A program made the translations under genes and the position numbers. The notes beneath the pieces are model-generated. The model did not search any database, was not told where the DNA came from, and worked only from the letters and a program-made list of their open reading frames with translations. From Leptospiraceae bacterium (GTDB taxonomy: Bacteria > Spirochaetota > Leptospiria > Leptospirales > Leptospiraceae): a DNA stretch of 64,000 nucleotides. Positions 1 to 64,000 of this stretch are shown one piece after another; positions within the stretch are counted from its first letter, which is position 1; every line of letters begins with the position of its first letter. The DNA lies in contig JAGOHK010000001.1 in assembly GCA_017996175.1 (NCBI GenBank), positions 62,001 to 126,000 of the forward strand, given 5' to 3'.

Positions 1-2015
1 AACTAAAGGATAACGCAGATTTTATCATTACAAATCCTGATATGCTTCACTCAGGAATTTTACCAAATCACAACCGTAAGTGGAAAAATTTTCTTTCGCG
101 TTTGAAATACATTGTAGTCGATGAAGTGCATACCTATCGAGGATCGTTTGGTTCTCATGTAGCAAATGTATTTAGCAGGCTAATTCGAATTTGTCGCTTC
201 CATGGAGCTAATCCTATTTTTATTTGTTCTTCGGCTACTGTTGGTAATCCGGCTGAGCATGTGGAGGCGTTATTCCAAAGAAATTTTGCTATCATTGACA
301 ATGACACATCGCCTCGACCTAAGAGAGATTTGTTTTTTCTAAATCCATCTCTATTTAAAAGTATCGGTGGCGAAATGTATCGGAAAAGCCCATCTTCGAT
401 TTCAATTCCCTTGATTCGATTTGCAGCGGAGAATGATATCCGCACGATTTGCTTTTGTCGAGCGCGCCAAGAAGTAGAACGGCTGTATACCGCAGTTATA
501 GATTCCGCTCCCCATCTTCGTTCTAAGGTTAAACCTTACAGAGGAGGACTTTTACCAAACGAACGTCGTCAAATCGAAGAAGACTTGTTTTCAGGAAAAA
601 TCAATACCATTATTTCGACTAACGCATTAGAACTAGGAATTGATATTGGAGATTTGGATTTATGTATTCTTTCGGGACACCCTGGAACTCTTGCCAGTTT
701 TTGGCAGCAGGCTGGGCGGGTTGGGAGAAAGGGAAAGGCAGCGTCTATCGCATTTATTGCCAAGGATTCTCCGATCGACCAGTATATGGTAAACCATCCC
801 GAGTTTGTCACGAGCGCACCTGTTGAAGAAGCATGGCTATCATCGCATAATCCGTATATCATCCTACAACACTTGCCTTGTGCGGCGTACGAATATCCAT
901 TGCAAATGGAAGAATCTCACTACGCAGGGGATACTTATGATTCTGCGGTAGATGTGCTTGTGAAAAATTTAACCTTAAAACCTTATCATGAATCTTTTCG
1001 TTACAATCTCCAGAATTATCCAGCAATGGGCGTAAACCTTCGCGGAATGACTGATTACAACGTAGATATTTACCACGATGGAAAAGTAATTGGAGAAATT
1101 GATCCAATTAGTGCGAGAGCTGCACTACATAAAGATGCGATTTACCAGCATCTAGGAAAGAGGTATATGTCTATTAACCTCGATTTGGAAAAAAAATTAT
1201 GTGAAGTTGATCTTGTCAATGTGGATTATTACACGGAAGCAGTTTGGGAAACTATGATCGGTATGACCGAGATTGACGAAACAAAAGAACTACAAGGTTC
1301 CCTTCTGAACTTTGGCGAAGTAAATGTAAACAAACAACCCAAACTCTACAAAAAAATCAAAGAGCGAAGTCACGAAAACATTGGCTATGGTCCGATTACT
1401 CTTCCTCCTTTTATTTATGACACAACCGGACTTTGCCTTTATCCGCCACCTGCTTGGTTGAAAGCTTTGGAAGCGGCTGACAAACGTTATACGGAAGCGG
1501 CACTCTATGGACTCAGTTATATTCTGAAACGTTCAGCGCCAAGTCTTTGTATGGCGGATGTAAGTGATATTCACACAGATGTTTCTCTTAGCGAGGTAAA
1601 CCGCAATGAGTGGAAATCCGCTCTTTACCTCTACGATGCTCATGAAGGCGGAGTTGGGTATGCGGAAAAAATTTATGACAAAATCACAGACGCACTCGAA
1701 CTTTGTCTAAGTATCATCGACGAATGTGAATGCGAAGCAGGTTGTCCTTCTTGTGTCACAGCTAACCCAACTGGACTAGAAAACCGCGACTTACAAGATC
1801 TGCTCCAAGAGTCCAATGCCTCGGTTGCTTGCACGAGAAGTTTAATTCAATCTCTACTTACGGGTAATGTAGAGTTACCGCAAATAATTCTACATAGCCA
1901 TCCATCTCCGAAAAAAGTAGAACAAGTTGTACCTGATCCAGAGAAAGTAAAGTTAGAAAATCGGCTTCATCGTGCATCGTCTATTTTACAAAAGAAGAGA
2001 GATAGGATTTATTAA
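1..2015 (+). CDS. DEAD/DEAH-box helicase with C-terminal DUF1998 (YprA/MrfA type), 5' end cut by window
   Basis: The reading frame is open from the first bases of the window, so the N-terminal part, including the Walker A motif, lies outside. Visible are a TNPDMLH motif, a DEVH box (VVDEVHTYRG), an SAT motif (CSSATVG), a helicase C domain with STNALELGIDIG, and the arginine-finger motif QQAGRVGRKG. The C-terminus has the cysteine cluster CECEAGCPSC typical of the DUF1998/MZB zinc-binding domain. This is the arrangement of Bacillus YprA/MrfA-type ATP-dependent DNA helicases, which are linked to DNA repair in that family. The first ATG in view (position 42) is internal, not the start. No partner genes of defence systems that use DUF1998 proteins lie downstream, so a housekeeping repair role is the simpler reading. 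Confidence 0.88.
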   Translation, partial: LKDNADFIITNPDMLHSGILPNHNRKWKNFLSRLKYIVVDEVHTYRGSFGSHVANVFSRLIRICRFHGANPIFICSSATVGNPAEHVEALFQRNFAIIDNDTSPRPKRDLFFLNPSLFKSIGGEMYRKSPSSISIPLIRFAAENDIRTICFCRARQEVERLYTAVIDSAPHLRSKVKPYRGGLLPNERRQIEEDLFSGKINTIISTNALELGIDIGDLDLCILSGHPGTLASFWQQAGRVGRKGKAASIAFIAKDSPIDQYMVNHPEFVTSAPVEEAWLSSHNPYIILQHLPCAAYEYPLQMEESHYAGDTYDSAVDVLVKNLTLKPYHESFRYNLQNYPAMGVNLRGMTDYNVDIYHDGKVIGEIDPISARAALHKDAIYQHLGKRYMSINLDLEKKLCEVDLVNVDYYTEAVWETMIGMTEIDETKELQGSLLNFGEVNVNKQPKLYKKIKERSHENIGYGPITLPPFIYDTTGLCLYPPPAWLKALEAADKRYTEAALYGLSYILKRSAPSLCMADVSDIHTDVSLSEVNRNEWKSALYLYDAHEGGVGYAEKIYDKITDALELCLSIIDECECEAGCPSCVTANPTGLENRDLQDLLQESNASVACTRSLIQSLLTGNVELPQIILHSHPSPKKVEQVVPDPEKVKLENRLHRASSILQKKRDRIY

Positions 2016-2092
2016 AATTGGTTTTACAAATTAACAAATAATGGGTTTGGGCGATAGCCCGATAAGCCGCTGGCAGGCTAGTCAGCATTGAT

Positions 2093-2130
2093 CAGATTTC
2101 TAATCGAGCGTAAGCGAGATTAGAAATCTG
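2093..2130. repeat. Palindromic hairpin repeat, family 3, copy 1
   Basis: A near-perfect inverted repeat (CAGATTTCTAATCGAGCG, short centre, then its complement) followed by GGTA. A second copy with compensating changes in the stem lies at 20380-20416. Weaker similarity extends about 50 bases to the left in both copies (GCGATAGCCCGATAAGCC here against CGCCGATAGGCT there). The stem differs in sequence between copies while pairing is kept, which suggests that the structure matters. Confidence 0.7.
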
Positions 2131-2179
2131 GGTATGAAATTTGAAGTTATGTTAAAAATATTAGTTTAAGGAAATTAAA

Positions 2180-3760
2180 ATGAGAATAATAGTTATATTT
2201 CTTACGGTTTACGTTTTCTTTTTTTGCTCTACTTCGAATAAAAAAAAAGAAGAGATTCCTAAATTACCTGAGCCAAAGACCGCAGCAGAGTTTTTTGAAA
2301 GAGGGAATCGATTTTCTAGCACTGGTAATTATGAAAAAGCTATTCTGGATTTTTCTAAGGCAATAGAGTTAAATCCCGATTTTGCGAAGGCTTTTAATAA
2401 GAGGGGTAATGCAAAACGTTCTCTTGAGGATTATAAAGGCGCTATTTTGGATGCAAGCAAAGCAGTTGAATTGGATTCTGCCAATTCAACTTTTTTTAGC
2501 GACAGAGGTTTTTCCTATCACGAATCAGGTGATTACGATTCAGCTTTAAAGGATTTTACTAAATGCGTGGAATTAGATAAATATAATGCTTACTGTTATT
2601 ATGGTCGGGGGTTGAGTTTTTATCATAAGGGAAAAAAAATTGAGGCAGAGAAGGAATTAGATAATGCTATTCGGGAGAAATCTTATTACGCGATAGCTTA
2701 TAGATTACGCGCTAAAATTAGATATGAATTGGGAAATAAAGTAGGAGCGTTAGAGGATTACAACAGATTAATTGATCTGAATATATCAATTTATTCTGAT
2801 TACTATTATCGAGGAGATATAAAGTTAAGCCAGAAAGATACAATTGGGGCATCTAAAGATTATGAAATGGCAAGTGAACGGGTGCCTAAAAAATTTAACC
2901 CTGATCCTATTTTCAATCTTTTCTTTAAAGGAAAAACATTAAATCCGACGACTAACGCTAAGCAGATTGAATACTATGATGAGCTTCTCAAAAATTTTCC
3001 AAAACTATACAAACAATATTCTGATAGAGCACTTCTGAAGTTAAAAGAAAAAGATTATGAAGGTGCTATCAATGATTTTAATACAAGTTTTAAATTAAAC
3101 TCTAAATACGAAGAAGCGATAGTCGGTAGAGGTCGAGTCAAAGTTAAATTAAATAAATTGAAGGAGGCAATCGAAGACTTTACTTTAGCAATTTCCATAA
3201 ATACTAAAAGTGATTATGCTTATAATAACCGAGGGATTGTCAAATCTAAACAAGGAAATAAAGAAGAGGCAATTTTGGATTATAATGTTGCGATCGACTT
3301 AAATCCTAAGTCAGATAGCCAGTTTGTGAATCGAGGAAACGCTTACTCTGATTTGAAAAAATACAATGAAGCAATTAATGATTATAATTCCGCGATTGCA
3401 ATAAATCCAAGTAATGAGGATGCGTATAATGGAAGAGGGATTTGTTTTCAATATCTAAATAAATTAGATAATGCTATCGAAGATTATACGAAAGCAATCG
3501 AGTTAGACTCTAATTTTGATTTTGCATATTCTAATAGGGGCGGTGTTAAATTAAACAAAGGGAATTTTAAAGAAGCTATTTTAGATTTTGATTCTGCATT
3601 AAAAATAAATTCTGATGACGCAGTTACCTATGCAAACAGAGCCTATGCTTATTACAGACTAAAAAAATACGATGATGCCTGCACAGATTACCAGAGATCT
3701 AAAACAAGGGGTAATAATCAATTTAACTCAGATTTAGAAAAATATTGTTCTACCCGTTAA
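2180..3760 (+). CDS. TPR-repeat lipoprotein
   Basis: A 526-residue protein beginning with a short hydrophobic signal and a relaxed spirochaetal lipobox (FFFC, Cys at residue 16), followed by a charged linker. From about residue 35 to the end it is an almost continuous array of roughly a dozen 34-residue tetratricopeptide repeats (recurring pattern: A, two to four residues, D, Y/F, then A-I-x-L-N-P). It is predicted to be a membrane-anchored periplasmic or surface protein-interaction scaffold. The start is supported by AAGGA seven bases upstream of the ATG. The next gene converges on it with only six bases between the two stop codons. No specific partner can be inferred. Confidence 0.85.
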   Translation: MRIIVIFLTVYVFFFCSTSNKKKEEIPKLPEPKTAAEFFERGNRFSSTGNYEKAILDFSKAIELNPDFAKAFNKRGNAKRSLEDYKGAILDASKAVELDSANSTFFSDRGFSYHESGDYDSALKDFTKCVELDKYNAYCYYGRGLSFYHKGKKIEAEKELDNAIREKSYYAIAYRLRAKIRYELGNKVGALEDYNRLIDLNISIYSDYYYRGDIKLSQKDTIGASKDYEMASERVPKKFNPDPIFNLFFKGKTLNPTTNAKQIEYYDELLKNFPKLYKQYSDRALLKLKEKDYEGAINDFNTSFKLNSKYEEAIVGRGRVKVKLNKLKEAIEDFTLAISINTKSDYAYNNRGIVKSKQGNKEEAILDYNVAIDLNPKSDSQFVNRGNAYSDLKKYNEAINDYNSAIAINPSNEDAYNGRGICFQYLNKLDNAIEDYTKAIELDSNFDFAYSNRGGVKLNKGNFKEAILDFDSALKINSDDAVTYANRAYAYYRLKKYDDACTDYQRSKTRGNNQFNSDLEKYCSTR

Positions 3761-3766
3761 GTAAGT

Positions 3767-5653
3767 CTATTTGCTATTAACCTCTACTTTTAAATATCCA
3801 TTAAATGCATCAATGGCGCGGTAGAGAAAATAATCCGGTTTTATTTGGTTATTTTTCCGTTTTTCTATTTCTGCTTTTGCTTTTCCGTTTTTACTTACCC
3901 ACTGTTGAATCTTTTCTATATTGAAATTTGGTCTGGCTTTTTCCTTATATGGAATTTGAGGAAGATGTCTCCATTTATCTTCCTCTCTAAATGAATAAGG
4001 AAAACTTCCATCCTCTTCGCCAGAAATTTGAATATCAGGTTTTAATCCGTGAACTTGCGTAGTATTCTCCGATGGAAGAAAAAAACGACCACTGGTTATT
4101 TTAAGAATGTAATCGTTATTACCTGCTATATCTAATATTTTTTGTATACTCCCATTTCCGAATGTTCTATTTCCGAGTATAATGGCACGTTTATGATCTT
4201 GTAAACTTCCAGCAACTAATTCTGCTCCTGATGCAGTTTGGGAATTAACTAAGACTGCCATCGGCAAATCAGTAATATCCTGAGTTTTAGCAAAGAAATC
4301 ATCTGGAGAATACTTTGAATTAACTACGTGTACTAACAATCCTTTCTTTACAAATAAATCAATCGTATCAATCACTAAATCTAAATAACCGCCCGAATTA
4401 TTTCGTAGATCTAAAATTAATCCTTGCAACTTTGTTTTTTTGTTTTGTTTTAATTCTTCTAATTTACTTTTTATTTCTTTTACAGTATCTTCCGAATTGG
4501 ATTTTATAAATCCTGTGACTTTGATATAACCTATGTTTGGATTTTCTTCTAAGATTCTAGCTGTTACATTTTTTATTTCTGTGGTATCGCGCTTTATTTG
4601 AATAGTGAGACTGTCTCGTACGCCTCTTCTTTTCACTTCTACACTGACCATCGAATGCCTTTCACCTTTAAGAAGTTTTATTACTTTTTCAAGTGGTAAT
4701 GCATCTATATTCTTTTTATCTATCTTTATTATTACATCACCAGAACGAATTCCTGCCTTTAATGCGGGGCTATCTTCTAAAGGATTTTCAACGACTACTT
4801 CCTTATTACCCCCTCCACTTAGAATCATTCCCACACTTGCAGGTGAGATTAGAACTTCATCCATAGAGTCTTCCCATCTTTCTTTTGCATATATAGTAGA
4901 GTGAGGATCAATTGAACTCAAATACCCATTAGCCGCAGCTAGGTATACTTCATTCATCGTAATTGGTTTTTCATCTGTAGTTGGAAAAGAATTTAAGTTT
5001 GCTCCTATATAGACTATTACTTTTTCGAGATCCGTTTGTTTAAAGTTTAATTCTAATAAAAAATCATAGATTTCTTTTTTCTTTTTTAGTTCTTCGGCTA
5101 CTATTTCTTTTGCGCTCAACGATTTTGAATTCAAATCTTTTTCCCTTTTTTCAGCTATAAGTATTACAAATGAATCAGAAGGAGAAAGTTTAACTACTTT
5201 TCCCTTTGGGATGATCGAAGTGTTTTTTTTATTCTTTTCATAATATTTTTCTGGAAATAAAAAAATATTTTTATTCAAAGTCTGACAGGCGTTATAAGCA
5301 GCATCTGCATAGCCCACTGAATCATTGATATTATCCTTATCTAAATGGAGTCTTTTGGCTTCTGTTATAACTTTTTCAAAGTCGTTTTTGTCAAAAGAAC
5401 CCTTTTCTCTTGTCGGATATTGAGTAGCGCTATTTTTTTCTTTTGGTTTGTCTTGGATTGTTTGTTTTTGCTCTGGTTGCCTACAATAGAAACTTAAACT
5501 AGTGGTGAAGATTATACCAATTGTCAAAAGAAAATACTTACGGATTTCAAATTGAGCTTCTCTATTTTGGACGGTTGAGAATATCTTATTCTTTAAAAAA
5601 TGGAACGTTATTTTTGATGAAAGGTATATAAAAAAATAGAGTTTTGAATTCAT
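3767..5653 (-). CDS. S41 (CtpA/Prc-like) PDZ protease homologue lacking the catalytic lysine
   Basis: The architecture is that of carboxy-terminal processing proteases: a signal/lipobox region (SLSFYC, Cys about residue 57), an N-terminal helical domain, a PDZ domain (about residues 265-345, with GIRSGDVIIKID) and the S41 catalytic core. The nucleophile serine is present in the SQTASGAE motif (Ser475). The general-base lysine, normally in a T-F-G-K-G motif 25 residues after the serine, is Asn500 here (TFGNGSIQ; codon AAT at 4156-4154). This predicts a substrate-binding protein or a protease with weakened activity. About 40 residues precede the signal segment and no other ATG is available, so the true start may be a non-ATG codon further in. 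Confidence 0.85.
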   Translation of the reverse strand: MNSKLYFFIYLSSKITFHFLKNKIFSTVQNREAQFEIRKYFLLTIGIIFTTSLSFYCRQPEQKQTIQDKPKEKNSATQYPTREKGSFDKNDFEKVITEAKRLHLDKDNINDSVGYADAAYNACQTLNKNIFLFPEKYYEKNKKNTSIIPKGKVVKLSPSDSFVILIAEKREKDLNSKSLSAKEIVAEELKKKKEIYDFLLELNFKQTDLEKVIVYIGANLNSFPTTDEKPITMNEVYLAAANGYLSSIDPHSTIYAKERWEDSMDEVLISPASVGMILSGGGNKEVVVENPLEDSPALKAGIRSGDVIIKIDKKNIDALPLEKVIKLLKGERHSMVSVEVKRRGVRDSLTIQIKRDTTEIKNVTARILEENPNIGYIKVTGFIKSNSEDTVKEIKSKLEELKQNKKTKLQGLILDLRNNSGGYLDLVIDTIDLFVKKGLLVHVVNSKYSPDDFFAKTQDITDLPMAVLVNSQTASGAELVAGSLQDHKRAIILGNRTFGNGSIQKILDIAGNNDYILKITSGRFFLPSENTTQVHGLKPDIQISGEEDGSFPYSFREEDKWRHLPQIPYKEKARPNFNIEKIQQWVSKNGKAKAEIEKRKNNQIKPDYFLYRAIDAFNGYLKVEVNSK

Positions 5654-5702
5654 ATTATTATGACTAATCTTATGAAAGTTTTTTGTCTAGTTATTATTTT
5701 TT

Positions 5703-6668
5703 CTACTTTTTTATGTATTTAACTTTACCCGCTCCTTCAACATACGTATCCACATTGAGATAACCGAAGTAATCCTCACCTTTAAGAATAAATGTTTCAT
5801 TATCTCGACCGAATTGATTTCGGTCAAAGCCTGCATTTACCCCAAAGCGTTTTGTCTGAGGTCCGCCTACAAATTGAATTTCTTTAAATACTCCATCTAC
5901 TAGTCGAACTTTAGGAACGGAATCAAACTTATCTTTTGTATAAGTATCTTTATCGTAAGTAAATTCGATTTCAGAGACTTCTAAAAATTCTTCTCCTTCT
6001 CCCAAAATTCTAAGTGGGTTGTAAGAAAAAAATCCTTTTGCAGTTTTGCCTTTATTAAATCCAGAAACGATTTCGATTTCTAAATTATAAGAGACAGAGG
6101 CGATGAAGTTTTTATCTGTAGTTAGAGTTGTATTTAAAGATTTTTCATTTGTAGTTGCGATTTGAATTTCGGAAAGAAAGTCATCTCCATTTGTATGTAA
6201 AGTCGATTTTGCATTTAGCTCATAAATGAATGATCCTGTGGGAGCGATTAATTCTGTCTTGACGACATTTTCCAAATGATTACCGTTACTATAAGTAGGG
6301 GATAATACTAAATCGCCTTCTGGCTTGTGTCGATTCCATTTCTGCCAGACAACTCGGAGTTTCGCAATATGAGAAGCTCCAAAGTAATCACCTTTGTCTA
6401 AGTAAAAGCCGGAAATCACGTAACCATTTTTTAGGATAATTTTTTCTGTACCGCCATTTCCACCGACTTGTTTTCCGCCAAAAGTTAAGTCTTCTATTTT
6501 TCCGGCTTTATCAATAACGCCATAAATGGGTCGAATGGAATCAATAATATCTCCATGTCGAATAATTAAACCAGCTAACACTTTGGTTTTCTTTGCTCCA
6601 ATCTCTTCTGCGGATAACGCTAAATTGCCAAAGATTAAAAGTAGTGATAGGTATTTTATATATTTCAT
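5703..6668 (-). CDS. Secreted protein of unknown function, possible jacalin-like lectin domain
   Basis: I place the start at the ATG ending at 6668, not nine codons upstream, because AGGAG lies eight bases before it and the protein then begins with a clean signal peptide (MKYIKYLSLLLIFGNLALSA, cleavage before EE). The mature part is rich in beta strands. Residues about 25-110 contain IRHGDIIDSI, a GG-x(2)-GG-x-GG-like stretch and a following L-x(3)-Y-V-I-S-G segment, which resembles the repeat pattern of jacalin-like lectins. This resemblance is by eye only. The C-terminal half (about 200 residues) matches nothing I recognise. A family 1 repeat begins 26 bases upstream of the start. It is probably periplasmic or exported. 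Confidence 0.7.
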   Translation of the reverse strand: MKYIKYLSLLLIFGNLALSAEEIGAKKTKVLAGLIIRHGDIIDSIRPIYGVIDKAGKIEDLTFGGKQVGGNGGTEKIILKNGYVISGFYLDKGDYFGASHIAKLRVVWQKWNRHKPEGDLVLSPTYSNGNHLENVVKTELIAPTGSFIYELNAKSTLHTNGDDFLSEIQIATTNEKSLNTTLTTDKNFIASVSYNLEIEIVSGFNKGKTAKGFFSYNPLRILGEGEEFLEVSEIEFTYDKDTYTKDKFDSVPKVRLVDGVFKEIQFVGGPQTKRFGVNAGFDRNQFGRDNETFILKGEDYFGYLNVDTYVEGAGKVKYIKK

Positions 6669-6693
6669 TTTATTTCTCCTGTGATATTTATTC

Positions 6694-6857
6694 AATGTGA
6701 ATTCGACATAAGAAAATTAAGTAATACTAAAGAGCCGTTCAATATGTCATTCCCAAAATTTTCTGTTGGGAATCTGTAGTTATTGAGATCCCCGACAGAA
6801 AATTTCGGGGATGACGCTTACGCTAAAGAAAATAATCCATACGCCGAATTCATGTTA
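6694..6857. repeat. Dispersed palindromic element, family 1, copy A
   Basis: About 160 bp with terminal inverted repeats (left AATGTGAATTCG, right CGAATTCATGTTA) and a large internal hairpin: GTCATTCCCAAAATTTTCTG on one arm and CAGAAAATTTCGGGGATGAC on the other. Near-identical copies occur at 23193-23347 and 51027-51184, and damaged copies at 15288-15325 and 16705-16882. It sits between the start of the secreted-protein gene and the 3' end of the gene to its right. No coding capacity. Confidence 0.8.
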
Positions 6858-6892
6858 TTCATTAGTGTTTTCTAATATTCTTAATTTAGCTT
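6857..6892 (-). repeat. Family 4 repeat fragment
   Basis: Read on the minus strand this is AAGAATATTAGAAAACACTA followed by ATGAATAA. The same words occur on the plus strand at 30252-30285 and 43471-43500. It abuts the right end of the family 1 element directly. Confidence 0.5.
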
Positions 6893-6931
6893 TCATTTTT
6901 GCAAATTTTTTGGCATAACATCAGTTAAACA

Positions 6932-7573
6932 TCAAGCAAGATATTCTACCGAAAAATTATTACCTAATTTATTCAAATATCCTTCTGAAAGAATTCTTTC
7001 GATGAGTTGTTTTATTTCCTTTGTAGGTTTTCCTTCTAGTGTGATTGTAACCATTGCGTCCTCTTCGTTTATTTCTTCTGCGTCTAAAGATAATTCTTGG
7101 ATGATACTTCGCATTGCAGATAGCCACTGCGGATAAGGAATAGTAGTCTCTTCTTCTGGATGATAAGCTTCCATAAAGAGTCCCTCCTCTTCATCTACTT
7201 CAATTGCTATTAGTAAATCACTTTCTTCATCTTTACTAATATGAATACTACTTAACGTTTCACGAGGTTGGGACTTAATTGTATCTAAAAATTCTTCTAG
7301 TTTAAACATATCACCTTTGATTGTATCATCTGCCTCTTCGTCTTCTTCCAAAACTTCATCAGAATCAGCCTCTAAACTGGATCGGAATTTATCAGGACTA
7401 GTTTCGAAAGCGGAAAAATCTTGTGAATTATTTCTTAAAGATTTTGATTTCATGGATTCTACGCTAACTTGGAGTGCTTTGAATATCTTGTAGATAATTG
7501 CCATTATCCCTACAAAGATAACAAGAAATACAATTACTCCAAGAGCGATAAATATATAGGCGGTGTTGTCCAT
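6932..7573 (-). CDS. Membrane-anchored acidic protein of unknown function
   Basis: 213 residues: one N-terminal transmembrane helix (about residues 5-27), then a basic/serine stretch and a strongly acidic region (EVLEEDEEADD), followed by a compact C-terminal domain of mixed alpha/beta character. The C-terminal part is predicted to be cytoplasmic (no signal peptidase site). AAGGAG lies six bases before the ATG. It is the last gene of a three-gene leftward set after hpf and a TPR gene, nine bases from the latter. I do not recognise the family. Confidence 0.7.
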   Translation of the reverse strand: MDNTAYIFIALGVIVFLVIFVGIMAIIYKIFKALQVSVESMKSKSLRNNSQDFSAFETSPDKFRSSLEADSDEVLEEDEEADDTIKGDMFKLEEFLDTIKSQPRETLSSIHISKDEESDLLIAIEVDEEEGLFMEAYHPEEETTIPYPQWLSAMRSIIQELSLDAEEINEEDAMVTITLEGKPTKEIKQLIERILSEGYLNKLGNNFSVEYLA

Positions 7574-7582
7574 ATTTTCTCC

Positions 7583-8527
7583 TTACAATCCTTTCTCTCT
7601 TTTATTATCTGCTCTTCTATCTAAAATTTCTGGATCGATTAGGTTGATTTTGTTTTTTACTTTTTTGGAAAGTTCTGAATTGATTTGTCCAGGGAGTGTA
7701 TCGAGGATCGTAAGACCAATATGTAAGATTCGACAATTGAGTTTGAATTTTAATTCTGGTCGCTCTGTACCTAAATTGGATTCGAGTCGCATCATTTCGA
7801 TAAACAATTGGTTTACTTCTTCGCGGGTATAATCGCGGATTTCGGGAATATAGATTTTTTCTAAACAGTAGACAGGGAGGATTTCTCTGATTTCATCTTG
7901 TGTTTCAAATTGTTCCCCTAATTCCATAATGGCAGTTGCGAGCGGTTCGGATTTTACAATTTCCAAATTCAATAAATCAGGATTATTCAACATCGCAGTT
8001 CGATAGTACAAACGACTTCGGGAGTGATCGCCCAAATGGTAAAGACATTCAGCTTCATAATACAAATTTTGCATCGAAACGTCTTGGAATTTTTTAGAAT
8101 AGTCTAGGATGTCACGCGCATTTTTATAATCTCCAATTCGGATGAGACACATGGCAAGATTGGAAAGAACATTTTTATCAAGACCATGCATTCCTTCTTT
8201 TTGGTACGCAATTCTAAATTGAGTAGAGGCTTCGCTTAGAATACAAAATGTGAGAGATTCGTAGGTTTCATTTTTGGGGAAATTTCGTTTGGTGATTTCG
8301 GTTACGAATTGGTTGAACATTTCAACTAGGAGGTTTCCGCGGTCTTTGCCTTCGCGGGTGGCGAGAATCGTTTCGATTCGGTTGTCCCAATAGCTGGATA
8401 TATAATACCCAGCTATGAACTCTTGTTTATTTGGGTCAATGTCTAATAGTTCAAAGAAGATGCTTTTGGCGTTTTCAAATTCCCCTTCTTTTAACTTAAA
8501 ATTACCTTCTTCAAACTTTACTAACAT
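7583..8527 (-). CDS. TPR-containing cytoplasmic protein
   Basis: 314 residues without a signal peptide. Helical repeats of TPR type are visible at about residues 1-45 (GNFKLKEGEFENAKSIFFEL) and 125-190 (LGDHSRSRLYYRTA). The C-terminal third is helical without a clear motif. The ATG follows the stop codon of hpf directly (TAG-ATG), so translation is almost certainly coupled. Function unknown; the linkage to hpf suggests a stationary-phase or stress context, but that is inference. Confidence 0.75.
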   Translation of the reverse strand: MLVKFEEGNFKLKEGEFENAKSIFFELLDIDPNKQEFIAGYYISSYWDNRIETILATREGKDRGNLLVEMFNQFVTEITKRNFPKNETYESLTFCILSEASTQFRIAYQKEGMHGLDKNVLSNLAMCLIRIGDYKNARDILDYSKKFQDVSMQNLYYEAECLYHLGDHSRSRLYYRTAMLNNPDLLNLEIVKSEPLATAIMELGEQFETQDEIREILPVYCLEKIYIPEIRDYTREEVNQLFIEMMRLESNLGTERPELKFKLNCRILHIGLTILDTLPGQINSELSKKVKNKINLIDPEILDRRADNKREKGL

Positions 8528-8830
8528 CTACCTCATTGTTTTTGAATGTGCAGCTTTTTTATCGTGAAAACGATTTAGCTGACGCTCAATTTTATCCTCT
8601 AGCCCGTCAATGCAGGCGTAAATATCTTTATTAATACTATGTGCATTAAAACTTGATTGGTCGCCACGTACATTCATATTTATATGAATCTCCCCGTGTA
8701 CCATATGAAAAGACACATCGCATGAAGTTATTTTATGTAAATACTTATTAATTCTTTCAAGCTTTTTTGTTGCGTATTCTTCTGCTGCTGCTGAGTGATC
8801 CAGATGTTTCCAAGTATATTTGATTTTCAT
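8528..8830 (-). CDS. hpf: Ribosome hibernation promoting factor, short form (HPF/RaiA family)
   Basis: A 100-residue protein of the S30AE/HPF family, which binds the decoding region of the 30S subunit and stabilises inactive ribosomes. The family pattern is clear: an N-terminal strand MKIKYTWKHLD, a basic helix (ATKKLERINKYL), strands with HINMNVRGD and the helix IDGLEDKIERQLNRFHDKK. There is no long-form C-terminal dimerisation domain. I place the start at 8830 because AGGAG lies nine bases upstream; a longer reading to 8896 would add 22 residues with no family match. First gene of an operon with the two genes to its left. Confidence 0.9.
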   Translation of the reverse strand: MKIKYTWKHLDHSAAAEEYATKKLERINKYLHKITSCDVSFHMVHGEIHINMNVRGDQSSFNAHSINKDIYACIDGLEDKIERQLNRFHDKKAAHSKTMR

Positions 8831-9159
8831 AGTTCCAATCTCCTGCTTTAAGCTAGGTCTAGTTTCACACTTACATATTTTTATAGTCAAGTACATTCGA
8901 AAATTTTCTCTATTTATTTAAAAAAAGTACACAAAAACAAATTTAATGTTAAAGTATTTTCTGGAATTCTTCTAAAATATTTTTTCAAATTTCTGAAACT
9001 TTTTTTGTCATAGTTTTTTTATTGGAGTCTAATTTACTTCCATTTTTAAAAATAGAGTAATACTAATCATTAGTATTGTATATACTTATGTCTCTAAATT
9101 AGAGGGGTAATTTAATATTAACCGCAAATCATCTTTTTAAATCTAAATATTTTTTCCTT

Positions 9160-9663
9160 CTAGCTCTTCGAAGTGCTAGTTTCGGTGTTCAATACTTTTA
9201 GAATCCTAGGATGTAGATTCCAAATTCCAACCGGAAAAAACCAAAACATATTAAACTCTGCCATATACTCACTTGCTACTGCCTCCCTGTTTAATTCCAA
9301 AGTTCGTAGATTTTTTGCAAGAGTTCTTAATATAAAAATTCCACCGAGAGGCGGAAAAAATAAAAATGCCAAAAAGAAAAGAATAGGAGTTTCATAAAAA
9401 TGATTAATAATGGAGCTAGATATATTAAAAAAAATAATGGCTATACTTATTTTTCCTGATAACCTATTGCCATCATTCATTTTGGAGTTAAATCTTACTA
9501 GTAAATCAATTATCCAGATATAAACCAAAATATACCAGATAAAAAGTAGAAAGAACATAATAGTTTTATTGAAGAATTGCATGCTTCCAATTGCATAAAT
9601 AATCGCAATTATAAAGGGAGCTGTTATGATTATGAATAATTGATATGTTTTTAATTTTATCAT
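9160..9663 (-). CDS. Small polytopic membrane protein, unknown function
   Basis: 167 residues with four hydrophobic segments (about residues 8-28, 33-55, 70-88 and 92-112), the last two separated by a short polar loop (INHFYETP). It ends in a soluble tail containing FFPVGIWNLHPRI. I do not recognise a characterised family. It stands alone between the hpf operon and a rightward carbohydrate gene cluster. Confidence 0.65.
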   Translation of the reverse strand: MIKLKTYQLFIIITAPFIIAIIYAIGSMQFFNKTIMFFLLFIWYILVYIWIIDLLVRFNSKMNDGNRLSGKISIAIIFFNISSSIINHFYETPILFFLAFLFFPPLGGIFILRTLAKNLRTLELNREAVASEYMAEFNMFWFFPVGIWNLHPRILKVLNTETSTSKS

Positions 9664-9926
9664 TAGTATGATTATCGTTTTTTACTATTTTAGGTGTAAA
9701 TGATATTATTCGCAGGAAATATATTTTCTTACTTTCTTTGCACAAAAGGCTTTCCTATTTCACCGAAATATACCTAAAAAAAACGGATACGCTGAAGCTC
9801 AAAAGTTCGCTCTAAAAATATTCTAAACCAATGATAAATCTCATAACTTTTGCCTAAACGAAGAGAGATTAATTTATTTACATTTTGGGTACAATGTTTG
9901 CTATGTAATCTAGAGGGAAAAATTTC

Positions 9927-10601
9927 ATGAGTGAAGTAAAAAGAGAACGAATCTACCTAGATCCAAGACTAAACATCCTTCCTGATTATTATGATAGAGA
10001 TATTGTAAAAGTGCTTACAAAAAACTTAAAAGAAGCCTACGTTTTTTGGGGAGTCAGCTCGCAAAGCTTTGAGAAAATTTTGAATGCATTTCAGTGTATA
10101 AAAGAAGAAATCTATTTTAAACTATTGGTTAATTATAAACAAGAAGACAAGATTCAAAGGCATAAAGAAATTTATCTCCCACCCTTCACGAATAATTGGT
10201 TTTTACAATTCGAACAAAAGATTAAGAATCTTAAAATAGAAGTGGTTGCATACAGCAAAGCGGGTAATACGTATAGCCTGCTTCACTCGGCAGAAATTTC
10301 TATTCCAAACCATAAACCGAGCAGAGTGTTACATAAAGATTGGATCAAACCCGCTTGGATACAAGAACACAATTTAGTAGAAATCAACGGAGAAATCCTC
10401 ATGCAAGATGGTCCTCCTCCAAAGGGTGATTCGTTTTCAGTAGATAGTGCAAAGAGTATCAATGAATCACTCTCAAATGAAATTCTAGACTGGAATGAAA
10501 ACGTAACTTTTACCTGGTCAGATGGCTCTTCCGGTTTCATGGGATCTTCTGGAATTTTGGCATCATCATCTAATCATATAAGGAAATCAAATGAACAATA
10601 A
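9927..10601 (+). CDS. DUF4912 domain protein
   Basis: 224 residues. The central part (EAYVFWGVSS, then KILNAFQCIKEE, later NNWFLQFEQKI and GNTYSLLHSAEI) matches the layout of DUF4912, a beta-rich domain often encoded beside glucan metabolism genes. The C-terminal tail is Ser/Gly-rich and probably disordered. GAGGG precedes the ATG by ten bases. It overlaps the following branching-enzyme gene by 11 bases, which indicates translational coupling and a shared job in storage-glucan metabolism. The exact biochemical role is not known. Confidence 0.75.
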   Translation: MSEVKRERIYLDPRLNILPDYYDRDIVKVLTKNLKEAYVFWGVSSQSFEKILNAFQCIKEEIYFKLLVNYKQEDKIQRHKEIYLPPFTNNWFLQFEQKIKNLKIEVVAYSKAGNTYSLLHSAEISIPNHKPSRVLHKDWIKPAWIQEHNLVEINGEILMQDGPPPKGDSFSVDSAKSINESLSNEILDWNENVTFTWSDGSSGFMGSSGILASSSNHIRKSNEQ

Positions 10602-12189
10602 AGTCGGATACCAAATTTTAGTATTACACGCTCACCTTCCATACGTTAGACACAAAGGTTACTCGCCAGCATTTTTAGAAGAAAACTGGTTGAATGAAGC
10701 CATATCGGAAACGTATTTACCTCTCATCAAATCATTTCGAAATCTAAAAAAAGAAAATGTACATTTTAAAATCACAATGACATTTACCCCAACTTTGCTT
10801 TCGATGTTAGGCGATGAATATTTACGGGATAAGTTTTTGGCTTACTTGGATAATCTAATTGAGCTCTCAGAAAAAGAAGTAAATAGAACAACCTACGATT
10901 TACATCTAAATTATCTATCTAAGTTTTATTTGGAAAATTTCCATGAAAACAAAAAACTTTTCTTAGAACTAAATAAAGATATTGTAGAAGGATTTAAAGA
11001 ATTTGTAAAAGATGGATCGCTCGAAGTAATCACTTGTCCGGCTACTCATGGTTTTCTCCCACTACTAGAAAGTGAACCTTCTTCAGTTCACGCTCAAATT
11101 CATATCGGCAGAAAAACTCATAAAAAATATTGGGGACTTGAGCCAAGAGGAATTTGGCTTTCGGAATGTGCGTATTATCCGGGAGTTGAAAAATTTTTAG
11201 CAGATGAAGGAATTCGTTACTTTTTTGTAGACACCCATGGAATTACGAATGCAACACCTCGACCACGTTATGGAGTTTATGCACCGGTCGAAGTGGGTAA
11301 TGGTGTGTTTGCGTTCGCCAGAGACAAAGAAAGTTCAGCACAGGTTTGGAGTTCGATTCACGGTTATCCAGGTGACTTTCGCTACAGAGAATACTACCGT
11401 GATATAGGTTTTGATTTAGATTATGATTACATCAAAGACTATGTTCATCCGACCGGGATTCGATTGAATACTGGAATCAAATACCATCGGATTACCGGAA
11501 AAACTGATTACAAAGACTACTATCATCCTGATTGGGCAATCGAAGCTGCTGGAAACCACGCAGAGGATTTTATGCGTAGCCGCATTGCACAGTCCGAAAA
11601 AATTCTACGCGAAGAGGGACAACCTGCAGTAATTGTCTCTCCTTATGACGCCGAACTTTACGGGCATTGGTGGTATGAAGGACCTAAGTTCATTGAGTTT
11701 TTATTTAAAAAAATGCATTTTGATCAAGATAAGATCCAAGCCGTTCACCCGATGCAGATATTGGGGCTAATACCTCGTATCCAAAGCGTAAAAATGGATA
11801 TGTCAAGCTGGGGAGAGGGTGGTTACTCAGACGTATGGCTCAATCCAGGTAACGAATGGATTTATCGACACGTAATGGAATGTTGTATTATTATGGATCA
11901 GACAGTTCATTTACATAAACATACTGAGGATAAAGTCAAACGCAGAATAGTCAATCAAATGGCAAGAGAATTACTTTTGTTACAAAGCTCTGACTGGGCG
12001 TTCATTATAAAAATGGGGACTATGGTCGATTATGCGCGAAAGAGAGTAGATGTTCATACGAATCTTTTCTTTGAGCTAACTTCTATGTTAAAACCAGAAA
12101 GTTTTAATGAAGACAGACTAAAAGAAATTGAAGAAGAACATCCCATTTTTCCGGAAATGAAATTCGAAGACTTTATCTGGAAAAAATAA
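10591..12189 (+). CDS. 1,4-alpha-glucan branching enzyme, GH57 family
   Basis: 532 residues, typical for GH57 branching enzymes, which cut alpha-1,4 chains and transfer the end to an alpha-1,6 position. The N-terminus LVLHAHLPYVRHKG is the GH57 strand 1 signature. The nucleophile is Glu192 in GIWLSECAY and the acid/base is Asp353 in SPYDAELYGHWWYEG, close to the positions known in the Thermococcus enzyme (183 and 354). A C-terminal helical domain (about 400-530) completes the fold. AAGGA lies inside the end of the DUF4912 gene. With DUF4912 upstream and a GH13 amylase about 6.7 kb downstream, it points to glycogen-like polymer turnover. Confidence 0.92.
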   Translation: MNNKVGYQILVLHAHLPYVRHKGYSPAFLEENWLNEAISETYLPLIKSFRNLKKENVHFKITMTFTPTLLSMLGDEYLRDKFLAYLDNLIELSEKEVNRTTYDLHLNYLSKFYLENFHENKKLFLELNKDIVEGFKEFVKDGSLEVITCPATHGFLPLLESEPSSVHAQIHIGRKTHKKYWGLEPRGIWLSECAYYPGVEKFLADEGIRYFFVDTHGITNATPRPRYGVYAPVEVGNGVFAFARDKESSAQVWSSIHGYPGDFRYREYYRDIGFDLDYDYIKDYVHPTGIRLNTGIKYHRITGKTDYKDYYHPDWAIEAAGNHAEDFMRSRIAQSEKILREEGQPAVIVSPYDAELYGHWWYEGPKFIEFLFKKMHFDQDKIQAVHPMQILGLIPRIQSVKMDMSSWGEGGYSDVWLNPGNEWIYRHVMECCIIMDQTVHLHKHTEDKVKRRIVNQMARELLLLQSSDWAFIIKMGTMVDYARKRVDVHTNLFFELTSMLKPESFNEDRLKEIEEEHPIFPEMKFEDFIWKK

Positions 12190-12322
12190 ATCTAACGGAT
12201 TCTAGAAAAAACTAATAGTTCGTTCGGTGGATTTTTTTATGCATTTAATTTTAATTCTCTGCTTGGTTGTATAAGAAAAATTGTATTTGAATAAATAAGC
12301 TTGCGAATTACTTTGCATCCTT

Positions 12323-13348
12323 ATGGCACACTCAAATTCATCTAAACCAATTATAGTAGCGATACTCGCAAATGGAACGATTGCGATTGCAAAGGCAGTC
12401 GGTTTTCTTTTTAGCGGGTCTTCCGCACTTCTTTCGGAGACGATTCATTCAATAGCAGACGTGATGAATCAATCTCTTTTGCTTCTTGGAATTAAGCGAG
12501 GAGAAAAACCGTCTTCCGATATTTACCATTACGGACACTCCCAAGAACGATTTTTTTGGAACTTGGTTTCGGCGATGGGAATTTTTGTTTTAGGTTGTGG
12601 GGTGACTGTGTATCACGGGATTCATGACTTGCTTTCTAATGAAGTTGTGAAGAAGGCGGGAATGGAGCAAGTTGTAATTGAGATTATTTTAGTAGTATCC
12701 ATGTTAGTTGAAGGATATTCTTTTTATGTAGTGATGCAAGAAATAAAAAGACAGGCAAAAAGTAGAACTAAGAAGTTTTTTACTTACCTAAATGAATCTA
12801 TCGATCCTTCTATCAGTGCCGTTTTCTGGGAAGACTTTGCGGCTATTATTGGTTTGCTGCTAGCACTCATTGGAATTGTAATGACAAATCTAACGGGTAA
12901 CAACCTATTTGACGCTGTTGCTAGTATTTTAATCGGGCTTCTCATGGGTTGGATTGCAATTCATCTTGCGATTGAAAATAAAAGATTTCTACTTGATCGT
13001 GCAATTCCTGAATATGAATTAAAACAACTTCTAGAAATTTTAGACAAAAATCCTCGTATCAAATCCTATAAAGATGTAAGAACCGTTGTGTTAGGTCCGA
13101 ATCGTTTGAAGTTTAAAGCGGAATTAGAATTAGACACAGAAAAAATATTTGAAGACTCAGTCAAAGAGGCTGCAAAAAAAGTGAGTTCTACTTTAAAGCA
13201 TCTAAAATCAAATGAAGAATTAGAAGGTGTTTTTTTCAATTTGGGTCATATCTTATATGCAAATAAGCTTGCCGAGTTAGAAAAAATTAAAAAACAGTTA
13301 AAAGATAAACTACCAAATTTACAACACGTAAATTTGGTTATTAGCTAA
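12323..13348 (+). CDS. Cation diffusion facilitator family metal transporter
   Basis: 341 residues with about six transmembrane helices, then a cytoplasmic C-terminal domain. Features of the CDF (SLC30-like) family: [18 protein letters not shown] in helix 2 with the HxxxD metal pair, [15 protein letters not shown] after it, and a second acidic pair in [17 protein letters not shown] (helix 5). It is predicted to export Zn or another divalent cation by proton exchange at the inner membrane. It resembles the subgroup with a longer loop between helices 3 and 4. No convincing Shine-Dalgarno precedes the ATG. Its stop codon overlaps the ribosome site of the next gene. Confidence 0.88.
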
Positions 13349-13358
13349 GGAGAATCGT

Positions 13359-14381
13359 TTGAAAAAAGCACTTATTACTGGAATCACTGGTCAAGATGGC
13401 TCTTACCTAACAGAATTATTACTCGAAAAAAATTACGAAGTCCATGGAATTGTTAGGCGTGCTAGTTTATTTAATAGAAATAGGATTGAACATCTAAAAG
13501 ATAACCCAAACTTAAAACTCCATTACGGAGACATGACAGATTCTAGTAATCTAAATAGAATTTTAGAAAAAGTCCAACCAGATGAAATTTATAATCTAGC
13601 AGCACAGTCGCATGTGGGTGTTTCGTTTGAAGTTCCGGAATACACTGCGGAAGTGGACGCTGTTGGAACACTTCGTTTTTTAGATGCGATCAATGAAACC
13701 GGTGTAAAAACTCGTTTCTACCAAGCATCTACATCTGAACTTTATGGTCTTGTCCAAGAAGTTCCACAAACAGAGAAAACTCCCTTTTATCCGCGCTCAC
13801 CTTACGCCGTAGCAAAACTATACGGCTTCTGGATAGTTGTAAATTACCGCGAAGCATTTGGAATTCATGCATCGAACGGAATTTTATTTAATCATGAGTC
13901 ACCTCGCCGTGGGGAAACCTTTGTTACCCGCAAGATTACTCTTGGTGTTGCAGGAATCAAGGCTAAGAAGATGAAGACTCTGACTCTCGGAAATTTAGAT
14001 GCAAAACGAGATTGGGGTTATGCGCCAGACTATGTGCGTATGATGTGGATGATGCTTCAACAAGACAAACCAGACGATTATGTAGTTGCTACAAATGAAA
14101 TGCATTCCGTTCGTGAATTTATCGAGCTTTCTTTTTCTATTGCAGGAATCAAAGTAGAATGGAAAGGTAAAGAAGAAAAAGAAGTTGGAATTGACTCTGC
14201 AACCGGTGAAACGATAGTCGCCATAGACCCGCGCTTTTATCGTCCAACAGAGGTTGAGCAACTTCTGGGTAACCCCGCCAAAGCAAAAGCAAAACTCGGC
14301 TGGGAACCAAAAGTAAAATTCGCAGAATTAGTAAAAATTATGACGATTGCTGATTGCGAAGCATTGGGAATTAAATTGTAG
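13359..14381 (+). CDS. gmd: GDP-mannose 4,6-dehydratase
   Basis: 340 residues, an extended short-chain dehydrogenase. It converts GDP-D-mannose to GDP-4-keto-6-deoxy-D-mannose, the precursor of fucose, rhamnose and perosamine-type sugars of surface polysaccharide. The NADP-binding loop [10 protein letters not shown], the YxxxK pair in [10 protein letters not shown] and the family signature [16 protein letters not shown] are all present. The start is a TTG with AAGGAG seven bases upstream; that AAGGAG overlaps the stop of the transporter gene, so the two are co-transcribed. No other nucleotide-sugar gene is nearby. Confidence 0.95.
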
Positions 14382-14397
14382 ATAGTAGGATTACTTA

Positions 14398-14440
14398 TGG
14401 TAGGATTCAAATTAAAACAAATAAAATAAAGATCCTACCT
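14398..14440. other. Inverted repeat between convergent genes
   Basis: ATGGTAGGAT and its near complement GATCCTACCTAT flank an A-rich loop of about 26 bases between gmd and the convergent outer-membrane protein gene. The stem is short and the loop long, so it is only a weak candidate for a bidirectional terminator. Confidence 0.3.
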
Positions 14441-14443
14441 ATT

Positions 14444-15234
14444 TCAAAAACTGTAAGTTAAAAATAAGTTGATTGTTACTCCATTACCGGCTGAATTATT
14501 TTTTTTATAAGATAGATAGTCATTCAAAATTATTAATTCCAATAAATTACTTCCTTGCCCATTCACATCAAAATACAAATCATTGTATCGATTTTTATTT
14601 GGAGAAGTTACAAGATATCCCCATTCACTACCTATGGAAAGATTTTTTAACAATAAATATTTGAATCCAAATTTCAATTCTAATATAAGAAGAGGCGCAT
14701 AAGAGCGACTAGTCTTTCTTTCATAGTTAGATAAAGTGGAATTTCTTGCAAATAGTCCATTCACTACTCCGAGGCTAGAAGAAGAAGCTTGCATTCTTCA
14801 TACGTCTCACCTGGAAAACGTCCGAGGCTAATTCCTATGTAGTGACTAAGTGATGGCGAATCAGGTTTAAATTTAAAATTCATGCCTGCATAAAAATAAG
14901 CAGGTGCATCATACTTTTTCTTTTTTTGAATACCAAAAGAAGAGCCAAAATTTGAAAATGCATAAAAATCTGATTTTGTATAAGGAAAGCTACTATAAAG
15001 ATCTTCCTTTAAAGAACTAACGATAGAATAGGCGCCAAAATAAAATTCAGAGTCATTTTTAAAAGCGAAGGCAAAATTTGTAAAACCACCATTAAATAAT
15101 CTTTCATCATAACCACTACCAAAACTCATGAATTTATAACCAGTGGATATATTATATTTCGATTCTTTTTTTACAATTTCTTCTGAATACATGCGGAAAC
15201 TCGTTATTAGACAGAGAATAAAAATTAAGCGCAT
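14444..15234 (-). pseudogene. Outer-membrane beta-barrel protein split by a frameshift
   Basis: Two overlapping frames read as one protein of about 260 residues. The first (15234 to 14764) starts with a signal peptide (MRLIFILCLITSFRMYS) and has alternating strands; the second (continuing to 14444) has further strands and ends NLFLTYSF, with the terminal Phe typical of outer-membrane barrels. The second frame has no ribosome site, and a stop in it lies just before the overlap. The switch falls in or near GCTTCTTCTTCTAG (about 14780), a CTT repeat. A change there of one or two bases would restore a single gene. It could be real decay, a phase-variable switch or a sequencing error. Family not recognised. 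Confidence 0.6.
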
Positions 15235-15287
15235 GAAAAAACTCCTTTTTTGTCGGGGGGTATCAAGTATTATAAAATCCTATTTAG

Positions 15288-15325
15288 AGCTACAGATTCC
15301 CAACTGAAAATTTTGGGAATGACAA
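15288..15325. repeat. Family 1 element, solo hairpin arm (copy B)
   Basis: CTACAGATTCCCAACTGAAA followed by ATTTTGGGAATGAC matches one arm of the family 1 element; read on the minus strand it is almost identical to 6746-6782. The terminal repeats and the other arm are absent, so this is a fragment. Confidence 0.55.
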
Positions 15326-15368
15326 ATCTAAAATCCTTACTTCAAACTCAAGATAATTACACCGTAAC

Positions 15369-16676
15369 CTAAATCCAGCTTTTCATTGATTGAAAATCAC
15401 TTTGCACTTGTGCGAAGTAATTTATAGCAAGTTCAATAATTGTGTTTCTAGTTGCAGACCATTGTTTAATAGCGGATAATGCAGTATTGGCGAAAGAAAT
15501 AGAAGTGGATTTAATTAAAATAGATTTATACGAACGACTATGCGCGTAAGCAATTGCGCGAGCTGAGTGTTTTAAGAATTTTTTAAAATCAGCTTCGGAT
15601 TTAAAATCCTTTGGTTCTAGTTTTTTTTTGAAAGGAGAAATTTTGGAAACAAGATAAGATTCATTAGCCGTAATTAAAGTTCCCAAAAATAAATCTGGAT
15701 TCACTTGCATGGTTCTACAAGCAATACGAGCACGTTCTGCATGATTGGAAAATAAAGAAAGATATTCTTCTTGTGATAAAGATGCAATTTGAAACATAGA
15801 AGGCAATTCTTGTTCTTTTACTTCTAGTAGTATTGGATCTGCTTCGCCTTGGACGAGCACATAATACTTATTTAACCCCATACTTCCTAAACCAGAATTG
15901 ACTCGCCGCGCAATATCTAATATTTCGAAAAAGCTATGTCCTTTTTGTATATAGAAATCATCTAGACTTTCTAAGTATGTATTCCAACGAGATTGAATTT
16001 CTTGTGATTCTATTTCAGTAACTTCTTTAAGGTCAGGGTTTGAAAAATCAAATAATCTTTTTGAACCTTCAAGTTTTATCCATTTTGAAAGTAAAGTAGA
16101 GTTTGATTTTTTATCCTTTAGATCCTCCACGGTATCCTTCGGAAAACCATCGAGGTTATCTTTGATTAGCTCCATTTCCTTTCCATCTTCGCTGATTTCA
16201 GAAAGAGTTTCTTGGTATTCTTTTAAAAAGTCTTCTGCTAAGTCTTCCGCTTCTTTTTGGCTAAATTTAAAATCTACATCCTCTCTTTGTAAGAATATAC
16301 TGGTCACAAATCGAATCAGATCAAAGTAAAAGGGAGCAATATAAGATTCATCGAAATCGTTTACGTCTAATTTTATTTTGCCTTCAGCATTTTCGAAAAA
16401 ACCAATATTTTGTGTATGTAAATCTCCTTGTATCCAAGTTTTTATTTTGGGAGTTTCTTTCCATTCGTTAGGAATTGCAATCAATCCCGAATCAATATCT
16501 TTATAAAAGAGATGACAGGTTGCTCTAAAAAAATTGAAAGGAGACTCGCTCATTGCTTTAAGTTTTGCTTGTCGAACTGTATCTTCTTTAATAAAACTGT
16601 TCCAAGAAGTGATCTCATTTTTTATGAAATCATTTCTGGATTGATTGGTGTTGGTTTGTATTTGTTCTTGTGGCAT
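15369..16676 (-). CDS. DUF2252 family protein, kinase-like fold
   Basis: 435 residues. DUF2252 members are distant relatives of aminoglycoside phosphotransferases. Here the catalytic-loop-like motif is WIQGDLHTQNIG and the metal-binding motif is LDVNDFDES, both in family order. The N-terminal FNFFRATCHLFYKD and the C-terminal ARIACRTMQVNPDLFLG are also typical. No signal peptide, so cytoplasmic. The substrate is unknown. It is a single gene on the minus strand, with family 1 repeat copies on both sides. Confidence 0.85.
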   Translation of the reverse strand: MPQEQIQTNTNQSRNDFIKNEITSWNSFIKEDTVRQAKLKAMSESPFNFFRATCHLFYKDIDSGLIAIPNEWKETPKIKTWIQGDLHTQNIGFFENAEGKIKLDVNDFDESYIAPFYFDLIRFVTSIFLQREDVDFKFSQKEAEDLAEDFLKEYQETLSEISEDGKEMELIKDNLDGFPKDTVEDLKDKKSNSTLLSKWIKLEGSKRLFDFSNPDLKEVTEIESQEIQSRWNTYLESLDDFYIQKGHSFFEILDIARRVNSGLGSMGLNKYYVLVQGEADPILLEVKEQELPSMFQIASLSQEEYLSLFSNHAERARIACRTMQVNPDLFLGTLITANESYLVSKISPFKKKLEPKDFKSEADFKKFLKHSARAIAYAHSRSYKSILIKSTSISFANTALSAIKQWSATRNTIIELAINYFAQVQSDFQSMKSWI

Positions 16677-16704
16677 TTTTTTATTTACTTAAGTTTTCTT
16701 TTCT

Positions 16705-16882
16705 GTCATTCCCGAAATTCCACCCTGCGTAGGCGTTGGATTTGCGACTAAGCAAATGGGTGGAAAAAGCCGCAGCCGCCAAGCGATGTAGGGAATCTCA
16801 ACATCTTGAGACCCCCGACAGAAAATTTCGGGGGTGACGCTTACGCTAATAGCAGAATTTTCTAGTATCGAATTCACATTAA
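16705..16882. repeat. Family 1 element, copy C, carrying a nested insertion
   Basis: The right arm (GACCCCCGACAGAAAATTTC, then GGGGGTGACGCTTACGCTAA) and right terminal repeat (CGAATTCACATTAA) are intact. The left arm GTCATTCCCGAAATT is interrupted by about 70 bases that begin CCACCCTGCG and contain a matching GGGTGG, after which GGGAATCTCAAC resumes the family 1 sequence. The left terminal repeat is missing. It lies between DUF2252 and the 3' end of the solute-binding protein gene. Confidence 0.65.
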
Positions 16883-16890
16883 TATATTCT

Positions 16891-18837
16891 CTACTTCTTC
16901 TTTTTAGTCGTAGTCTTCTTTGTTGTAGTTGTCTTTGTAATTTTTTTTACAACAGGTTTTTCTACCACTGGCTCTGTTTCTTCTTCTAGTGCTTGTGGAG
17001 TTTCGATTTTTGGAAGTTTGATTTCTTTTGGACTTGCGGGTAAAGCGACATTATCCTTCATTGCCGTCTCTAACTCTTCATTTTTCTTAGCGTCAAACCA
17101 CCAGTAGTCGGTTGCGTAATCCTCTGTCCCATAACGTCCAAGAGGCATTTCTGGCATTCCAAACTTATTCCAATACATGAGTCGAATATTTGCCAAATGC
17201 CACAGTAGAACATAAGGATACTCTTTGTAGATAATGGTATCAATTTTTTTCACCATCGCATTTCTTTTTGCTAGGCTGAATTCTGACTTTTGTTTTTCGA
17301 TTAGTGCATCTACTTCTTTGTTTTTGATACCGGCTAAGTTGTGTTGTCCGTTCTCGTCTGCATATTTAGAAAACCACATTGGCTCTGGATCTTTAAACAC
17401 TCCACTTCCCCAAGCTGCCCAAGTAAGATCAAAGTCAAACTTGTCGATTCTTGCACTCCACGCAGCTAAGTCAGTTGTTTCAATACTTGCTTTGATTCCT
17501 AATTGTTTTGCAGCTTCCATAAATACTGTGAAGTATTTTTCCGTACTTTTGTCTCTGTCTAGAATTGTAATAGAAAATTCTTTTCCACCTTTTTCTAAAA
17601 TTCCACTTGCATTTGGTTTCCATCCCGCTTCTTTCAAAAGCTCTCTTGCTTTTTCTGGATCAAATTCGATTGCTTCATTTGGATTCGTTTCTCCATTTAG
17701 ATAGTAATCAGGATAATAGCTATTAGTCGGTTCGTATTCGTTATAGGCTAATTTCTCAATCATTTCTTTACGATTGACCAAGTGTGCGATTGCTTTACGA
17801 ACTCTTTTGTCTTTGAAAATATCTCTTCTAGTATTCATCGCCCAACCTTGAAATCCAAGTGGCTTCTCGTTAAAGATTCTTTGTTTTACTATATAATTTT
17901 TATCGAATTTTTCTCCGACAGCTTCTGTTACCCACGTAGCCGCTTTGTAAGACGGGAAAATATCCATGTCCCCTTTGAGCATCGCTTGGAATCCAATTGC
18001 TTCTTCGTTATAAACTTTGTAGTATACATCATCAAAATTATAGCGACCCTTGTTAAACGGATAAGCTCTTTGCCAATAGTCGCCGCGACGAACCATACGA
18101 ATATAACGTCCTGGTTTTGACTCAGCCAATTTATAAGGACCAGAGATTACAGGAAACTCAAAGTTCTCCTTGTTAAAATCTTTTCCTTCATAAAAATGTT
18201 TTGGTAGAATATAAATTCCAGTTGCGATAGTATTGAAATTATCCCAGTGAATATTTTTCGCAGTGAATTCTATCGTGTAATCATCAATAACCACAGGCTC
18301 TTCAAAACGAGAAAGCCCGATGCGGAAAACGGCTGTATTGTTCTTCTTGTCCATGATGGTATTAAATGTAAAAAGAACGTCATGCGCCGTGATTGGTTTA
18401 TCATCAGACCATTTTGCATTTTGATCGATTATGAATGTAAATTTCTTTTTGTCTTTGGAAATTTTCCATTCTTTCGCAATATGAGGAATATTTTCTAGCG
18501 TTATAGGGTGATTAGCCGTTAAAGGCTCAAACATGGACGTGTAAATTCTTGCAGTTGTAGACATTTGTTCCAAGTAATAATTGAGTGACTTTGGAAATTG
18601 GTGGCTGTAAATTTTAAACGCTCCGCCTTTTACTGCATTAGGAGATGCAATCGGATTTGGTTGTCTCAACACTTCAGGGATAGAGGCTTCGTCTCCAGTC
18701 CAGGGAATATCGTCTACTTTGATTGTTTGAGGTTGTGCATTCTCTTCCACTTTTTCTGTTTTTTTACAAGAAAAGAATGGATGAATTAATAAACTTAAAA
18801 GGAATAGGTTTAGAATTAAAATAATTTTTGGTTTCAA
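16891..18837 (-). CDS. Extracellular solute-binding lipoprotein, family 5 (peptide/oligosaccharide ABC type)
   Basis: A large OppA/DppA-like binding protein. The N-terminus is a lipoprotein signal (IILILNLFLLSLLI ... FFSC). The mature domain has the family 5 pattern: GGAFKIYSHQFPKSLN, then LAKEW-like IAKEWKISKDKKKFTF, WSDDKPITAHDVLFTF, and later KRVRKAIAHLVNRKEMIEKL. The last 30 residues are a Lys/Thr tail (TKTTTTKKTTTKKK), unusual for the family. I prefer a TTG start at 18837 because AAGGA lies seven bases upstream and the signal peptide then begins at once; a longer reading to 18888 would run into the divergent amylase gene. No ABC permease genes are adjacent. Confidence 0.85.
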   Translation of the reverse strand: MKPKIILILNLFLLSLLIHPFFSCKKTEKVEENAQPQTIKVDDIPWTGDEASIPEVLRQPNPIASPNAVKGGAFKIYSHQFPKSLNYYLEQMSTTARIYTSMFEPLTANHPITLENIPHIAKEWKISKDKKKFTFIIDQNAKWSDDKPITAHDVLFTFNTIMDKKNNTAVFRIGLSRFEEPVVIDDYTIEFTAKNIHWDNFNTIATGIYILPKHFYEGKDFNKENFEFPVISGPYKLAESKPGRYIRMVRRGDYWQRAYPFNKGRYNFDDVYYKVYNEEAIGFQAMLKGDMDIFPSYKAATWVTEAVGEKFDKNYIVKQRIFNEKPLGFQGWAMNTRRDIFKDKRVRKAIAHLVNRKEMIEKLAYNEYEPTNSYYPDYYLNGETNPNEAIEFDPEKARELLKEAGWKPNASGILEKGGKEFSITILDRDKSTEKYFTVFMEAAKQLGIKASIETTDLAAWSARIDKFDFDLTWAAWGSGVFKDPEPMWFSKYADENGQHNLAGIKNKEVDALIEKQKSEFSLAKRNAMVKKIDTIIYKEYPYVLLWHLANIRLMYWNKFGMPEMPLGRYGTEDYATDYWWFDAKKNEELETAMKDNVALPASPKEIKLPKIETPQALEEETEPVVEKPVVKKITKTTTTKKTTTKKKK

Positions 18838-18849
18838 TCGGGTATCCTT

Positions 18850-20322
18850 ATGAATCATAATAAACTTAATCAATTTTTTATTTATCAATTAAATACAAGA
18901 ATTTTTTGTATAGAAAACGGTGTTTCAATTTTACAGAGCCCAGAAAGTTTTTTTTTCAGCGAAGAAGTCCTTGCTTCAGACGCGGTTTGGTTAATGGGAG
19001 TTTGGTCTCCTTCTCCAGCGTCAATAGAGATTTGTAAAAAACATGAAGGTTTAGACCATGAATTCCGTAAAGCATTACCAGATTTACAAGTTTCAGACTT
19101 GATTGGCTCTCCTTATGCTGTCTATGAATACAAGCCTAATCCCCTTATTGCAAGCCATTCTCTTCAATTAAAACAGTTCCGATATAAATTAAACACAATT
19201 GGGAAAAGATTAATTTTAGACTTTGTTCCGAATCATCTGGCAGTTGATTCTCCTTTGATAGACCAACACCCCGATTTATTTTTACATAAAAAAGAACCGA
19301 ATGCAACTGTTTGTAAAAATTCTTTTTTGCATAAAAATGGACGAATCTATTACTACGGGCGTGATCCTTATTACGATGGTTGGACTGACACAGTGCAATG
19401 GGATTTTTCGCATCCAGAAACTCTTCGTTTGCATACAAAAATAATTTTAGAATTAGCTGACCTTTGTGATGGAATCAGATGTGATATGGCAATGCTTCCA
19501 CTCGAAGATGTATTTAAAAGCACGCACGGTTTACCGGCATTACCCTACTGGAAAGATTTGATTACAAGCATCAAGGAATTCAGACCCGGGTTTCTTTTTA
19601 TCGCAGAGGTGTATTGGAATCGAGAATACGATTTACAACAACTTGGATTTGATTATACGTATGACAAAACGTTATACGATAGACTAAAGAATAGAGATGG
19701 GGAAGGAGTTCGATTGCATTTAGAGGCAACAGAGGAATACCAAAATCATTCTCTTAGGTTTCTCGAAAACCACGATGAAGAAAGAGCAGCTTCTATATTT
19801 GGAGAATTTTCGAATTCGAACTTTGCTTTACTTTGTTTTTTACCCGGAAGTATACTCTATCACCAAGGACAAAGCGATGGACGTAAGATTAAAGTTCCAG
19901 TCCAATTAGGACGTTATCCGAAAGAGCCAAGCGATTATTTGACGGAGAATTTTTATCAAAGAGCATTTACTACCATTCAAAGAAGACAGAACAAAAACTT
20001 AGAGTTCGAAATTTTCGAATTAAAACCATACTCGGAAGAGTTTCCCCTAAAAGATTGTATTGTTCGCTCTATTGTGAATAGAGTAGAAAAACATATAGAG
20101 ATATTAATTTTCAATTCTTATTCTCACGAAATTATGGGAGCATTGCATTTACCAGAAAGCATTCGTGAAATTATAAAAGATTTGAATAAAAAAGAATTTA
20201 TTTTAAACGATATTGTTTCGGGCGAAAATTACTCCCGCGAAAAAGAAGCTATTTTACGCGGAATATTTATCCGATTGCAAGCAGGAAAAGCACACTGGTT
20301 TGTTGTGGATTACACGGAGTAG
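18850..20322 (+). CDS. GH13 alpha-amylase family enzyme
   Basis: 490 residues, no signal peptide, so a cytoplasmic glucan-active enzyme. All four conserved GH13 regions are present: LDFVPNHL (region I), GIRCDMAML with the nucleophile Asp212 (II), FIAEVYW with acid/base Glu253 (III) and LENHDEE with Asp309 (IV). A C-terminal beta domain follows. Specificity (amylase, maltohydrolase or transferase) cannot be told from these motifs. The start ATG lies only 12 bases from the proposed start of the divergent binding-protein gene and has no clear Shine-Dalgarno, so it may be leaderless or weakly translated. Confidence 0.85.
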   Translation: MNHNKLNQFFIYQLNTRIFCIENGVSILQSPESFFFSEEVLASDAVWLMGVWSPSPASIEICKKHEGLDHEFRKALPDLQVSDLIGSPYAVYEYKPNPLIASHSLQLKQFRYKLNTIGKRLILDFVPNHLAVDSPLIDQHPDLFLHKKEPNATVCKNSFLHKNGRIYYYGRDPYYDGWTDTVQWDFSHPETLRLHTKIILELADLCDGIRCDMAMLPLEDVFKSTHGLPALPYWKDLITSIKEFRPGFLFIAEVYWNREYDLQQLGFDYTYDKTLYDRLKNRDGEGVRLHLEATEEYQNHSLRFLENHDEERAASIFGEFSNSNFALLCFLPGSILYHQGQSDGRKIKVPVQLGRYPKEPSDYLTENFYQRAFTTIQRRQNKNLEFEIFELKPYSEEFPLKDCIVRSIVNRVEKHIEILIFNSYSHEIMGALHLPESIREIIKDLNKKEFILNDIVSGENYSREKEAILRGIFIRLQAGKAHWFVVDYTE

Positions 20323-20379
20323 CGACATATTATTCACAAATGATTTTGCAAATCGCCGATAGGCTATTTTCATATACTA

Positions 20380-20416
20380 CAGATTGATAATCGAGCGAAG
20401 CGAGATTATCAATCTG
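20380..20416. repeat. Palindromic hairpin repeat, family 3, copy 2
   Basis: CAGATTGATAATCGAGCG followed by its complement and GGGTA. It is related to 2093-2130, with different but still pairing stem bases. It lies between the convergent amylase and SPOR-protein genes, where it could act as a bidirectional transcription barrier. Confidence 0.65.
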
Positions 20417-20424
20417 GGTAATAA

Positions 20425-21105
20425 TTAAAATTGAATATTTTTAATAGAGGCTTCTTCGAATACTCCGCCGCGGAATTTTTTAATTTGTTTTAAAACCAAT
20501 TTAGCATCTTTTACATTGTAGTAATAGCCTAAGTAGAGTTTGCCGGTGGAAGTACGAAATAATCTACCTTGGAATTCTTGTTGGTCTTTGATTAAACTTG
20601 CACCCCATTTATTTGCTTCTTCTCGGCTAAATGTTCCAATTTGAATGATGTAATTGGTTTGGTTTAATTTAGGTGGAAATTTTAAATCTTTGTGAATAGT
20701 TGGAAGTGCAGTTTTGGTAGATTTCTTTGTTGAAACTTCATTTGTGAATCCGTCTTCATCAGAAAGTTCTGCTTTTCCTTCTCTTGCGTTCGTTTGTTCA
20801 GGAGTTTCAACAGACAGTGCGGTGTCGGATGAATTTACATTTCGAAATGTATTGGATTCGTTTCCGAGAAAATAAGATTCCTTTTGGTCTATCTTCATTC
20901 CAATTACAAGACCAGAAGTAAAAAAGAGAATCGCTCCGATAAATAGGTATAAAAAAGACAAGGGCTGGTGGTTTGAATTCAGGAGATTCAAAATAGAGCC
21001 ACTACCGGCGCTTCTAGAGTTTTTTCCGAGTGAAATTTTCGGCTCGGTAGAATGTAATCTTCTATCATCTTTTTTTAATTTTCTAGAATAATCTACGTTT
21101 TGCAT
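20425..21105 (-). CDS. SPOR-domain membrane protein
   Basis: 226 residues: a basic cytoplasmic N-terminus, one transmembrane helix (about residues 52-72, LSFLYLFIGAILFFTSGLVIG), a low-complexity Ser/Thr/Glu linker, and a C-terminal SPOR domain (about 148-226, beginning NYIIQIGTFSREEANKWGASL). SPOR domains bind glycan strands of peptidoglycan lacking stem peptides, usually at division sites. The protein is therefore probably an inner-membrane factor of division or cell-wall remodelling. The domain call rests on the strand-helix pattern and the I-Q-I-G-T-F motif. Confidence 0.82.
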   Translation of the reverse strand: MQNVDYSRKLKKDDRRLHSTEPKISLGKNSRSAGSGSILNLLNSNHQPLSFLYLFIGAILFFTSGLVIGMKIDQKESYFLGNESNTFRNVNSSDTALSVETPEQTNAREGKAELSDEDGFTNEVSTKKSTKTALPTIHKDLKFPPKLNQTNYIIQIGTFSREEANKWGASLIKDQQEFQGRLFRTSTGKLYLGYYYNVKDAKLVLKQIKKFRGGVFEEASIKNIQF

Positions 21106-21199
21106 ATCTCTTCATTCCCCGTTTTGTACTTCTATTTTCGGCAAAAACCCCACTTTTTTATGGAGAATTTCTCAATCATACATAATATTTTTAGCCTAG

Positions 21200-21325
21200 A
21201 AGAATACCACCGATGGGCACCGAGAGCACCGATAAAAGATACGATAATTCTTAAATATTCGTGATTTGGTTTATCCACATCATTTTTCATCGTTCTTTTA
21301 TCGGTGTCCATCGGTGGTAATCTTT
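21200..21325. repeat. Family 2 inverted-repeat element, copy 1
   Basis: Begins AATACCACCGATGGGCACCG and ends with TTATCGGTGTCCATCGGTGG, so the ends pair over about 20 bases with a roughly 80-base interior. The same terminal words recur at 46685-46853. No coding capacity. Confidence 0.65.
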
Positions 21326-21360
21326 GAGAAGGCTTCCCTTAACTTGACAGCATTGAACGA

Positions 21361-21480
21361 CGCATATATGAAACGGAAAAGAATAATTGAATCAATGTGA
21401 CATCGTTTTGTTATCGGTGCTCTCGGTGCCCATGCTTCGATACGCTCCGCTACTCAGCACAAGTCGGTGGTATTCTTTTG
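21361..21480. repeat. Family 2 element, partial copy 2 with insertion
   Basis: The stretch GACATCGTTTTGTTATCGGT and TGCTCTCGGTGCCCAT matches the right half of the copy at 46685-46853, including the interior (ACGACGCA ... AAAAGAATA). About 30 bases (GCTTCGATACGCTCCGCTAC and TCAGCACAAG) interrupt the terminal arm before TCGGTGGTATTCTTTT. Confidence 0.55.
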
Positions 21481-21624
21481 AGGTAATCTTTTGAATTTTC
21501 TTCTTGCTAAATTTACGATGTACGTTAGTGTTCGCGCGAGAGTAAAAAGGAATAAATGGATTGCATACCCGTCTTAATTTTCCGATAAGTAATTTAGCTG
21601 AATAGAAATGGTAAAAACTAATCA

Positions 21625-23184
21625 ATGAACGTCTATCTTTTTGTAGCTGTAGTCTTAGCCTTAGGCATTCTAGCCGTAGTCTATTTTGTTTTTTTTGGAA
21701 CAAAGGCAAATATCGTAGAAAAGGCATTAGCTCTTGCTGCCATGGGAAACTTTTTGGATGCCAAGGCAACTCTTCGTGAGCAACTTGATTTAGACCCAAA
21801 TGACTCAAAACTACTATTTACATTTTCAAAAGTTTATGCAATGGAAAATGATCTTTTGAATGAAGTAACCTACTTAGAAAAAGTAAAAAATATAGGAAAA
21901 TACGAAAAAGAATTTCCGCCCATCCAAGTAATCAATCGAATCGCAAATATTTACTACCAACAAGATATGTTCGATGAGGCATTCTTCTATTATCTCGATT
22001 CATTAAATCACGATCCTGTAAATTTGGAAGCGCTTATTCGTTTGGCGTTCATGGCAGTTGGTCAGAAAGACTTTGAAATCGCTGATAAATTTATGCGTCA
22101 GATTCCAGATGAAGAAGTTAAAATTCAATCCTACTTCATCGCAAAAGGTGTAGTAACCGCAATGCTGAACCGCGATAATGATTTTGAATACTTTGAAAAG
22201 GCATTTAACATTGATCATAATTCCCCCGTTGCTGGATTCTTATACGCTCTGTCTCTTTCTAAAATTCGCAAATTCAAAGAAGCATTAGATATAGTCAGTC
22301 CACTTCTAGATATGACAGCAGATGATTTAGTAAAATTTACTATTTCCCAATTTATCATGACTTTAAATTCCTCCATGAGTGATTATGTATCCGCACTTGC
22401 AAATGCAAAAACTTGTATTGAAATAGCAAAAAGAAACGAATGGCATTTAGAAGCAGCAGAGTGTAATTCTTATTATGCGATGTTATGTATAGTTTTAAAT
22501 GATCTAGAGCAAGCGACCGAATATTTAATTGAAGCGGAAGCAGAGAGAGTTGATGACTATGATATAATGAGTCTCGCCCAATACAAAGCAGACTTAGAAG
22601 ATGGAACGGCTACTCCCGGTAAAACTTCTGTTCGAGGTTATAATCTAAAGAATACAATTAAAGATCTCCCAGAAAAACTTTTTCCAAAAGAAAGATATTT
22701 CGAAATATCTGGACTAAAAGCACCTGAAACAATCAATATTCGTGGAATGATTAATGAAGAAGGACAAAAAATCATCTCAAAACTAAACCAGTTGAGTCCC
22801 GACAAAATTTCAAAGCTCAACTCTATGAAGGGAAATACTTTTAAAAACACTTGTATTAAGATTTTAGCTGAATATGGATACAAAGTTAAACGAGAGTTAC
22901 CCGCTCTTGAAGCAGAGGGAGCAAATTTCGTATGCGTAAAAAAAACTGATGAAGAGTCAAAAGCTGTTTTTCGAATTAGAAAATGGAAAAATATGACCAT
23001 ATCGGATGTATTTTTAACAGAACTGTTAAACTTAATGTCCGAACAAGGGGCTACTAAAGGTTATGTGATTGGATCTGCCGAACTTACCGCCGGTGCAAAA
23101 AAAGTAATCAAAGCGAATGATGGTATGATTGTGATTGTCACTGGCAAAGAATTAGAAAGCCTTCTAGAAAAAGTGATTAAGTAA
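21625..23184 (+). CDS. Membrane TPR protein with a degenerate Mrr-like nuclease domain
   Basis: 519 residues. An N-terminal transmembrane helix (about residues 3-26) is followed by a long TPR-type helical array (about 30-300), a linker, and a C-terminal domain from about residue 395. That domain has the order of the Mrr restriction-endonuclease fold: helix FKNTCIKILAEYGYKV, a strand pair, a strand-helix VFLTELLNLMSEQGATKGYVIGS, and AKKVIKANDGMIVIVTGKELESLLE. The usual catalytic D and Q-x-K are not seen: the positions read EGANFV and RIRKW. It is therefore probably a DNA-binding or structural fold, not an active nuclease. No restriction-system genes are adjacent. The ATG lacks a clear Shine-Dalgarno. 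Confidence 0.72.
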   Translation: MNVYLFVAVVLALGILAVVYFVFFGTKANIVEKALALAAMGNFLDAKATLREQLDLDPNDSKLLFTFSKVYAMENDLLNEVTYLEKVKNIGKYEKEFPPIQVINRIANIYYQQDMFDEAFFYYLDSLNHDPVNLEALIRLAFMAVGQKDFEIADKFMRQIPDEEVKIQSYFIAKGVVTAMLNRDNDFEYFEKAFNIDHNSPVAGFLYALSLSKIRKFKEALDIVSPLLDMTADDLVKFTISQFIMTLNSSMSDYVSALANAKTCIEIAKRNEWHLEAAECNSYYAMLCIVLNDLEQATEYLIEAEAERVDDYDIMSLAQYKADLEDGTATPGKTSVRGYNLKNTIKDLPEKLFPKERYFEISGLKAPETINIRGMINEEGQKIISKLNQLSPDKISKLNSMKGNTFKNTCIKILAEYGYKVKRELPALEAEGANFVCVKKTDEESKAVFRIRKWKNMTISDVFLTELLNLMSEQGATKGYVIGSAELTAGAKKVIKANDGMIVIVTGKELESLLEKVIK

Positions 23185-23192
23185 GTCTATTT

Positions 23193-23347
23193 TAACGTGA
23201 ATTCGATATAAGGAATTAGAATGATTTATTAAGCGCACCAAAGTGTCATTCCCGAGTTTTTTTGTCGGGAATCTCAACTTATACAGATCCCCGACAGAAA
23301 ATTTCGGGGATGACAAGAAGGTTAATCCTAACACCGAACGCATGTTA
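23193..23347. repeat. Family 1 element, copy D (complete)
   Basis: 155 bp, ends TAACGTGAATTCG and CGAACGCATGTTA, with internal arms GTCATTCCCGAG and CAGAAAATTTCGGGGATGAC. It lies between two convergent genes. Its last three bases (TTA) are the stop codon of the glutaredoxin-like gene on the minus strand, so the element defines that gene's end. Confidence 0.8.
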
Positions 23348-23989
23348 TTTTATTACTTTAGATAAATCTTTAAAAGTTGCTCCTTGAAAAATATTATCTT
23401 TAACTTCGACAACAGGAAATTGGTAATTAAATTCCAATTTCTTCTTATTCAATTTTGAACGCATTTCTTCTTCCATTTCTTTCTCAGCGATATTTTTTAA
23501 TTCATATTTCATTTGACGGGCGCGGAAATTATCTATTAGCCGGCTTGTTTCAGGACTTTCCATTACACTATAAATAATAATTTTATTCCGTTCGCTAAAT
23601 GTTTTATATTGAGACGGGTAATTTAGCCTTCGAATAAAATCATAGAAATTAGGTCGAATAAAAACTTTTGAATCATAAACAACCACAGGGAGATGAATAT
23701 TACCTATATTTGGATAAGCGGCTCGGGCATGATTTCGCATTTCTTCTGTTTTAGATTTATCATCAGAAAGTTCATAGTAAGTAAATTTTATAGCAGAATT
23801 TTCCAAGTTCATTTTGAAATCTTTACAAAAAACACATCCTCTTTCTCCATAGACCAATATTTCTTTAGCAAACAGAAAAGCAGTTTGAGAGAAAAAAAGA
23901 AAGAAAATGAAAAATAATGTTGTATAAGGTTTATTGAACGTAAAGGACACTGAAACAATTTTTAGTATATTTTTTTTCAAGACTTTCAT
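23345..23989 (-). CDS. Exported double glutaredoxin-like protein
   Basis: 214 residues. After a basic N-terminus and a hydrophobic segment (about 22-42, likely signal peptide or anchor, cleavage near FAKE), the first glutaredoxin-like domain (about 43-125) carries the redox motif CVFC and the cis-Pro strand LPVVVYDSK. A second domain (about 135-214) repeats the fold, with FPVVEVKDNIFQG, but has S-P-E-T where CxxC would be. It is probably a periplasmic thiol-disulfide protein with one active and one inactive domain. The ATG overlaps the stop of the SDR gene by four bases; the TAA stop is provided by a family 1 repeat. Confidence 0.75.
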   Translation of the reverse strand: MKVLKKNILKIVSVSFTFNKPYTTLFFIFFLFFSQTAFLFAKEILVYGERGCVFCKDFKMNLENSAIKFTYYELSDDKSKTEEMRNHARAAYPNIGNIHLPVVVYDSKVFIRPNFYDFIRRLNYPSQYKTFSERNKIIIYSVMESPETSRLIDNFRARQMKYELKNIAEKEMEEEMRSKLNKKKLEFNYQFPVVEVKDNIFQGATFKDLSKVIK

Positions 23990-24762
23990 TTCTTCAATGT
24001 AGGCAAAATACTCTTAGCCGCAAGTGACATTAAAAAATCTATTGGCTTAGGAAATAGTTTATAAGTAAGTGCCGCCGCATTATAAAGAATTCCAGGTATT
24101 ACAACGGCTTCCTTTTTATGGATAGAATCTTCGACACACTGGGCAATTTCGGATGGATCATCGAAAGGAACAAAAGGAGTATCGTGAAATTGTTTGGTCA
24201 TTTCAGTTTTTGTAGTACCGGGAAGCACACAGCCTACGTGGATATTGTATGGCTCAAGTTCGATTTTTAAACTAGTGCATAAGGAATAAAGTGCTGCCTT
24301 ACTTGCTGCATAACTAGAATTACCCGGAAATGGAACGATAGCACCAAAGGAACTAATACAAATAATATTTCCACCGCCCACCTTTTTCAAAATAGGAATA
24401 TATTCTTTGATTATATAAACAGGACTAAGATAATTTATATCCAGTTCTCGTTTGATTTGATCATAAGAATTATCCTCAAAGGAGACACTTGTAGAAATTC
24501 CAGCATTTAAAACAAGATTAGTTATGTTGGGAAATGTCTTTTGAATTTCATCAACTACTTCTTTTACGTTTGCCATATCGGAAAAATCTGCAATCACATA
24601 ATAAGTCTTAGCCCCTAGAGATTTACATTCTAAAGCTACAGATTTTAAATCCGACTCAGTCCGAGCGGCTAATACCAATTCATAGCCCTTTTTTGCGAAA
24701 TGCAGAGCAATCGCTTTGCCAATTCCGCGAGACGCTCCTGTGATTAACATTTTTTTATTCAT
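23986..24762 (-). CDS. Short-chain dehydrogenase/reductase (SDR)
   Basis: 258 residues, classical SDR length. The nucleotide-binding motif TGASRGIGKA is at the N-terminus, NLVLNAGIS is the structural NAG motif, the catalytic Ser is in CISSFGAIV and YAASK is the YxxxK pair. A hydrophobic tail (PKPIDFLMSLAAKSILP) may give membrane association. The substrate cannot be told. It lies one base after the deacetylase gene and overlaps the glutaredoxin-like gene, so it is in a tight operon. Confidence 0.88.
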   Translation of the reverse strand: MNKKMLITGASRGIGKAIALHFAKKGYELVLAARTESDLKSVALECKSLGAKTYYVIADFSDMANVKEVVDEIQKTFPNITNLVLNAGISTSVSFEDNSYDQIKRELDINYLSPVYIIKEYIPILKKVGGGNIICISSFGAIVPFPGNSSYAASKAALYSLCTSLKIELEPYNIHVGCVLPGTTKTEMTKQFHDTPFVPFDDPSEIAQCVEDSIHKKEAVVIPGILYNAAALTYKLFPKPIDFLMSLAAKSILPTLKK

Positions 24763-24763
24763 C

Positions 24764-25693
24764 TTAGCTCCTTAACACAGCCACATGTGCTTCCACTGAA
24801 TCAGAAAGCGCGTCTAAGTCATACCCACCTTCTAAAAACGAAATAATTCTACTTTTGCAAACTTCTTTCGCTTTAGCGGAAATAATCTCAGTAAACCGCT
24901 CAAATGCAGAGGTAGTCAAATTCATTCCGCCCAACGGATCATCTCTATGTGCATCAAAACCAGCAGAAATTAGTATGAATTCAGGTTGAAATTTGTCTAT
25001 TGCTGGAATCACTTTTTCTTGGAAAACATTCAGATAATCTTCGTTAGACGCTCCTCTCGGAAGCGGAATATTCAGATTATACCCTAAACCCTTACCAGAA
25101 CCTTTGTCTTTCTCTGCACCTGTTCCCGGATAAAACGGATATTGGTGAGTCGAAATAAAATAAACAGAATCATCCTCATAAAAACTATGTTCGGTTCCAT
25201 TTCCATGATGAACATCCCAGTCTAGGATTAAAACTTTTCCAATTCCTTTGGATTGAAGGTATTTTGCAGTAACCGCTACATTATTAAACATACAAAAACC
25301 CATCGCATGGTGTTTCTCTGCATGATGACCAGGAGGACGAACAAGCGAAATACCGTTATTAGCCTTTCCGTCTAAAATTATATCCGCGAGAGTAATGCCT
25401 GAACCAGAAGCAAGTACCGCCGCTTTGTATGATCCAGGAGAATACGGAGTATCCCCATCAAAATATCCGCCGCCTGATTTTACTCTTTTCTGAAAGTCCC
25501 TTATATAGGACAAGGTATGTATAGCAGAAATCTCTTCTTCTGTGGCTTCGCGAATTTCTGGTTGGAGCAAGTCTTTGAAATAAGATTTAGATTTTAATTT
25601 ATCTAAAATGGAAGTTAATCGTTTGTAATTCTCAGGATGATGACCGGTCTCGTGGTCTAAAAATTCGTCTCTATAAGCAAGTGCAGTTGTCAT
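24764..25693 (-). CDS. Histone deacetylase-like (AcuC/HDAC superfamily) amidohydrolase
   Basis: 309 residues. The zinc and charge-relay motifs of the arginase/deacetylase superfamily are intact: RPPGHHAEKHHAMGFCMFN, LDWDVHHGNGT and ISAGFDAHRDDPLGG, with the C-terminal SFLEGGYDLDAL. Bacterial members deacetylate small acetylated amines or acetyl-lysine proteins. The gene overlaps the small membrane protein gene upstream by four bases and is followed one base later by the SDR. Confidence 0.9.
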   Translation of the reverse strand: MTTALAYRDEFLDHETGHHPENYKRLTSILDKLKSKSYFKDLLQPEIREATEEEISAIHTLSYIRDFQKRVKSGGGYFDGDTPYSPGSYKAAVLASGSGITLADIILDGKANNGISLVRPPGHHAEKHHAMGFCMFNNVAVTAKYLQSKGIGKVLILDWDVHHGNGTEHSFYEDDSVYFISTHQYPFYPGTGAEKDKGSGKGLGYNLNIPLPRGASNEDYLNVFQEKVIPAIDKFQPEFILISAGFDAHRDDPLGGMNLTTSAFERFTEIISAKAKEVCKSRIISFLEGGYDLDALSDSVEAHVAVLRS

Positions 25694-25995
25694 CTCTCTA
25701 ACTTTTCATTCAAAAAAATATATTTTGTCCAGTTATATATCCATGTAAAAGCAAGAATCACCACCACGACATTGGCATCCGACTTCAAGAAAAAAGTAAG
25801 TCCCCAACACAAAGGAAGTAACATGAAAAACGTGTAAGCCGTAAGCAAATAAACGGAGCCAGTATTTCTCCAATCAGAAACTGAATTCCTTAGCGCAGAG
25901 GCTATTGACGAGTAGCCGACCTCAAAGCCAAGTGACTTTTTGGCTAACTGAAAGAATGCAATAAATAGAACTGTGATTAGTATAGAGTATATCAT
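25690..25995 (-). CDS. Small membrane protein, unknown
   Basis: 101 residues with three hydrophobic segments (about 1-17, 48-70 and 74-90). No motif that I recognise. It overlaps the deacetylase gene by four bases, which supports its being a real gene. It starts 123 bases after the malate dehydrogenase stop; a GC-rich hairpin lies in that gap. Confidence 0.6.
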   Translation of the reverse strand: MIYSILITVLFIAFFQLAKKSLGFEVGYSSIASALRNSVSDWRNTGSVYLLTAYTFFMLLPLCWGLTFFLKSDANVVVVILAFTWIYNWTKYIFLNEKLER

Positions 25996-26052
25996 TTCGT
26001 ATTACTACCTATCCCCGACCGTATATTACTTGTTGTATGAATACAATTAAGT

Positions 26053-26075
26053 CCCCTTCCCTCAGAGGGAAGGGG
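26053..26075. repeat. Perfect GC-rich hairpin downstream of mdh
   Basis: CCCCTTCCCT, a three-base loop CAG, and AGGGAAGGGG: a 10-bp perfect stem. No T run follows on either strand, so it is not a standard terminator. It may stabilise the mdh transcript's 3' end or be a mobile palindrome; flanking words (CAACTTGTTAGGATTCTACA) contain a second small inverted repeat. Confidence 0.5.
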
Positions 26076-26118
26076 CAACTTGTTAGGATTCTACAAGTAG
26101 TTAAAGCCAGGGGTTAGG

Positions 26119-27099
26119 TCAAAGCATTTCCTTTACGTCGTTTCTTTCAGCAACTAATTCATCATGTGTAATTTTGAATTTTTCTTTGCCGAAATCATTG
26201 AGTGGAACGTCTTGAACGATTTTGTAATCCTTTCCATCAGAAGAGATTGGGTAACCAAAGATTAGCCCCTTTTCAACACCATAACTTCCATCAGAATGAG
26301 TTGCAACACTAAACCAATCACCTGGTTTGGTAGGTGTTGTTAGATTTACAACGGTGTCTACTACTGCGTTAGCCGCAGAAGCCGCGCTGGAAGAACCACG
26401 AGCAGCGATGATCGCAGCACCACGTTTTTGAACGGTAGAAATGAAATCGCCTTTTAACCAAGCTTCGTCTTTGATTAAATCAGTCGCAGGTTTCCCGTCA
26501 ATTTTTGCGTTGTAAAAATCAGGGTATTGAGTTGCAGAATGATTTCCCCAAATAACGAGATTGCTTACTTTAGATACAGGATAACCAGCTTTTTGCGCTA
26601 GTTGCGTTTTTGCACGGTTTTCGTCTAACTTGGTTAAGGCAAACCATCTGTTAGAAGGAATTCCTTTTGCGTTATTCATTGCAATCAGGCAGTTGGTATT
26701 ACAAGGATTACCCACAACAAGAACTCTTACATCGCTGTTTGCTTTTGCTTCGAGAGACTTTCCTTGTTTTGTGAAAATTCCACCGTTGATTTTTAAAAGA
26801 TCTCCCCTTTCCATTCCCGCTTTTCTAGGAACAGATCCAACTAGAAGCGCCCAGTTGATATCGTTAAACGCAACATCTAATTCAGAGGTAACAGTTACTT
26901 TTTGTAAAAGTGGAAATGCACAATCGTCTAATTCCATTACTACACCTTTTAGTGCAGGAAGTGCTGCTTCCAATTCTAATAATTGTAATTCTACAGCCGT
27001 GTCTGGTCCAAACATTTGACCAGATGCAATTCTAAATAATAGGGAATATCCTATTTGTCCCGCTGCTCCTGTTACCGCTACTTTTACTGTTTTACTCAT
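26119..27099 (-). CDS. mdh: Malate dehydrogenase
   Basis: 326 residues, the cytosolic-type malate dehydrogenase used by many bacteria; it interconverts malate and oxaloacetate with NAD(H) in the TCA cycle. The NAD loop is [12 protein letters not shown], substrate-binding arginines are in [19 protein letters not shown] is present, and the catalytic histidine is in [12 protein letters not shown]. The start has AAGGAG six bases upstream. It begins ten bases after the DsbA-like gene, so the two are co-transcribed. Confidence 0.96.
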
Positions 27100-27108
27100 G
27101 TCTTCTCC

Positions 27109-28119
27109 TTATTTACTTAATTCTTCGTCGATAATTTTTTGGAACGCACCAATCGGTTGCGCGCCTTCTACAAAAATTCCATTAATAAAAAATGCCGGAG
27201 TACCATTTACACCAACAGCCTGCCCATCAGCTAAATCCGTTTGAATTTCTTGAGAGATTTTGTCTGGGTTAGCTATACATTTGTCAAATTTTTCTTTTTC
27301 TAGTCCTGCTTTTGCTGCAAGTAAAATTACATTTTCTTTTGCTAAATTTTCAGCATTGTCAAAGAGTAGGTTAAAATACTCCCAATACTTGCCTTGTTCG
27401 ATTGCACAGTTAGCCGCTATATGTGCAAACATAGCATTGCGATGGAATGGGAGCGGGTAATCACGAAATACCCATCGAATTTTATCTTTGTATTTTTCTC
27501 TGAGTTGTCTTGTGGTATCTTGGCTTTTTTTGCAATAGGGACATTCGAAATCAGAAAATTCTATTACGGTTACTTTTGCTTTTTCCGGTCCAAGAGAAGG
27601 ATTTCCTTTTTCAGAAACTTCCTGTTTTACTTGTTTCACTTCTTCCATAAAAAAATCGACACGATATTTTTTAGAAAGTTCGCCGTAGTATTCTTGTTCT
27701 TTTAGATTTTTTAAGTAGCCGACAATTCTATCTTGAACAGCTTCTAATTTTGCTCCAGCGAATTGATCTTTGTATTGTTCGTAAATTGCTTGAACCTCGG
27801 TTGAGTTTGGCACGTAATTACCAACTCCAGTTGCAATTACCTCATTTGGTTTGATGTTCTTTTCTTTTGCTTCTATTTCTAAAATTTTGTCATTAGCAAA
27901 TTGCTCAAAACCACGTTTTAAACCTTCCACATACTCTTTTTTTACTTTCATAAAAAGAGCAGGTTTATCCTTTTCTAAATCAGATTCGGTAAATTTTTTG
28001 CCATTGATTTCTATGTAACTTTTCGGTTTAAAATAACTGATGATCGCCGGTATGCTAAAGGCGACATAAAGAATTGTGAATGCAGACAGAGCCAAAAGCC
28101 CTTTTTTTCCATTATCCAT
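27109..28119 (-). CDS. Membrane-anchored DsbA-like thiol-disulfide protein
   Basis: 336 residues. One N-terminal transmembrane helix (about 7-27) is followed by a helical region (about 38-150) with similarity in layout to SurA-type N-terminal domains, then a thioredoxin-fold DsbA domain (about 165-336). The active site is ECPYCKKSQ (CxxC) and the cis-Pro is in VNGTPAFFING. The helical insert HRNAMFAHIAANCAIEQGKYWEYFNLLF is typical. It is predicted to act in the periplasm on protein disulfides. AGGAG is present but far (about 14 bases) from the ATG. Confidence 0.85.
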   Translation of the reverse strand: MDNGKKGLLALSAFTILYVAFSIPAIISYFKPKSYIEINGKKFTESDLEKDKPALFMKVKKEYVEGLKRGFEQFANDKILEIEAKEKNIKPNEVIATGVGNYVPNSTEVQAIYEQYKDQFAGAKLEAVQDRIVGYLKNLKEQEYYGELSKKYRVDFFMEEVKQVKQEVSEKGNPSLGPEKAKVTVIEFSDFECPYCKKSQDTTRQLREKYKDKIRWVFRDYPLPFHRNAMFAHIAANCAIEQGKYWEYFNLLFDNAENLAKENVILLAAKAGLEKEKFDKCIANPDKISQEIQTDLADGQAVGVNGTPAFFINGIFVEGAQPIGAFQKIIDEELSK

Positions 28120-28324
28120 AAAATAAACAAGTACTCCTATATAACCAAATTCAATGTAAATCTTTAATTAGCAAACCAAATAATTCTAATGGAATCAACA
28201 GCAAGGGTCTAATTTCACTTCGTTATTGTAAAAAAATTGTGCTTAATTGTTGCGAAAGATTTTATAGAATAATAAATCTGCTTTATTATACTATAAAAAT
28301 TGTTTCCATTAGGAGAATCTAAAA

Positions 28325-28780
28325 ATGCAATCAGATGCCCAAACCCCAGATGAATATATTAACGAGCTTCCAAACGACAGAAAAGAGGTTATGACAAAAT
28401 TAAGAACCATAATCAAAAAAAATATTCCGAAAGGATTTCAAGAAGTTATGGGCTACGGAATGATAGGTTATGCCGTACCACATAGTATTTATCCTGCGGG
28501 TTATCATTGTAATCCCAAAGATCCTCTTCCATTTATGGGAATCGCTTCCCAAAAAAATTTTATAGCGGTCTATAATATGGGAGTTTATTCTGATCCCAAA
28601 CTTCTAAAGTGGTTTACTTCTGAGTATCCGAAACATTCGAATAGAAAGCTTGACATGGGAAAAAGTTGTATACGGTTTAAAAAAATTGACCAAATTCCGT
28701 ACGAACTAATTGGAGAACTAGCCAAGAAAATGACCGTAAAAGATTGGATAACTCTTTACGAAAAAGAACTAAAACGATAA
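28325..28780 (+). CDS. DUF1801 (YdhG-like) protein
   Basis: 151 residues. The family pattern is clear: TPDEYINELPNDRKEVMTKL at the start, EVMGYGMIGYAVP, FMGIASQKNFIAVYNMG, and LDMGKSCIRFKKIDQIP. The fold is an alpha/beta domain of unknown biochemical function found widely in bacteria. AGGAG lies ten bases before the ATG. Monocistronic, divergent from the dsbA-like/mdh operon. Confidence 0.82.
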   Translation: MQSDAQTPDEYINELPNDRKEVMTKLRTIIKKNIPKGFQEVMGYGMIGYAVPHSIYPAGYHCNPKDPLPFMGIASQKNFIAVYNMGVYSDPKLLKWFTSEYPKHSNRKLDMGKSCIRFKKIDQIPYELIGELAKKMTVKDWITLYEKELKR

Positions 28781-28864
28781 ATATTTGAAATGATATGATT
28801 TAATTCTTTTTGAGAAATGGTATAATCATTATTAACCTCAAAAGAAATATAACTAAATTACAAA

Positions 28865-30208
28865 ATGCAAGAAACTCTAAATAAACTTATATCTGGTGAA
28901 CTTAAAGGTTGTACTCGGCTGAAATTATCCTGTAACCTAAATAAATTTCCTAGCGAAATATACTCGTTAGCCGATACACTTGAATTATTAGATCTATCTG
29001 CAAATAATTTTTCTGAATTACCGGAAGATTTTTTTCGTTTTCAAAAGCTAAAAATTCTTTTTCTTTCCGAAAATAATTTTACTACATTTCCGAAAGTTTT
29101 ATCCAAATGCCTGAACCTTGAGATGATTGGATTTAAGACAAATAAAATTTCTAATATAGACGAAGATAGTTTCCCGCCTAAATTACGATGGCTAATTCTT
29201 ACAAATAATAAGTTAAAGACACTCCCAAAGTCTATTGGAAAATGCAATCGACTACAGAAGCTAATGTTAGCAGGGAATTATCTAGAAGTTCTTCCAGCAG
29301 AGTTAGGTTTGTGCACAGATTTGGAACTACTCCGTATTTCTGCAAACCGAATAAAAGAATTACCTTCCTTACTTTTTTCTTTGCCAAAACTTGCTTGGTT
29401 AGCTTTTGCGGGTAATGAGCTTTTACCTATCGATTTTATTCATTCGTCAATTTCCGAATATCCGCTAGAGAATTTCAAACTAGGAAAAAAACTAGGAGAA
29501 GGTGCTTCCGGTAATATCTATGAAGCTGATTGGGTAAATAGCGATAAGCCGAAAGTTGCAATTAAAATTTTCAAGGGGGAAGTTACTAGCGATGGATTTC
29601 CAAGTGATGAAATCTCCGTATCTTTACAAGCAGACGTTCATCCAAATTTGGTTACTATAATCGGAAAAATCAAGGATTCCATTGAAGAAAAACAAGGTTT
29701 AGTATATGAATTAATTTCTGACTCCTATAAAAAATTAGGGAATCCTCCGGATTTTGAAACTTGCACTCGAGATACATTTCCAACAAAAATAACTTTTTCC
29801 ATTGAACAGATTTTGCGGATACTCGTAAGTATCTCCTCTGCCATGCTAAATCTTCACAAACAAGGAATCACCCACGGAGATTTGTACGCTCACAATATTT
29901 TAGTGGAAGAAACAAATTTTCATACCATTCTAGGAGATTTTGGCGCTGCCTCCTTTTACAATCGAAATTTTTCTCAAGCGCTTGCAATTGAGTTGATTGA
30001 AGTAAGAGCATTTGGCTGCCTCATGGATGACTTGATAGTAAGAATCTCTAAAGAAGATAAAGTGCATGAAGAATTCCACCATCTGGAAGTTCTGCGAGAT
30101 GAATGTATGAGTCCAAATATCACATACAGACCTAGCTTTATAAATATTTTCAATAAAATTTCTAAGCTAATATACAGATTCACTGAAAACTGTAATTTAA
30201 GTAACTGA
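28865..30208 (+). CDS. Leucine-rich-repeat protein kinase
   Basis: 447 residues. Residues 1-205 are about seven leucine-rich repeats (for example LELLDLSANNFSELPEDFF). From about 213 a eukaryote-like protein kinase domain follows: glycine loop GEGASGNIYEA, the VAIK lysine, a catalytic loop HGDLYAHNIL (Asp present, the usual Arg of HRD is Gly) and the metal motif GDFGAAS. All residues essential for phosphotransfer appear present, so it may be active. No signal or membrane helix, hence cytoplasmic. It fits the LRR-kinase type seen in scattered bacteria. No partner phosphatase is adjacent. The ATG lacks a clear Shine-Dalgarno. Confidence 0.88.
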   Translation: MQETLNKLISGELKGCTRLKLSCNLNKFPSEIYSLADTLELLDLSANNFSELPEDFFRFQKLKILFLSENNFTTFPKVLSKCLNLEMIGFKTNKISNIDEDSFPPKLRWLILTNNKLKTLPKSIGKCNRLQKLMLAGNYLEVLPAELGLCTDLELLRISANRIKELPSLLFSLPKLAWLAFAGNELLPIDFIHSSISEYPLENFKLGKKLGEGASGNIYEADWVNSDKPKVAIKIFKGEVTSDGFPSDEISVSLQADVHPNLVTIIGKIKDSIEEKQGLVYELISDSYKKLGNPPDFETCTRDTFPTKITFSIEQILRILVSISSAMLNLHKQGITHGDLYAHNILVEETNFHTILGDFGAASFYNRNFSQALAIELIEVRAFGCLMDDLIVRISKEDKVHEEFHHLEVLRDECMSPNITYRPSFINIFNKISKLIYRFTENCNLSN

Positions 30209-30251
30209 TGTTACGTAAAATTGATAATTTCGTGAACGGAAAATGATTTTT

Positions 30252-30360
30252 AGGATATTAGAAAATACTAATGAATTAATAGAATCAATTGCCTGCCTTA
30301 TGTTGCGCCCACTCGGAAGCAACATTGAGTTTGGCATGCCCGCCGCTAGGCGTAAACCTC
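30252..30360 (+). repeat. Family 4 repeat, copy 2
   Basis: Contains AGGATATTAGAAAATACTAA, then ATGAATTAAT, and further right GGCATGCCCGCCGCTAGGCG followed by TAAACCTC. The same two blocks in the same order occur at 43471-43545. The interior has a length difference between the copies. No coding frame. Confidence 0.5.
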
Positions 30361-30475
30361 ATTTGAACGGTTGGTTCACCTTATGTAAGGTGAGTTAAGT
30401 AAATAAGTTCATTGAGCCTATCAATAATTTAGTTGACTGGATAAGTAAGTTGCGTTTCCTTTGGAATAGTTAATT

Positions 30476-31276
30476 ATGAACTCAAATAAAAAATTAGCAA
30501 TAGCATCTTTAGGGTCTGATGAAAACGCCAAGAAAACGAGCGAAGAAAAAGCGGACACAGGTATTCGTGTAAGTAATATTATTAGCATGAATGAAGTGAC
30601 TATTTTTTTAGGTGATGATCATATTAAAGAAGTAATCAAATCAAATTACAATCGTCTCAGACATTTATTCGATAGGTACAATATAATCATAAAAGACAAA
30701 CAAGACGAGCGCATTCGTTTGATGAAAAGCTTTGACCAACCAATCGTAATTTTGAATCGAGAAAATCCTGACGCAACACCTGCTATGTCAGTTCCGTACA
30801 ATGAATATCATAGAATGCTAAAAGCTGATAAAAATGCAGAGTTTTTTAAATCCGAAATTTGTGTTCCTATCAAATATAGACAATACATCATCATCGGCTA
30901 TGTCCAAGTCATGCATTCTAAACGCCTAGATTTAAATTCATTTAACGTTGTCGCGTTAGCCGCTTCTTCTATTCGGAAAGAAATTAGTGATTATAAAAAT
31001 TATGAAGAGTCAACAGAAGTATGCAGAGTAACTAGCATCACAGAAACCGATGTTACTTTTTTACATTCTCTCAATAAACATTTCTCTAGAATTTTTCAAA
31101 TGGGAGCAGTTGTTATATTGGATCTTTATTCTAAAGATACTAAGATTACAATCAAAGCATCTATTAAGGGATTAAAACCTCTTGATAAACATTTTTCTGT
31201 TACCTGCCAATTTGTAAATATGTCAATTGACCAGTATGAAAAAATCGAAAAATTAGTTATGCCATCTTCCGGCTAA
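30476..31276 (+). CDS. Conserved hypothetical protein, unknown
   Basis: 266 residues, no signal peptide. Two halves separated by a helix: residues about 60-165 read like a small sensor or dimerisation fold (VPIKYRQYIIIGYVQVMHSK) and about 180-262 are beta-rich (VCRVTSITETDVTFL ... VVILDLYSKDTKITIKASIKGL), reminiscent of PilZ-like domains, although the RxxxR and D/NxSxxG ligand motifs of PilZ are not seen. It might belong to a Leptospira-specific family such as DUF1577; I could not test that. It precedes, and converges with, the two-component cluster. Confidence 0.6.
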   Translation: MNSNKKLAIASLGSDENAKKTSEEKADTGIRVSNIISMNEVTIFLGDDHIKEVIKSNYNRLRHLFDRYNIIIKDKQDERIRLMKSFDQPIVILNRENPDATPAMSVPYNEYHRMLKADKNAEFFKSEICVPIKYRQYIIIGYVQVMHSKRLDLNSFNVVALAASSIRKEISDYKNYEESTEVCRVTSITETDVTFLHSLNKHFSRIFQMGAVVILDLYSKDTKITIKASIKGLKPLDKHFSVTCQFVNMSIDQYEKIEKLVMPSSG

Positions 31277-31288
31277 TTTCATTATACC

Positions 31289-31655
31289 TTAAATTGCATG
31301 GGCACAAAATGCTATATCTCGATTTGTTTGATTTACACCTAACCCAATTTTTGCTTTAAACCATTGTCTATCTACATCGACTAAACTAATTAGAGCAATC
31401 GGAGTATTACAGATATACCAAACGCCAAAAGAAATTACCCCTTCGTTTTTTAAAAGAGCCTCGCTATCGCTATTTTTGGCGTTTGGGAATACCCTATTTT
31501 TTACAAATTGTGTAATTACTTTTGGCGAAGGGTATATAAGCCGCAAGACTTGCAATATCGTTGTATTCTGTTTCCTCTAGAGTATCTAGGATATTGTATT
31601 CACGTAATTTTTGAATACTTTCAGGCTCATTGTTCGGTAAGTCGGGGGATAACAT
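31289..31655 (-). pseudogene. Truncated GAF-domain gene interrupted by a miniature element
   Basis: Read on the minus strand from an ATG at 31655 (GAGGAA just before it), the frame gives [20 protein letters not shown] and DIASLAAYI, then is broken; after 31414 it resumes in another frame with [20 protein letters not shown] and ends [10 protein letters not shown]-stop. This is the N-terminal part (about 85 residues) of the GAF domain found at the start of the hybrid kinase at 32823-35765. The break is an insertion of 121 bases. The 3' part of the domain is missing. It is a decayed partial duplication. Confidence 0.8.
31416..31534. mobile_element. Miniature inverted-repeat element (about 119 bp) with TA ends
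   Basis: Ends TACCAAACGCCAAAAGAAAT and, as reverse complement of the right end, TACCCTTCGCCAAAAGTAAT: about 20-bp imperfect terminal inverted repeats. The ends lie in TA-rich flanks, and removal of the element plus one TA restores the sequence and frame of the homologous GAF gene (CAGATATAAGCC). A TA target duplication is typical of the IS630/Tc1-mariner group. There is no transposase. A related terminal sequence (CCAAACGACAAAAGTAATTA) is present at 43234. Confidence 0.7.
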
Positions 31656-31723
31656 TTCCTCAACTTAAAAGATTAATATTTTTTTGCTACAATAAATTGA
31701 AAGACTGACAATGATTCTATCTT

Positions 31724-32830
31724 CTAATCACCTGCTTCTAAATATAAAATTACTTCTGTGCCATGATTTTGGCTAGGTTTTTCTAGTGATTTTATTACAA
31801 TTTTTCCCCCAGAAAGTTCTACAAACTTCTTTACAAGGGGCATACCATACCCTGTTCCCCTTTCTCCTGCTGTTCCTACTCTACTAATAGATTTTCCTAT
31901 ATCAAAAATATTTTCTAAAATTTCTTTAGGCATACCCATTCCAAAATCTTTAATAGACAGAATTACTTGTTTTTCTTTTTGATATGCGTCAACCGCAATA
32001 GAAGAATTCGGAAAAGAAAATTTTATAGCATTGGTTATTAGATTACTTAAAACTGAATGAACAAAAGAATTCCCATCTACAAAAACTTTTAGGTTAGAGG
32101 AAATATTTATTTCTACTTTAATACCCTTTTCTCTTAGTTTATTTTGAAAAATAAAAAATGTAGACTTAATGATATTCTCTAAATTAACATAAGTCATTTC
32201 AGGAATATACTTTTGGTCATCAATGCTGTACATTTTTCTTACACTTTCCAAAATATTCAGACAGTTTTCGGTTGCTTTTATCATTAAATGATTCATTTCA
32301 GAATATATATTAGGATCTTTTTCTGCCATATCATTAATAGATTTAATCGCGGCAATCGGGTTACGCAAATCATGCAAAAGTATTCTAACTAATTGTTTAT
32401 TTTTATTGCTCGCTTCACTTAATTCATCTTTTTTTTCTTTTAAAATTAATTGCAGATGAACTCGTGCCAATAATTCCGAATGATTGAATGGCTTAGTGAT
32501 ATAATCCGCTCCACCTATATCGAATGCCTTGACCAAATCTTCCGTTTCAGTTCTAGCCGTTAAAAATATTACAGGTATATGAGATAAATGCTCTTGCTGT
32601 TTTAAATTTTTGCACGTTTCATATCCATCCATTTCTGGCATATTAATGTCTAATAAAATTAGATCAGGTGTTTTTTTCTCGACAGCGTGTAATGCTTGTT
32701 TGCCATTAGTAGCTAACAAAATTTTATACCCTTGCTCCGATAAAATTTGACCTAACAATTGAATATTTTTTGGTGTATCGTCTACAATCAATATCTGGTG
32801 TTCTTTCTTTAATTTTTCCAAGTCAAACAT
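31724..32830 (-). CDS. Response regulator-histidine kinase fusion (REC-HisKA-HATPase)
   Basis: 368 residues. A receiver domain comes first (about 12-130; phospho-acceptor Asp in LILLDINMPEMDG, Thr in FLTART, Lys in YITKPFN), then a coiled linker and a histidine kinase core with H-box LLHDLRNPIAAIKS (about residue 152) and an ATPase domain with NLITNAIKFS, IKDFGMGMP and GTGYGMPLVKKF. Soluble. It overlaps the upstream hybrid kinase gene by eight bases and is the last intact gene of the cluster. The REC-first layout suggests that it receives phosphate from one of the hybrid kinases and signals onward. Confidence 0.9.
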   Translation of the reverse strand: MFDLEKLKKEHQILIVDDTPKNIQLLGQILSEQGYKILLATNGKQALHAVEKKTPDLILLDINMPEMDGYETCKNLKQQEHLSHIPVIFLTARTETEDLVKAFDIGGADYITKPFNHSELLARVHLQLILKEKKDELSEASNKNKQLVRILLHDLRNPIAAIKSINDMAEKDPNIYSEMNHLMIKATENCLNILESVRKMYSIDDQKYIPEMTYVNLENIIKSTFFIFQNKLREKGIKVEINISSNLKVFVDGNSFVHSVLSNLITNAIKFSFPNSSIAVDAYQKEKQVILSIKDFGMGMPKEILENIFDIGKSISRVGTAGERGTGYGMPLVKKFVELSGGKIVIKSLEKPSQNHGTEVILYLEAGD

Positions 32831-35765
32831 CCTTCTTTTTACTTGAATCAGTATTAATTTTTGGGATTTCTATTGATAAAGGTTTATTTTTTAAGTACTC
32901 TAGTAATACTCCTAACAACTGCCGACGGGTAACTGGCTTTTGAAGATAACCGTCAGATAAAGACATTACCTCAAATTTCGTTTGCTCAAATGCAGAGGCA
33001 GTCAATGCGAGTATAGGAATGTTTTGCAAATCTTTAAACTCTTTGATTTTTTTAATCGCTTCCAATCCATTCATCACCGGCATTTTTATATCCATCAGAA
33101 TAAGATTCGGCTTATGCTCATTTGCCATCTCTACAGCAATTTTCCCATTTTCTGCTTGTATGATTTTTAATTCACGATATTTTCTTAAAAACTGAATGAC
33201 TAATTCGCGATTCAAGGCTACATCATCTACTAATAAAATCGTGGCTGGCTCAAATTGAACATTTTCAATGACTACCATCAACTCATCTTGAGTTTCAACT
33301 TTTATTTTTGTATCTGAAATAATTTCTACATTTGTTAAGAATATAGAAAATGTAGTACCAACTCCTTTTTTACTTGATAAAGAAATTTCTCCATTCATCA
33401 GTACTACTAATTTTTTTGCAATGGCAAGTCCAAGACCTGTGCCCCCATATTTACTTTGGTCTTGACCACTACTCTGCATAAATGCATCAAATATATTATC
33501 AAGATCTTGTTCAGAAATTCCTATCCCTGTATCATTTATACCTATCATTAAATTTAATTTATCTTTTTCTGAGTTCAGGTATATTGCATGAACGGTTACT
33601 CTGATGTAGCCTACATCAGTAAATTTTACAGCATTTCCAATTAGATTAAGTAGGACTTGTCGTAATCGCATTTCATCCAAAGCTAAAAATTCGGGTAAAT
33701 CCGAATCTATATCTACTTGAAAATCTAATTTTTTCTCGTTTAATTTTTGAGAAAAAATAATTTCCATTTCTTGTAATATTTTTCTGATGCTAACAGAAGA
33801 ATAATGTAGTTCTATTTTTCCTGATTCTATCTTTGATAGGTCTAGAACATCATTTATGAGGGTTAATAATACTTTTCCGCTAGTCATAATTGAATTTGAA
33901 TACTGCTTCAAACTTTCATCTTCTACTTTTGAACTTAATAATTCCCCAAATCCTAAAATAGCATTCATTGGAGTCCGAATTTCATGGCTTATATTTGCTA
34001 AAAATTCACTTTTTGCCTTATTAGCGAAATCAGCGTCCTCTTTCGCTTTCTCAGCTTCTTCTTTTGCATGGATTAACTCCAATTCAAACTGTTTTTTATC
34101 TGTAATATCTCTAAAACTAGCAAGCGCTCCATAAATTTTTTTATCTTTATTGAATAACGGAACGGCGTATACGGATAACCATCGTTTAACTCGTTCATTA
34201 TTTATAATAAAATATTCAGTTGGTCCAACATCATGTCCTTCGCTCATTGCAATTGCTAGAGGAAGTTTATCTGGTGGATAAGGATTACCTTGATTATCCG
34301 TTTGATTCCACTCCTTTGCATTAAAATATTTTCCTGTAATTTCTCCCTCTTTAATATTTAATATTCTATTTGCACCTTTGTTGGCGTAGACAATTTCGCC
34401 CTTTAAATTTATTTCAACCAAACCCTCTGGTACAGATTCTAAAACTTCTGTAAGTTTATTTCTAGCTTCTTTTAAAGATTTCTCTGTATGTTTTAATTCA
34501 GATATGTCAGTGACTAATACAAGAAACCCTTTAACTTTCCCATCTACTATATCCGGAATATATTGAATCCAGGTATATCCTGATTTACCACTAGGTTCTC
34601 TTTCGAAACTCTGTATTTCGCCAGCGAGAACTCGTGCGATTCTATACTCATTCCTTCGATAGATATTTTTTCCTATTAAGTCCTCCATTTTTTTTCCAAT
34701 CACTTCCTGCTGTGTCATTCCCATCCATTCGCGGTAAGAGCTATTTGCGAAAGCACAAAGTAAATCCTTAGTCCAATACCCTATCATACCAGGAATTGAA
34801 TCTGTTACTTTTTGAATGAAATGATTTTGATCTAATAATTGGCTTTCTAATCGTTTACTTTCAGATATATCTCTTGCGATTAGGGTTAGTCCGGTTACAT
34901 TTTCTCCTGATATTATGGGGCTAACATGTGTTAGATACCAAGTTGTGGTTCCGTCCGGGTTAATAAATTCTGATTCATATTTTAAATTCTTTTTTTTTGA
35001 GATAGCCTCTTTATGTTTTTCAATTACAAATTCAGAATACTTTGGAGTTACAAAATTTTTAGCATTAACACCTATTACACTCTCACGCGGAATTCCCTCC
35101 ACAGTTCTATTTATGAACACGATTTCATTTTCAAGATTTAGTTTCATGATTACATCAGGAGCATTCTCAACAAGGGACTTATATTTTTCTTCACTCTCAA
35201 TTCTTTCCTTTTCAATTTGCTTATTTTTATTGTCCGTTTTCATGATGAGTTGCAATTGATTTTGACTTTCATTTAGTTTTAAACGAAGTTCAAGTAAGGA
35301 AACAATATTTCGGCTCAAAGATTTAAGTGCATTGATTTGTTTATCGTTTAACGTCTTTGGAGAATTGTCGATTACACAAATTGTTCCAATGGAATAACCC
35401 TCTGGGGTGATGATCGGAGCACCTGCATAAAATTTTACATTTGGAAAACCCGTTACAAGTGGATTATCCTGAAATCTTTCATCAAGAGAAGAATCTGGAA
35501 CATTAAATATATCTTCTCCCAAAATTGCATGAGCACAAAATGCTATGTCGCGATGAGTTTCATTTATATCGAGACCTATTTTGGATTTAAACCACTGTCG
35601 CTCACCATCAATTAGACTAATCAATGCAATAGGAGTGTCGCAAATATAAGCTGCCAATTCAGCTATATCATCATACTCTTTTTCGGCTAACGTATCTAAT
35701 ATATCATAACTCTTTAATTTCTGGAGTCTTTCGTTTTCATTAGTTGGAAATTTTGCGGGAGTCAT
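32823..35765 (-). CDS. Hybrid sensor histidine kinase (GAF-PAS-PAS-PAS-HisKA-HATPase-REC)
   Basis: 980 residues, no membrane segment. A GAF domain (about 20-165; starts RLQKLKSYDILDTLAEKEYD), three PAS domains (about 190-310, 315-430, 435-560), a coiled coil, the kinase core with [18 protein letters not shown], the ATPase domain (NLIGNAVKFTD, NDTGIGIS, GGTGLGLAIAKKL) and a C-terminal receiver ([13 protein letters not shown]). The kinase, last PAS and REC parts are very close to those of the gene upstream (35784-39500), so the two arose by duplication with exchange of the sensory front end. 18 bases separate the two genes. Confidence 0.93.
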   Translation of the reverse strand: MTPAKFPTNENERLQKLKSYDILDTLAEKEYDDIAELAAYICDTPIALISLIDGERQWFKSKIGLDINETHRDIAFCAHAILGEDIFNVPDSSLDERFQDNPLVTGFPNVKFYAGAPIITPEGYSIGTICVIDNSPKTLNDKQINALKSLSRNIVSLLELRLKLNESQNQLQLIMKTDNKNKQIEKERIESEEKYKSLVENAPDVIMKLNLENEIVFINRTVEGIPRESVIGVNAKNFVTPKYSEFVIEKHKEAISKKKNLKYESEFINPDGTTTWYLTHVSPIISGENVTGLTLIARDISESKRLESQLLDQNHFIQKVTDSIPGMIGYWTKDLLCAFANSSYREWMGMTQQEVIGKKMEDLIGKNIYRRNEYRIARVLAGEIQSFEREPSGKSGYTWIQYIPDIVDGKVKGFLVLVTDISELKHTEKSLKEARNKLTEVLESVPEGLVEINLKGEIVYANKGANRILNIKEGEITGKYFNAKEWNQTDNQGNPYPPDKLPLAIAMSEGHDVGPTEYFIINNERVKRWLSVYAVPLFNKDKKIYGALASFRDITDKKQFELELIHAKEEAEKAKEDADFANKAKSEFLANISHEIRTPMNAILGFGELLSSKVEDESLKQYSNSIMTSGKVLLTLINDVLDLSKIESGKIELHYSSVSIRKILQEMEIIFSQKLNEKKLDFQVDIDSDLPEFLALDEMRLRQVLLNLIGNAVKFTDVGYIRVTVHAIYLNSEKDKLNLMIGINDTGIGISEQDLDNIFDAFMQSSGQDQSKYGGTGLGLAIAKKLVVLMNGEISLSSKKGVGTTFSIFLTNVEIISDTKIKVETQDELMVVIENVQFEPATILLVDDVALNRELVIQFLRKYRELKIIQAENGKIAVEMANEHKPNLILMDIKMPVMNGLEAIKKIKEFKDLQNIPILALTASAFEQTKFEVMSLSDGYLQKPVTRRQLLGVLLEYLKNKPLSIEIPKINTDSSKKKDV

Positions 35766-35783
35766 AGGTTCTTATATATCCTA

Positions 35784-38700
35784 CTAGAATCGTTGCAAAG
35801 AATATACTAAATTATAAAATTCTTTTAGTAAAATAATAATTTTTTCGCTATCAAAAAGCTGAGCTGATTTTTTCAAACTCAGTCCCCAATGAATTAAAGA
35901 TTCGTAGTTATACTCTTCTCCCTGCGAAATCATTTCGTTTGCGAAGCTGATACTTTCAGAAATATCTAATACATCTTGCAATTCTTTTAATCGATTCATT
36001 TTATCTTTTGTGATGATAGTTAATAGAATTTTTTTATTTTCTAGGTCTATGCTCTCCCGACCTAATGACGTATCGACCAATTTTACTTCACCAATTTGAG
36101 TTTCATTTCTTAAAAATTCGCAAAGTTTACTAACCAATTCTTTACGACTAACTGGCTTTTGTAAATAAGCATTCGAGATTGCTGTAACTTCTAATTTAGT
36201 TTGTTCAAATGCAGATGCTGTGAGCGCGATAATAGGTATCATTGAAGTATTTTTAGAGCTTTTAATTATTTTAATTGCATCAAGTCCGTTCATAACTGGC
36301 ATCTTGATATCCATCAGAATAATGTCCGGATTATACTCATTTGCCTTTTCAACTGCAATTTTGCCATTTTCCGCTTCCAAAATTTCTAATGTAGAGTATT
36401 TTTTTAAAAATTGGATAATTAATTCCCTGTTAATTGATACATCATCTACCAATAAAATTTTTGCAGGTTCAAATTTAATTTCTTCATTGAAATATAAGGA
36501 CTCATATTCCCGTTCTATAATTGCTTTTTCACTGACTGCAACTTCTATATCTCGCAAAATAATACTAAACTGAGTTCCGATTCCGCTTTGACTTGTAACA
36601 AAAATATCTCCATTCATAAGATGGATTAATTTTTTTGCTATCGTTAAGCCTAGTCCCGTACCACCATATTTATTTTGATCTTGCTCCGTATTTTGAGTAA
36701 ATGCATCAAATATTTTATATATGGCTGGTTCAGGTATGCCTATTCCTGTATCGATCACATCTATTATCAGATCAATGTTTTCAGAATTATGAATCGACTT
36801 ATTGCATTTTACGGATACTTTTACGTAACCGCTATCCGTAAATTTTATTGCGTTTCCGATTAGATTTAATAGTATTTGCCTGATTCGCATTTCATCCAAG
36901 ACAACGATTTCCGGTATATCTGTATTTTCCTCTAAAATAAAATTTAGATTCTTTTCTTCTAACTTCTGTGAAAAGATGATTTTCATTTCTTCAAAAATTC
37001 TTCGAAGGCTAACTATGGAATAATGCATTTCAACTTTTCCGGATTCAATTTTAGATAAATCTAGAACGTCGTTGATCAATTTTAATAATAATCTACCGCT
37101 AGTCATAATTGAAAGTGCGTACTGCTTTAAAATTTCATCCTGTAACTTGGCATTTAAAAGTTCCCCGAATCCTAAAATGGCATTCATAGGGGTTCGAATT
37201 TCATGACTTATATTTGCTAAAAATTCACTCTTTGCCTTATTCGCTAAATCTGCTGCATCTTTTGCTCTCTCTGCTTCTTCTTTCGCATGAACTAATTCTA
37301 GCTCCGATTTTTTTCGCTCGCTGATATCTGTGGATACGATGAATACTCCTTCAGGGGAAGGCTCGATACTAAGATCGAACCAGCCAATACTACCATCCGG
37401 AAATTCAAATTGATTTTCTAAACGAATTGGTTTTTTCTCAACCATACAGTTTTTTATTTTTGCAAATAAATCAGAATTTTCTATCCCCGGATACATTTCC
37501 ATCATGGTATGTCCAATTAAGTCTTCTCTATTGCGCATACCTTGTTTTGCCGCAGTACCGTTTACATATAGATAAGTAAAGTCAAAACCTATCAACTGAC
37601 AGCCCTGTACCATGTTATCTAAAGAACTACTGTACCTCTCTTTACTTTTCAATAATTCTTGTTCGATTTTTTTTGTATCTGTAATTTTATGAATAAAAAA
37701 AGAAACTAGATGACCTTTCACAGGATCTTTTAACACATAATTTATATTAGCCTTAAACCATTCATTTTCAAATGCTCGGTATTCATACACTATCTTTTGT
37801 TTGGATAAAATTACGCGATCAATCATATCCTCAAAAGGTTTTCCAAATTCCTCTCCTAGATTTTCTAGTATTGTTTTACCTACTAGTTTATCTTTAGGAA
37901 TGAAAAGTAAATCAGGTCTACTTGTCCATACATTCAAGAAAGTGTACTTTTCATCTATCAAGAATATAATATCATCCAAGGAAGAAACTATTGCTTTCAT
38001 AAATGTTTCATTTTCTAGAATTGCCTTTTCGTCGCGGATACGAGCTGTTACATCACTAAAACTTGCAATTGCTCCGTACATATTTTTGTTTTTATCAAAT
38101 AAAGGTACTGCATGAACAGAAAGCCATTTTCTAAATCCCTCTTCATTTTCAACAACGTGAATAATCGGACCTACTTCGTGACCATTCTGAATGGCAAGCG
38201 CAAGTGGAAGTTTATCTAGGGGATAAGGGTTACCATCCGCATCTAATTGCATCCAGTGTCTTGAATTAAAATACTTGCCAGCTATTTCAGTTTCATGGAT
38301 GTCTAAAATTTTTCCTGCGCCTCTATTGGCATAGATAATTTCACCCCGTAGGTTAATCTCAACTATACCCTGTGGAATCGATTCTAATATTTCATTCAGT
38401 TTATTCTGTGCTTCTATGAGAGAAATTTCTGCTAGTTTTAATTCAGTAACATCCGTTACTAAAACGATGAAACCTTTTACGACTCCGTTCGCTATGTCAG
38501 GAATATATTGAGCCCAGGTATATCCTAATTTGCCGTTAGATTTTAAAATTTCTCTCTCAAACCTCTGCACTTCACCGGCTAACGCACCTTTGATATAAAA
38601 TTCATTCTTACTAAACAATTCTGCTCCGAGCAAATCTCGGATATGTATTCCATGGATTTCATCTTGAGTTTTACCAAACCATTCACTATAAGTAATATTT

Positions 38701-39500
38701 GCAAATGCATTGAGTAAATCACTTGTCCAATACCCAACCATTCCCGGAATAAAATTAGTGACTTTCTGAATAAAATTATTTTGTTCAATGAGTTTTTCTT
38801 CTAATTGTTTACTCTGAGCAATATAAGCCTCTAACTGGATAGTGCGATCCAGAACACGATTTTCTAAATTTAGATTTAATTCACGTAACTCGGTTTCAAT
38901 CCTTTCTCGTTCTTTAATTTCATTTTCTGCCCGATGTGTCGCCATTTGATTCAATCGAATTGAAATTGTAGTTATATATCCTATCACAATTCCGATCATA
39001 CTATGAACGACTAAATGTGTTTTTGCTAACTCATCATTCATGAAATGAATTGGTATGATTGAATTTTGCATTAGTAGCAGAACAAAAAAACCAAATACAG
39101 GAATGCAGATGCAGATTACAACTGTTAGCCAGTAAGCAGAAAGGAGAGCGCTAAGTATAATAATTAAATGAAAACCAGCAAACGCTGGAGCAAACAATCC
39201 ACCATTTCTAAGGACACCCAAGGCAATTAAAAAGGAGAATCCTATAAGGAGTAAATATTTTGCTATATTGGTATGATTTTTTTTCACTAGGAATTGTACA
39301 AACAATACAATACCAATCATACATATAAGAATAAACTGTCTCGACGAAGAAAGCTTTAGAATAAATTCAATTACAACTCCAATAATTAATACGGCTAACA
39401 GCAAACGCGCAATATAACCCATTAGTTGATTGATATTCTCTTTCTCGGTAAAATGCTCTAAACTAGGTATTTGGAAAAACTTTATTATTTGCTTTAACAT
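35784..39500 (-). CDS. Membrane hybrid histidine kinase (6TM-PAS x4-HisKA-HATPase-REC) with a degenerate C-terminal HPt-like tail
   Basis: 1238 residues. About six transmembrane helices occupy residues 25-185, then a coiled coil and four PAS domains (about 240-365, 370-490, 500-620, 630-745). The kinase core has [18 protein letters not shown]; ATPase motifs are [18 protein letters not shown] and [13 protein letters not shown]; the receiver has [13 protein letters not shown]. The last 80 residues are helical, and [14 protein letters not shown] resembles an HPt motif (H-x-L-K-G-S-A) with the phospho-histidine missing. The membrane part looks like a sensory module of unknown ligand. No Shine-Dalgarno is obvious before the ATG. 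Confidence 0.93.
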
Positions 39501-39534
39501 TTTTTTAAATAGAAAATGGAATGTCTAAATATTT

Positions 39535-40761
39535 TTAAGTGATAGGAAGTGTTAAAGTCATATTTAATAATTTTTCAGCAGAACTGTCTAAATAATTTTT
39601 TACATTTGATACTTGAATTTTTCCACCATGATTGCGGACTATCTTTTCTGCAAACGTTAGCCCCAGACCAAAATCAAGTGTTGGTAACTCTTCGAATAAA
39701 TTTCTAGATAATCTAAAAAAGGGTTCAAAGATGATACTATGATATTCGTCTGGAATCCCTAGATGACCGTAATAATCTTTCTCGGGAGAATTTAAAAACG
39801 AAATATTAAATTCTTCGCGGTGAATTTCAAATAGGATATAAATAGAGGAATTCGATTTTGAAAATTTGAGTGCATTATAAACCATTTCTTTAAATGCCTT
39901 TGTTATATACTTGCGGTTAAGTAATATTGCCCGCGAATCACGCATCCCGACATTTTCTCCTAGTTTAATAGGTCGTGTTGAAGAAATTTTTAATGGGGAA
40001 GTTTCAGTAATAATCTCTTCAAAAAAAATTCTGATTTCAGAGAGAGGAATTTTTTCTTTGTCGAGTTGTTTATTGATTACCTTTTCAATTTCTTCTAACA
40101 TAGATAAAAGTTTATTAGTAAACTCAGCATTATCGTAAAGGGCTGTGACTAAACGCTTTTTAACTTTTACATAATCACCATCCTCAATCGCGGAACTTTT
40201 AATCATCGCGATTAACGCAGTAGTAGTTCCTATCCCAGCTCCTTGTGTTAGGCTTGTATTCAAATTTCCAATTAGATTGCTATCAGTTTTATCAATATCT
40301 CGTTTGATTGCATTTTCTTTCCATAGGTTCCAACTAAGTTGCTGTTCCATTCGAATTTCTCTTTCTTTTTGCATTACCCATTGGAGTCTTTTCAATTCAG
40401 CTAATTCTAAAGCCTTTTCAATTTTTACAGAGAGCTCATCAAAATTACAGGGTTTTACAACATAATCATATACACCGGAGCGCATAAGTTGAATTACAAT
40501 CGAAAGATCTCTTTCTGAGGATAATACTATTATGACGGGCTTTTGGTCTTCTACTAATAGTTTGCCTACAAATTCATTCCCACTCATACCGGGCATAAGT
40601 AAATCAGTAATAACCACTGGGACTGGATCTTTATAATATTCTTCGAGTGCAGATTCTGCATCATGAAATGTTAAACATTCAAATCCTCTGTGATTTAAAC
40701 TACGAGCAGCAGTATGTAAAATAATTGCATCATCATCAACTAGTATTACTTTCCTATTCAT
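39535..40761 (-). CDS. Response regulator fused to a histidine-kinase-like ATPase lacking the phospho-histidine
   Basis: 408 residues. N-terminal receiver (about 4-122; Asp in VVITDLLMPGMSG, Lys in YVVKPCN), coiled-coil linker, a dimerisation-like segment and a C-terminal HATPase domain (NALKFSKSNSS, then DFGLGLTFAEKIVRNHGGKI). Where an H-box would lie the sequence is NLNTSLTQGAGIGTTTALIA, with no histidine. It may bind ATP without autophosphorylating, or act as an allosteric partner or phosphatase. First gene of the leftward cluster, 34 bases before the membrane hybrid kinase. Confidence 0.85.
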   Translation of the reverse strand: MNRKVILVDDDAIILHTAARSLNHRGFECLTFHDAESALEEYYKDPVPVVITDLLMPGMSGNEFVGKLLVEDQKPVIIVLSSERDLSIVIQLMRSGVYDYVVKPCNFDELSVKIEKALELAELKRLQWVMQKEREIRMEQQLSWNLWKENAIKRDIDKTDSNLIGNLNTSLTQGAGIGTTTALIAMIKSSAIEDGDYVKVKKRLVTALYDNAEFTNKLLSMLEEIEKVINKQLDKEKIPLSEIRIFFEEIITETSPLKISSTRPIKLGENVGMRDSRAILLNRKYITKAFKEMVYNALKFSKSNSSIYILFEIHREEFNISFLNSPEKDYYGHLGIPDEYHSIIFEPFFRLSRNLFEELPTLDFGLGLTFAEKIVRNHGGKIQVSNVKNYLDSSAEKLLNMTLTLPIT

Positions 40762-41028
40762 TTTGAGGTTTCTCCACTGATTTATTTTGAATTTTACCCA
40801 AGGGAAAATTTCGAAATAAAGCCTTAATTCTAATTCTTCTTAGGCTACTTGTTAATTTGTGTACCCCCAAAAAAATATCATCCCAAATATTATTTAAATT
40901 AGAAAATGAAATTCTGATTAGCTTATGCCTTTTCGAAATTTGCCTAGAATACTAGGGAAGATTTGAACTTACTGGTGAGAAGTGGTGGATATTAAAAATA
41001 GATTGAAGGCTAAAGCGTCAAATTTAAA

Positions 41029-42396
41029 ATGAAATCTGTCTTAAAGAAAAAGGCAATAGACGATTTACCGCAAAGGCATAAAATGAGAAGAAATATTGTT
41101 CATCCGGGAGCAGACGAATTAATTTATGAGATTCGTCAAATTGTAGGAGTTGGAAAACAACTAGAAAAACTAGGAGTGCCGATTACTTGGGAAAATATTG
41201 GAGATCCAATTCAGAAAGGCGAAAAAGTTGTTCCCTGGATTAAAGAAATCGTATCTAACCTAGTTCAGCAAGATATTACTTGGGCATACACCGCCACACA
41301 GGGAGCGGAAAATACGCGTAAGTTCCTAGCAGAAAAAGTAAACGAACGAGGTGGAGTAGAGATTACTCCAGATGATATTTTATTTTTCAACGGTTTGGGA
41401 GATGCAGTTGCAAAGATCTTCGGGTTCATGAGAAGAGAAGCAAGAATCTTAGGACCAAGTCCTGCCTACTCCACTTATTCTTCCGCCGAAGCAGCTCATA
41501 GCGGCTACGAACATTTAACCTACGAACTCAATCCTGATAACAACTGGATGCCTGATATTGCAGACATCGAAAACAAAGTACGTTACAATGATTCGATTGC
41601 GGGAATACTTTTGATTAACCCCGATAACCCGACTGGCGCAGTTTACAATAAAGACATCATGCGAGAGATCGTAAAAATCTGTGAGCAGTATGATTGTATT
41701 TTAATCTGTGACGAGACGTATGCACATGTAAACTACTCTGGCTCTGGTTCGATTCATTTATCCGAAGTAATTGGAGATAAAGTCTGTGGAATGGCACTGC
41801 GCTCTATTTCTAAAGAACTTCCCTGGCCAGGGTCTCGATGTGGCTGGATTGAAGTATTCAACAGAAAGAATGATCCACTCTTCGAGCGGTATATAAAGAC
41901 TTTGCTCGACGCGAAGATGCTCGAAGTATGCTCAACTACTTTACCACAGATGGCGATTCCTGAAATCTACGCTTCTCCAAAATTCATACCGCACCTAAAC
42001 GAGCGTAACCGCAAATACAAAGAGCGCGCACAAAAAGCAGTGAGTATACTTGCAAAAACGAAAGGAATTCAAGTTGTTGAACCTAAAGGTGGATTTTTTC
42101 TCACCGTCCTTTTCGACGAAGGGGTGTTAAATGATAAAATGAGTCTAACTATATCTAATCCAGCAGCCCGAGATTATATTCAGCCTATGTTAATGAATAT
42201 TGCAAATGATAGACGTTTTGTTTTAAACTTACTTGCATCGACTGGAATTTGTGTTGTCCCTATTTCCTCCTTCTGCTGTAAGAAAGACGGTTTTAGAGTA
42301 ACGCTGCTCGAAGAAAATCCTGAAAAATTCGAATGGGTATTTACAACGATTCGTGATAGCATTAAAACTTATTTAAATCAAGCCAGCCAATTGTAA
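41029..42396 (+). CDS. Class I/II PLP-dependent aminotransferase
   Basis: 455 residues, fold type I. The PLP-binding motif is SISKELPWPGSRCGW with Lys262 as the Schiff-base lysine; LLINPDNPTGAVY and CDETYAHVNYSG supply the Asn and Asp/Tyr contacts. It resembles alanine/aspartate-type aminotransferases with an N-terminal arm (VHPGADELIYEIRQIV) seen in a subgroup of bacterial enzymes. Substrate not determinable. No clear Shine-Dalgarno. A decayed duplicate of its 3' end lies about 800 bases downstream (43189-43437). Confidence 0.88.
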   Translation: MKSVLKKKAIDDLPQRHKMRRNIVHPGADELIYEIRQIVGVGKQLEKLGVPITWENIGDPIQKGEKVVPWIKEIVSNLVQQDITWAYTATQGAENTRKFLAEKVNERGGVEITPDDILFFNGLGDAVAKIFGFMRREARILGPSPAYSTYSSAEAAHSGYEHLTYELNPDNNWMPDIADIENKVRYNDSIAGILLINPDNPTGAVYNKDIMREIVKICEQYDCILICDETYAHVNYSGSGSIHLSEVIGDKVCGMALRSISKELPWPGSRCGWIEVFNRKNDPLFERYIKTLLDAKMLEVCSTTLPQMAIPEIYASPKFIPHLNERNRKYKERAQKAVSILAKTKGIQVVEPKGGFFLTVLFDEGVLNDKMSLTISNPAARDYIQPMLMNIANDRRFVLNLLASTGICVVPISSFCCKKDGFRVTLLEENPEKFEWVFTTIRDSIKTYLNQASQL

Positions 42397-42456
42397 ATAG
42401 ATCTAGCTTAATAAGTAATTCTATTAGATTTTGAATCTGTCTTTTTCATGATACTT

Positions 42457-43056
42457 TTACCCATACCGGCTTTCTCGGTATTGGAATACAATGAGGTAAG
42501 AGGACATTTTACGGGATAAGTAGACTTTGGCGCACAAATCAAAAATGGGGGACTGTGGAATTCCTACAACCCCCATGAAGTAGGACATTTCTTCTGCAAA
42601 ATCTACAGAGTCGGCAATTAGTAGGTAAACCAAAAACGCGGAGATTGACATACCAAAACTCACACGATAAAGTTTCAACTCTGCCCAGTCATCCAAATTC
42701 GGACGAAAGGCAACCTTGATTAAGTTTTGATTTTTCTCTTGGTATTTGGTCGTGTGATTGGTATAGGCAGGCACCATTCCGTTGGCGATATGGATTTTGT
42801 ATTTGAAGAGCAGATAGGCGATATATGCACGAACGCCTTGGTGGAGAGTAACTTTTTCGATAAATTTTTGATAATATTTTTCGGGAATTAGTAGGGTGGA
42901 ATTGATTTCGATCAGAGGATTTTTCTCGCGGGGAAAACGTGCAGTATGCGCAGAAACGTTTACTCCATTTTCGAAACCTTCGGCATAGATTCCCCATAGA
43001 TTGTCTTTGCTATTTTCTAGTTCTTTCTTTAGATATTCATCGAATTTCACAATCAT
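42457..43056 (-). CDS. DUF1564 family protein
   Basis: 199 residues. The core STLLIPEKYYQKFIEKVTLH, then YIAYLLFKYKIHIANGMVP, TKYQEKNQNLIKVAFRPN and LDDWAELKLYRVSFGMSIS matches position by position the protein at 61014-61529 (STLLIPEHLKEAF, TSYQDRDLNLKKVSFKP). Both belong to DUF1564, a family known to me only from Leptospira and near relatives and expanded there. The function is unknown; the short N-terminal strand plus helices would suit a small DNA-binding fold, but that is conjecture. AGAGG lies very close (three bases) to the ATG. Confidence 0.78.
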   Translation of the reverse strand: MIVKFDEYLKKELENSKDNLWGIYAEGFENGVNVSAHTARFPREKNPLIEINSTLLIPEKYYQKFIEKVTLHQGVRAYIAYLLFKYKIHIANGMVPAYTNHTTKYQEKNQNLIKVAFRPNLDDWAELKLYRVSFGMSISAFLVYLLIADSVDFAEEMSYFMGVVGIPQSPIFDLCAKVYLSRKMSSYLIVFQYRESRYG

Positions 43057-43188
43057 TACCTCTTTAATAAGGTATGGGAAAAAATTCTTTCAGTATGTGC
43101 AGATTTTTTGGGTTAATTTACGCAGTTTGGCAGAAAAAGTAAGCAAGCAGAAATAGGATTCTAGTGGTCGGTAGATACGAAAATTTTT

Positions 43189-43437
43189 TGAAGAAAATCC
43201 TGAAAAACTCACATGGTATTTATGCCAAATGAACCAAACGACAAAAGTAATTACCTACAGAACTTTATTTAAATATACTCAAGCCAGATTGGTTTTCAGT
43301 AAAGAAATTTTTTTTAGACAGGATTAACAAGATTTACAGGATTAAAAATCCGAAAACCAATCTAATCTGAGTATATCATTTGGTATACGATGATTCGAGA
43401 TAGTATTAAAATCTATTTAGGAAATTACAGACCTTAG
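43189..43437 (+). pseudogene. Remnant of an aminotransferase 3' end
   Basis: The frame reads EENPEKLTWYL, then after an insertion TMIRDSIKIYLGNYRP-stop. The intact gene ends EENPEKFEWVF, TTIRDSIKTYLNQ. DNA identity is high over both blocks. No upstream part of the gene is present, so this is a fragment of a second, related aminotransferase gene or a partial duplication. Confidence 0.7.
43225..43383. mobile_element. Inserted palindromic element (about 159 bp)
   Basis: Starts CCAAATGA and ends TCATTTGG, with the flanks TATG and TATA extending the symmetry. Inside, ATATACTCAAGCCAGATTGG and TTTTC pair with GAAAACCAATCTAATCTGAG and TATAT across a centre containing ACAGGATTAACAAGATTTAC. The left part carries CCAAACGACAAAAGTAATTA, which matches the terminal repeat of the element at 31416. 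It splits the aminotransferase remnant. No coding capacity. Confidence 0.6.
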
Positions 43438-43470
43438 GCAAAAAAGCAAAATTGAGAACTTACAGCCAAA

Positions 43471-43545
43471 TTAAGAATATTAGAAAAAGCTAATGAATAA
43501 ATTCATTAGTCTGCGCTGTCATGCCTACCGCTAGGTGCCAACCTC
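43471..43545 (+). repeat. Family 4 repeat, copy 3
   Basis: TTAAGAATATTAGAAAAAGC, TAATGAATAA, then GTCATGCCTACCGCTAGGTG and CCAACCTC. Matches 30252-30360 in order and 6857-6892 in the first block. Confidence 0.5.
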
Positions 43546-43576
43546 CTCTTCCTGCTTGAGGACACCGAGAGGGATC

Positions 43577-43662
43577 GTGCAAAAGCATATATTTTTGAGC
43601 GCAGAATGCCGAGAAACCGCATTTCTATGCGACTCTATGCCTCCGTAACAATGCTTTTACAC
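43577..43662. repeat. Large imperfect hairpin
   Basis: GTGCAAAAGCAT at the left and ATGCTTTTACAC at the right pair in 11 of 12 positions, closing a region of about 60 bases that has smaller internal pairings (GCATTTCTATGC). No T run follows. It could be a structured RNA or a relic of a mobile palindrome. Confidence 0.4.
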
Positions 43663-43760
43663 AGCCCCTTAGTAACTCATCTTACGCAAAAAAAATCTTT
43701 ACACTGCTTACAATTCTTTTTACATTAATTAAAATTCATTTTAATTAGGAGAGAATTTAT

Positions 43761-44573
43761 ATGGCAGTGGAAAAAGTAATCAATCTCAACAATCTGGGTG
43801 GAAGTAGTTCCTACACCAAAATAGGATTAGGTATTGCCTTTCTTGTTTTAGTTTTCATTATCAATCCTTGTGTGATTGTTAGCCCTGGACATAAAGGTGT
43901 CGTACTCAATATGGGAGCAGTCTCCGATAAAGTTTTAGCTGAAGGGGTACATTTCCGTATGCCGCTCATACAAACAGTAGTTGAAATAGATACCCGTGTC
44001 CTAAAAGAAGAAACAAAGGCTGATTCAGCTTCTAAAGATTTACAAAATATTTCTACCGTCATCGCGGTAAACTATCATTTAAAACCAGATTCAGTGAATG
44101 AACTTTACAAAACAATTGGCTTAAACTACGCTAGTGTAATTATCGACCCGGCGATTCAAGAAGTAGTCAAAGGGGTTACTGCTAAGTATACCGCAGCAGA
44201 GTTAATCACACTTAGAGAACAAGTTAGTCATAGCATTAAGTCTGCTCTCGAAGCAAGACTTACGAAGTATTTCATCGAGATAGATGATTTCTCAATTAAA
44301 GATTTTCAATTTTCAGCAACCTTTGCAAAGGCAATAGAAGCAAAACAAGAAGCCGATCAATTAGCTCAAAAAGCAGAGCGAGATTTACAAAGAATTAAAA
44401 TCGAAGCAGAACAACAAATTGCCACTGCCCGCGCCGAAGCCGAAACTCTTCGTTTGAAAAATGTATCCGTTTCTCCCCTTATGATCCAACTCAATGCAAT
44501 TGATAAATGGGATGGAAAACTCCCTCAATATATGTTAGGCGGAAATAGCCTCCCATTTATTAATATAAAATAA
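43761..44573 (+). CDS. Prohibitin-like SPFH/Band 7 membrane protein
   Basis: 270 residues. One transmembrane helix (about 19-38), then the SPFH domain beginning VSPGHKGVVLNMGAVSDKVLAEGVHFRMP and continuing IDTRVLKEETKADSASKDLQNISTVIAVNYHL, followed by a coiled coil (KAIEAKQEADQLAQKAERDLQRIKIEAEQQ). This is the prohibitin subgroup, which forms ring-like membrane assemblies. AGGAG lies nine bases before the ATG. Monocistronic as far as can be seen. Confidence 0.92.
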   Translation: MAVEKVINLNNLGGSSSYTKIGLGIAFLVLVFIINPCVIVSPGHKGVVLNMGAVSDKVLAEGVHFRMPLIQTVVEIDTRVLKEETKADSASKDLQNISTVIAVNYHLKPDSVNELYKTIGLNYASVIIDPAIQEVVKGVTAKYTAAELITLREQVSHSIKSALEARLTKYFIEIDDFSIKDFQFSATFAKAIEAKQEADQLAQKAERDLQRIKIEAEQQIATARAEAETLRLKNVSVSPLMIQLNAIDKWDGKLPQYMLGGNSLPFINIK

Positions 44574-44639
44574 ATTATTTGATTGAAGAAAACACCTAGA
44601 GTTCAAGTAATAAGTTAATATGAACCGAGGAGCTAGACT

Positions 44640-45371
44640 TTGATGGACGGGTTACCCGAAATCAATCCGCAGGAATTTAAAAAAGTAGTAGAGACAAGAA
44701 GAAGTATACGTCTCTACACGGACGATCCAATTCCAGAAGACGTTATGCGACAGTGCCTAGATATGGCATTGCTTGCTCCAAGCTCATTCAACTTACAACC
44801 ATGGGAATTTTTTTGGGTAAGAAGTCCAGAAAAGAAGGCAAGGTTAATCAAAGCTTGCCTGGGTCAATCAACCGCAAAAACTGCCGCCGAATTAGTAGTA
44901 TGCGTAGCAAGACGCAAAACATGGCGCAAACATAGAAAAGAACTTTTAGATAAAATAGAAGCGGGTAATACTGGCATTCCGGAAAGCCATATTTGGTATT
45001 ACAAAAAATTAATTCCCTTTTTTTATACGCAGGGTATTTTAGATATACTAGGATTTTCAAAAAGTATCCTTTATTATTTTAGAGGATTATTTGTTCCAAC
45101 ACCGAGAGAGCCTGTAAGCATAAATGACATGAAAATATGGGCAGTTCGCTCTTGTTCTCTTGCTTGCGAAAACTTAATGTTAGCCTTACGTGCATTTGGA
45201 TACGATAGTTGTCCAATTGAATTTCACGACTCGAGGAGGATTAAACGCCTACTCAATCTTCCTTATGATGCAATCGTCACAATGGTAGTTACTGCCGGAA
45301 AACGTGCACCTAATGGCGTGTATGGCGAACGAATTCGATTGGATAAGGTGAATTTCATAAAGGAAGTCTGA
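44640..45371 (+). CDS. Nitroreductase family flavoprotein
   Basis: 243 residues. The N-terminal FMN-contact motif VVETRRSIRLYTDDPIP, then LLAPSSFNLQPWEFFWV and the C-terminal CSLACENLMLALRAFGYDSCPIEFHD and MVVTAGKRAPNG are characteristic. It is predicted to use FMN and NAD(P)H to reduce nitro-aromatic or quinone-like compounds. The start is TTG at 44640 or ATG at 44643; GAGGAG fits either. About 65 bases after the prohibitin-like gene, so possibly co-transcribed. Confidence 0.88.
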   Translation: MMDGLPEINPQEFKKVVETRRSIRLYTDDPIPEDVMRQCLDMALLAPSSFNLQPWEFFWVRSPEKKARLIKACLGQSTAKTAAELVVCVARRKTWRKHRKELLDKIEAGNTGIPESHIWYYKKLIPFFYTQGILDILGFSKSILYYFRGLFVPTPREPVSINDMKIWAVRSCSLACENLMLALRAFGYDSCPIEFHDSRRIKRLLNLPYDAIVTMVVTAGKRAPNGVYGERIRLDKVNFIKEV

Positions 45372-45390
45372 ATTACAATTTGCATTCCAA

Positions 45391-45407
45391 ATGTAATAAA
45401 AATGTAA
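45391..45407 (+). promoter_or_regulatory. Possible Pho-box-like direct repeat upstream of pstS
   Basis: Two ATGTAA words start 11 bases apart (45391 and 45402), about 63-79 bases before the pstS-like gene. PhoB boxes are direct repeats with an 11-base period, and phosphate-binding protein genes are typical targets. The exact Pho consensus for this group is not known to me, so this is a weak suggestion. Confidence 0.3.
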
Positions 45408-45469
45408 CCTTTTTATCGTAAAATTAGACTTACTAAAAAAATAAATTTTAAATAAGGAAGAATGGTTCC

Positions 45470-46375
45470 ATGAAGATTACCTATTATAGTATTCTACTTA
45501 CACTCAGCATTTTACTGGTTGATTGTAAAAAACAAGAAAAGATTCTAATTACAGGATCAGAAACAATGCACTCGATGATTCTACTCGTTGCGAATAATTT
45601 TATGAAAGAAAATAAAAATTATTCCATTGATGTACGGGGCGGTGGATCAGGGGAAGGAATCAACGAATTAATCAGCGGGATGACAGATATTGCTGTCAGT
45701 TCTAGAGAACTTTCAGAAACTGAATTTGAAAAATTAAACCGAAATCAAACTCTTGAATCTTTAGTTGTAGCTTATGACGGAGCTGCATTCATTGTACATC
45801 CAAATAACCCTGTTGAAAAAATTACATTGGAACAAGCGTCAGACATTTTTACAGGGAAAATCAAAAACTGGAAAGAAATTGGCGGCTTAGACAAACCAAT
45901 TCGAGTTGTAATTCGAGATAGTTATTCAGGGACTGCTCATTACATAAGAGAACATGTTGTAAGACAATTAGATTTAGGACAGAGCCATTATTTCAACTAT
46001 AAACGAAATGATTATACGAAAGATGCGGATGTATTAATCAATAATGAAGAAATTATAGACTTCGTAAATAAAAATCCAGAAGCAATCGCTTATATGGGAA
46101 TGGGAATTGCGCATATAAAAAGTAAATTAAAACTATTAAAGTATTCTAGAACAAAAGAAGAAGAAGCAATTGAACCAACTATTGAAAATATAATCCAAAG
46201 AAAATACAAACTTTCACGCGCACTCAAACTTTTTTATAAATCAGAAAAGGCTGGTGAAAAAGTAGACCCTTTTGTAAAATACATGATGAGTGAAGCAGGA
46301 CAAAAAGGAGTTTTACAAAGTGGCTATCTTAGATCCACTCTACCGGAAGTAGAAGTAACCGCAGAAAAAAAATAA
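45470..46375 (+). CDS. Phosphate-binding lipoprotein, PstS family
   Basis: 301 residues. Lipoprotein signal (LLTLSILLVDC, Cys at 19) then the PstS fold: ITGSETMHSMILLVANNF, VRGGGSGEGINELISGMTDIAVSSREL, GAAFIVHPNNPVEKITLEQ, FTGKIKNWKEIGG and RDSYSGTAHYIREHVV. It captures phosphate (or a related oxyanion) outside the inner membrane. No pstC/A/B genes are nearby, so the transporter must be encoded elsewhere. AGGA precedes the ATG. The next gene, cutA, starts two bases after its stop. Confidence 0.9.
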   Translation: MKITYYSILLTLSILLVDCKKQEKILITGSETMHSMILLVANNFMKENKNYSIDVRGGGSGEGINELISGMTDIAVSSRELSETEFEKLNRNQTLESLVVAYDGAAFIVHPNNPVEKITLEQASDIFTGKIKNWKEIGGLDKPIRVVIRDSYSGTAHYIREHVVRQLDLGQSHYFNYKRNDYTKDADVLINNEEIIDFVNKNPEAIAYMGMGIAHIKSKLKLLKYSRTKEEEAIEPTIENIIQRKYKLSRALKLFYKSEKAGEKVDPFVKYMMSEAGQKGVLQSGYLRSTLPEVEVTAEKK

Positions 46376-46377
46376 AT

Positions 46378-46710
46378 ATGATTTTCGTTTACATCACTTG
46401 CAAGAATAAAGAAGAAGCAATTAGCATTGGTAAATCACTTGTTACAGCAAGGCTTGCAGGTTGTGTAAATATTTTAGAGCAAATGACTTCCATTTATGAA
46501 TGGGAAGATCAATTAGAAGTTACAGAAGAAGTTATTCTCATCGCGAAAACAAATGAATATCTCTTTCAAGAAATCATTTCTCATGTAAAGAAGATTCATT
46601 CGTATACTGTCCCTTGTATTTTATCCATTCCCATTCAAAACGGCAACGAAGAATACATGAAGTGGTTGGAATCTGGATTAAAAAAGAATACCACCGATGA
46701 ACACCGATAA
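46378..46710 (+). CDS. cutA: CutA family protein (divalent-ion tolerance)
   Basis: 110 residues, the usual length. Family features: MIFVYITCKNKEEAISIGKSLV, LAGCVNILEQMTSIYEWE, then VILIAKTN, HSYTVPCILSIPIQNGNEEYMKWL. CutA forms very stable trimers; its link to copper tolerance is mainly from E. coli. The last residues (KKNTTDEHR) are encoded by a family 2 repeat (from 46685), whose TAA is the stop codon; the normal end of the protein is at or near WLESGL. Two bases separate it from the pstS-like gene. Confidence 0.92.
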   Translation: MIFVYITCKNKEEAISIGKSLVTARLAGCVNILEQMTSIYEWEDQLEVTEEVILIAKTNEYLFQEIISHVKKIHSYTVPCILSIPIQNGNEEYMKWLESGLKKNTTDEHR

Positions 46711-46853
46711 AAGAACGATTGTTTTTATTATGGTCATGGGGGTTGAATAATATGGAATTAAACGACGCACGTTAAGAAACGCAAAAGAATATACTTAATC
46801 TAATGGACATCGCTTTGTTATCGGTGCTCTCGGTGTTCATCGGTGGTAATCTT
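46685..46853. repeat. Family 2 inverted-repeat element, copy 3
   Basis: Ends AATACCACCGATGAACACCG and (right) CGGTGTTCATCGGTGGTAAT, so the termini pair over about 20 bases. The interior (ACGACGCACGTTAAGAAACG and CATCGCTTTGTTATCGGTGC) matches the partial copy at 21361-21480. It overlaps the 3' end of cutA. Confidence 0.7.
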
Positions 46854-46892
46854 AATAATAACCAATAAAATCAGGGTTTTTTGAGGTGTGTG

Positions 46893-46923
46893 GGTAATAA
46901 AAAACCCGCTCGAAAGCGGGTTT
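46893..46923 (-). terminator. Rho-independent terminator of the Lys/Ala-rich peptide gene
   Basis: On the minus strand AAACCCGCT, a TTCG tetraloop and AGCGGGTTT form a perfect 9-bp stem followed by TTTTATT. It lies 43 bases after the stop codon of the peptide gene at 46966-47040. It is the clearest intrinsic terminator in the window. Confidence 0.85.
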
Positions 46924-46965
46924 AGTTTTAAAAAAAATTGATCTATTTTTTTTAAAGAAGTTTCA

Positions 46966-47040
46966 TTACTTCTTTTTTGCAGCAGGTTTCTTTTTTGCAG
47001 CAGGTTTTTTCTTAGCAGCAGCTTTCTTTTTTGCAACCAT
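46966..47040 (-). CDS. 24-residue Lys/Ala/Pro-rich basic peptide, histone H1-tail-like
   Basis: The minus-strand frame reads MVAKKKAAAKKKPAAKKKP and then AAKKK-stop. The ATG has a perfect GGAGG eight bases upstream, a promoter-like pair lies about 75-100 bases upstream, and a strong terminator follows, so the short length is not a reason to dismiss it. Every third position varies synonymously among the repeats (AAG/AAA, GCT/GCA). The A-K-K-K-P-A pattern is that of histone H1-type tails, such as those in bacterial Hc1/AlgP-like proteins, and suggests a nucleic-acid-binding peptide, probably highly expressed. A longer frame on the same strand (46818-47036) is out of register and without a ribosome site. 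Confidence 0.75.
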   Translation of the reverse strand: MVAKKKAAAKKKPAAKKKPAAKKK

Positions 47041-47964
47041 TGATGTAGCCTCCATTTAGGATTTTGGTCTTTTTTTATTTTTTTCTAAATCCGACCAATA
47101 GATGTTAGTGACATAATTAATACGGCTATGAAATTATGTAAAGTATTTTTTTATTTTTTACAAAATATTTTTTACTTCTGTAAAGAATATCGCAACAAAC
47201 TACAAAATCCATTAATACTAATTATGAAATTTATTTCATAGAAGCATATAAAAAATAATTTTCAACAAAAAAATATTTTTAGAGCGATAAATCATGTTTA
47301 TTCCCTCGAATATACATCTACTGAGAGCTATTTTTGTTTTTTAAAATCCAAAATTATATCACACGTTGCTTTTTTTAATGTGAAGAAATAAAAATTGAGA
47401 GTGAATCAAGAAAATAAAAGTTTGAATCAGAGAAAAACTGGCTACATACTTCAAAAAAAGTATTAAAAAAATATTTTCGTAGAGTACAAATCATAAATTT
47501 AATCTAACTTACAAAGAATTTCTTTTTAAAAAACTTTTATAGACAAAACTTTATTAGAGTTGTTGAAAGATTCGAGAATAAATAGACTTCGCGCGCGTGA
47601 GATGCGAGTAAAATCATTCTATCTATTTTATTTTTCATCAAATCTATTGTATCGTTGCCTAATTTGTTGTAAAAAAGATACAATACAAAATAAAAATCAA
47701 TCTTTACGACGAGTTGAAAGCAAAAAATCATTCTAACAATCAATTTGTATGAATCAAAAATAGATTTAGATGGTACTAAAATGATATTTTATTGTTGAAC
47801 GATTGAATTTTACTATTTTCATTCTCGATTTATCATTTCGCTCTACTAAAAATCTTTTTTAAATCAGAAAAGTTTTATTATGTATAGAAATTTCTTCAAT
47901 TAACAAACAGGAAAAAAATAAAATGAATTACTGAGCAAACCAATTTGAACCAATAAAATAAAGG
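47041..47964. other. Long AT-rich intergenic region
   Basis: About 920 bases. The first 110 hold the leader and promoter of the basic peptide gene. The rest is very AT-rich, with many A and T runs and no frame that has a ribosome site and protein-like composition; the one frame over 60 codons (47537-47743, minus) looks random. It may contain the promoter of unseen small RNAs, but I see no defined structure. Confidence 0.55.
47114..47142 (-). promoter_or_regulatory. Candidate sigma-70 promoter of the basic peptide gene
   Basis: On the minus strand TTTACA, 17 bases, TAATTA, with the start of transcription expected near 47107 and a leader of about 65 bases. The -35 box is close to TTGACA and the spacing is optimal. 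Confidence 0.4.
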
Positions 47965-49410
47965 TTAAAAACTATGATTCAAATTCATAAAAAACTGTTT
48001 GTCTTCGCGAGATACTGCGTAGTCGAGAGAAATTACAGTCGATTGATTCCAAATAATTCGAAAAAGAATTCCACGCGAATATTTATAACCTTGTGTGTTG
48101 ATAGAATAAATAGAATCCCAAACTCTACCAAGTGCAAACGAAGGTCCAATTTGAAATGTAAAGTATTCATCACCCAATCTTAAAGATGCAAACCTATATC
48201 TAGCTTCTATATTTCCAAATCCCATTATATTTCCTACAAATCTATCTTGTTTGTATCCATGAAGAGTCGATCCACCTCCTAATCCATAGATTGGAGTGTC
48301 AATGCTCCAGATATGTCGGTATTCATAGAAGGGGATAGTTCCTGTTACACGCGTGAAAGCAACTCTTCCAGCTAAAATAAACTCTGAAAATACTTTTGGT
48401 AGAAGAAGATAGAAAAATTTTCCTTGCATGAATCCTCTTTGAAAATCAAAATCCGATCCCCAAGCTCTCGACGACTTTATAAAATTGATTTCCGCAAAAA
48501 TTCCTTTGCGTGGATTCGGTTCAAAGTCTCTTGAATCGTACGCAATTCCTGTTTTAAGATAATTTGTATATCCACCAGCGTAACCATTTATCTTTTCTGC
48601 TTCTTTATCTTCTGTAAGTTTTGTTTTTGCATTGGGTGTAGGAAGAATTACATTGATAAAAGAAAAATCTGTTTCTCCAAAGTACGGATCTTTTGCTTTC
48701 GTAATTTTTCCATCATAAGCTCTCACAATCATTCGTGAAACATCAGCTCCTAAAGCAAAACGAAACGCTCCCCAAAAAGTTCTATCTACATTCAAAGTAA
48801 AACCAGAATTTTCCGCATCGTATTCATTGTATCTTTGATCGGTAACGTAATCACTTCCAATTGCAGATCGATTTGGTCTTCGATAAGAAAGTGCTTCTTC
48901 TCGTTTATCAAATTCTGCATTCGTAATAAGTGGTTGTGAAACATCATTTCTAGGATGATATGAAAGTGGTTTCAAAGTTGATTCACCCACTCCAAAGTAC
49001 TGCCCCCGCAAATTTCTATCGTAAAAACCGTATAAATTGATTCTATAAGGTGTATCTCGAAAGAAAGGAAGATCTATGCCCGCTCCATAGTATTTCGCTC
49101 CTACAGAGGATTGGTAATAATCTACAGAGACTCTATATACATAAGGAGAATACGCGAAAAGTGGATTCGATTTTTTTCCGTTTTCAATGTAGTATCCGCT
49201 GCCCCCATACCAAATTCCAGTCACTGGATCGGAGCTAATCGAAGGAAGCCCTGTGATAAATGAGCCTTCGCGTTTTGATTTTAATTCTTCTTCTTCCATC
49301 TTTCTAGATTCATCTAAGTGAAATGGTAATTTCTTTTTTGTATCAGGATGAATTTCTTCTGCATAAGAAGAAACAATACAAAATAGAAAAAGGAGGACTG
49401 CGTAAACCAC
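47965..49410 (-). CDS. Omp85-like surface antigen (BamA/TamA-type barrel without POTRA domains)
   Basis: 481 residues. A signal peptide (MVYAVLLFLFCIVSSYA) is followed by a short charged segment and a 16-strand-like beta barrel. The Omp85 C-terminal signature is present: LGGGSTLHGYKQDRFVGN followed by IEARYRF, and the protein ends NLNHSF with the terminal Phe. There is too little sequence before the barrel for POTRA domains, so it belongs to the barrel-only surface antigen (D15) group. Located in the outer membrane; partner unknown. Confidence 0.85.
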   Translation of the reverse strand: MVYAVLLFLFCIVSSYAEEIHPDTKKKLPFHLDESRKMEEEELKSKREGSFITGLPSISSDPVTGIWYGGSGYYIENGKKSNPLFAYSPYVYRVSVDYYQSSVGAKYYGAGIDLPFFRDTPYRINLYGFYDRNLRGQYFGVGESTLKPLSYHPRNDVSQPLITNAEFDKREEALSYRRPNRSAIGSDYVTDQRYNEYDAENSGFTLNVDRTFWGAFRFALGADVSRMIVRAYDGKITKAKDPYFGETDFSFINVILPTPNAKTKLTEDKEAEKINGYAGGYTNYLKTGIAYDSRDFEPNPRKGIFAEINFIKSSRAWGSDFDFQRGFMQGKFFYLLLPKVFSEFILAGRVAFTRVTGTIPFYEYRHIWSIDTPIYGLGGGSTLHGYKQDRFVGNIMGFGNIEARYRFASLRLGDEYFTFQIGPSFALGRVWDSIYSINTQGYKYSRGILFRIIWNQSTVISLDYAVSREDKQFFMNLNHSF

Positions 49411-49593
49411 AGATTACAAATTAATCTGTAGCATATTTTTCAAAAGCGATTTTCTAATCGTCGGGTTGCTTCGTACTAGTAGAGACACGCTGTCGCTGTT
49501 TGAAACCTGTCTTTACTCGTACTAAGTCTCACCAGTAAGAAGAGGCAATTTTCATTTGACCAAGAAATTATTAAACGAAACGATGGACTAATT

Positions 49594-50271
49594 ATGATTT
49601 TCCGCAGATTTTATTGGTTCATTTTATTTTTGCTAATTTCCTGTTCTTATGCAGATGAACGACTTAGTTTTAAATATTTTGCAAAGTATAGACCAAAAGA
49701 TTCTTTTCAGATAAATGAAACAATTGCAATTACACCCTTTCAAGATTTGAGGGGAAATAAAATCAAGGAAAATTCAAACTATAACTTATTACCATTAGTT
49801 TTGTGGACAAATTTTGAAACTGACAGACCAGAACACAGCTTTCTGGTTTTGATATTTCGCCCAAGAGAAGATATTCCAAAGGCAATTCAAGAAGAATTTC
49901 AATCACGCGGTATTTTTAAAGATATTTTAATGACAGAAAGAAAAAATCCTGTCAAATCGGAATATTATATCGAGGGTAAAATTATTTCTACAAATAGGAA
50001 GGGTAAGCGATTCAGTTATGGTCTCAGCTTTCTTTCTATATATGCTTTTGGGCTAGGATTACCCAAAAGATTATCCGTTGATGAAATAAGTATTGAACTT
50101 ATTTTAATAGAATCAAAAACTAAACGTCACTTACTAAAGAAAGAATATAAAAAAAATACTGAGTATTCGTATACATTGGAAAAAAGTTACAATATAATGG
50201 CAAATGAGTTAATTCCCGAAATTGTAGAGGAATGTATAACTGTAATTAAAAATGCAAAAGGGCTAAAATGA
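49594..50271 (+). CDS. Lipoprotein of unknown function, paralogue 1
   Basis: 225 residues with a lipoprotein signal (FILFLLISC, Cys about 17). The mature domain starts IAITPFQDLRGNKI and continues with strands and helices (IPKAIQEEFQSRGIF, YYIEGKIIS). This resembles small outer-membrane auxiliary lipoproteins of transport or assembly systems that carry an N-terminal DxR segment, but I cannot assign a family. It overlaps the next gene by four bases, and the two are clear paralogues. Confidence 0.65.
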   Translation: MIFRRFYWFILFLLISCSYADERLSFKYFAKYRPKDSFQINETIAITPFQDLRGNKIKENSNYNLLPLVLWTNFETDRPEHSFLVLIFRPREDIPKAIQEEFQSRGIFKDILMTERKNPVKSEYYIEGKIISTNRKGKRFSYGLSFLSIYAFGLGLPKRLSVDEISIELILIESKTKRHLLKKEYKKNTEYSYTLEKSYNIMANELIPEIVEECITVIKNAKGLK

Positions 50272-50966
50272 AGATTTTACTTCTCCAAGTTATATTGTTA
50301 TTTGTTCATTGCCAGACTAATCTTAAATCAAATGATTCCTTTCCAATACAAAAAAACATTGCTAATCTGAAAACTGACAAAAACTTGATAAAAAAAAATG
50401 AGGTAATAGCTATTACCCCACTAGTTGATAGGAGAACCGAAATATTTATCGATGGGGCGTTAATTTTTATTCCTCTTGTTCTATGGGAAACTAATGAATA
50501 TGACTCCCATGGAGAGAGTGGTGTTTTTCAAATAACAAAAGACTATACCTATGCAATTCATGATGAATTAAATTCCTATCCATTTTTCTCTGAAATCTAC
50601 ATAACTGAAAAGAATGATTTTAAAGATGCAAATTATATAGTGAAAGGAGAAATCTATTCAACCAAACAGAAAATAACCGAAACTCTATTTGGAATGAGTT
50701 TATTAGGCATTTTTCCTAGGTTGTTAGGAATTCCATTTAAATATACAGTGATCGAACTTGAAATGAAATTGGAATTTATTAATGCTAAAAATAATAAAAT
50801 TCTATTTTCCAAAAAATACAAAAGAATTCGAACAAAGTTAATTTCTGTTTACATGACTCGTATTAAAAACCTACCGGAAGCAAAGACTTCGTTACAACCT
50901 TATCAGGAAATTATTTCCGAATTCGTAGAAGATTCTCTAAAAACAATCGGATATTTAGAAAAGTAA
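50268..50966 (+). CDS. Lipoprotein of unknown function, paralogue 2
   Basis: 232 residues, lipoprotein signal (VILLFVHC, Cys about 15). Shared with the preceding protein: VIAITPLVDRRTEI, the L-P/I-LVLWE(T)N segment, YAIHDELNSYPFFSEIYITEKN, YIVKGEIYSTK, and a C-terminal EFVEDSLKTI helix. Tandem duplication. A family 1 repeat follows about 60 bases downstream. Confidence 0.65.
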   Translation: MKILLLQVILLFVHCQTNLKSNDSFPIQKNIANLKTDKNLIKKNEVIAITPLVDRRTEIFIDGALIFIPLVLWETNEYDSHGESGVFQITKDYTYAIHDELNSYPFFSEIYITEKNDFKDANYIVKGEIYSTKQKITETLFGMSLLGIFPRLLGIPFKYTVIELEMKLEFINAKNNKILFSKKYKRIRTKLISVYMTRIKNLPEAKTSLQPYQEIISEFVEDSLKTIGYLEK

Positions 50967-51026
50967 TTTATTGACTCCTAAAAAACTACTTGCCCTCTGA
51001 GAAAGAGAACAAAAGATTTTTTAAAA

Positions 51027-51184
51027 TAACCTGAATTCGATGTTAGGAATTAGAATGATTTATTAAGCACGCCAAAGTGTCATTCCCGAAATTTTCTGTC
51101 GGGAATCTCAATTTATAGAGAGATCCCCGACAGAAAATTTCGGGGATGACAAGAGGGTTAATCCTTACACCGAGTTCACGTTAA
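51027..51184. repeat. Family 1 element, copy E (complete)
   Basis: 158 bp, ends TAACCTGAATTCG and CGAGTTCACGTTAA; arms GTCATTCCCGAAATTTTCTG and CAGAAAATTTCGGGGATGAC. Nearly identical to copy D over its whole length (both have GAATTAGAATGATTTATTAA next to the left end). It ends 20 bases before the ankyrin gene start, and its right arm is inside that gene's likely leader. Confidence 0.8.
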
Positions 51185-51204
51185 ATAACATTTAGAGGAT
51201 TACT

Positions 51205-51705
51205 ATGTTTCTAATTTTTCGTTTATCGCTTATTCTAGTACTTTCAATGGGAATTTTTGCGCAAGAGACAGCAGAAGATACTGCTGATGATTTAATTGAA
51301 GCTTGTTTGAAAGGGGATATTAAATCAGTGAAACATCATTTAAAAAATGGGGCAAAAGTAAACGCGACAACAGGATCTGGAAAAACGCCGAATCGCACTG
51401 CAATCATGTGGGCGGCATCGCGTGGCAAAAAAGAAATCGTGCGTCTTCTAATAGAGAGTGGAGCAGAAATTAATTCTAAAGACGATTGGAAAGGTAATAT
51501 GACAAGACCAGAAGGAACAGAAGGTTGGACACCGCTTATCTTTGCCGCCGACTCCGATCACGAAGAAGTAGTAGAAATCCTAGTTGAAAACGGAGCAGAT
51601 GTAAATATAAAAACGAAATCCGGGGTAACAGCCCTTAGCCTAGCAAAACTCTGGCGAAATGATGAAATGATTAAAATTCTAAAACGAGCAGGTGCTAAAG
51701 AATAA
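51205..51705 (+). CDS. Exported ankyrin-repeat protein
   Basis: 166 residues. Signal peptide (MFLIFRLSLILVLSMGIFA) then four ankyrin repeats from about residue 27 (DDLIEACLKGDIKSVKHHLK, GAKVNATTG, IMWAASRGKKEIVRLLIESG, TPLIFAADSDHEEVVEILVE). AGAGG lies eight bases before the ATG. Periplasmic ankyrin proteins of this size in other bacteria (AnkB type) protect enzymes such as catalase; no such neighbour is present here. Confidence 0.85.
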   Translation: MFLIFRLSLILVLSMGIFAQETAEDTADDLIEACLKGDIKSVKHHLKNGAKVNATTGSGKTPNRTAIMWAASRGKKEIVRLLIESGAEINSKDDWKGNMTRPEGTEGWTPLIFAADSDHEEVVEILVENGADVNIKTKSGVTALSLAKLWRNDEMIKILKRAGAKE

Positions 51706-51722
51706 TGCATTAAGTTTTACAC

Positions 51723-53087
51723 TTACCAGAGTGCTTCTTTTAAACCTCGTTCCAATTCTTCTGTGTCTTTGATCGTTCTGTCTTGTTGGTGGCGAGACCG
51801 TTTATGATTTTTACTTTCTCCAGAACGCTTCTGAACACGTTCCATTTCTTTTTTAAGGCGTTTTTGTTCTTCTGGAGTTAGAACAGGTTTTGGACTCCCA
51901 CCCTCATCTGCCGGCAAATAGCCATTGTCCCCAGCCTGATCATTTTTATCTTCTCCAGAATCATCCCCTTGACCTGAATCTTTTCCGTCTTTACCAGATT
52001 TATCTTTGTCTTTAGAATCCTTTCCATCTTTACCAGATTTGTCTTTATCCTTAGAATCTTTTCCATCTTTGCCGGAATCATTTTTATCTTTAGAATCTTT
52101 TCCATCTTTGCCAGATTTATCTTTATCTTTAGAATCTTTTCCATCTTTGCCAGATTTATCTTTATCTTTAGAATCTTTTCCATCTTTGCCAGATTTGTCT
52201 TTATCTTTAGAATCTTTTCCGTCTTTGCCGGATTCATTTTTATCTTTAGAATCCTTTCCATCTTTACCAGATTTATCTTTGTCCTTAGAATCTTTTCCGT
52301 CTTTGCCAGAATCATTTTTATCCTTAGATTCCTTACCGTCTTTACCAGATTCATTTTTGTCTTTAGAATCTTTTCCGTCTTTACCGGATTCATTTTTGTC
52401 CTTAGAATCCTTACCGTCTTTGTCAGATTTGTCTTTATCCTTTGAATCTTTTTTGTCTTGCGGATTATCTTGGTTATTCTCGGATTGATTCTTTTGGTCG
52501 TCTTTCTTTTCTCCTGAGTCAGATTCTTGGTTTTCCTTTTCTTCTGACTGGTTATTTTGATTTTGACAGCCATTTTCCTTTAGCTCATCTAACTTAGAAA
52601 TTTCTGATTCGATAAATTTTGCATTATCTAAAGATGGTTTTCGATAATCTCCTGCATTTTGCAAAGAGGCAGTTTCTTTAAATCGGTTTACAGCCTGCTC
52701 CCACAAAACTTTTGCTCGCTCCGTATTACATGTCTCGGGGTTTACTTCTTTTTTGCCCCAAAAGTAAAGAGCCTGCCCATCATTGTAAAGTGCTTCTTTG
52801 AATTCTGGATTTGCTTCGATTGCCTCTTGGAATTTTTCATGGGCTGCCGGCAAATCATCTTCTTGGAGTAATGCATTTCCAATATTATAAGTAGGAATAT
52901 AAGATTTATAAGAATAAGAAATACTTTTATGAAAAGATGTTTTTGAATCTTCTAACTTTGTTTCATTAAATTCTTTAATTCCCTCTTCGTTGTGTTTATA
53001 GGCTTTGTAGTATTCGCAATTTATAATTAAAAAAAATAGAACACAACTAGATAAAAATTTCTTTTGAAATAAATGAATGAAATGCAT
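51723..53087 (-). CDS. TPR lipoprotein with a tandem-repeat Lys/Asp/Ser region, BatC-like
   Basis: 454 residues. Lipoprotein signal (VLFFLIINC), TPR repeats at about 30-150 (YIPTYNIGNALLQEDDLPAAHEKFQEAIEANPE), then a highly charged disordered part. Residues 213-368 are 12 tandem copies of a 13-residue unit (KDSKDKDKSGKDG and variants with NE or ND), encoded by 39-base repeats. The C-terminus is a short acidic/basic tail with LTPEEQKRLKKEMERVQ. A TPR gene normally follows batB in related loci, and this one has the same strand, so it is probably the displaced BatC member. Copy-number change of the repeat would keep the frame. Confidence 0.75.
   Translation of the reverse strand: MHFIHLFQKKFLSSCVLFFLIINCEYYKAYKHNEEGIKEFNETKLEDSKTSFHKSISYSYKSYIPTYNIGNALLQEDDLPAAHEKFQEAIEANPEFKEALYNDGQALYFWGKKEVNPETCNTERAKVLWEQAVNRFKETASLQNAGDYRKPSLDNAKFIESEISKLDELKENGCQNQNNQSEEKENQESDSGEKKDDQKNQSENNQDNPQDKKDSKDKDKSDKDGKDSKDKNESGKDGKDSKDKNESGKDGKESKDKNDSGKDGKDSKDKDKSGKDGKDSKDKNESGKDGKDSKDKDKSGKDGKDSKDKDKSGKDGKDSKDKDKSGKDGKDSKDKNDSGKDGKDSKDKDKSGKDGKDSKDKDKSGKDGKDSGQGDDSGEDKNDQAGDNGYLPADEGGSPKPVLTPEEQKRLKKEMERVQKRSGESKNHKRSRHQQDRTIKDTEELERGLKEALW
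51984..52451. repeat. Minisatellite, 12 units of 39 bp, inside the BatC-like gene
   Basis: Each unit encodes KDSKDK plus DK, NE or ND, then SGKDG. Variants are distributed irregularly, as expected after repeated gain and loss. It creates long open antisense frames (Ser/Leu/Pro-rich), which I do not regard as genes. Confidence 0.85.
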
Positions 53088-53143
53088 AATGTAAACCTAC
53101 TTTCTCTCTCATTCTAATCAAGTATAATTCTTACGATTTTAAT

Positions 53144-53314
53144 TTACTTAGAGGACATTGTAGTAAAACCTTTTGGAATTTGAGACTTGTCTTTTATATA
53201 GAGGTCAGATTTATCATAGTACATTTGTGCCGCCCTGTCAGAAGGATTGAGTTTTAGAACTTCTTTAAATTGCCTCTTAGAATCCCGAAATTTATTCTTA
53301 AAAAATCCATAAAA
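53144..53314 (-). pseudogene. C-terminal remnant of a TPR-tailed protein
   Basis: Minus-strand frame: FKNKFRDSKRQFKEVLKLNP, then SDRAAQMYYDKSDLYIKDKS and QIPKGFTTMSSK-stop. Pattern typical of the TPR tail of some adenylate-cyclase-type proteins (F-x-x-V-L-x-x-N-P-x-D, then a Y and a loop of KSQIP). Only the last 55 residues remain and a stop precedes them. This occupies most of the 308-base gap between the BatC-like gene and the next gene. Confidence 0.55.
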
Positions 53315-53395
53315 CTAGTTAGTTCTAACCATAGACAAATCATTTTTTAAATGCGATAGTTGGAATATATTCGTGAAAGACGAAAGGAGAAAAAT

Positions 53396-53817
53396 ATGAA
53401 AAGTACGAGTCAAAACTACGATCTCTGGAAAAAAGATTCCAATTTCACTTTAGAAGAGTCGATTTAAGAGAATATGTATTGATTCCAAAACCACAATTTC
53501 CTAAATTTGCGAAGGTAGGTGTTCTTTCCTTTCTAAGTTTATTTGGTTTCGGATGCGGTTCGTACGATCCAAGTGCTGGAAGTTTTTTCTTCATTTTTGC
53601 CTTAGTATTTGGATTTATCCAGTTAATGGGTTTACTATTCGCTGGTTCAGAAGAAGACCAAAGAGGACGAAGAAAAAATCAAAATCTCCACGCAGTAGGA
53701 GATACAGCGCATACTGCTGATTCACCGGAAGTAACCTCTCTGGATGTAGGCGGCGGAGACGCTGGAGGATGTGGGGGTGGTTGTGGCGGCTGCGGGGGAT
53801 GTGGTGGTTGCGGATAA
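53396..53817 (+). pseudogene. Gly/Cys-rich tailed membrane protein with a one-base frame disruption in an A6 run
   Basis: GAAAGGAG stands six bases before an ATG at 53396, whose frame gives MKSTSQNYDLWKKDSNF and stops at 53467. A shift of -1 at the A run 53429-53434 would instead read KKRFQFHFRRVDLREYVLIP and continue into KPQFPKFAKVGVLSFLSLFG, a transmembrane segment (LSLFGFGCG to FIQLMGLLFAG) and a tail of about 20 residues of Gly and Cys (GGGCGGCGG and similar). The downstream frame alone would need a weak TTG at 53479. A single A gain restores a 140-residue protein. Family unknown; Cys-rich tails may bind metal. Confidence 0.6.
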
Positions 53818-53840
53818 TCATTCTTATACGGTATGTATTT

Positions 53841-53996
53841 ATGAAAAAAATAGCTCTTGTGGAAAACGAAGAAAAATACCGAAACATTTTGCGGGAGGAG
53901 CTTTCCTCCCAAAAGGAATGGGAACTTAGTTTTTATAATTCCGCAGAGGAATTTTGGCGAGAAAATGTCAATCAAACGAACAAGAAACAAATATGA
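53841..53996 (+). pseudogene. Response-regulator receiver fragment
   Basis: ATG at 53841, reading MKKIALVENEEKYRNILREE and then LSSQKEWELSFYNSAEEFWR. This is the first helix-strand unit of a receiver domain, with the acidic pair changed from D-E to N-E; it is cut off after 51 residues. No phospho-acceptor Asp or later part remains. A relic of a longer gene. Confidence 0.6.
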
Positions 53997-54145
53997 ATTA
54001 ACCTTTGAAATGAAAGTAAAATCATCAACACTAATTAATTTTTAAATACGATATGCAAAATAAGAAAAAAGTAGTTAGTTTTGACTATAGACATTTTTGA
54101 TAAAATAATATATAGCTATAGAATAAAATAAGAACTGAGGAAATT

Positions 54146-55726
54146 ATGAACGAACAGAATAATACAATCGAAGAAATGAAAATCTGGCAAAAGGTAGGAT
54201 TTTTTGCGGGACCAATTTTATTTTTACTTATGCTTTTTTTCCCACCTTCTTTTGTCCTCGAAAGTGGCGCCAAGGGAGTAATGACATTAGACGCTTGGAA
54301 GGTCGCCGCCTGTGCAATCTGGATGGCAATCTGGTGGGTAACAGAGGCTGTCCCCATTCCGGTTACTTCCCTTTTACCGATTCCCCTTTTTTATTTGCTT
54401 AATGTTTCTAATGCAGCACCTAAAGCAGCAACTGAAACGTTAAAGGAAATAGGCAAACCGGAATTATCCAAGTATTTTTCTGAACAGATTCTTGCGCCGT
54501 ACGCTGATCCAATTATCTATCTTTTCCTCGGTGGATTTATTTTGGCAATCGGAATGGAAAAATGGAATTTACATAAACGAATTGCACTCAATATTATTAA
54601 GATAGTAGGCTCCAAACCCTCTCAAATCTTGTTAGGATTTTTAATTGCAACGGCATTTATCAGTATGTGGGCGAGTAACGCTTCAACTACAATTATGATG
54701 TTACCCATTGCGATCACAGTTTTGGAATTATTAAAATCTAAAGTAGCAGAATCGGAAAAACAAAATATAGAAAATTTTGGAGTTGCACTTATGCTAAGTA
54801 TTGCTTATGGAGCCAGTATCGGCGGACTCGGAACACTAATAGGTACACCGCCTAACGCTATCATGAAAGCATTTTTTGATAAAAATGGACTAGACTCGAT
54901 AAACTTCGCAAACTGGCTAGTATTTGGTGTGACTATAATTGTAATTTCAATTCCTGTAACATTCATCTTACTTACTAAAATTATTTTCCCTGTGCGTCTC
55001 AGTGCTATCGAAGGAGCCGATGAAATTATCAAAGTCGAATTAGAAAAATTGGGCAAATTTACATTAGCCGAAGGTCTTACCGGATTCGTTATTATTTCAA
55101 CAGCGCTCGCCTGGGTTTTACGAGGAACTTATGAAAGTAATTTGTATGTAAAGAATAATCTGAAAGATGGAATCATTGCTATGACTGGAGGAATTTTACT
55201 TTTCCTAATTCCAATCAATTGGAAAAGGAAAATTTTTCTTCTAGAATGGTCTGATATGAAGGCAATTCCCTGGGATGTATTGTTACTCTTCGGAGGAGGG
55301 TTAAGCCTTGCAGGAGCAGTCGATAGAAGTGGGCTGTCTGATTGGATGGGAGTCCAAACTAAGATTGCCCTCCAGGGACAAACGAATATTATCCTCGTAG
55401 TATTTATTGTAACAGCAATCGTACTTTTCCTTACAGAGTTTACAAGCAACACTGCTACCATCACTCTATTTCTTCCCATCGGTCTTGGAATTGCAAATGC
55501 ACTTTCAGTTGATCCAAGGTTGATTTTAATACCGGCAACCATCGCATCAAGCTGTGCATTTATGTTACCCGTAGGAACACCTCCTAACGCAATTGTATTC
55601 AGTAGCGGTTACTTAAAGATTCCGCAAATGGCAAAAGCAGGTTTTGGGATGAATATCTTTTTTGTATTTCTAATTACATTTTTAATATTCACGTTAGGAG
55701 TTAGAGTATTTTCAATTCCCTTCTAA
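54146..55726 (+). CDS. SLC13/DASS family sodium-coupled anion symporter
   Basis: 526 residues, about 12 transmembrane helices. The paired substrate/Na motifs are present: MWASNASTTIMMLPI (first SNT) and EFTSNTATITLFLPIG (second SNT), with GGLGTLIGTPPNAI and PVGTPPNAIVFSSGYLKIP, the two hairpin loops. Family members move dicarboxylates or sulfate with Na+. GAGGA lies six bases before the ATG. It is inserted, in opposite orientation, between batB and the BatC-like gene. Confidence 0.9.
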   Translation: MNEQNNTIEEMKIWQKVGFFAGPILFLLMLFFPPSFVLESGAKGVMTLDAWKVAACAIWMAIWWVTEAVPIPVTSLLPIPLFYLLNVSNAAPKAATETLKEIGKPELSKYFSEQILAPYADPIIYLFLGGFILAIGMEKWNLHKRIALNIIKIVGSKPSQILLGFLIATAFISMWASNASTTIMMLPIAITVLELLKSKVAESEKQNIENFGVALMLSIAYGASIGGLGTLIGTPPNAIMKAFFDKNGLDSINFANWLVFGVTIIVISIPVTFILLTKIIFPVRLSAIEGADEIIKVELEKLGKFTLAEGLTGFVIISTALAWVLRGTYESNLYVKNNLKDGIIAMTGGILLFLIPINWKRKIFLLEWSDMKAIPWDVLLLFGGGLSLAGAVDRSGLSDWMGVQTKIALQGQTNIILVVFIVTAIVLFLTEFTSNTATITLFLPIGLGIANALSVDPRLILIPATIASSCAFMLPVGTPPNAIVFSSGYLKIPQMAKAGFGMNIFFVFLITFLIFTLGVRVFSIPF

Positions 55727-55794
55727 CGAATTTTAAACTTTGGCTTATTTTTAAGCTTTATAGAAAGTCTTAATTAACCTAAGGCTTTCTTATT

Positions 55795-55911
55795 ATGCGA
55801 AATGCAAAAATAATATTTCAGTTAAATGTAAAGGCTAAAGGTCATTTTCCGCAAATAAGTTCGCCGAGTGAAATCATAGATGCTATTGATTTATTTTTGG
55901 AAAAAGATTAA
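55795..55911 (+). pseudogene. C-terminal remnant of an alpha/beta-hydrolase
   Basis: Frame MRNAKIIFQLNVKAKGHFPQ then ISSPSEIIDAIDLFLEKD-stop. The motif K-G-H-F-P-Q followed by P-S-E and F-L is the end of the alpha/beta hydrolase fold, with the catalytic histidine of the typical A-G-H-F-P. Only 38 residues remain and no Shine-Dalgarno is seen. It converges on the small membrane gene with a four-base overlap. Confidence 0.5.
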
Positions 55912-56141
55912 TTAGAATCATTAGAATTCGAGTCATTCGAACCAAAGTCATGGTCTAAAATTTTTTCAGATAAATCTACATTTAAATCTCTGAGTGTAGG
56001 CTTACTTCCACTTTTAAGTCTAGGGCTAATGGGAGTTTCCTCATAAATTTTTTTGTATCGACCCGATCGAAAGTGATCAATCCAAGAATATAAAATATAA
56101 ATTAAAAAACATACACCAATTACTATCAATAAAATGTTCAT
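55908..56141 (-). CDS. Small membrane protein at the end of the bat operon
   Basis: 77 residues: one N-terminal transmembrane helix (about 2-20, ILLIVIGVCFLIYILYSW), then a hydrophilic tail ending in Asn/Ser/Asp repeats (GSNDSNSNDSN). It starts 17 bases after the BatB stop on the same strand. No family match that I know. Probably real given its position and codon use. Confidence 0.55.
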   Translation of the reverse strand: MNILLIVIGVCFLIYILYSWIDHFRSGRYKKIYEETPISPRLKSGSKPTLRDLNVDLSEKILDHDFGSNDSNSNDSN

Positions 56142-56158
56142 TCTATTCCCTTTAATTT

Positions 56159-57238
56159 TTACTTTCTGAATAAATATAATCCATCCAATAAAAATCCAAC
56201 CAGAAATGCCACAAGAAAAAATACGGATAAGTCTTCTTTGCCGCTGGTTTTAATTTTAGATTTGCCTCTAGACCCTGTTTCTTTGATATGCGGAATTAAA
56301 TCTTTTACCCACTGCTTATTTTCGACAACAATATAACGCCCACCTGTTTCTTTTGCTAAATTGCTTAACAGTTTATCTTCTCGATGAGTTTGGATATTCT
56401 TGATAATCTTTTGGTCTACTTCTTTCTTTTTTGTCCCGGTAGAATCGTCAGTGGATTGACTCTCTAAAGCTTTTTTTTCTTCCTCTGTATACGAAACATA
56501 AAAATTCACAGCCCCCCCGGGTGAATTAGTTCCTACTCCAACGGTATGAACGGTAACATTATTTCGTTTCAAAAATTCTATTTCTTCTGTCAGATTTTCT
56601 TCTTTGTCTTCCGGAACTTCTCCGTCACTAAGGAGGATAACTTGTATACTCCCCTCCGATAGATAAACCTGTCGCAATACTTCCTGCAAAGCCAATTTAA
56701 AACTAGAGCCAGTATTTTCAAAATTATGAACGAGCAGGGTATGAATAAATGTTTTAATCGTAATGATGTCATTGGTTGGCATAGAGTGTATTGCCGGTTT
56801 GCCGCTAAAACTAATCAGTCCATAAGCAAAATCAGGATTTGCATCAATTAACTCTTCACAAAAACTTTGAGCCTCGGCAAACCTATCCTGAGGATGTTTG
56901 GCTGTAACCGGATGAGGACTAGTATCTCCTGCAAGCATACTGAAAGATCCGTCTAATACTAAAATAATTTTTCCTTTCCCAGAAACGTCTTCCACAAGCC
57001 CATCTCGATACGGACCTGCGGCGGAGATAATCAAGAGTAAACCCAGCAAGAACAAATAAAAAAGATGCAATTTTATTTTTAGAAGGGAATTGTATTTTGT
57101 AATCGAATTAGTAAATCGTTTCGAAATATTTTCCGAAATCCAAAGAAATGCCTTCGATTGTTTTCGATATAGGTAAAGTAAAAAAGAAATCCAAGGCAGA
57201 GTCCAATATAAATGATAAATGTTTTCAAACTCAATCAT
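56159..57238 (-). CDS. batB: BatB-type VWA membrane protein
   Basis: About 359 residues. Two transmembrane helices near the N-terminus and one at the C-terminus flank a von Willebrand factor A domain. MIDAS: ILVLDGSFSMLAGD (DxSxS), a Thr region near NDIITIK and D in LLSDGEVPED. I start at the ATG at 57238: AAGGAG lies nine bases upstream and the ATGA overlaps the BatA stop; a longer reading to 57280 would enter batA. Bat proteins are thought to form a periplasmic complex with MoxR-type ATPase support. Confidence 0.88.
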   Translation of the reverse strand: MIEFENIYHLYWTLPWISFLLYLYRKQSKAFLWISENISKRFTNSITKYNSLLKIKLHLFYLFLLGLLLIISAAGPYRDGLVEDVSGKGKIILVLDGSFSMLAGDTSPHPVTAKHPQDRFAEAQSFCEELIDANPDFAYGLISFSGKPAIHSMPTNDIITIKTFIHTLLVHNFENTGSSFKLALQEVLRQVYLSEGSIQVILLSDGEVPEDKEENLTEEIEFLKRNNVTVHTVGVGTNSPGGAVNFYVSYTEEEKKALESQSTDDSTGTKKKEVDQKIIKNIQTHREDKLLSNLAKETGGRYIVVENKQWVKDLIPHIKETGSRGKSKIKTSGKEDLSVFFLVAFLVGFLLDGLYLFRK

Positions 57239-58239
57239 CGCATCGGTCTCCTTACAAATAGACCATCTATTAAAATCCACAAAAAGAACATCTGCATTCC
57301 CGCAAAAGCAATGTACCGAGAATAGGAATGTTTTCGTTTGGATTGTTTTATTTCGAGAGGGGTTTTAGATAAATTGCTAAGCTCAGAAAATACTTCTGCG
57401 AGAACATTTTGATTTTTTGCACGGTAGTATTTTCCCGATGCAGTTTTTGCTATTTGTTTTAGTTGTTTATCGTCTAGAGAGGTTACTAATACCTTGCCGC
57501 TTGGTGTCAGAAATGGTTTTCCTTCTGCATACACCTCAATCGGTTCTTCGCCTGCAAGTCCAATAATATAAAGTTTAATTCCAAGTTCCTTTACGTACTT
57601 TGCGGCTAATATCGGATCAACTCCATACGAACTTTCTCCATCGGTGATTAAAATTATTACTTGGTCACGTTTGACTACCTTTGCTTTCTGGAGAGAATCA
57701 GTAGCTGCAAGTAACGCATCTCCGATCGCAGTTCCCCCACTTTCAGAATGATCGATGACTCTAAAGGAGATACTATCTAATAGCTCCAATAGAACAGCGT
57801 GGTCAGTGGTCAGTGGAGTTTGCGTAAATGTATCTTGGGCAAATATGTATATGCCGATGCGGTTGCCACCACTTCGTTTGATAAAATCCTTTCCGATAAC
57901 CTTCATGGCTTCTAATCTACTAGGCTCAAAATCCGCCGCCTGCATACTTGCTGATACATCCAGAACTAGCGCAATATCAAGACCATCTTCCTTAATCATA
58001 CTTCTTTCACTAACTTTATGCGGATCGGCAATTCCAATAATGATACAAGCAAGTAAAAGAGATTCTAAAAGATACTCTGCATATAAAAAATAATGTCGTT
58101 TGTTACTAGGAGACTTGTATTGCAAAGGGGCATACGGTACATTTGATTTTTTAAAAACAAAAAATCGTCCATAGAGGTAAACAGGGATTAACCAGACTGC
58201 CCAAAGTATAAAAGAATAAGTAAAATGAATATCGCTCAA
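57235..58239 (-). CDS. batA: BatA-type VWA membrane protein
   Basis: 334 residues. Two N-terminal transmembrane segments, a VWA domain and a C-terminal helix. MIDAS: ALVLDVSASMQAADFEPSRLEAMK (DxSxS), Thr in SGGTAIGDALL, Asp in LITDGESSYG. The start is TTG, with GAGG about nine bases upstream; it overlaps the preceding gene by four bases (TTGA) and the following one by four (ATGA). Confidence 0.9.
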   Translation of the reverse strand: MSDIHFTYSFILWAVWLIPVYLYGRFFVFKKSNVPYAPLQYKSPSNKRHYFLYAEYLLESLLLACIIIGIADPHKVSERSMIKEDGLDIALVLDVSASMQAADFEPSRLEAMKVIGKDFIKRSGGNRIGIYIFAQDTFTQTPLTTDHAVLLELLDSISFRVIDHSESGGTAIGDALLAATDSLQKAKVVKRDQVIILITDGESSYGVDPILAAKYVKELGIKLYIIGLAGEEPIEVYAEGKPFLTPSGKVLVTSLDDKQLKQIAKTASGKYYRAKNQNVLAEVFSELSNLSKTPLEIKQSKRKHSYSRYIAFAGMQMFFLWILIDGLFVRRPMR

Positions 58240-58781
58240 CGCCCGGGCCTCACAATTTCATTCGATTTTGCCTTTGCTTTGGGTTTTGTGATCTCGGTTA
58301 CACCAGTCACTACTTTTGCCTCAGTAAATACTTCATCAAATTCAGATTTCAACGGATTGTTTTTTCCAAACTGCAAAGTAGATAGGGTATAAAAAAATTC
58401 TCCGACTTTTTTATCTTTGATTCGTTTAGAAATTTCAAGAGATGTCATTTCCTCAATTTCCATTCCTGTTTTTGCTTCAAAGTACGCCTTCACAATAGCG
58501 GATAATTCGTGCAACCCATCTCTGTACATAAAATTACTAGAATAATTTCTCTCAACCGTTTCAATTTTTTCTTTCAACGCTTCCATAGATTCAACCGGAG
58601 GTCTAGGTTTACGTTTTACAATATCCTTTTGCATATTTCTAAAATACCGATACAACCAATAAAGTGTAATCAGTAGAATCGGAAGCAGTACCCAGTTTCG
58701 CATTTCCTGATTGTATCTCCAATCGAAGATATGCACAGGAGGCGCAATTCCATTTGGTAATTCTGCTAGAAAAAAAATCAA
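58236..58781 (-). CDS. Membrane protein of the bat operon (DUF4381-like)
   Basis: 181 residues. One transmembrane helix at about 30-47, after a short Pro-rich periplasmic N-terminus (GIAPPVHIFDW). The rest is a helical cytoplasmic domain (YRDGLHELSAIVKAYFEAKTGMEIEEMTSLEISKR). Proteins of this layout commonly sit between DUF58 and VWA genes; DUF4381 is the likely family. TTG start, overlapping the DUF58 stop (TTGA). Confidence 0.7.
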   Translation of the reverse strand: MIFFLAELPNGIAPPVHIFDWRYNQEMRNWVLLPILLITLYWLYRYFRNMQKDIVKRKPRPPVESMEALKEKIETVERNYSSNFMYRDGLHELSAIVKAYFEAKTGMEIEEMTSLEISKRIKDKKVGEFFYTLSTLQFGKNNPLKSEFDEVFTEAKVVTGVTEITKPKAKAKSNEIVRPGR

Positions 58782-59659
58782 AGGATTACCCTCTTCTTCA
58801 AATGGAAAAATTCCTTTAGTGCTCTTCCTACATCTAAAGTAGTTCTCATGCTATTTACGGATATTCGATATTTAACGCTTGCACTTTTTAAGTAGGCATT
58901 CATTTCTTCTAAACTACCAAGCTCGCCAGGGCGTAGTATACCGGAATTCTTTTTCCCAGAAATGGACTCTGGTGAAATGGATGGAAAAAAAACTTCTTTT
59001 GAAAATTCATACTCGATTGGATCATAGATATGCAGCATATTAATATCATGCTCTACCCTAGAAAATTTTAAATCCTCCGGAAGATCGTGGTCTAAAAAAT
59101 CAGAAATGATAAATAAAATAAAATGACTTCGTTTAAATTTTTGGAGTGCATGTAAAACAGAGCGAATATCAGAATGGGCATCTTTATTCGGAATAGTTTC
59201 AGAGTGAGTTAAAAATGCTTTGATTGTACGGAATAATTGCGTTTTGCCGCTAGCTGGTTTTACTACTTCAATGGCTTCGTTATTAAAAATGATGTATCCT
59301 ACTTTATCTCTAGATTGAATCGAGGAAAATGCAAGAGTAGCCGCTACTTCAATGGCAAATTCAATTTTAGTTCTATCTTGAAACCCTGTAAACATAGAAG
59401 GGCTGACATCAAGTGCGATAAAAACTTCTCGTTCCCGCTCTTCTAAAAAAGTTTTTACATAAGGCTCACCTAATCGTGCAGTCATATTCCAATCTATCAT
59501 TCGCACGGACTCGCCATAAACATACTTTCTAGCTTCATGGAATTGTAACCCACGACCAGGGATAGTGGATGTATAATCACCGGCTAACAACGAGTGTGCG
59601 TTACGCCTCGCAATCAGCTCGAGTTCTTTCGCCTTTTTTAATAAATCAACTACTGACAT
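58778..59659 (-). CDS. DUF58 domain protein
   Basis: 293 residues, without transmembrane helices. Features of DUF58: GRGLQFHEARKYVYGESVRMIDWNMTARLGEPYVKTF and a degenerate VWA core (VFIALDVSPSMFTGF, then FIISDFLDHDLP). It is the usual partner of MoxR in stress-linked operons. It begins ten bases after the moxR stop. Confidence 0.9.
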   Translation of the reverse strand: MSVVDLLKKAKELELIARRNAHSLLAGDYTSTIPGRGLQFHEARKYVYGESVRMIDWNMTARLGEPYVKTFLEEREREVFIALDVSPSMFTGFQDRTKIEFAIEVAATLAFSSIQSRDKVGYIIFNNEAIEVVKPASGKTQLFRTIKAFLTHSETIPNKDAHSDIRSVLHALQKFKRSHFILFIISDFLDHDLPEDLKFSRVEHDINMLHIYDPIEYEFSKEVFFPSISPESISGKKNSGILRPGELGSLEEMNAYLKSASVKYRISVNSMRTTLDVGRALKEFFHLKKRVIL

Positions 59660-59669
59660 AGAAGGATTT

Positions 59670-60635
59670 CTAGGGAACTTTTACCTTAGTGAGGATTTCG
59701 TTGATTATCTGCTCGGTTTTAATTCCTTCCGCCTCTGCATAATAAGTAGGAATAATTCTATGACGAAGAACGTTATGCGCTATAGCCTTAATGTCCTCCG
59801 GTAAAACAGAATCTCTTCCAAACATCAGAGCACGCGCCCGACCAACTAAGGCAAGTGAAATAGAAGCACGAGGAGAAGCACCATACTGAATCACATTGTC
59901 TAGACTTAGACCGTAAGCTTTAGGATCGCGGGTTGCCTGAATCAAATCAGTGATATAGGAAATGATTTTATCTTCTATAAAAATTTCCCGCGTCACTTTT
60001 TGGAGACTCAAAATATCCTCTGCATTCATAAGCTGTTGCACTGCTGGTAATTTTGTTTCCTTGATTACCATTTTTACTACATCAGCTTCTTGTTTCTTGG
60101 TGGGGTAAGTTACGATTAGCTTCATGAGGAATCTGTCCAACTGTGCTTCAGGAAGTGAATAAGTTCCTTCTTGTTCTACTGGGTTCATAGTAGCAAATAC
60201 AAAAAAGGGTTTTGGCACAGGAAAAGTTTCATCTCCAATTGTGACTTGTTTTTCTTGCATGGTTTCAAGTAACGCGGATTGCACTTTGGCAGGAGCACGG
60301 TTGATTTCATCGGCTAATACAAAGTTTGCGAAAATAGGTCCTTTATTGACTTCGAAGTTTGCTTTGGACTGATTATAAATTCTAGTTCCCACAATATCGG
60401 CTGGGAGCAAATCAGGAGTAAACTGTAGACGTTTGAATGCTACATTGCAAATATTAGCAAGAAGGTTTACTGCTCTAGTTTTAGCAAGTCCTGGCACTCC
60501 TTCAATTAAAATATGCCCATCAGCTAACAATCCGAGGATGAGTCCGTCGACTAAAGATTCCTGTCCCACAATTCCATTATGAATCTCTTCTTTGATTTTT
60601 TTTATTTGTGCAACTGCTTCCGTATTTTTTGACAA
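59670..60635 (-). CDS. moxR: MoxR-family AAA+ ATPase
   Basis: 321 residues. Walker A is GVPGLAKT, Walker B LADEINRAPAKVQSALLE, sensor 1 FVFATMNPVEQEGTYSLPEAQLDRF and sensor 2 near GASPRASISLALVGRAR. MoxR ATPases act as chaperones for VWA-domain proteins, which fits the BatA/BatB genes following. TTG start with AAAGGAG seven bases upstream. First gene of the bat operon. Confidence 0.95.
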   Translation of the reverse strand: MSKNTEAVAQIKKIKEEIHNGIVGQESLVDGLILGLLADGHILIEGVPGLAKTRAVNLLANICNVAFKRLQFTPDLLPADIVGTRIYNQSKANFEVNKGPIFANFVLADEINRAPAKVQSALLETMQEKQVTIGDETFPVPKPFFVFATMNPVEQEGTYSLPEAQLDRFLMKLIVTYPTKKQEADVVKMVIKETKLPAVQQLMNAEDILSLQKVTREIFIEDKIISYITDLIQATRDPKAYGLSLDNVIQYGASPRASISLALVGRARALMFGRDSVLPEDIKAIAHNVLRHRIIPTYYAEAEGIKTEQIINEILTKVKVP

Positions 60636-61013
60636 GGTTCACTCCTTTCCTGAACTTTTATCTAAAAGGTATTAGAATGCAACTAAATTATTATATCTTA
60701 AATTAAGAATTCTAGGGCAGTCCGGTTGGCTTCCTCAGCTTTTTCGTAACTAATATATATTACCGCTAATAGAAAATCCTGTCGCACCACGAGTAATCCA
60801 ACCGTCGCGCTCGCCCTTCTCATCAATAAATTGCAATCTGCTTCACAATCATAAACCCACCGTATATGCAATTTATTGATGTCAGGTTGATCGCTACTGC
60901 CTGCCATTGTCAGACCTTCTTCCTTGTTGCGGTTAACGCTCGTATAGCTCTGCCTTTTGCTTTTTCGTTTTATTGTCTGATTTTTTCGTTTTCGTTGCCC
61001 TTCTGTTTTTTTG
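60636..61013. other. Intergenic stretch with a perfect 15-bp inverted repeat
   Basis: 378 bases between moxR and the DUF1564 gene. CATCAATAAATTGCA (60821-60835) and TGCAATTTATTGATG (60867-60881) pair perfectly around a 31-base loop. A 114-codon frame covers most of it on the minus strand but has no ribosome site and unusual composition, so I treat it as non-coding. Base composition is less AT-rich than the surroundings. Confidence 0.45.
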
Positions 61014-61529
61014 CTAGACCTTAACGTGATACCCACGTGCAAAAGTAAACGAAATCCTATCTAGTTGTAGAAAAACCGTCAGTTCTAGGTTAGTGACCAT
61101 AGGAACTATTTTTTTCAACCCAGCTTCTACGAGAGAACGCCACATACCCACTAAGTCTAGTTTTAGTAAAAAGACAAACATCCAACACCTAGATTTCCCA
61201 AAGACTAGAGCCAGCTCTCCAAGTTCTAACCAATCTGAATTTTTCGGCTTAAAGCTAACCTTCTTCAAATTCAGATCCCGATCTTGATAAGAAGTCTTCA
61301 ACTTTTCGGGTTCCGGGATCATACCAGAGTGGGTAAGAGTTCTAAACCGCCGAAGTAAACTACGAAGGTAGAGAGAAGTATTACCGTTATACTTTTTCGT
61401 CTTCTCAAGGAATGCCTCTTTTAGATGTTCAGGAATCAAAAGGGTAGAAACGGTATCCTCTTCTAAGTTGATTTTTTTTCTTAAAAAATTATATTTATTT
61501 TGAAAGATGATCATACTTATATAGGTCAA
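61014..61529 (-). CDS. DUF1564 family protein, second member
   Basis: 171 residues. Core: STLLIPEHLKEAFLEKTKKY, YLRSLLRRFRTLTHSGMIPE, LKTSYQDRDLNLKKVSFKPK and DWLELGELALVFGKSRCWMF, parallel to the protein at 42457-43056. The start is uncertain: TTG at 61529 or ATG at 61514, neither with a good Shine-Dalgarno; the family-like part begins near residue 28. Function unknown. Confidence 0.75.
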   Translation of the reverse strand: MTYISMIIFQNKYNFLRKKINLEEDTVSTLLIPEHLKEAFLEKTKKYNGNTSLYLRSLLRRFRTLTHSGMIPEPEKLKTSYQDRDLNLKKVSFKPKNSDWLELGELALVFGKSRCWMFVFLLKLDLVGMWRSLVEAGLKKIVPMVTNLELTVFLQLDRISFTFARGYHVKV

Positions 61530-61616
61530 AAAAGGAAATTATGTGCGCATTTTTTTTCAATTTTCAAAAAAAATGTTCTAAAAAAAGATTTTTTTTGATT
61601 CTTCCTTTCCCTATTT

Positions 61617-63863
61617 TCAACTTAGCTCAACAAACTTGCCGTCAGTTACTTTATAATTAGAAAGATTTCCAATCACCGAAGCATCATATCCCTCTTTACG
61701 TAATTCCAATAAGCATTTATCAGCCTGTATTCTAGGTAATGAAAATAAAAGTCCACCGGAGGTTTGTGGGTCGAATAGAAGTGAATAAATGGAATTCGTC
61801 TTGTCTCCTGCAAAATATTTGTCGAACGATTTCCAGTTAGACGGAAATAAACTGCTTTGTATTTCAGGATTTTTTTCCAAGAGAAATTTCAACTCGAATA
61901 GAAGAGGAATTTTTTCTAAATCTAATTTCGCATATAACTTAGAGCCCTGTAAAATTTCCAGTAGGTGACCCGCGAGTCCAAATCCAGTTACGTCCGTACA
62001 AGCACCGATTTTGTATTTCTTCAATATATGCATCGCCGAAAAATTGGATAGCAGCATAGACTGAATAGCCGCATCTACCGAAAGAGGACTCACTTTATTT
62101 TGCATCTCGGCGGCAAACACGAGTCCCACTCCAATTGGTTTTGTGAGAATTAATACTTCACTCGCTTTTGCTTTGTTCTTAGAATAAAAAGTATTGGTAT
62201 CGGAAAATCCATTGCATACAAATCCAATTCCAAACTCCGTTCCTGAATTCGTATGTCCCCCCAATAACTCCACACCCTCTTGGGAAAATACAAAAGAAGC
62301 ACCTGCGAGTAATTGAAATAAATCTTCTTCGTTTGCATCCCTATCTAAACTCACGATTGCTTGCGCCGAATGAGCATTTACCCCCTTGGCATACAAATCA
62401 TTCAGTGCATGATTGGCAGCAATTTTTCCTGCGATAAATAAATCGTCCACAATTGGTTTAAAATAATCCACAGATTGTACCAAGTTTGCTTTTTTAGAAA
62501 TCTGAATCAAAGAAGAGTCTTCTCTTTGTTTTAATCCAATTATAGTTTTTGCAAATTTCTGAGTTGATTGTTTGGATTTTTTTAGATTAGATTGGTATAT
62601 TTCCAAACGATTTAAAGCAGATCGTAAAAGATCAGAACTCGCTTTTGAGCCGCATCCACGACATTGCATTGGCTCGTTTTGATTTCGAGTCATTGCTACC
62701 TCAGACATTTTGACTGGAAGATTTTGAAATTTTTGCATGAAACCAGTATCAATCGAGTTTTTCCAATCCCAAATCCACTTGAAAGCGCCTAACGAAAAGT
62801 TTCCCCTAGAAGCAATTGCTCTCCCATCTCCTGTATTTAGAAGTGTTAAATAATTTTCCTGTGGTTGAAATTTCTCTAGAGGAGTATTTTTTAAAGAATG
62901 AAGTATATTTTTATAAAGAGGCAAACTCTGCCTAACCGCAAAAACTCCCGCCTTGGGACGGGGATACTTTTCCATACTTGCAATGTCTCCTACTGCAAAT
63001 ACATCGGGATGGGAAACCGTTTGCAAAAATTCATTTACCAAAACAAATCCACTTTCGTCTTTTGTTAATTCTGATTCTTCAATCCAATCCAAGGTTTTGG
63101 CTTTTACTGCTCCAACTATAAAATCGAGAAAAAATTTATTCCCATGAATTGATGTGCATTCAAAAGAATTTTCTTTAGATTTAATATTGCAAATTTCTTC
63201 ATTTAGATGTAAAAGAATTTGTTTATCTTTAAGAATTCGGAGAACTTTTTTTCTTGCACCGTCATTTAGACCTGTCAGAATTTCTTTTCGCCTTTGAAAA
63301 ATATGAATTTCGATATTCGGAATAATATCCTTTAGCCTCTTATGCATAGTAAATGCAATTTCAATTCCTCCTGCTCCTGCCCCCAAAATTCCTACTCTAA
63401 AACGATTTCCAAATTCTCCTTTTTTAATTTTTGCGAGAACGCCCATCCATTTATAAAAAAAAGAAATCGCCGGTTTAATTGGGGTCACATACTCTTTACC
63501 TACAATACTTTCTAAATCAGGAACAATTCCAACGTTAAGCGATAGAATGTCATAAGGAATAGGAGGACGATTTTCTAATAAAACCATTTTGCTTTTTAAA
63601 TCAAGTCCTGTAACATTTCCCTGCACAAACAACGCACCTGCAAATTTAGAAATATGACGAAGGTCAATCATACATTCTTCTTTTGTATAAGTTCCCGCTA
63701 TATAACCAGGAAGCATTCCCGAATAGGGAACAATGGAGTTAGTAGAGATAAGTGTAATTTTACAATCGGAAGGAGAATTCATTCCCAGCTTTTTTAAAAC
63801 AGGAGCGTGGGTTTGTCCTCCACCAACTAGAACAAGATTTTTTTTGGGAGGGTTAGATGACAA
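61617..63863 (-). CDS. selD: FAD-dependent dehydrogenase fused to selenophosphate synthetase (SelD)
   Basis: 748 residues. The N-terminal half (1 to about 390) is an NDH-2-like FAD/NAD oxidoreductase: VLVGGGQTHAPVLKKL, second Rossmann motif VGILGAGAGGIEIA, and FAVGDIASM. The C-terminal half is SelD, with the active-site pair in CRGCGSKASSDLL (Cys and the Lys three residues later), VDYFKPIVDDLFIAGKIAANHALNDLYAKG and TDVTGFGLAGHL. SelD makes selenophosphate for selenocysteine or 2-selenouridine. The only start in frame is TTG at 63863, with no Shine-Dalgarno. Confidence 0.9.
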   Translation of the reverse strand: MSSNPPKKNLVLVGGGQTHAPVLKKLGMNSPSDCKITLISTNSIVPYSGMLPGYIAGTYTKEECMIDLRHISKFAGALFVQGNVTGLDLKSKMVLLENRPPIPYDILSLNVGIVPDLESIVGKEYVTPIKPAISFFYKWMGVLAKIKKGEFGNRFRVGILGAGAGGIEIAFTMHKRLKDIIPNIEIHIFQRRKEILTGLNDGARKKVLRILKDKQILLHLNEEICNIKSKENSFECTSIHGNKFFLDFIVGAVKAKTLDWIEESELTKDESGFVLVNEFLQTVSHPDVFAVGDIASMEKYPRPKAGVFAVRQSLPLYKNILHSLKNTPLEKFQPQENYLTLLNTGDGRAIASRGNFSLGAFKWIWDWKNSIDTGFMQKFQNLPVKMSEVAMTRNQNEPMQCRGCGSKASSDLLRSALNRLEIYQSNLKKSKQSTQKFAKTIIGLKQREDSSLIQISKKANLVQSVDYFKPIVDDLFIAGKIAANHALNDLYAKGVNAHSAQAIVSLDRDANEEDLFQLLAGASFVFSQEGVELLGGHTNSGTEFGIGFVCNGFSDTNTFYSKNKAKASEVLILTKPIGVGLVFAAEMQNKVSPLSVDAAIQSMLLSNFSAMHILKKYKIGACTDVTGFGLAGHLLEILQGSKLYAKLDLEKIPLLFELKFLLEKNPEIQSSLFPSNWKSFDKYFAGDKTNSIYSLLFDPQTSGGLLFSLPRIQADKCLLELRKEGYDASVIGNLSNYKVTDGKFVELS

Positions 63864-63918
63864 TAGGTTTGATTAGTAAGCAGCGGATAATAACCCGCTG
63901 CCCACAGTACTTCTAATT

Positions 63919-64000
63919 TTATTTTGCTTCTTGTAGTCTGTCTGCCCCGTAGGTGTTAGGACCATCGGTTCCTTTTTTAAAAATAAGTAAAAAGATTAGA
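63919..64000 (-). CDS. C-terminal end of a DUF805 membrane protein, cut by window
   Basis: The minus-strand frame reads LIFLLIFKKGTDGPNTYGAD, then RLQEAK-stop. A transmembrane end followed by K-G-T-x-G-P-N-x-Y-G is the characteristic C-terminus of DUF805 (YhaH-type) small inner-membrane proteins. The rest lies beyond the window. 55 bases separate its stop from the selD start. Confidence 0.7.
   Translation of the reverse strand, partial: LIFLLIFKKGTDGPNTYGADRLQEAK

What the first reader, a model, noticed from the sequence alone, without database searches (positions are those of the whole stretch)
28865..30208. Leucine-rich-repeat eukaryote-like kinase with HGD in the catalytic loop
It combines a plant-like LRR front with a kinase whose activation-loop Arg is absent (HGD instead of HRD), as in non-RD kinases that are often immune-type receptors in eukaryotes. 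In bacteria the role of this type is unknown. It is a lone gene without cognate phosphatase or receptor.
Basis: partly seen in the sequence, partly recalled or inferred. Interest (0 to 1): 0.5.

Follow-up and report, generated by a model that had tools for sequence, protein, structure and literature searches.

The report
LRR kinase lacking an activation loop
This gene makes a soluble bacterial enzyme, shared with many proteobacteria and probably acquired from them, that joins an unusually well conserved leucine-rich-repeat binding surface to a cut-down protein kinase whose usual on/off loop is missing, so it does not work like a plant immune receptor.

Summary
The gene is real: 28865-30208 (+), 447 aa, seven leucine-rich repeats followed by a kinase domain with HGD in the catalytic loop. 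It belongs to a coherent family found in 49 of 398 genomes of one Pseudomonadota draw but only 3 of 296 of the window's own phylum, all in the window's genus. The genus clade is nested among pseudomonadotal sequences, so transfer is likely. NCBI names the family 'leucine-rich repeat-containing protein kinase family protein'; Vibrio splendidus STPKLRR (PMC10237653) very probably belongs to it. HGD is not an immune-receptor mark here: after DFG about 20 residues lead straight into helix F, with no APE motif in 48 of 48 members, so the arginine has no phosphorylated loop to bind. Catalytic residues are kept. The unexpected feature is the LRR: its concave-face positions are more conserved than the kinase in 496 of 496 sequence pairs, which points to one conserved, probably internal, ligand or docking partner. 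Within the genus the gene travels with a PilZ-like gene. New member of a known, almost unstudied kind.

The parts
28865..30208 (+). LRR-kinase gene, 447 aa
   Evidence: ORF; Pfam LRR_8, PK_Tyr_Ser-Thr, Pkinase; AlphaFold2 model pLDDT 94.3, pTM 0.92
28979..29434 (+). seven leucine-rich repeats, residues 39 to about 190, period 22-23; concave-face residues E40, F66, S68, R108, W109, T113, K132, E154, R157, W178 nearly invariant
29474..30154 (+). kinase domain, residues 204 to about 430
   Evidence: Pfam, model of the domain alone pLDDT 93.7, VIA-align Z about 22 to RIP3, BRAF, TNNI3K
29492..29512 (+). glycine-rich loop LGEGASG, residues 210-216
29564..29566 (+). catalytic lysine K234, 48 of 48
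29873..29896 (+). catalytic loop HGDLYAHN, residues 337-344
   Evidence: 48 of 48 keep H337, G338, D339, Y341, H343, N344
29936..30037 (+). DFG (358-360) followed after 11 residues by helix 372-391; activation loop, P+1 loop and APE missing
   Evidence: median 20 residues from DFG to R-A-F in 48 members, no xPE within 45 residues in 48 of 48; helix from residue 372 in the model
30250..30400 (.). copy of a dispersed intergenic repeat between the kinase and its partner gene
   Evidence: 47 matches in the window's genome; the gap is 107 and 43 bases in the two sister species
30476..31276 (+). partner gene, 266 aa, weak PilZ-like C-terminus; next to the kinase in all three kinase-bearing species of the genus
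   Evidence: 83-84% identical in sister species; PilZ E=0.0094, below cut-off; best match only 33% in the species of the genus without the kinase

Best explanation
A soluble, single-chain bacterial kinase of the 'leucine-rich repeat-containing protein kinase family'. Shown: membership of a coherent family; complete catalytic set; no activation loop or APE; no transmembrane segment; the LRR concave face is the most conserved non-consensus surface of the protein. Inferred: it is an active kinase that needs no loop phosphorylation, which is why the RD arginine is dispensable. Inferred: the LRR concave face binds one conserved molecule of the bacterium's own cell, either the substrate, docked by the LRR in place of the missing P+1 loop, or a regulator. 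Inferred: the gene came into the ancestor of the window's genus from Pseudomonadota and there became coupled to the downstream PilZ-like gene, whose product is a candidate substrate or partner.
For: K234, H337, G338, D339, N344, D358, G360 in 48 of 48 and E249 in 47 of 48. Activation segment missing by sequence and in two confident models. Concave-face positions 72.5% mean pairwise identity against 51.9% for the kinase without loops and 49.8% for all LRR non-consensus positions, higher than the kinase in 496 of 496 pairs; in 48 members 0.673 against 0.363 for the other non-consensus LRR positions, reached by 0 of 20000 relabellings. Highest 19-residue hydropathy 1.34. N-terminus conserved from the first residues and helical, so no free secretion signal is visible. 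Pair kept in 3 of 3 species while the outer neighbours map to other contigs. Kinase activity on serine reported for V. splendidus STPKLRR (PMC10237653).
Against: No activity, ligand or substrate is known for the window protein. The only published relative is described as a secreted effector acting on a host protein. Conserved concave residues could instead hold the kinase domain itself (autoinhibition); I had no coordinates to test this. The PilZ-like partner is confined to the genus as a neighbour, so it cannot be the general family ligand. The pairing rests on three species.
Confidence: 0.55

Rival explanations
1. Secreted effector, as claimed for V. splendidus STPKLRR: the kinase is injected into a eukaryotic host cell and phosphorylates a host protein recognised by the LRR.
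For: PMC10237653 reports translocation, in vitro phosphorylation of tropomodulin S52 and a knock-out phenotype.
Against: The injectisome secretin TIGR02516 passes its cut-off in only 6 of 54 kinase-bearing genomes and not in the window's genome. The N-terminus is conserved and folded, with no free signal. The concave face is alike across the family, while the reported host site S52 is said to be unique to one host species.
Confidence: 0.12
2. Autoinhibited switch: the LRR concave face clasps the protein's own kinase domain, and a ligand or partner releases it.
For: Concave-face conservation, a confident fixed arrangement of both domains (pTM 0.92), and conserved kinase-specific motifs (S242-D243-G244, C300-T301-R302-D303) that could be the docking site.
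Against: No coordinates were available to check contact; nothing shows low basal activity.
Confidence: 0.2
3. Not a protein kinase in practice: a small-molecule or glycan kinase that uses the HGDxxxHN loop as Kdo/heptose or aminoglycoside kinases do (that likeness is recalled).
For: HGD and the missing activation segment recall those families; PF06293 (Kdo/WaaP) scores 23.6 bits against a cut-off of 21.3.
Against: That match covers only 44 of 207 profile positions. By fold the domain is closest to TKL and tyrosine protein kinases, Z about 22 over 209-229 residues; a glycine-rich loop and DFG are present. A probable relative phosphorylates protein.
Confidence: 0.1
4. Immune-type non-RD receptor kinase acquired from a eukaryote.
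For: LRR and non-RD kinase in one chain; TKL-like fold.
Against: No transmembrane segment, no activation segment, 23-residue repeats without the plant GxIP form, hyper-conserved concave face, and a family spread over bacteria. No eukaryotic sequence set was available to test an older source.
Confidence: 0.03

Closest known systems
NCBI 'leucine-rich repeat-containing protein kinase family protein' (e.g. WP_089418300.1 Vitreoscilla, BEI72309.1 Paraburkholderia)
   Same: Same length, domain order, HGDxYxHN loop and DFG-to-helix-F shortcut; 37% and 44% identical to the window protein
   Different: The window copy lies in a different phylum and is paired with a PilZ-like gene
STPKLRR of Vibrio splendidus AJ01 (PMC10237653)
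   Same: LRR 35-168, kinase 203-403, LGQG at 209-212: LGQG at residue 209 in five members here, one of them a named Vibrio
   Different: Claimed type III effector; the window genome has no injectisome secretin over cut-off. Its sequence was not fetched.
Minimal effector kinases without a normal activation segment (SteC, OspG, NleH)
   Same: SteC: no APE-like motif, HRD-like motif without Arg, small C lobe (PMC13395416, passages read); OspG and NleH recalled
   Different: No LRR in those as I recall; no sequence relationship tested
Plant non-RD LRR receptor kinases (EFR, XA21, FLS2)
   Same: LRR and non-RD kinase in one protein
   Different: Those are membrane receptors with a full activation segment (recalled); here neither is present
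MADS kinase MAD6 and PD-T4-6 (anti-phage, PADLOC)
   Same: Best PADLOC matches of the protein, 1.3e-21 and 3e-11, in the kinase domain
   Different: Partial kinase-domain matches only; no regular neighbours of any kind found across the family

Membership tests
LRR-containing protein kinase family (STPKLRR type) | N-terminal LRR followed by one C-terminal kinase, about 400-480 aa, aligned over the whole length | tested here: met
   A1 (11 other rows, 37-56% identity to the window) and A2 (31 other rows, 42-56%)
LRR-containing protein kinase family (STPKLRR type) | HGDxYxHN catalytic loop and DFG directly followed by helix F | tested here: met
LRR-containing protein kinase family (STPKLRR type) | Published member STPKLRR itself aligns with the window protein | tested here: inconclusive
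   Only its printed domain limits and motifs were compared; its sequence was not fetched
LRR-containing protein kinase family (STPKLRR type) | Phosphorylates protein serine | not testable with these tools
   Reported for STPKLRR only
Type III secretion effector | Injectisome in the same genome | tested here: not met
   TIGR02516 best match 130.5 bits against a cut-off of 238.45 in G000, which is 92% complete; other injectisome parts not searched
Plant-type non-RD LRR receptor kinase | No Arg before the catalytic Asp | tested here: met
   HGD
Plant-type non-RD LRR receptor kinase | Transmembrane segment between LRR and kinase | tested here: not met
   Best 19-residue hydropathy 1.34, at residues 309-327 inside the kinase
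Plant-type non-RD LRR receptor kinase | Complete activation segment with APE | tested here: not met
   0 of 48 members have xPE within 45 residues of DFG
Plant-type non-RD LRR receptor kinase | 24-residue plant-specific repeats (LxGxIP, recalled) | tested here: not met
   22-23 residue repeats, no GxIP
Kdo/WaaP lipopolysaccharide kinase | Match over the whole profile | tested here: not met
   PF06293 over its cut-off but only 44 of 207 positions
MADS anti-phage kinase MAD6 | Match over the whole protein | tested here: not met
   Positions 47-206 of 659 (PADLOC); NCBIfam 35.4 bits against a cut-off of 460

The most novel reading that the evidence does not exclude
A general bacterial regulatory kinase in which a hyper-conserved LRR concave face has taken over the task of the lost activation segment, docking one universally present bacterial molecule onto an always-open active site. 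This would be a new way to build and control a protein kinase, and it would mean that the published injected role of a Vibrio relative is a secondary use.
Probability: 0.25. Interest if true: 0.65.

Novelty: new member of a known kind. Interest (0 to 1): 0.4.

Why it matters
About one in eight of the sampled Pseudomonadota genomes carries this kinase (49 of 398), yet I found one functional paper on the type. Its architecture makes a clean test: a kinase without an activation loop, with an invariant LRR face whose residues can be named and mutated. Finding the ligand would show what a widespread bacterial LRR kinase reads and would settle whether the claimed effector role is general.

Tried and rejected
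Plant or eukaryote origin: the window's genus is nested among Pseudomonadota, but no eukaryotic sequence set was available, so a eukaryotic source further back is not excluded.

Phage or mobile-defence origin: no match of the kinase domain in 50,697 phage records and none in viral contigs by the single-sequence query (a weak search). PADLOC matches are partial.

Conserved operon across the family: none. In the 43 of 48 loci where the script kept the kinase ORF, the widest other cluster reached 11 loci at scattered offsets. Five loci (L086, L105, L111, L113, L117) were dropped there by the ORF filter and later read by profile.

Genome-contig scan: the single-sequence query found only 2 loci, so distribution rests on the genome search. 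One draw of the class of G062 gave 2 of 185 (single protein, 1e-25) and the phylum draw 49 of 398 (profile, 1e-40); the samples differ in make-up and the figures should not be merged.

VIA-align: Kdo, Bud32, OspG and NleH structures do not appear among the 50 rows shown; this excludes nothing.

Canonical comparison: the script printed motifs for 4 of the 8 other kinase loci of the genome that were held (L001-L004, all HRD with SPE visible; the distance was measured for L001 and L002 only); the other four did not match its pattern.

Papers: PMC10237653 (abstract, found passages, section 9), PMC13395416 (passages). All others were seen in listings only. Searches for prior descriptions of the family.

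Full report
What is there. The ORF at 28865-30208 (+) is 447 codons long and starts with ATG. Pfam finds leucine-rich repeats and a protein kinase domain. Repeats start at residues 39, 62, 85, 107, 130, 153 and 176, a 22-23 residue period. The AlphaFold2 model, made from an alignment of 32 sequences, has mean pLDDT 94.3 and pTM 0.92, with no segment under 50. There is no transmembrane stretch (highest 19-residue hydropathy 1.34).

Family and spread. Full-length relatives are found in Paraburkholderia, Caballeronia, Burkholderia, Aeromonas, Vibrio, Vitreoscilla and Roseomonas records. They occur in 49 of 398 genomes of a phylum draw centred on a Dasania genome, in 2 of 185 of a class draw, and in 2 of 286 of the phylum of a Kaiserbacteria genome. 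In the window's own phylum only 3 of 296 genomes have it, all of one genus (same result with a single-sequence query). A fourth species of that genus, 99% complete, lacks it. A maximum-likelihood tree of 48 members puts the three genus sequences together (support 100/98), inside a larger clade with many pseudomonadotal rows. The tree is unrooted (midpoint for drawing) and some rows deviate in composition, the genus rows among them, so transfer from Pseudomonadota is likely but not proven. The name of the window's organism was not given; the gene content looks Leptospira-like to me, which is recall and not a test.

Why HGD. In 48 of 48 members the catalytic loop is HGD. K234, D339, N344, D358 and G360 are kept in 48 of 48 and E249 in 47 of 48, so the family is not a set of pseudokinases by sequence. 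From DFG to the R-A-F of helix F the script found 9-23 residues, median 20, and no xPE motif within 45 residues in any of 48. In the model helix 372-391 follows DFG360 after 11 residues. Two canonical kinases of the same genome that the script could measure (L001, L002) have HRD, SPE and 37 residues between the corresponding landmarks. The arginine of HRD normally contacts a phosphorylated activation loop (established knowledge). Without the loop it has nothing to hold. The non-RD state is thus explained by a shortened kinase and not by kinship with plant immune receptors. By fold the domain is closest to TKL and tyrosine kinases such as RIP3, BRAF and TNNI3K (Z 21-22, rmsd 2.6-4.2, 209-229 residues aligned).

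The LRR face. The LRR half is more conserved than the kinase half in 485 of 496 sequence pairs of A2. Five concave-face positions of each repeat average 72.5% pairwise identity, against 51.9% for the kinase without loops and 49.8% for all LRR non-consensus positions, and exceed the kinase in 496 of 496 pairs. In the 48-member set the values are 0.673 for the face and 0.363 for the other non-consensus LRR positions; random relabelling reached the difference 0 of 20000 times. The pairs share ancestry and are not independent, so the relabelling speaks for positions, not for lineages, and no other LRR family was run as a control. Nearly invariant face residues include E40, F66, S68, R108, W109, T113, K132, E154, R157 and W178. 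A surface kept alike across alpha-, beta- and gammaproteobacteria and this genus should bind something that all these cells contain, or bind the protein's own kinase domain.

Effector or not. Vibrio splendidus STPKLRR is reported as a type III effector that phosphorylates tropomodulin serine 52 (PMC10237653; abstract, passages and section 9 read). Its printed landmarks (kinase 203-403, LGQG at 209-212) coincide with five members here, one a named Vibrio, so I take it as a family member, though its sequence was not fetched. Among 54 genomes that carry the kinase, the injectisome secretin passes the cut-off in 6; the window's genome has only a 130.5-bit match against a cut-off of 238.45. A few sub-cut-off partial matches (e.g. 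in G615, G768) could be divergent injectisomes. The N-terminus is conserved and helical from residue 2. An injected role may be true for that Vibrio; it is unlikely to be the common function.

Neighbourhood. No gene family is a regular neighbour over 43 loci. In the window's genus, however, a 266-aa gene follows the kinase on the same strand in 3 of 3 species (84% and 83% identical, against 57% and 54% for the kinase). The genes on either side of the pair map to other contigs in both sister species where a match was found, and the species without the kinase has only a 33% match to the partner. A genome of another genus of the family (G007) has a longer, 57% identical homologue without a detected kinase; that genome is 75% complete. 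The partner has a weak PilZ-like C-terminus below the Pfam cut-off. In the window a dispersed repeat (47 matches in the genome) lies in the gap between the two genes.

Verdict. The gene is a horizontally spread, little-studied bacterial LRR kinase. Its two notable traits, the missing activation segment and the hyper-conserved LRR face, lead to a testable docking or autoinhibition model. I found no print description of these traits in the searches named under Tried and rejected.

Noticed in passing
window 30250-30400: Dispersed intergenic repeat, 47 matches of whole or parts in the window's genome; further copies in a sister species.
   Followed up: partly
window 21200-21325, 23244-23316, 31413-31542: Other short repeats with several to many copies in sister genomes; the second matches on both strands, so it looks palindromic.
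   Followed up: no
window 31289-31555 (-): An 88-aa ORF resembles, by eye, the start of the 980-aa sensor histidine kinase at 32823-35765, as if a truncated duplicate.
   Followed up: no
window genome G000: 21 of 22 Pkinase matches are over the cut-off; ten lie in open frames of 1,762-1,932 aa, apparently large multidomain kinases.
   Followed up: no
L041 1375-2721 / L039 5326-6672: The Candidatus Kaiserbacteria copy has lost the glycine-loop motif but keeps Lys, HGD and DFG; a second member occurs in another genome of that phylum, G907.
   Followed up: partly
G624:C39:46172-47451: Family member split over two overlapping matches with a stop, possibly a broken gene.
   Followed up: no

Follow-up and report, generated by a model that had tools for sequence, protein, structure and literature searches.

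On the minus strand of the 64-kb stretch of DNA analysed here (the window), positions 46966 to 47040 hold 24 codons and a TAA stop encoding the 24-residue peptide MVAKKKAAAKKKPAAKKKPAAKKK, in a frame that is kept in eight genomes. The previously unnamed gene specifies 12 Lys, 8 Ala and 2 Pro (Lys 50%) and no acidic residue; for the peptide a mass of 2.55 kDa, a pI of about 11 and a net charge of about +11.5 at pH 7 were calculated. A scan of the window for K/A/P-rich frames returned this frame as the sole match. Both the 24-codon Lys/Ala/Pro gene of the initial annotation and the perfect GGAGG that it had placed ahead of it were confirmed. The GGAGG (read 47053 to 47049 on the minus strand) is a Shine-Dalgarno (SD) sequence 8 nt before the ATG and is GGAGG in seven of the genomes and AAGGAGAGG in the eighth (G006). 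The start was set at 47040, because a frame opened by the in-frame ATG further upstream at 47055 (MEATS-) would take in the SD, and the relatives have not kept this ATG. From the -35 element to the end of the terminator the whole transcription unit spans 47142 to 46895 on the minus strand.

The promoter consists of a -35 element TTTACA (47137-47142, minus strand), invariant in the eight genomes, and of a -10 element AATTAT (47118-47113) followed by a GTC discriminator (the two together 47110-47118, minus strand), of which nTTATGTCnC is kept in all eight. The initial annotation had recognized this pair correctly but with a spacing of 17 bases; the spacer is 18 nt long in every one of the eight genomes. 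At the other end lies an intrinsic terminator (46895-46923, minus strand) with a 9-bp stem, a TTCG loop and a T-run, which as annotated reads exactly AAACCCGCT-TTCG-AGCGGGTTT-TTTT at 46923-46899 and has a counterpart at the same place in 8/8 genomes. Within the window alone the promoter scan gave about as many matches as chance would (11 against 10.1) and terminators numbered 2 against 0.5 expected, so that the reality of the unit rests on comparison. The string TTTACA-N18-NTTATGTCNC is present at the tiny gene in all eight genomes, and each genome has a single TTTACA-N(17-19)-NTTATGTCNC, at the tiny gene, barring two extra matches. One of these, in G003, is a duplicated contig end; the other, in G007, lies inside an unrelated coding frame with a 16-nt spacing to the hexamer and was dismissed as a chance match.

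Between promoter and SD the transcript can form a 6-bp hairpin, UUGGUC...GACCAA (47064-47098, minus strand), the loop of which (GGAUU) could in the genus of the window also pair with a downstream AAUCC in a pseudoknot-like manner. The leaders were compared one by one, since those of different genera do not align; other genera have a stem of different sequence in the corresponding position, about equally far from the transcription start: 7 bp in G005 and in G007, 10 bp in G004, and a weak one in G006 (stem length, combined P about 5e-4). Folding energies of the whole leaders are only mildly below those of shuffled sequences (z from +0.1 to -2.2). There is thus moderate evidence, from base pairing predicted genome by genome, that the 5′ hairpin is conserved across genera; the usual role of such a hairpin would be mRNA stability. 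A leader frame MSL- at the conserved ATGTCnCT was discarded; in every genome its ATG shares bases with the -10 hexamer, and its stops are unrelated.

By DNA search and motif searches the unit was found in 8/8 examined genomes assigned to the family (Leptospiraceae-type spirochaetes), which represent five genera, none of them recognizable as the genus Leptospira, and the motif SD-MVA[KP]KK was absent from 40 other genomes of the class. We propose a gene family defined by the TTTACA-18-nTTATGTC promoter, the SD, a peptide with MVA and KKK repeats, and the terminator, all four of which are combined in one monocistronic unit in each of the eight genomes. The initial annotation had named orthologues with an unconserved frame as one observation that would speak against the gene; the frame proved to be conserved in the eight genomes and five genera. 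On this comparative ground it is near certain that MVAKKKAAAKKKPAAKKKPAAKKK is the product of a real gene and not of a chance open reading frame.

Genome G003 contains in addition an 18-residue relative, MVAKKKPAAKKKPAAKKK (L043 1496-1552, G003:C46), with ATTATGTC, an SD and a terminator; AATATTATGTC is also found at this copy. The 18-residue gene may come from another species, because G003 is listed as 7% contaminated. The G003 assembly moreover breaks exactly at the tiny gene, and the contig ends G003:C347:1-300 and G003:C590:1-152 both bear copies that overlap, which is what a sequence common to several strains would produce. Tiny K-rich matches elsewhere in the phylum were set aside as starts of longer proteins (L118, L119), as tails of longer frames, read by eye (L120 and probably L121), or as a different frame of 50 residues (L117). 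The N-terminal pattern was also met in 17 viral contigs, mostly in longer or unrelated frames, except for one (L099, see below).

The gene of G004, which belongs to another genus, specifies the identical 24 residues, and 12 of its 12 nucleotide differences are synonymous and in third positions, for which the chance under random substitution is about 1e-8. Because between these genera the coding sequence for the same peptide has changed only at third positions, the frame is, as judged from this substitution pattern, under purifying selection at the protein level. In other genera (G005 MVAKKKAAAKKKVASKKKTASKKK, G007 MVAKKKAAKKKAAKKKAAKKKAAKKKVPV, G006 MVAPKKKKTVKKKAAKKKVAKKKAARKKK) the MVA start and the KKK rhythm are kept, while spacers, residues and repeat number drift; that the number of repeats varies answers a comparison proposed with the initial annotation. 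The length shifts by whole residues, with 24 residues in six genomes and 29 in two.

Within the genus of the window no change, synonymous or otherwise, was found in the coding sequence among G000, G002 and G003, whereas for its neighbours in the same genus (a pstS-like gene, cutA and the DUF5982/Omp85 gene) 20-46% of the amino-acid-identical codons have changed; the chance of no change in 23 codons then lies between 6e-3 and 6e-7. The frozen coding sequence points to an extra constraint, on codon choice or RNA structure, or to recent exchange. With a ribosomal-protein reference taken from close relatives (L4 was not found in the window's own genome), codon choice in G000 (P 0.0015-0.0035) and in G001 (0/4000 simulations) resembled that of ribosomal-protein genes more than it did the background; G004 shows no such bias (P = 0.30). 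Part of the bias is an excess of AAG, which avoidance of slippage alone could explain. For five of the six distinct frames codon usage predicts longer A-runs than are present, as would be seen if there were selection against poly(A) slippage in translation.

The neighbour on the downstream side, outside the unit, is the convergent gene cutA (CutA1, PF03091; 46378-46710, plus strand), which occupies the same convergent place in G002, G003, G005 and G007. In G001, G004 and G006 the flanking genes are different ones, because of which the unit, to judge from gene order, behaves like an independent gene that rearrangement has carried to other places. The same comparison bears on whether the frame could be the leader peptide (attenuator) of a downstream gene, or the decayed tail of a larger K/A/P protein. 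The frame is very short and directly followed by a terminator, which is what either would predict; against them, selection keeps the frame and the unit has its own promoter in 8/8 genomes. Since the next gene is convergent in seven of the eight genomes and co-directional only in G004, attenuation is refuted as a general explanation, and we regard leader peptide and decayed tail together as extremely improbable.

Searches of Pfam, NCBIfam, PHROGs and PDB with MVAKKKAAAKKKPAAKKKPAAKKK gave no match, the absence being weak evidence for a query so short and repetitive, and no report from bacteria came up when the literature was searched for the repeat strings. The likeness of the peptide to a histone H1 tail, pointed out initially, is borne out in composition and charge rhythm. 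There is also a likeness to the Lys-rich Hc1 and Hc2 of Chlamydia and BpH1 of Bordetella, with short repeats, Ala/Pro/Val/Thr spacers and variable repeat number (PMC2848022): the tiny peptide has their Lys/Ala/Pro-rich short repeats without acidic residues. It differs from them in that Hc2 is 165-237 residues long and Hc1 has a dimerizing N-terminal domain, and it was not matched by the corresponding NCBIfam models NF038052 and NF038053 (Hc1/Hc2/BpH1), to which even the 60-residue Stenotrophobium protein described below scored only E = 0.24. With the C-terminal KPAA domain of AlgP (AlgR3) and PhaF of Pseudomonas it shares Lys/Ala/Pro repeats and predicted disorder. However, AlgP has an N-terminal domain of 124 and a C-terminal domain of 195 residues, and the tiny gene is a 24-residue tail only; the helical N-terminal domain of AlgP/PhaF is missing, the whole frame comprising 24-29 residues with its own SD and promoter, and the AlgP/PhaF repeats have a single K where the tiny peptide has KKK triplets. 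By these defining features it is outside the Hc1/Hc2 and AlgP families; by analogy, it would work like the tails of AlgP, Hc1 and Hc2. What is new is that such a tail stands alone as an entire gene.

Nor does the peptide belong with the folded nucleoid proteins. It has no Pfam match to HU/IHF (PF00216; HU fold, about 90 residues), and HU is encoded separately, in 7/8 family genomes, so that these cells have an ordinary nucleoid protein. Leptospira interrogans has an abundant histone-fold protein (PMC10627809); the histone fold PF00808 (compare Bd0055 and Leptospira LA_2458) matched neither the peptide nor any protein of the eight family genomes, a model that may miss bacterial histones.

A likeness in sequence is seen in a 60-residue K/A/P protein (L056) of Stenotrophobium rhamnosiphilum, a gammaproteobacterium; the first residues of this protein, MVAKKKAAAKKKPAAKK, match the window peptide almost exactly. 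It is 2.5 times longer, comes from another phylum and has unrelated upstream DNA; the likeness is probably convergent. The viral contig IMGVR_UViG_3300012980_000004 (L099, 393 kb) carries at 6171-6260 a free-standing frame of 29 residues, MVAKKKAAAKPKAKPAKKPAKKAKKSAKK, with an SD GGAGG; it lacks the shared promoter and has a different repeat register, and we consider it a similar tail-only gene in a virus.

We propose, as rather likely, that the free-standing monocistronic gene encodes a small H1-tail-like polycation that binds nucleic acid electrostatically, with DNA and/or RNA as the presumed target. From the conserved promoter (-35 TTTACA, 18 nt, nTTAT, GTC) would be transcribed a leader of about 65-70 nt with its 5′ hairpin, then the strong SD, the frame of 24-29 codons and the intrinsic terminator. 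Transcription would be strong and the peptide would stay disordered in the cytoplasm, where its KKK triplets, two or three small Ala/Pro residues apart, would neutralize backbone phosphates of DNA and probably also of RNA without sequence specificity and thereby help to condense or bridge the nucleoid, in the manner of a histone-H1 C-terminal tail on its own, and together with HU. Peptides with KPAA repeats have been reported to bind DNA in vitro (PMC9239181), the Lys-rich tail of Hc1 binds DNA, Hc2 binds DNA and RNA, and Hc2 evolves by variation of repeat number (PMC2848022). Against an H1-like role it can be said that such tails are normally longer and that, at physiological salt, the binding of a 24-residue peptide may be weak. 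A more specific form of the proposal, which we put forward tentatively, is that of a family-wide, highly expressed architectural protein of 24-29 residues, an H1 tail as a complete gene and among the smallest nucleoid proteins, the expression of which would be set by the conserved leader hairpin and by a promoter found at no other gene.

Three other functions were weighed against this one. The peptide could be a tiny RNA-directed factor that binds ribosomes or rRNA rather than DNA, like the small basic ribosome accessory proteins (bacterial Thx). The sequences of Thx and subunits of its kind are specific and free of repeats. The tiny peptide is very small, very basic and free-standing, with a strong SD and, in the genus of the window, ribosomal-protein-like codons, as one would expect of such a factor, and for Hc2 a stronger binding of RNA than for Hc1 has been reported (PMC2848022); however, from genus to genus the peptide differs in its residues and in how many repeats it has, as would hardly be expected if it occupied a fixed binding site, and PDB was unmatched, though with the weak query mentioned above. 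On balance we think a ribosomal role unlikely. The transcript of about 210 nt could instead act as a regulatory or dual-function small RNA, the peptide being secondary. This would agree with promoter, 5′ UTR and coding sequence being nearly unchanged in nucleotides within the genus, more so than the neighbouring genes, and with a 5′ hairpin that persists despite its changed sequence, but not with the third-position changes between genera, the mark of protein selection; nor did any Rfam family of structured RNA match anywhere in the window, and a function as RNA is to us improbable.

Another polyanion as target, such as polyphosphate granules or membrane phospholipid, or a role as general counter-ion like a polyamine, seems distinctly improbable. 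The argument for it is AlgP, which with its KPAA repeats localizes to polyphosphate granules and the tail of which is needed for granule spacing (PMC9239181). But the large N-terminal domain of AlgP is missing from the tiny peptide, and an unsystematic look at the genes closest by revealed no polyphosphate gene.

If the H1-tail-like polycation is indeed a nucleoid factor, it would be close to the minimum protein able to organize DNA and would offer a natural setting for testing the function of an isolated H1-type tail. Genes of this kind would be hidden by the length cut-offs of gene calling, by the low-complexity filters of homology search and, in proteomics, by trypsin, which leaves fragments too small to identify, even though the tiny gene is present in every examined member of the family.

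The surroundings of the unit have features of their own. A 24-nt inverted repeat, AAGAATACCACCGATGAACACCGA, at 46684-46707 and 46830-46853 brackets 122 nt beside cutA. Its core CACCGATGAACACCGA occurs 57 times in G000, 57 times in G002, 13 times in G003 and not in the other five family genomes; it looks like a genus-level dispersed element of the type of a non-autonomous transposable element. The last residues of the window's CutA, TTDEHR (46690-46710), are encoded by the element, which appears to have supplied the stop codon. The cutA gene of G002 ends as in the window; that of G003 ends earlier, and where the window has the 24-nt repeat G003 has a different inverted repeat, GCCACAGAGGCGCAGAG ... 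CTCTGTGGC. On the other side, upstream of the promoter, about 800 AT-rich bases (47143-47964) without a convincing gene extend to the DUF5982/Omp85 gene (47965-49410).
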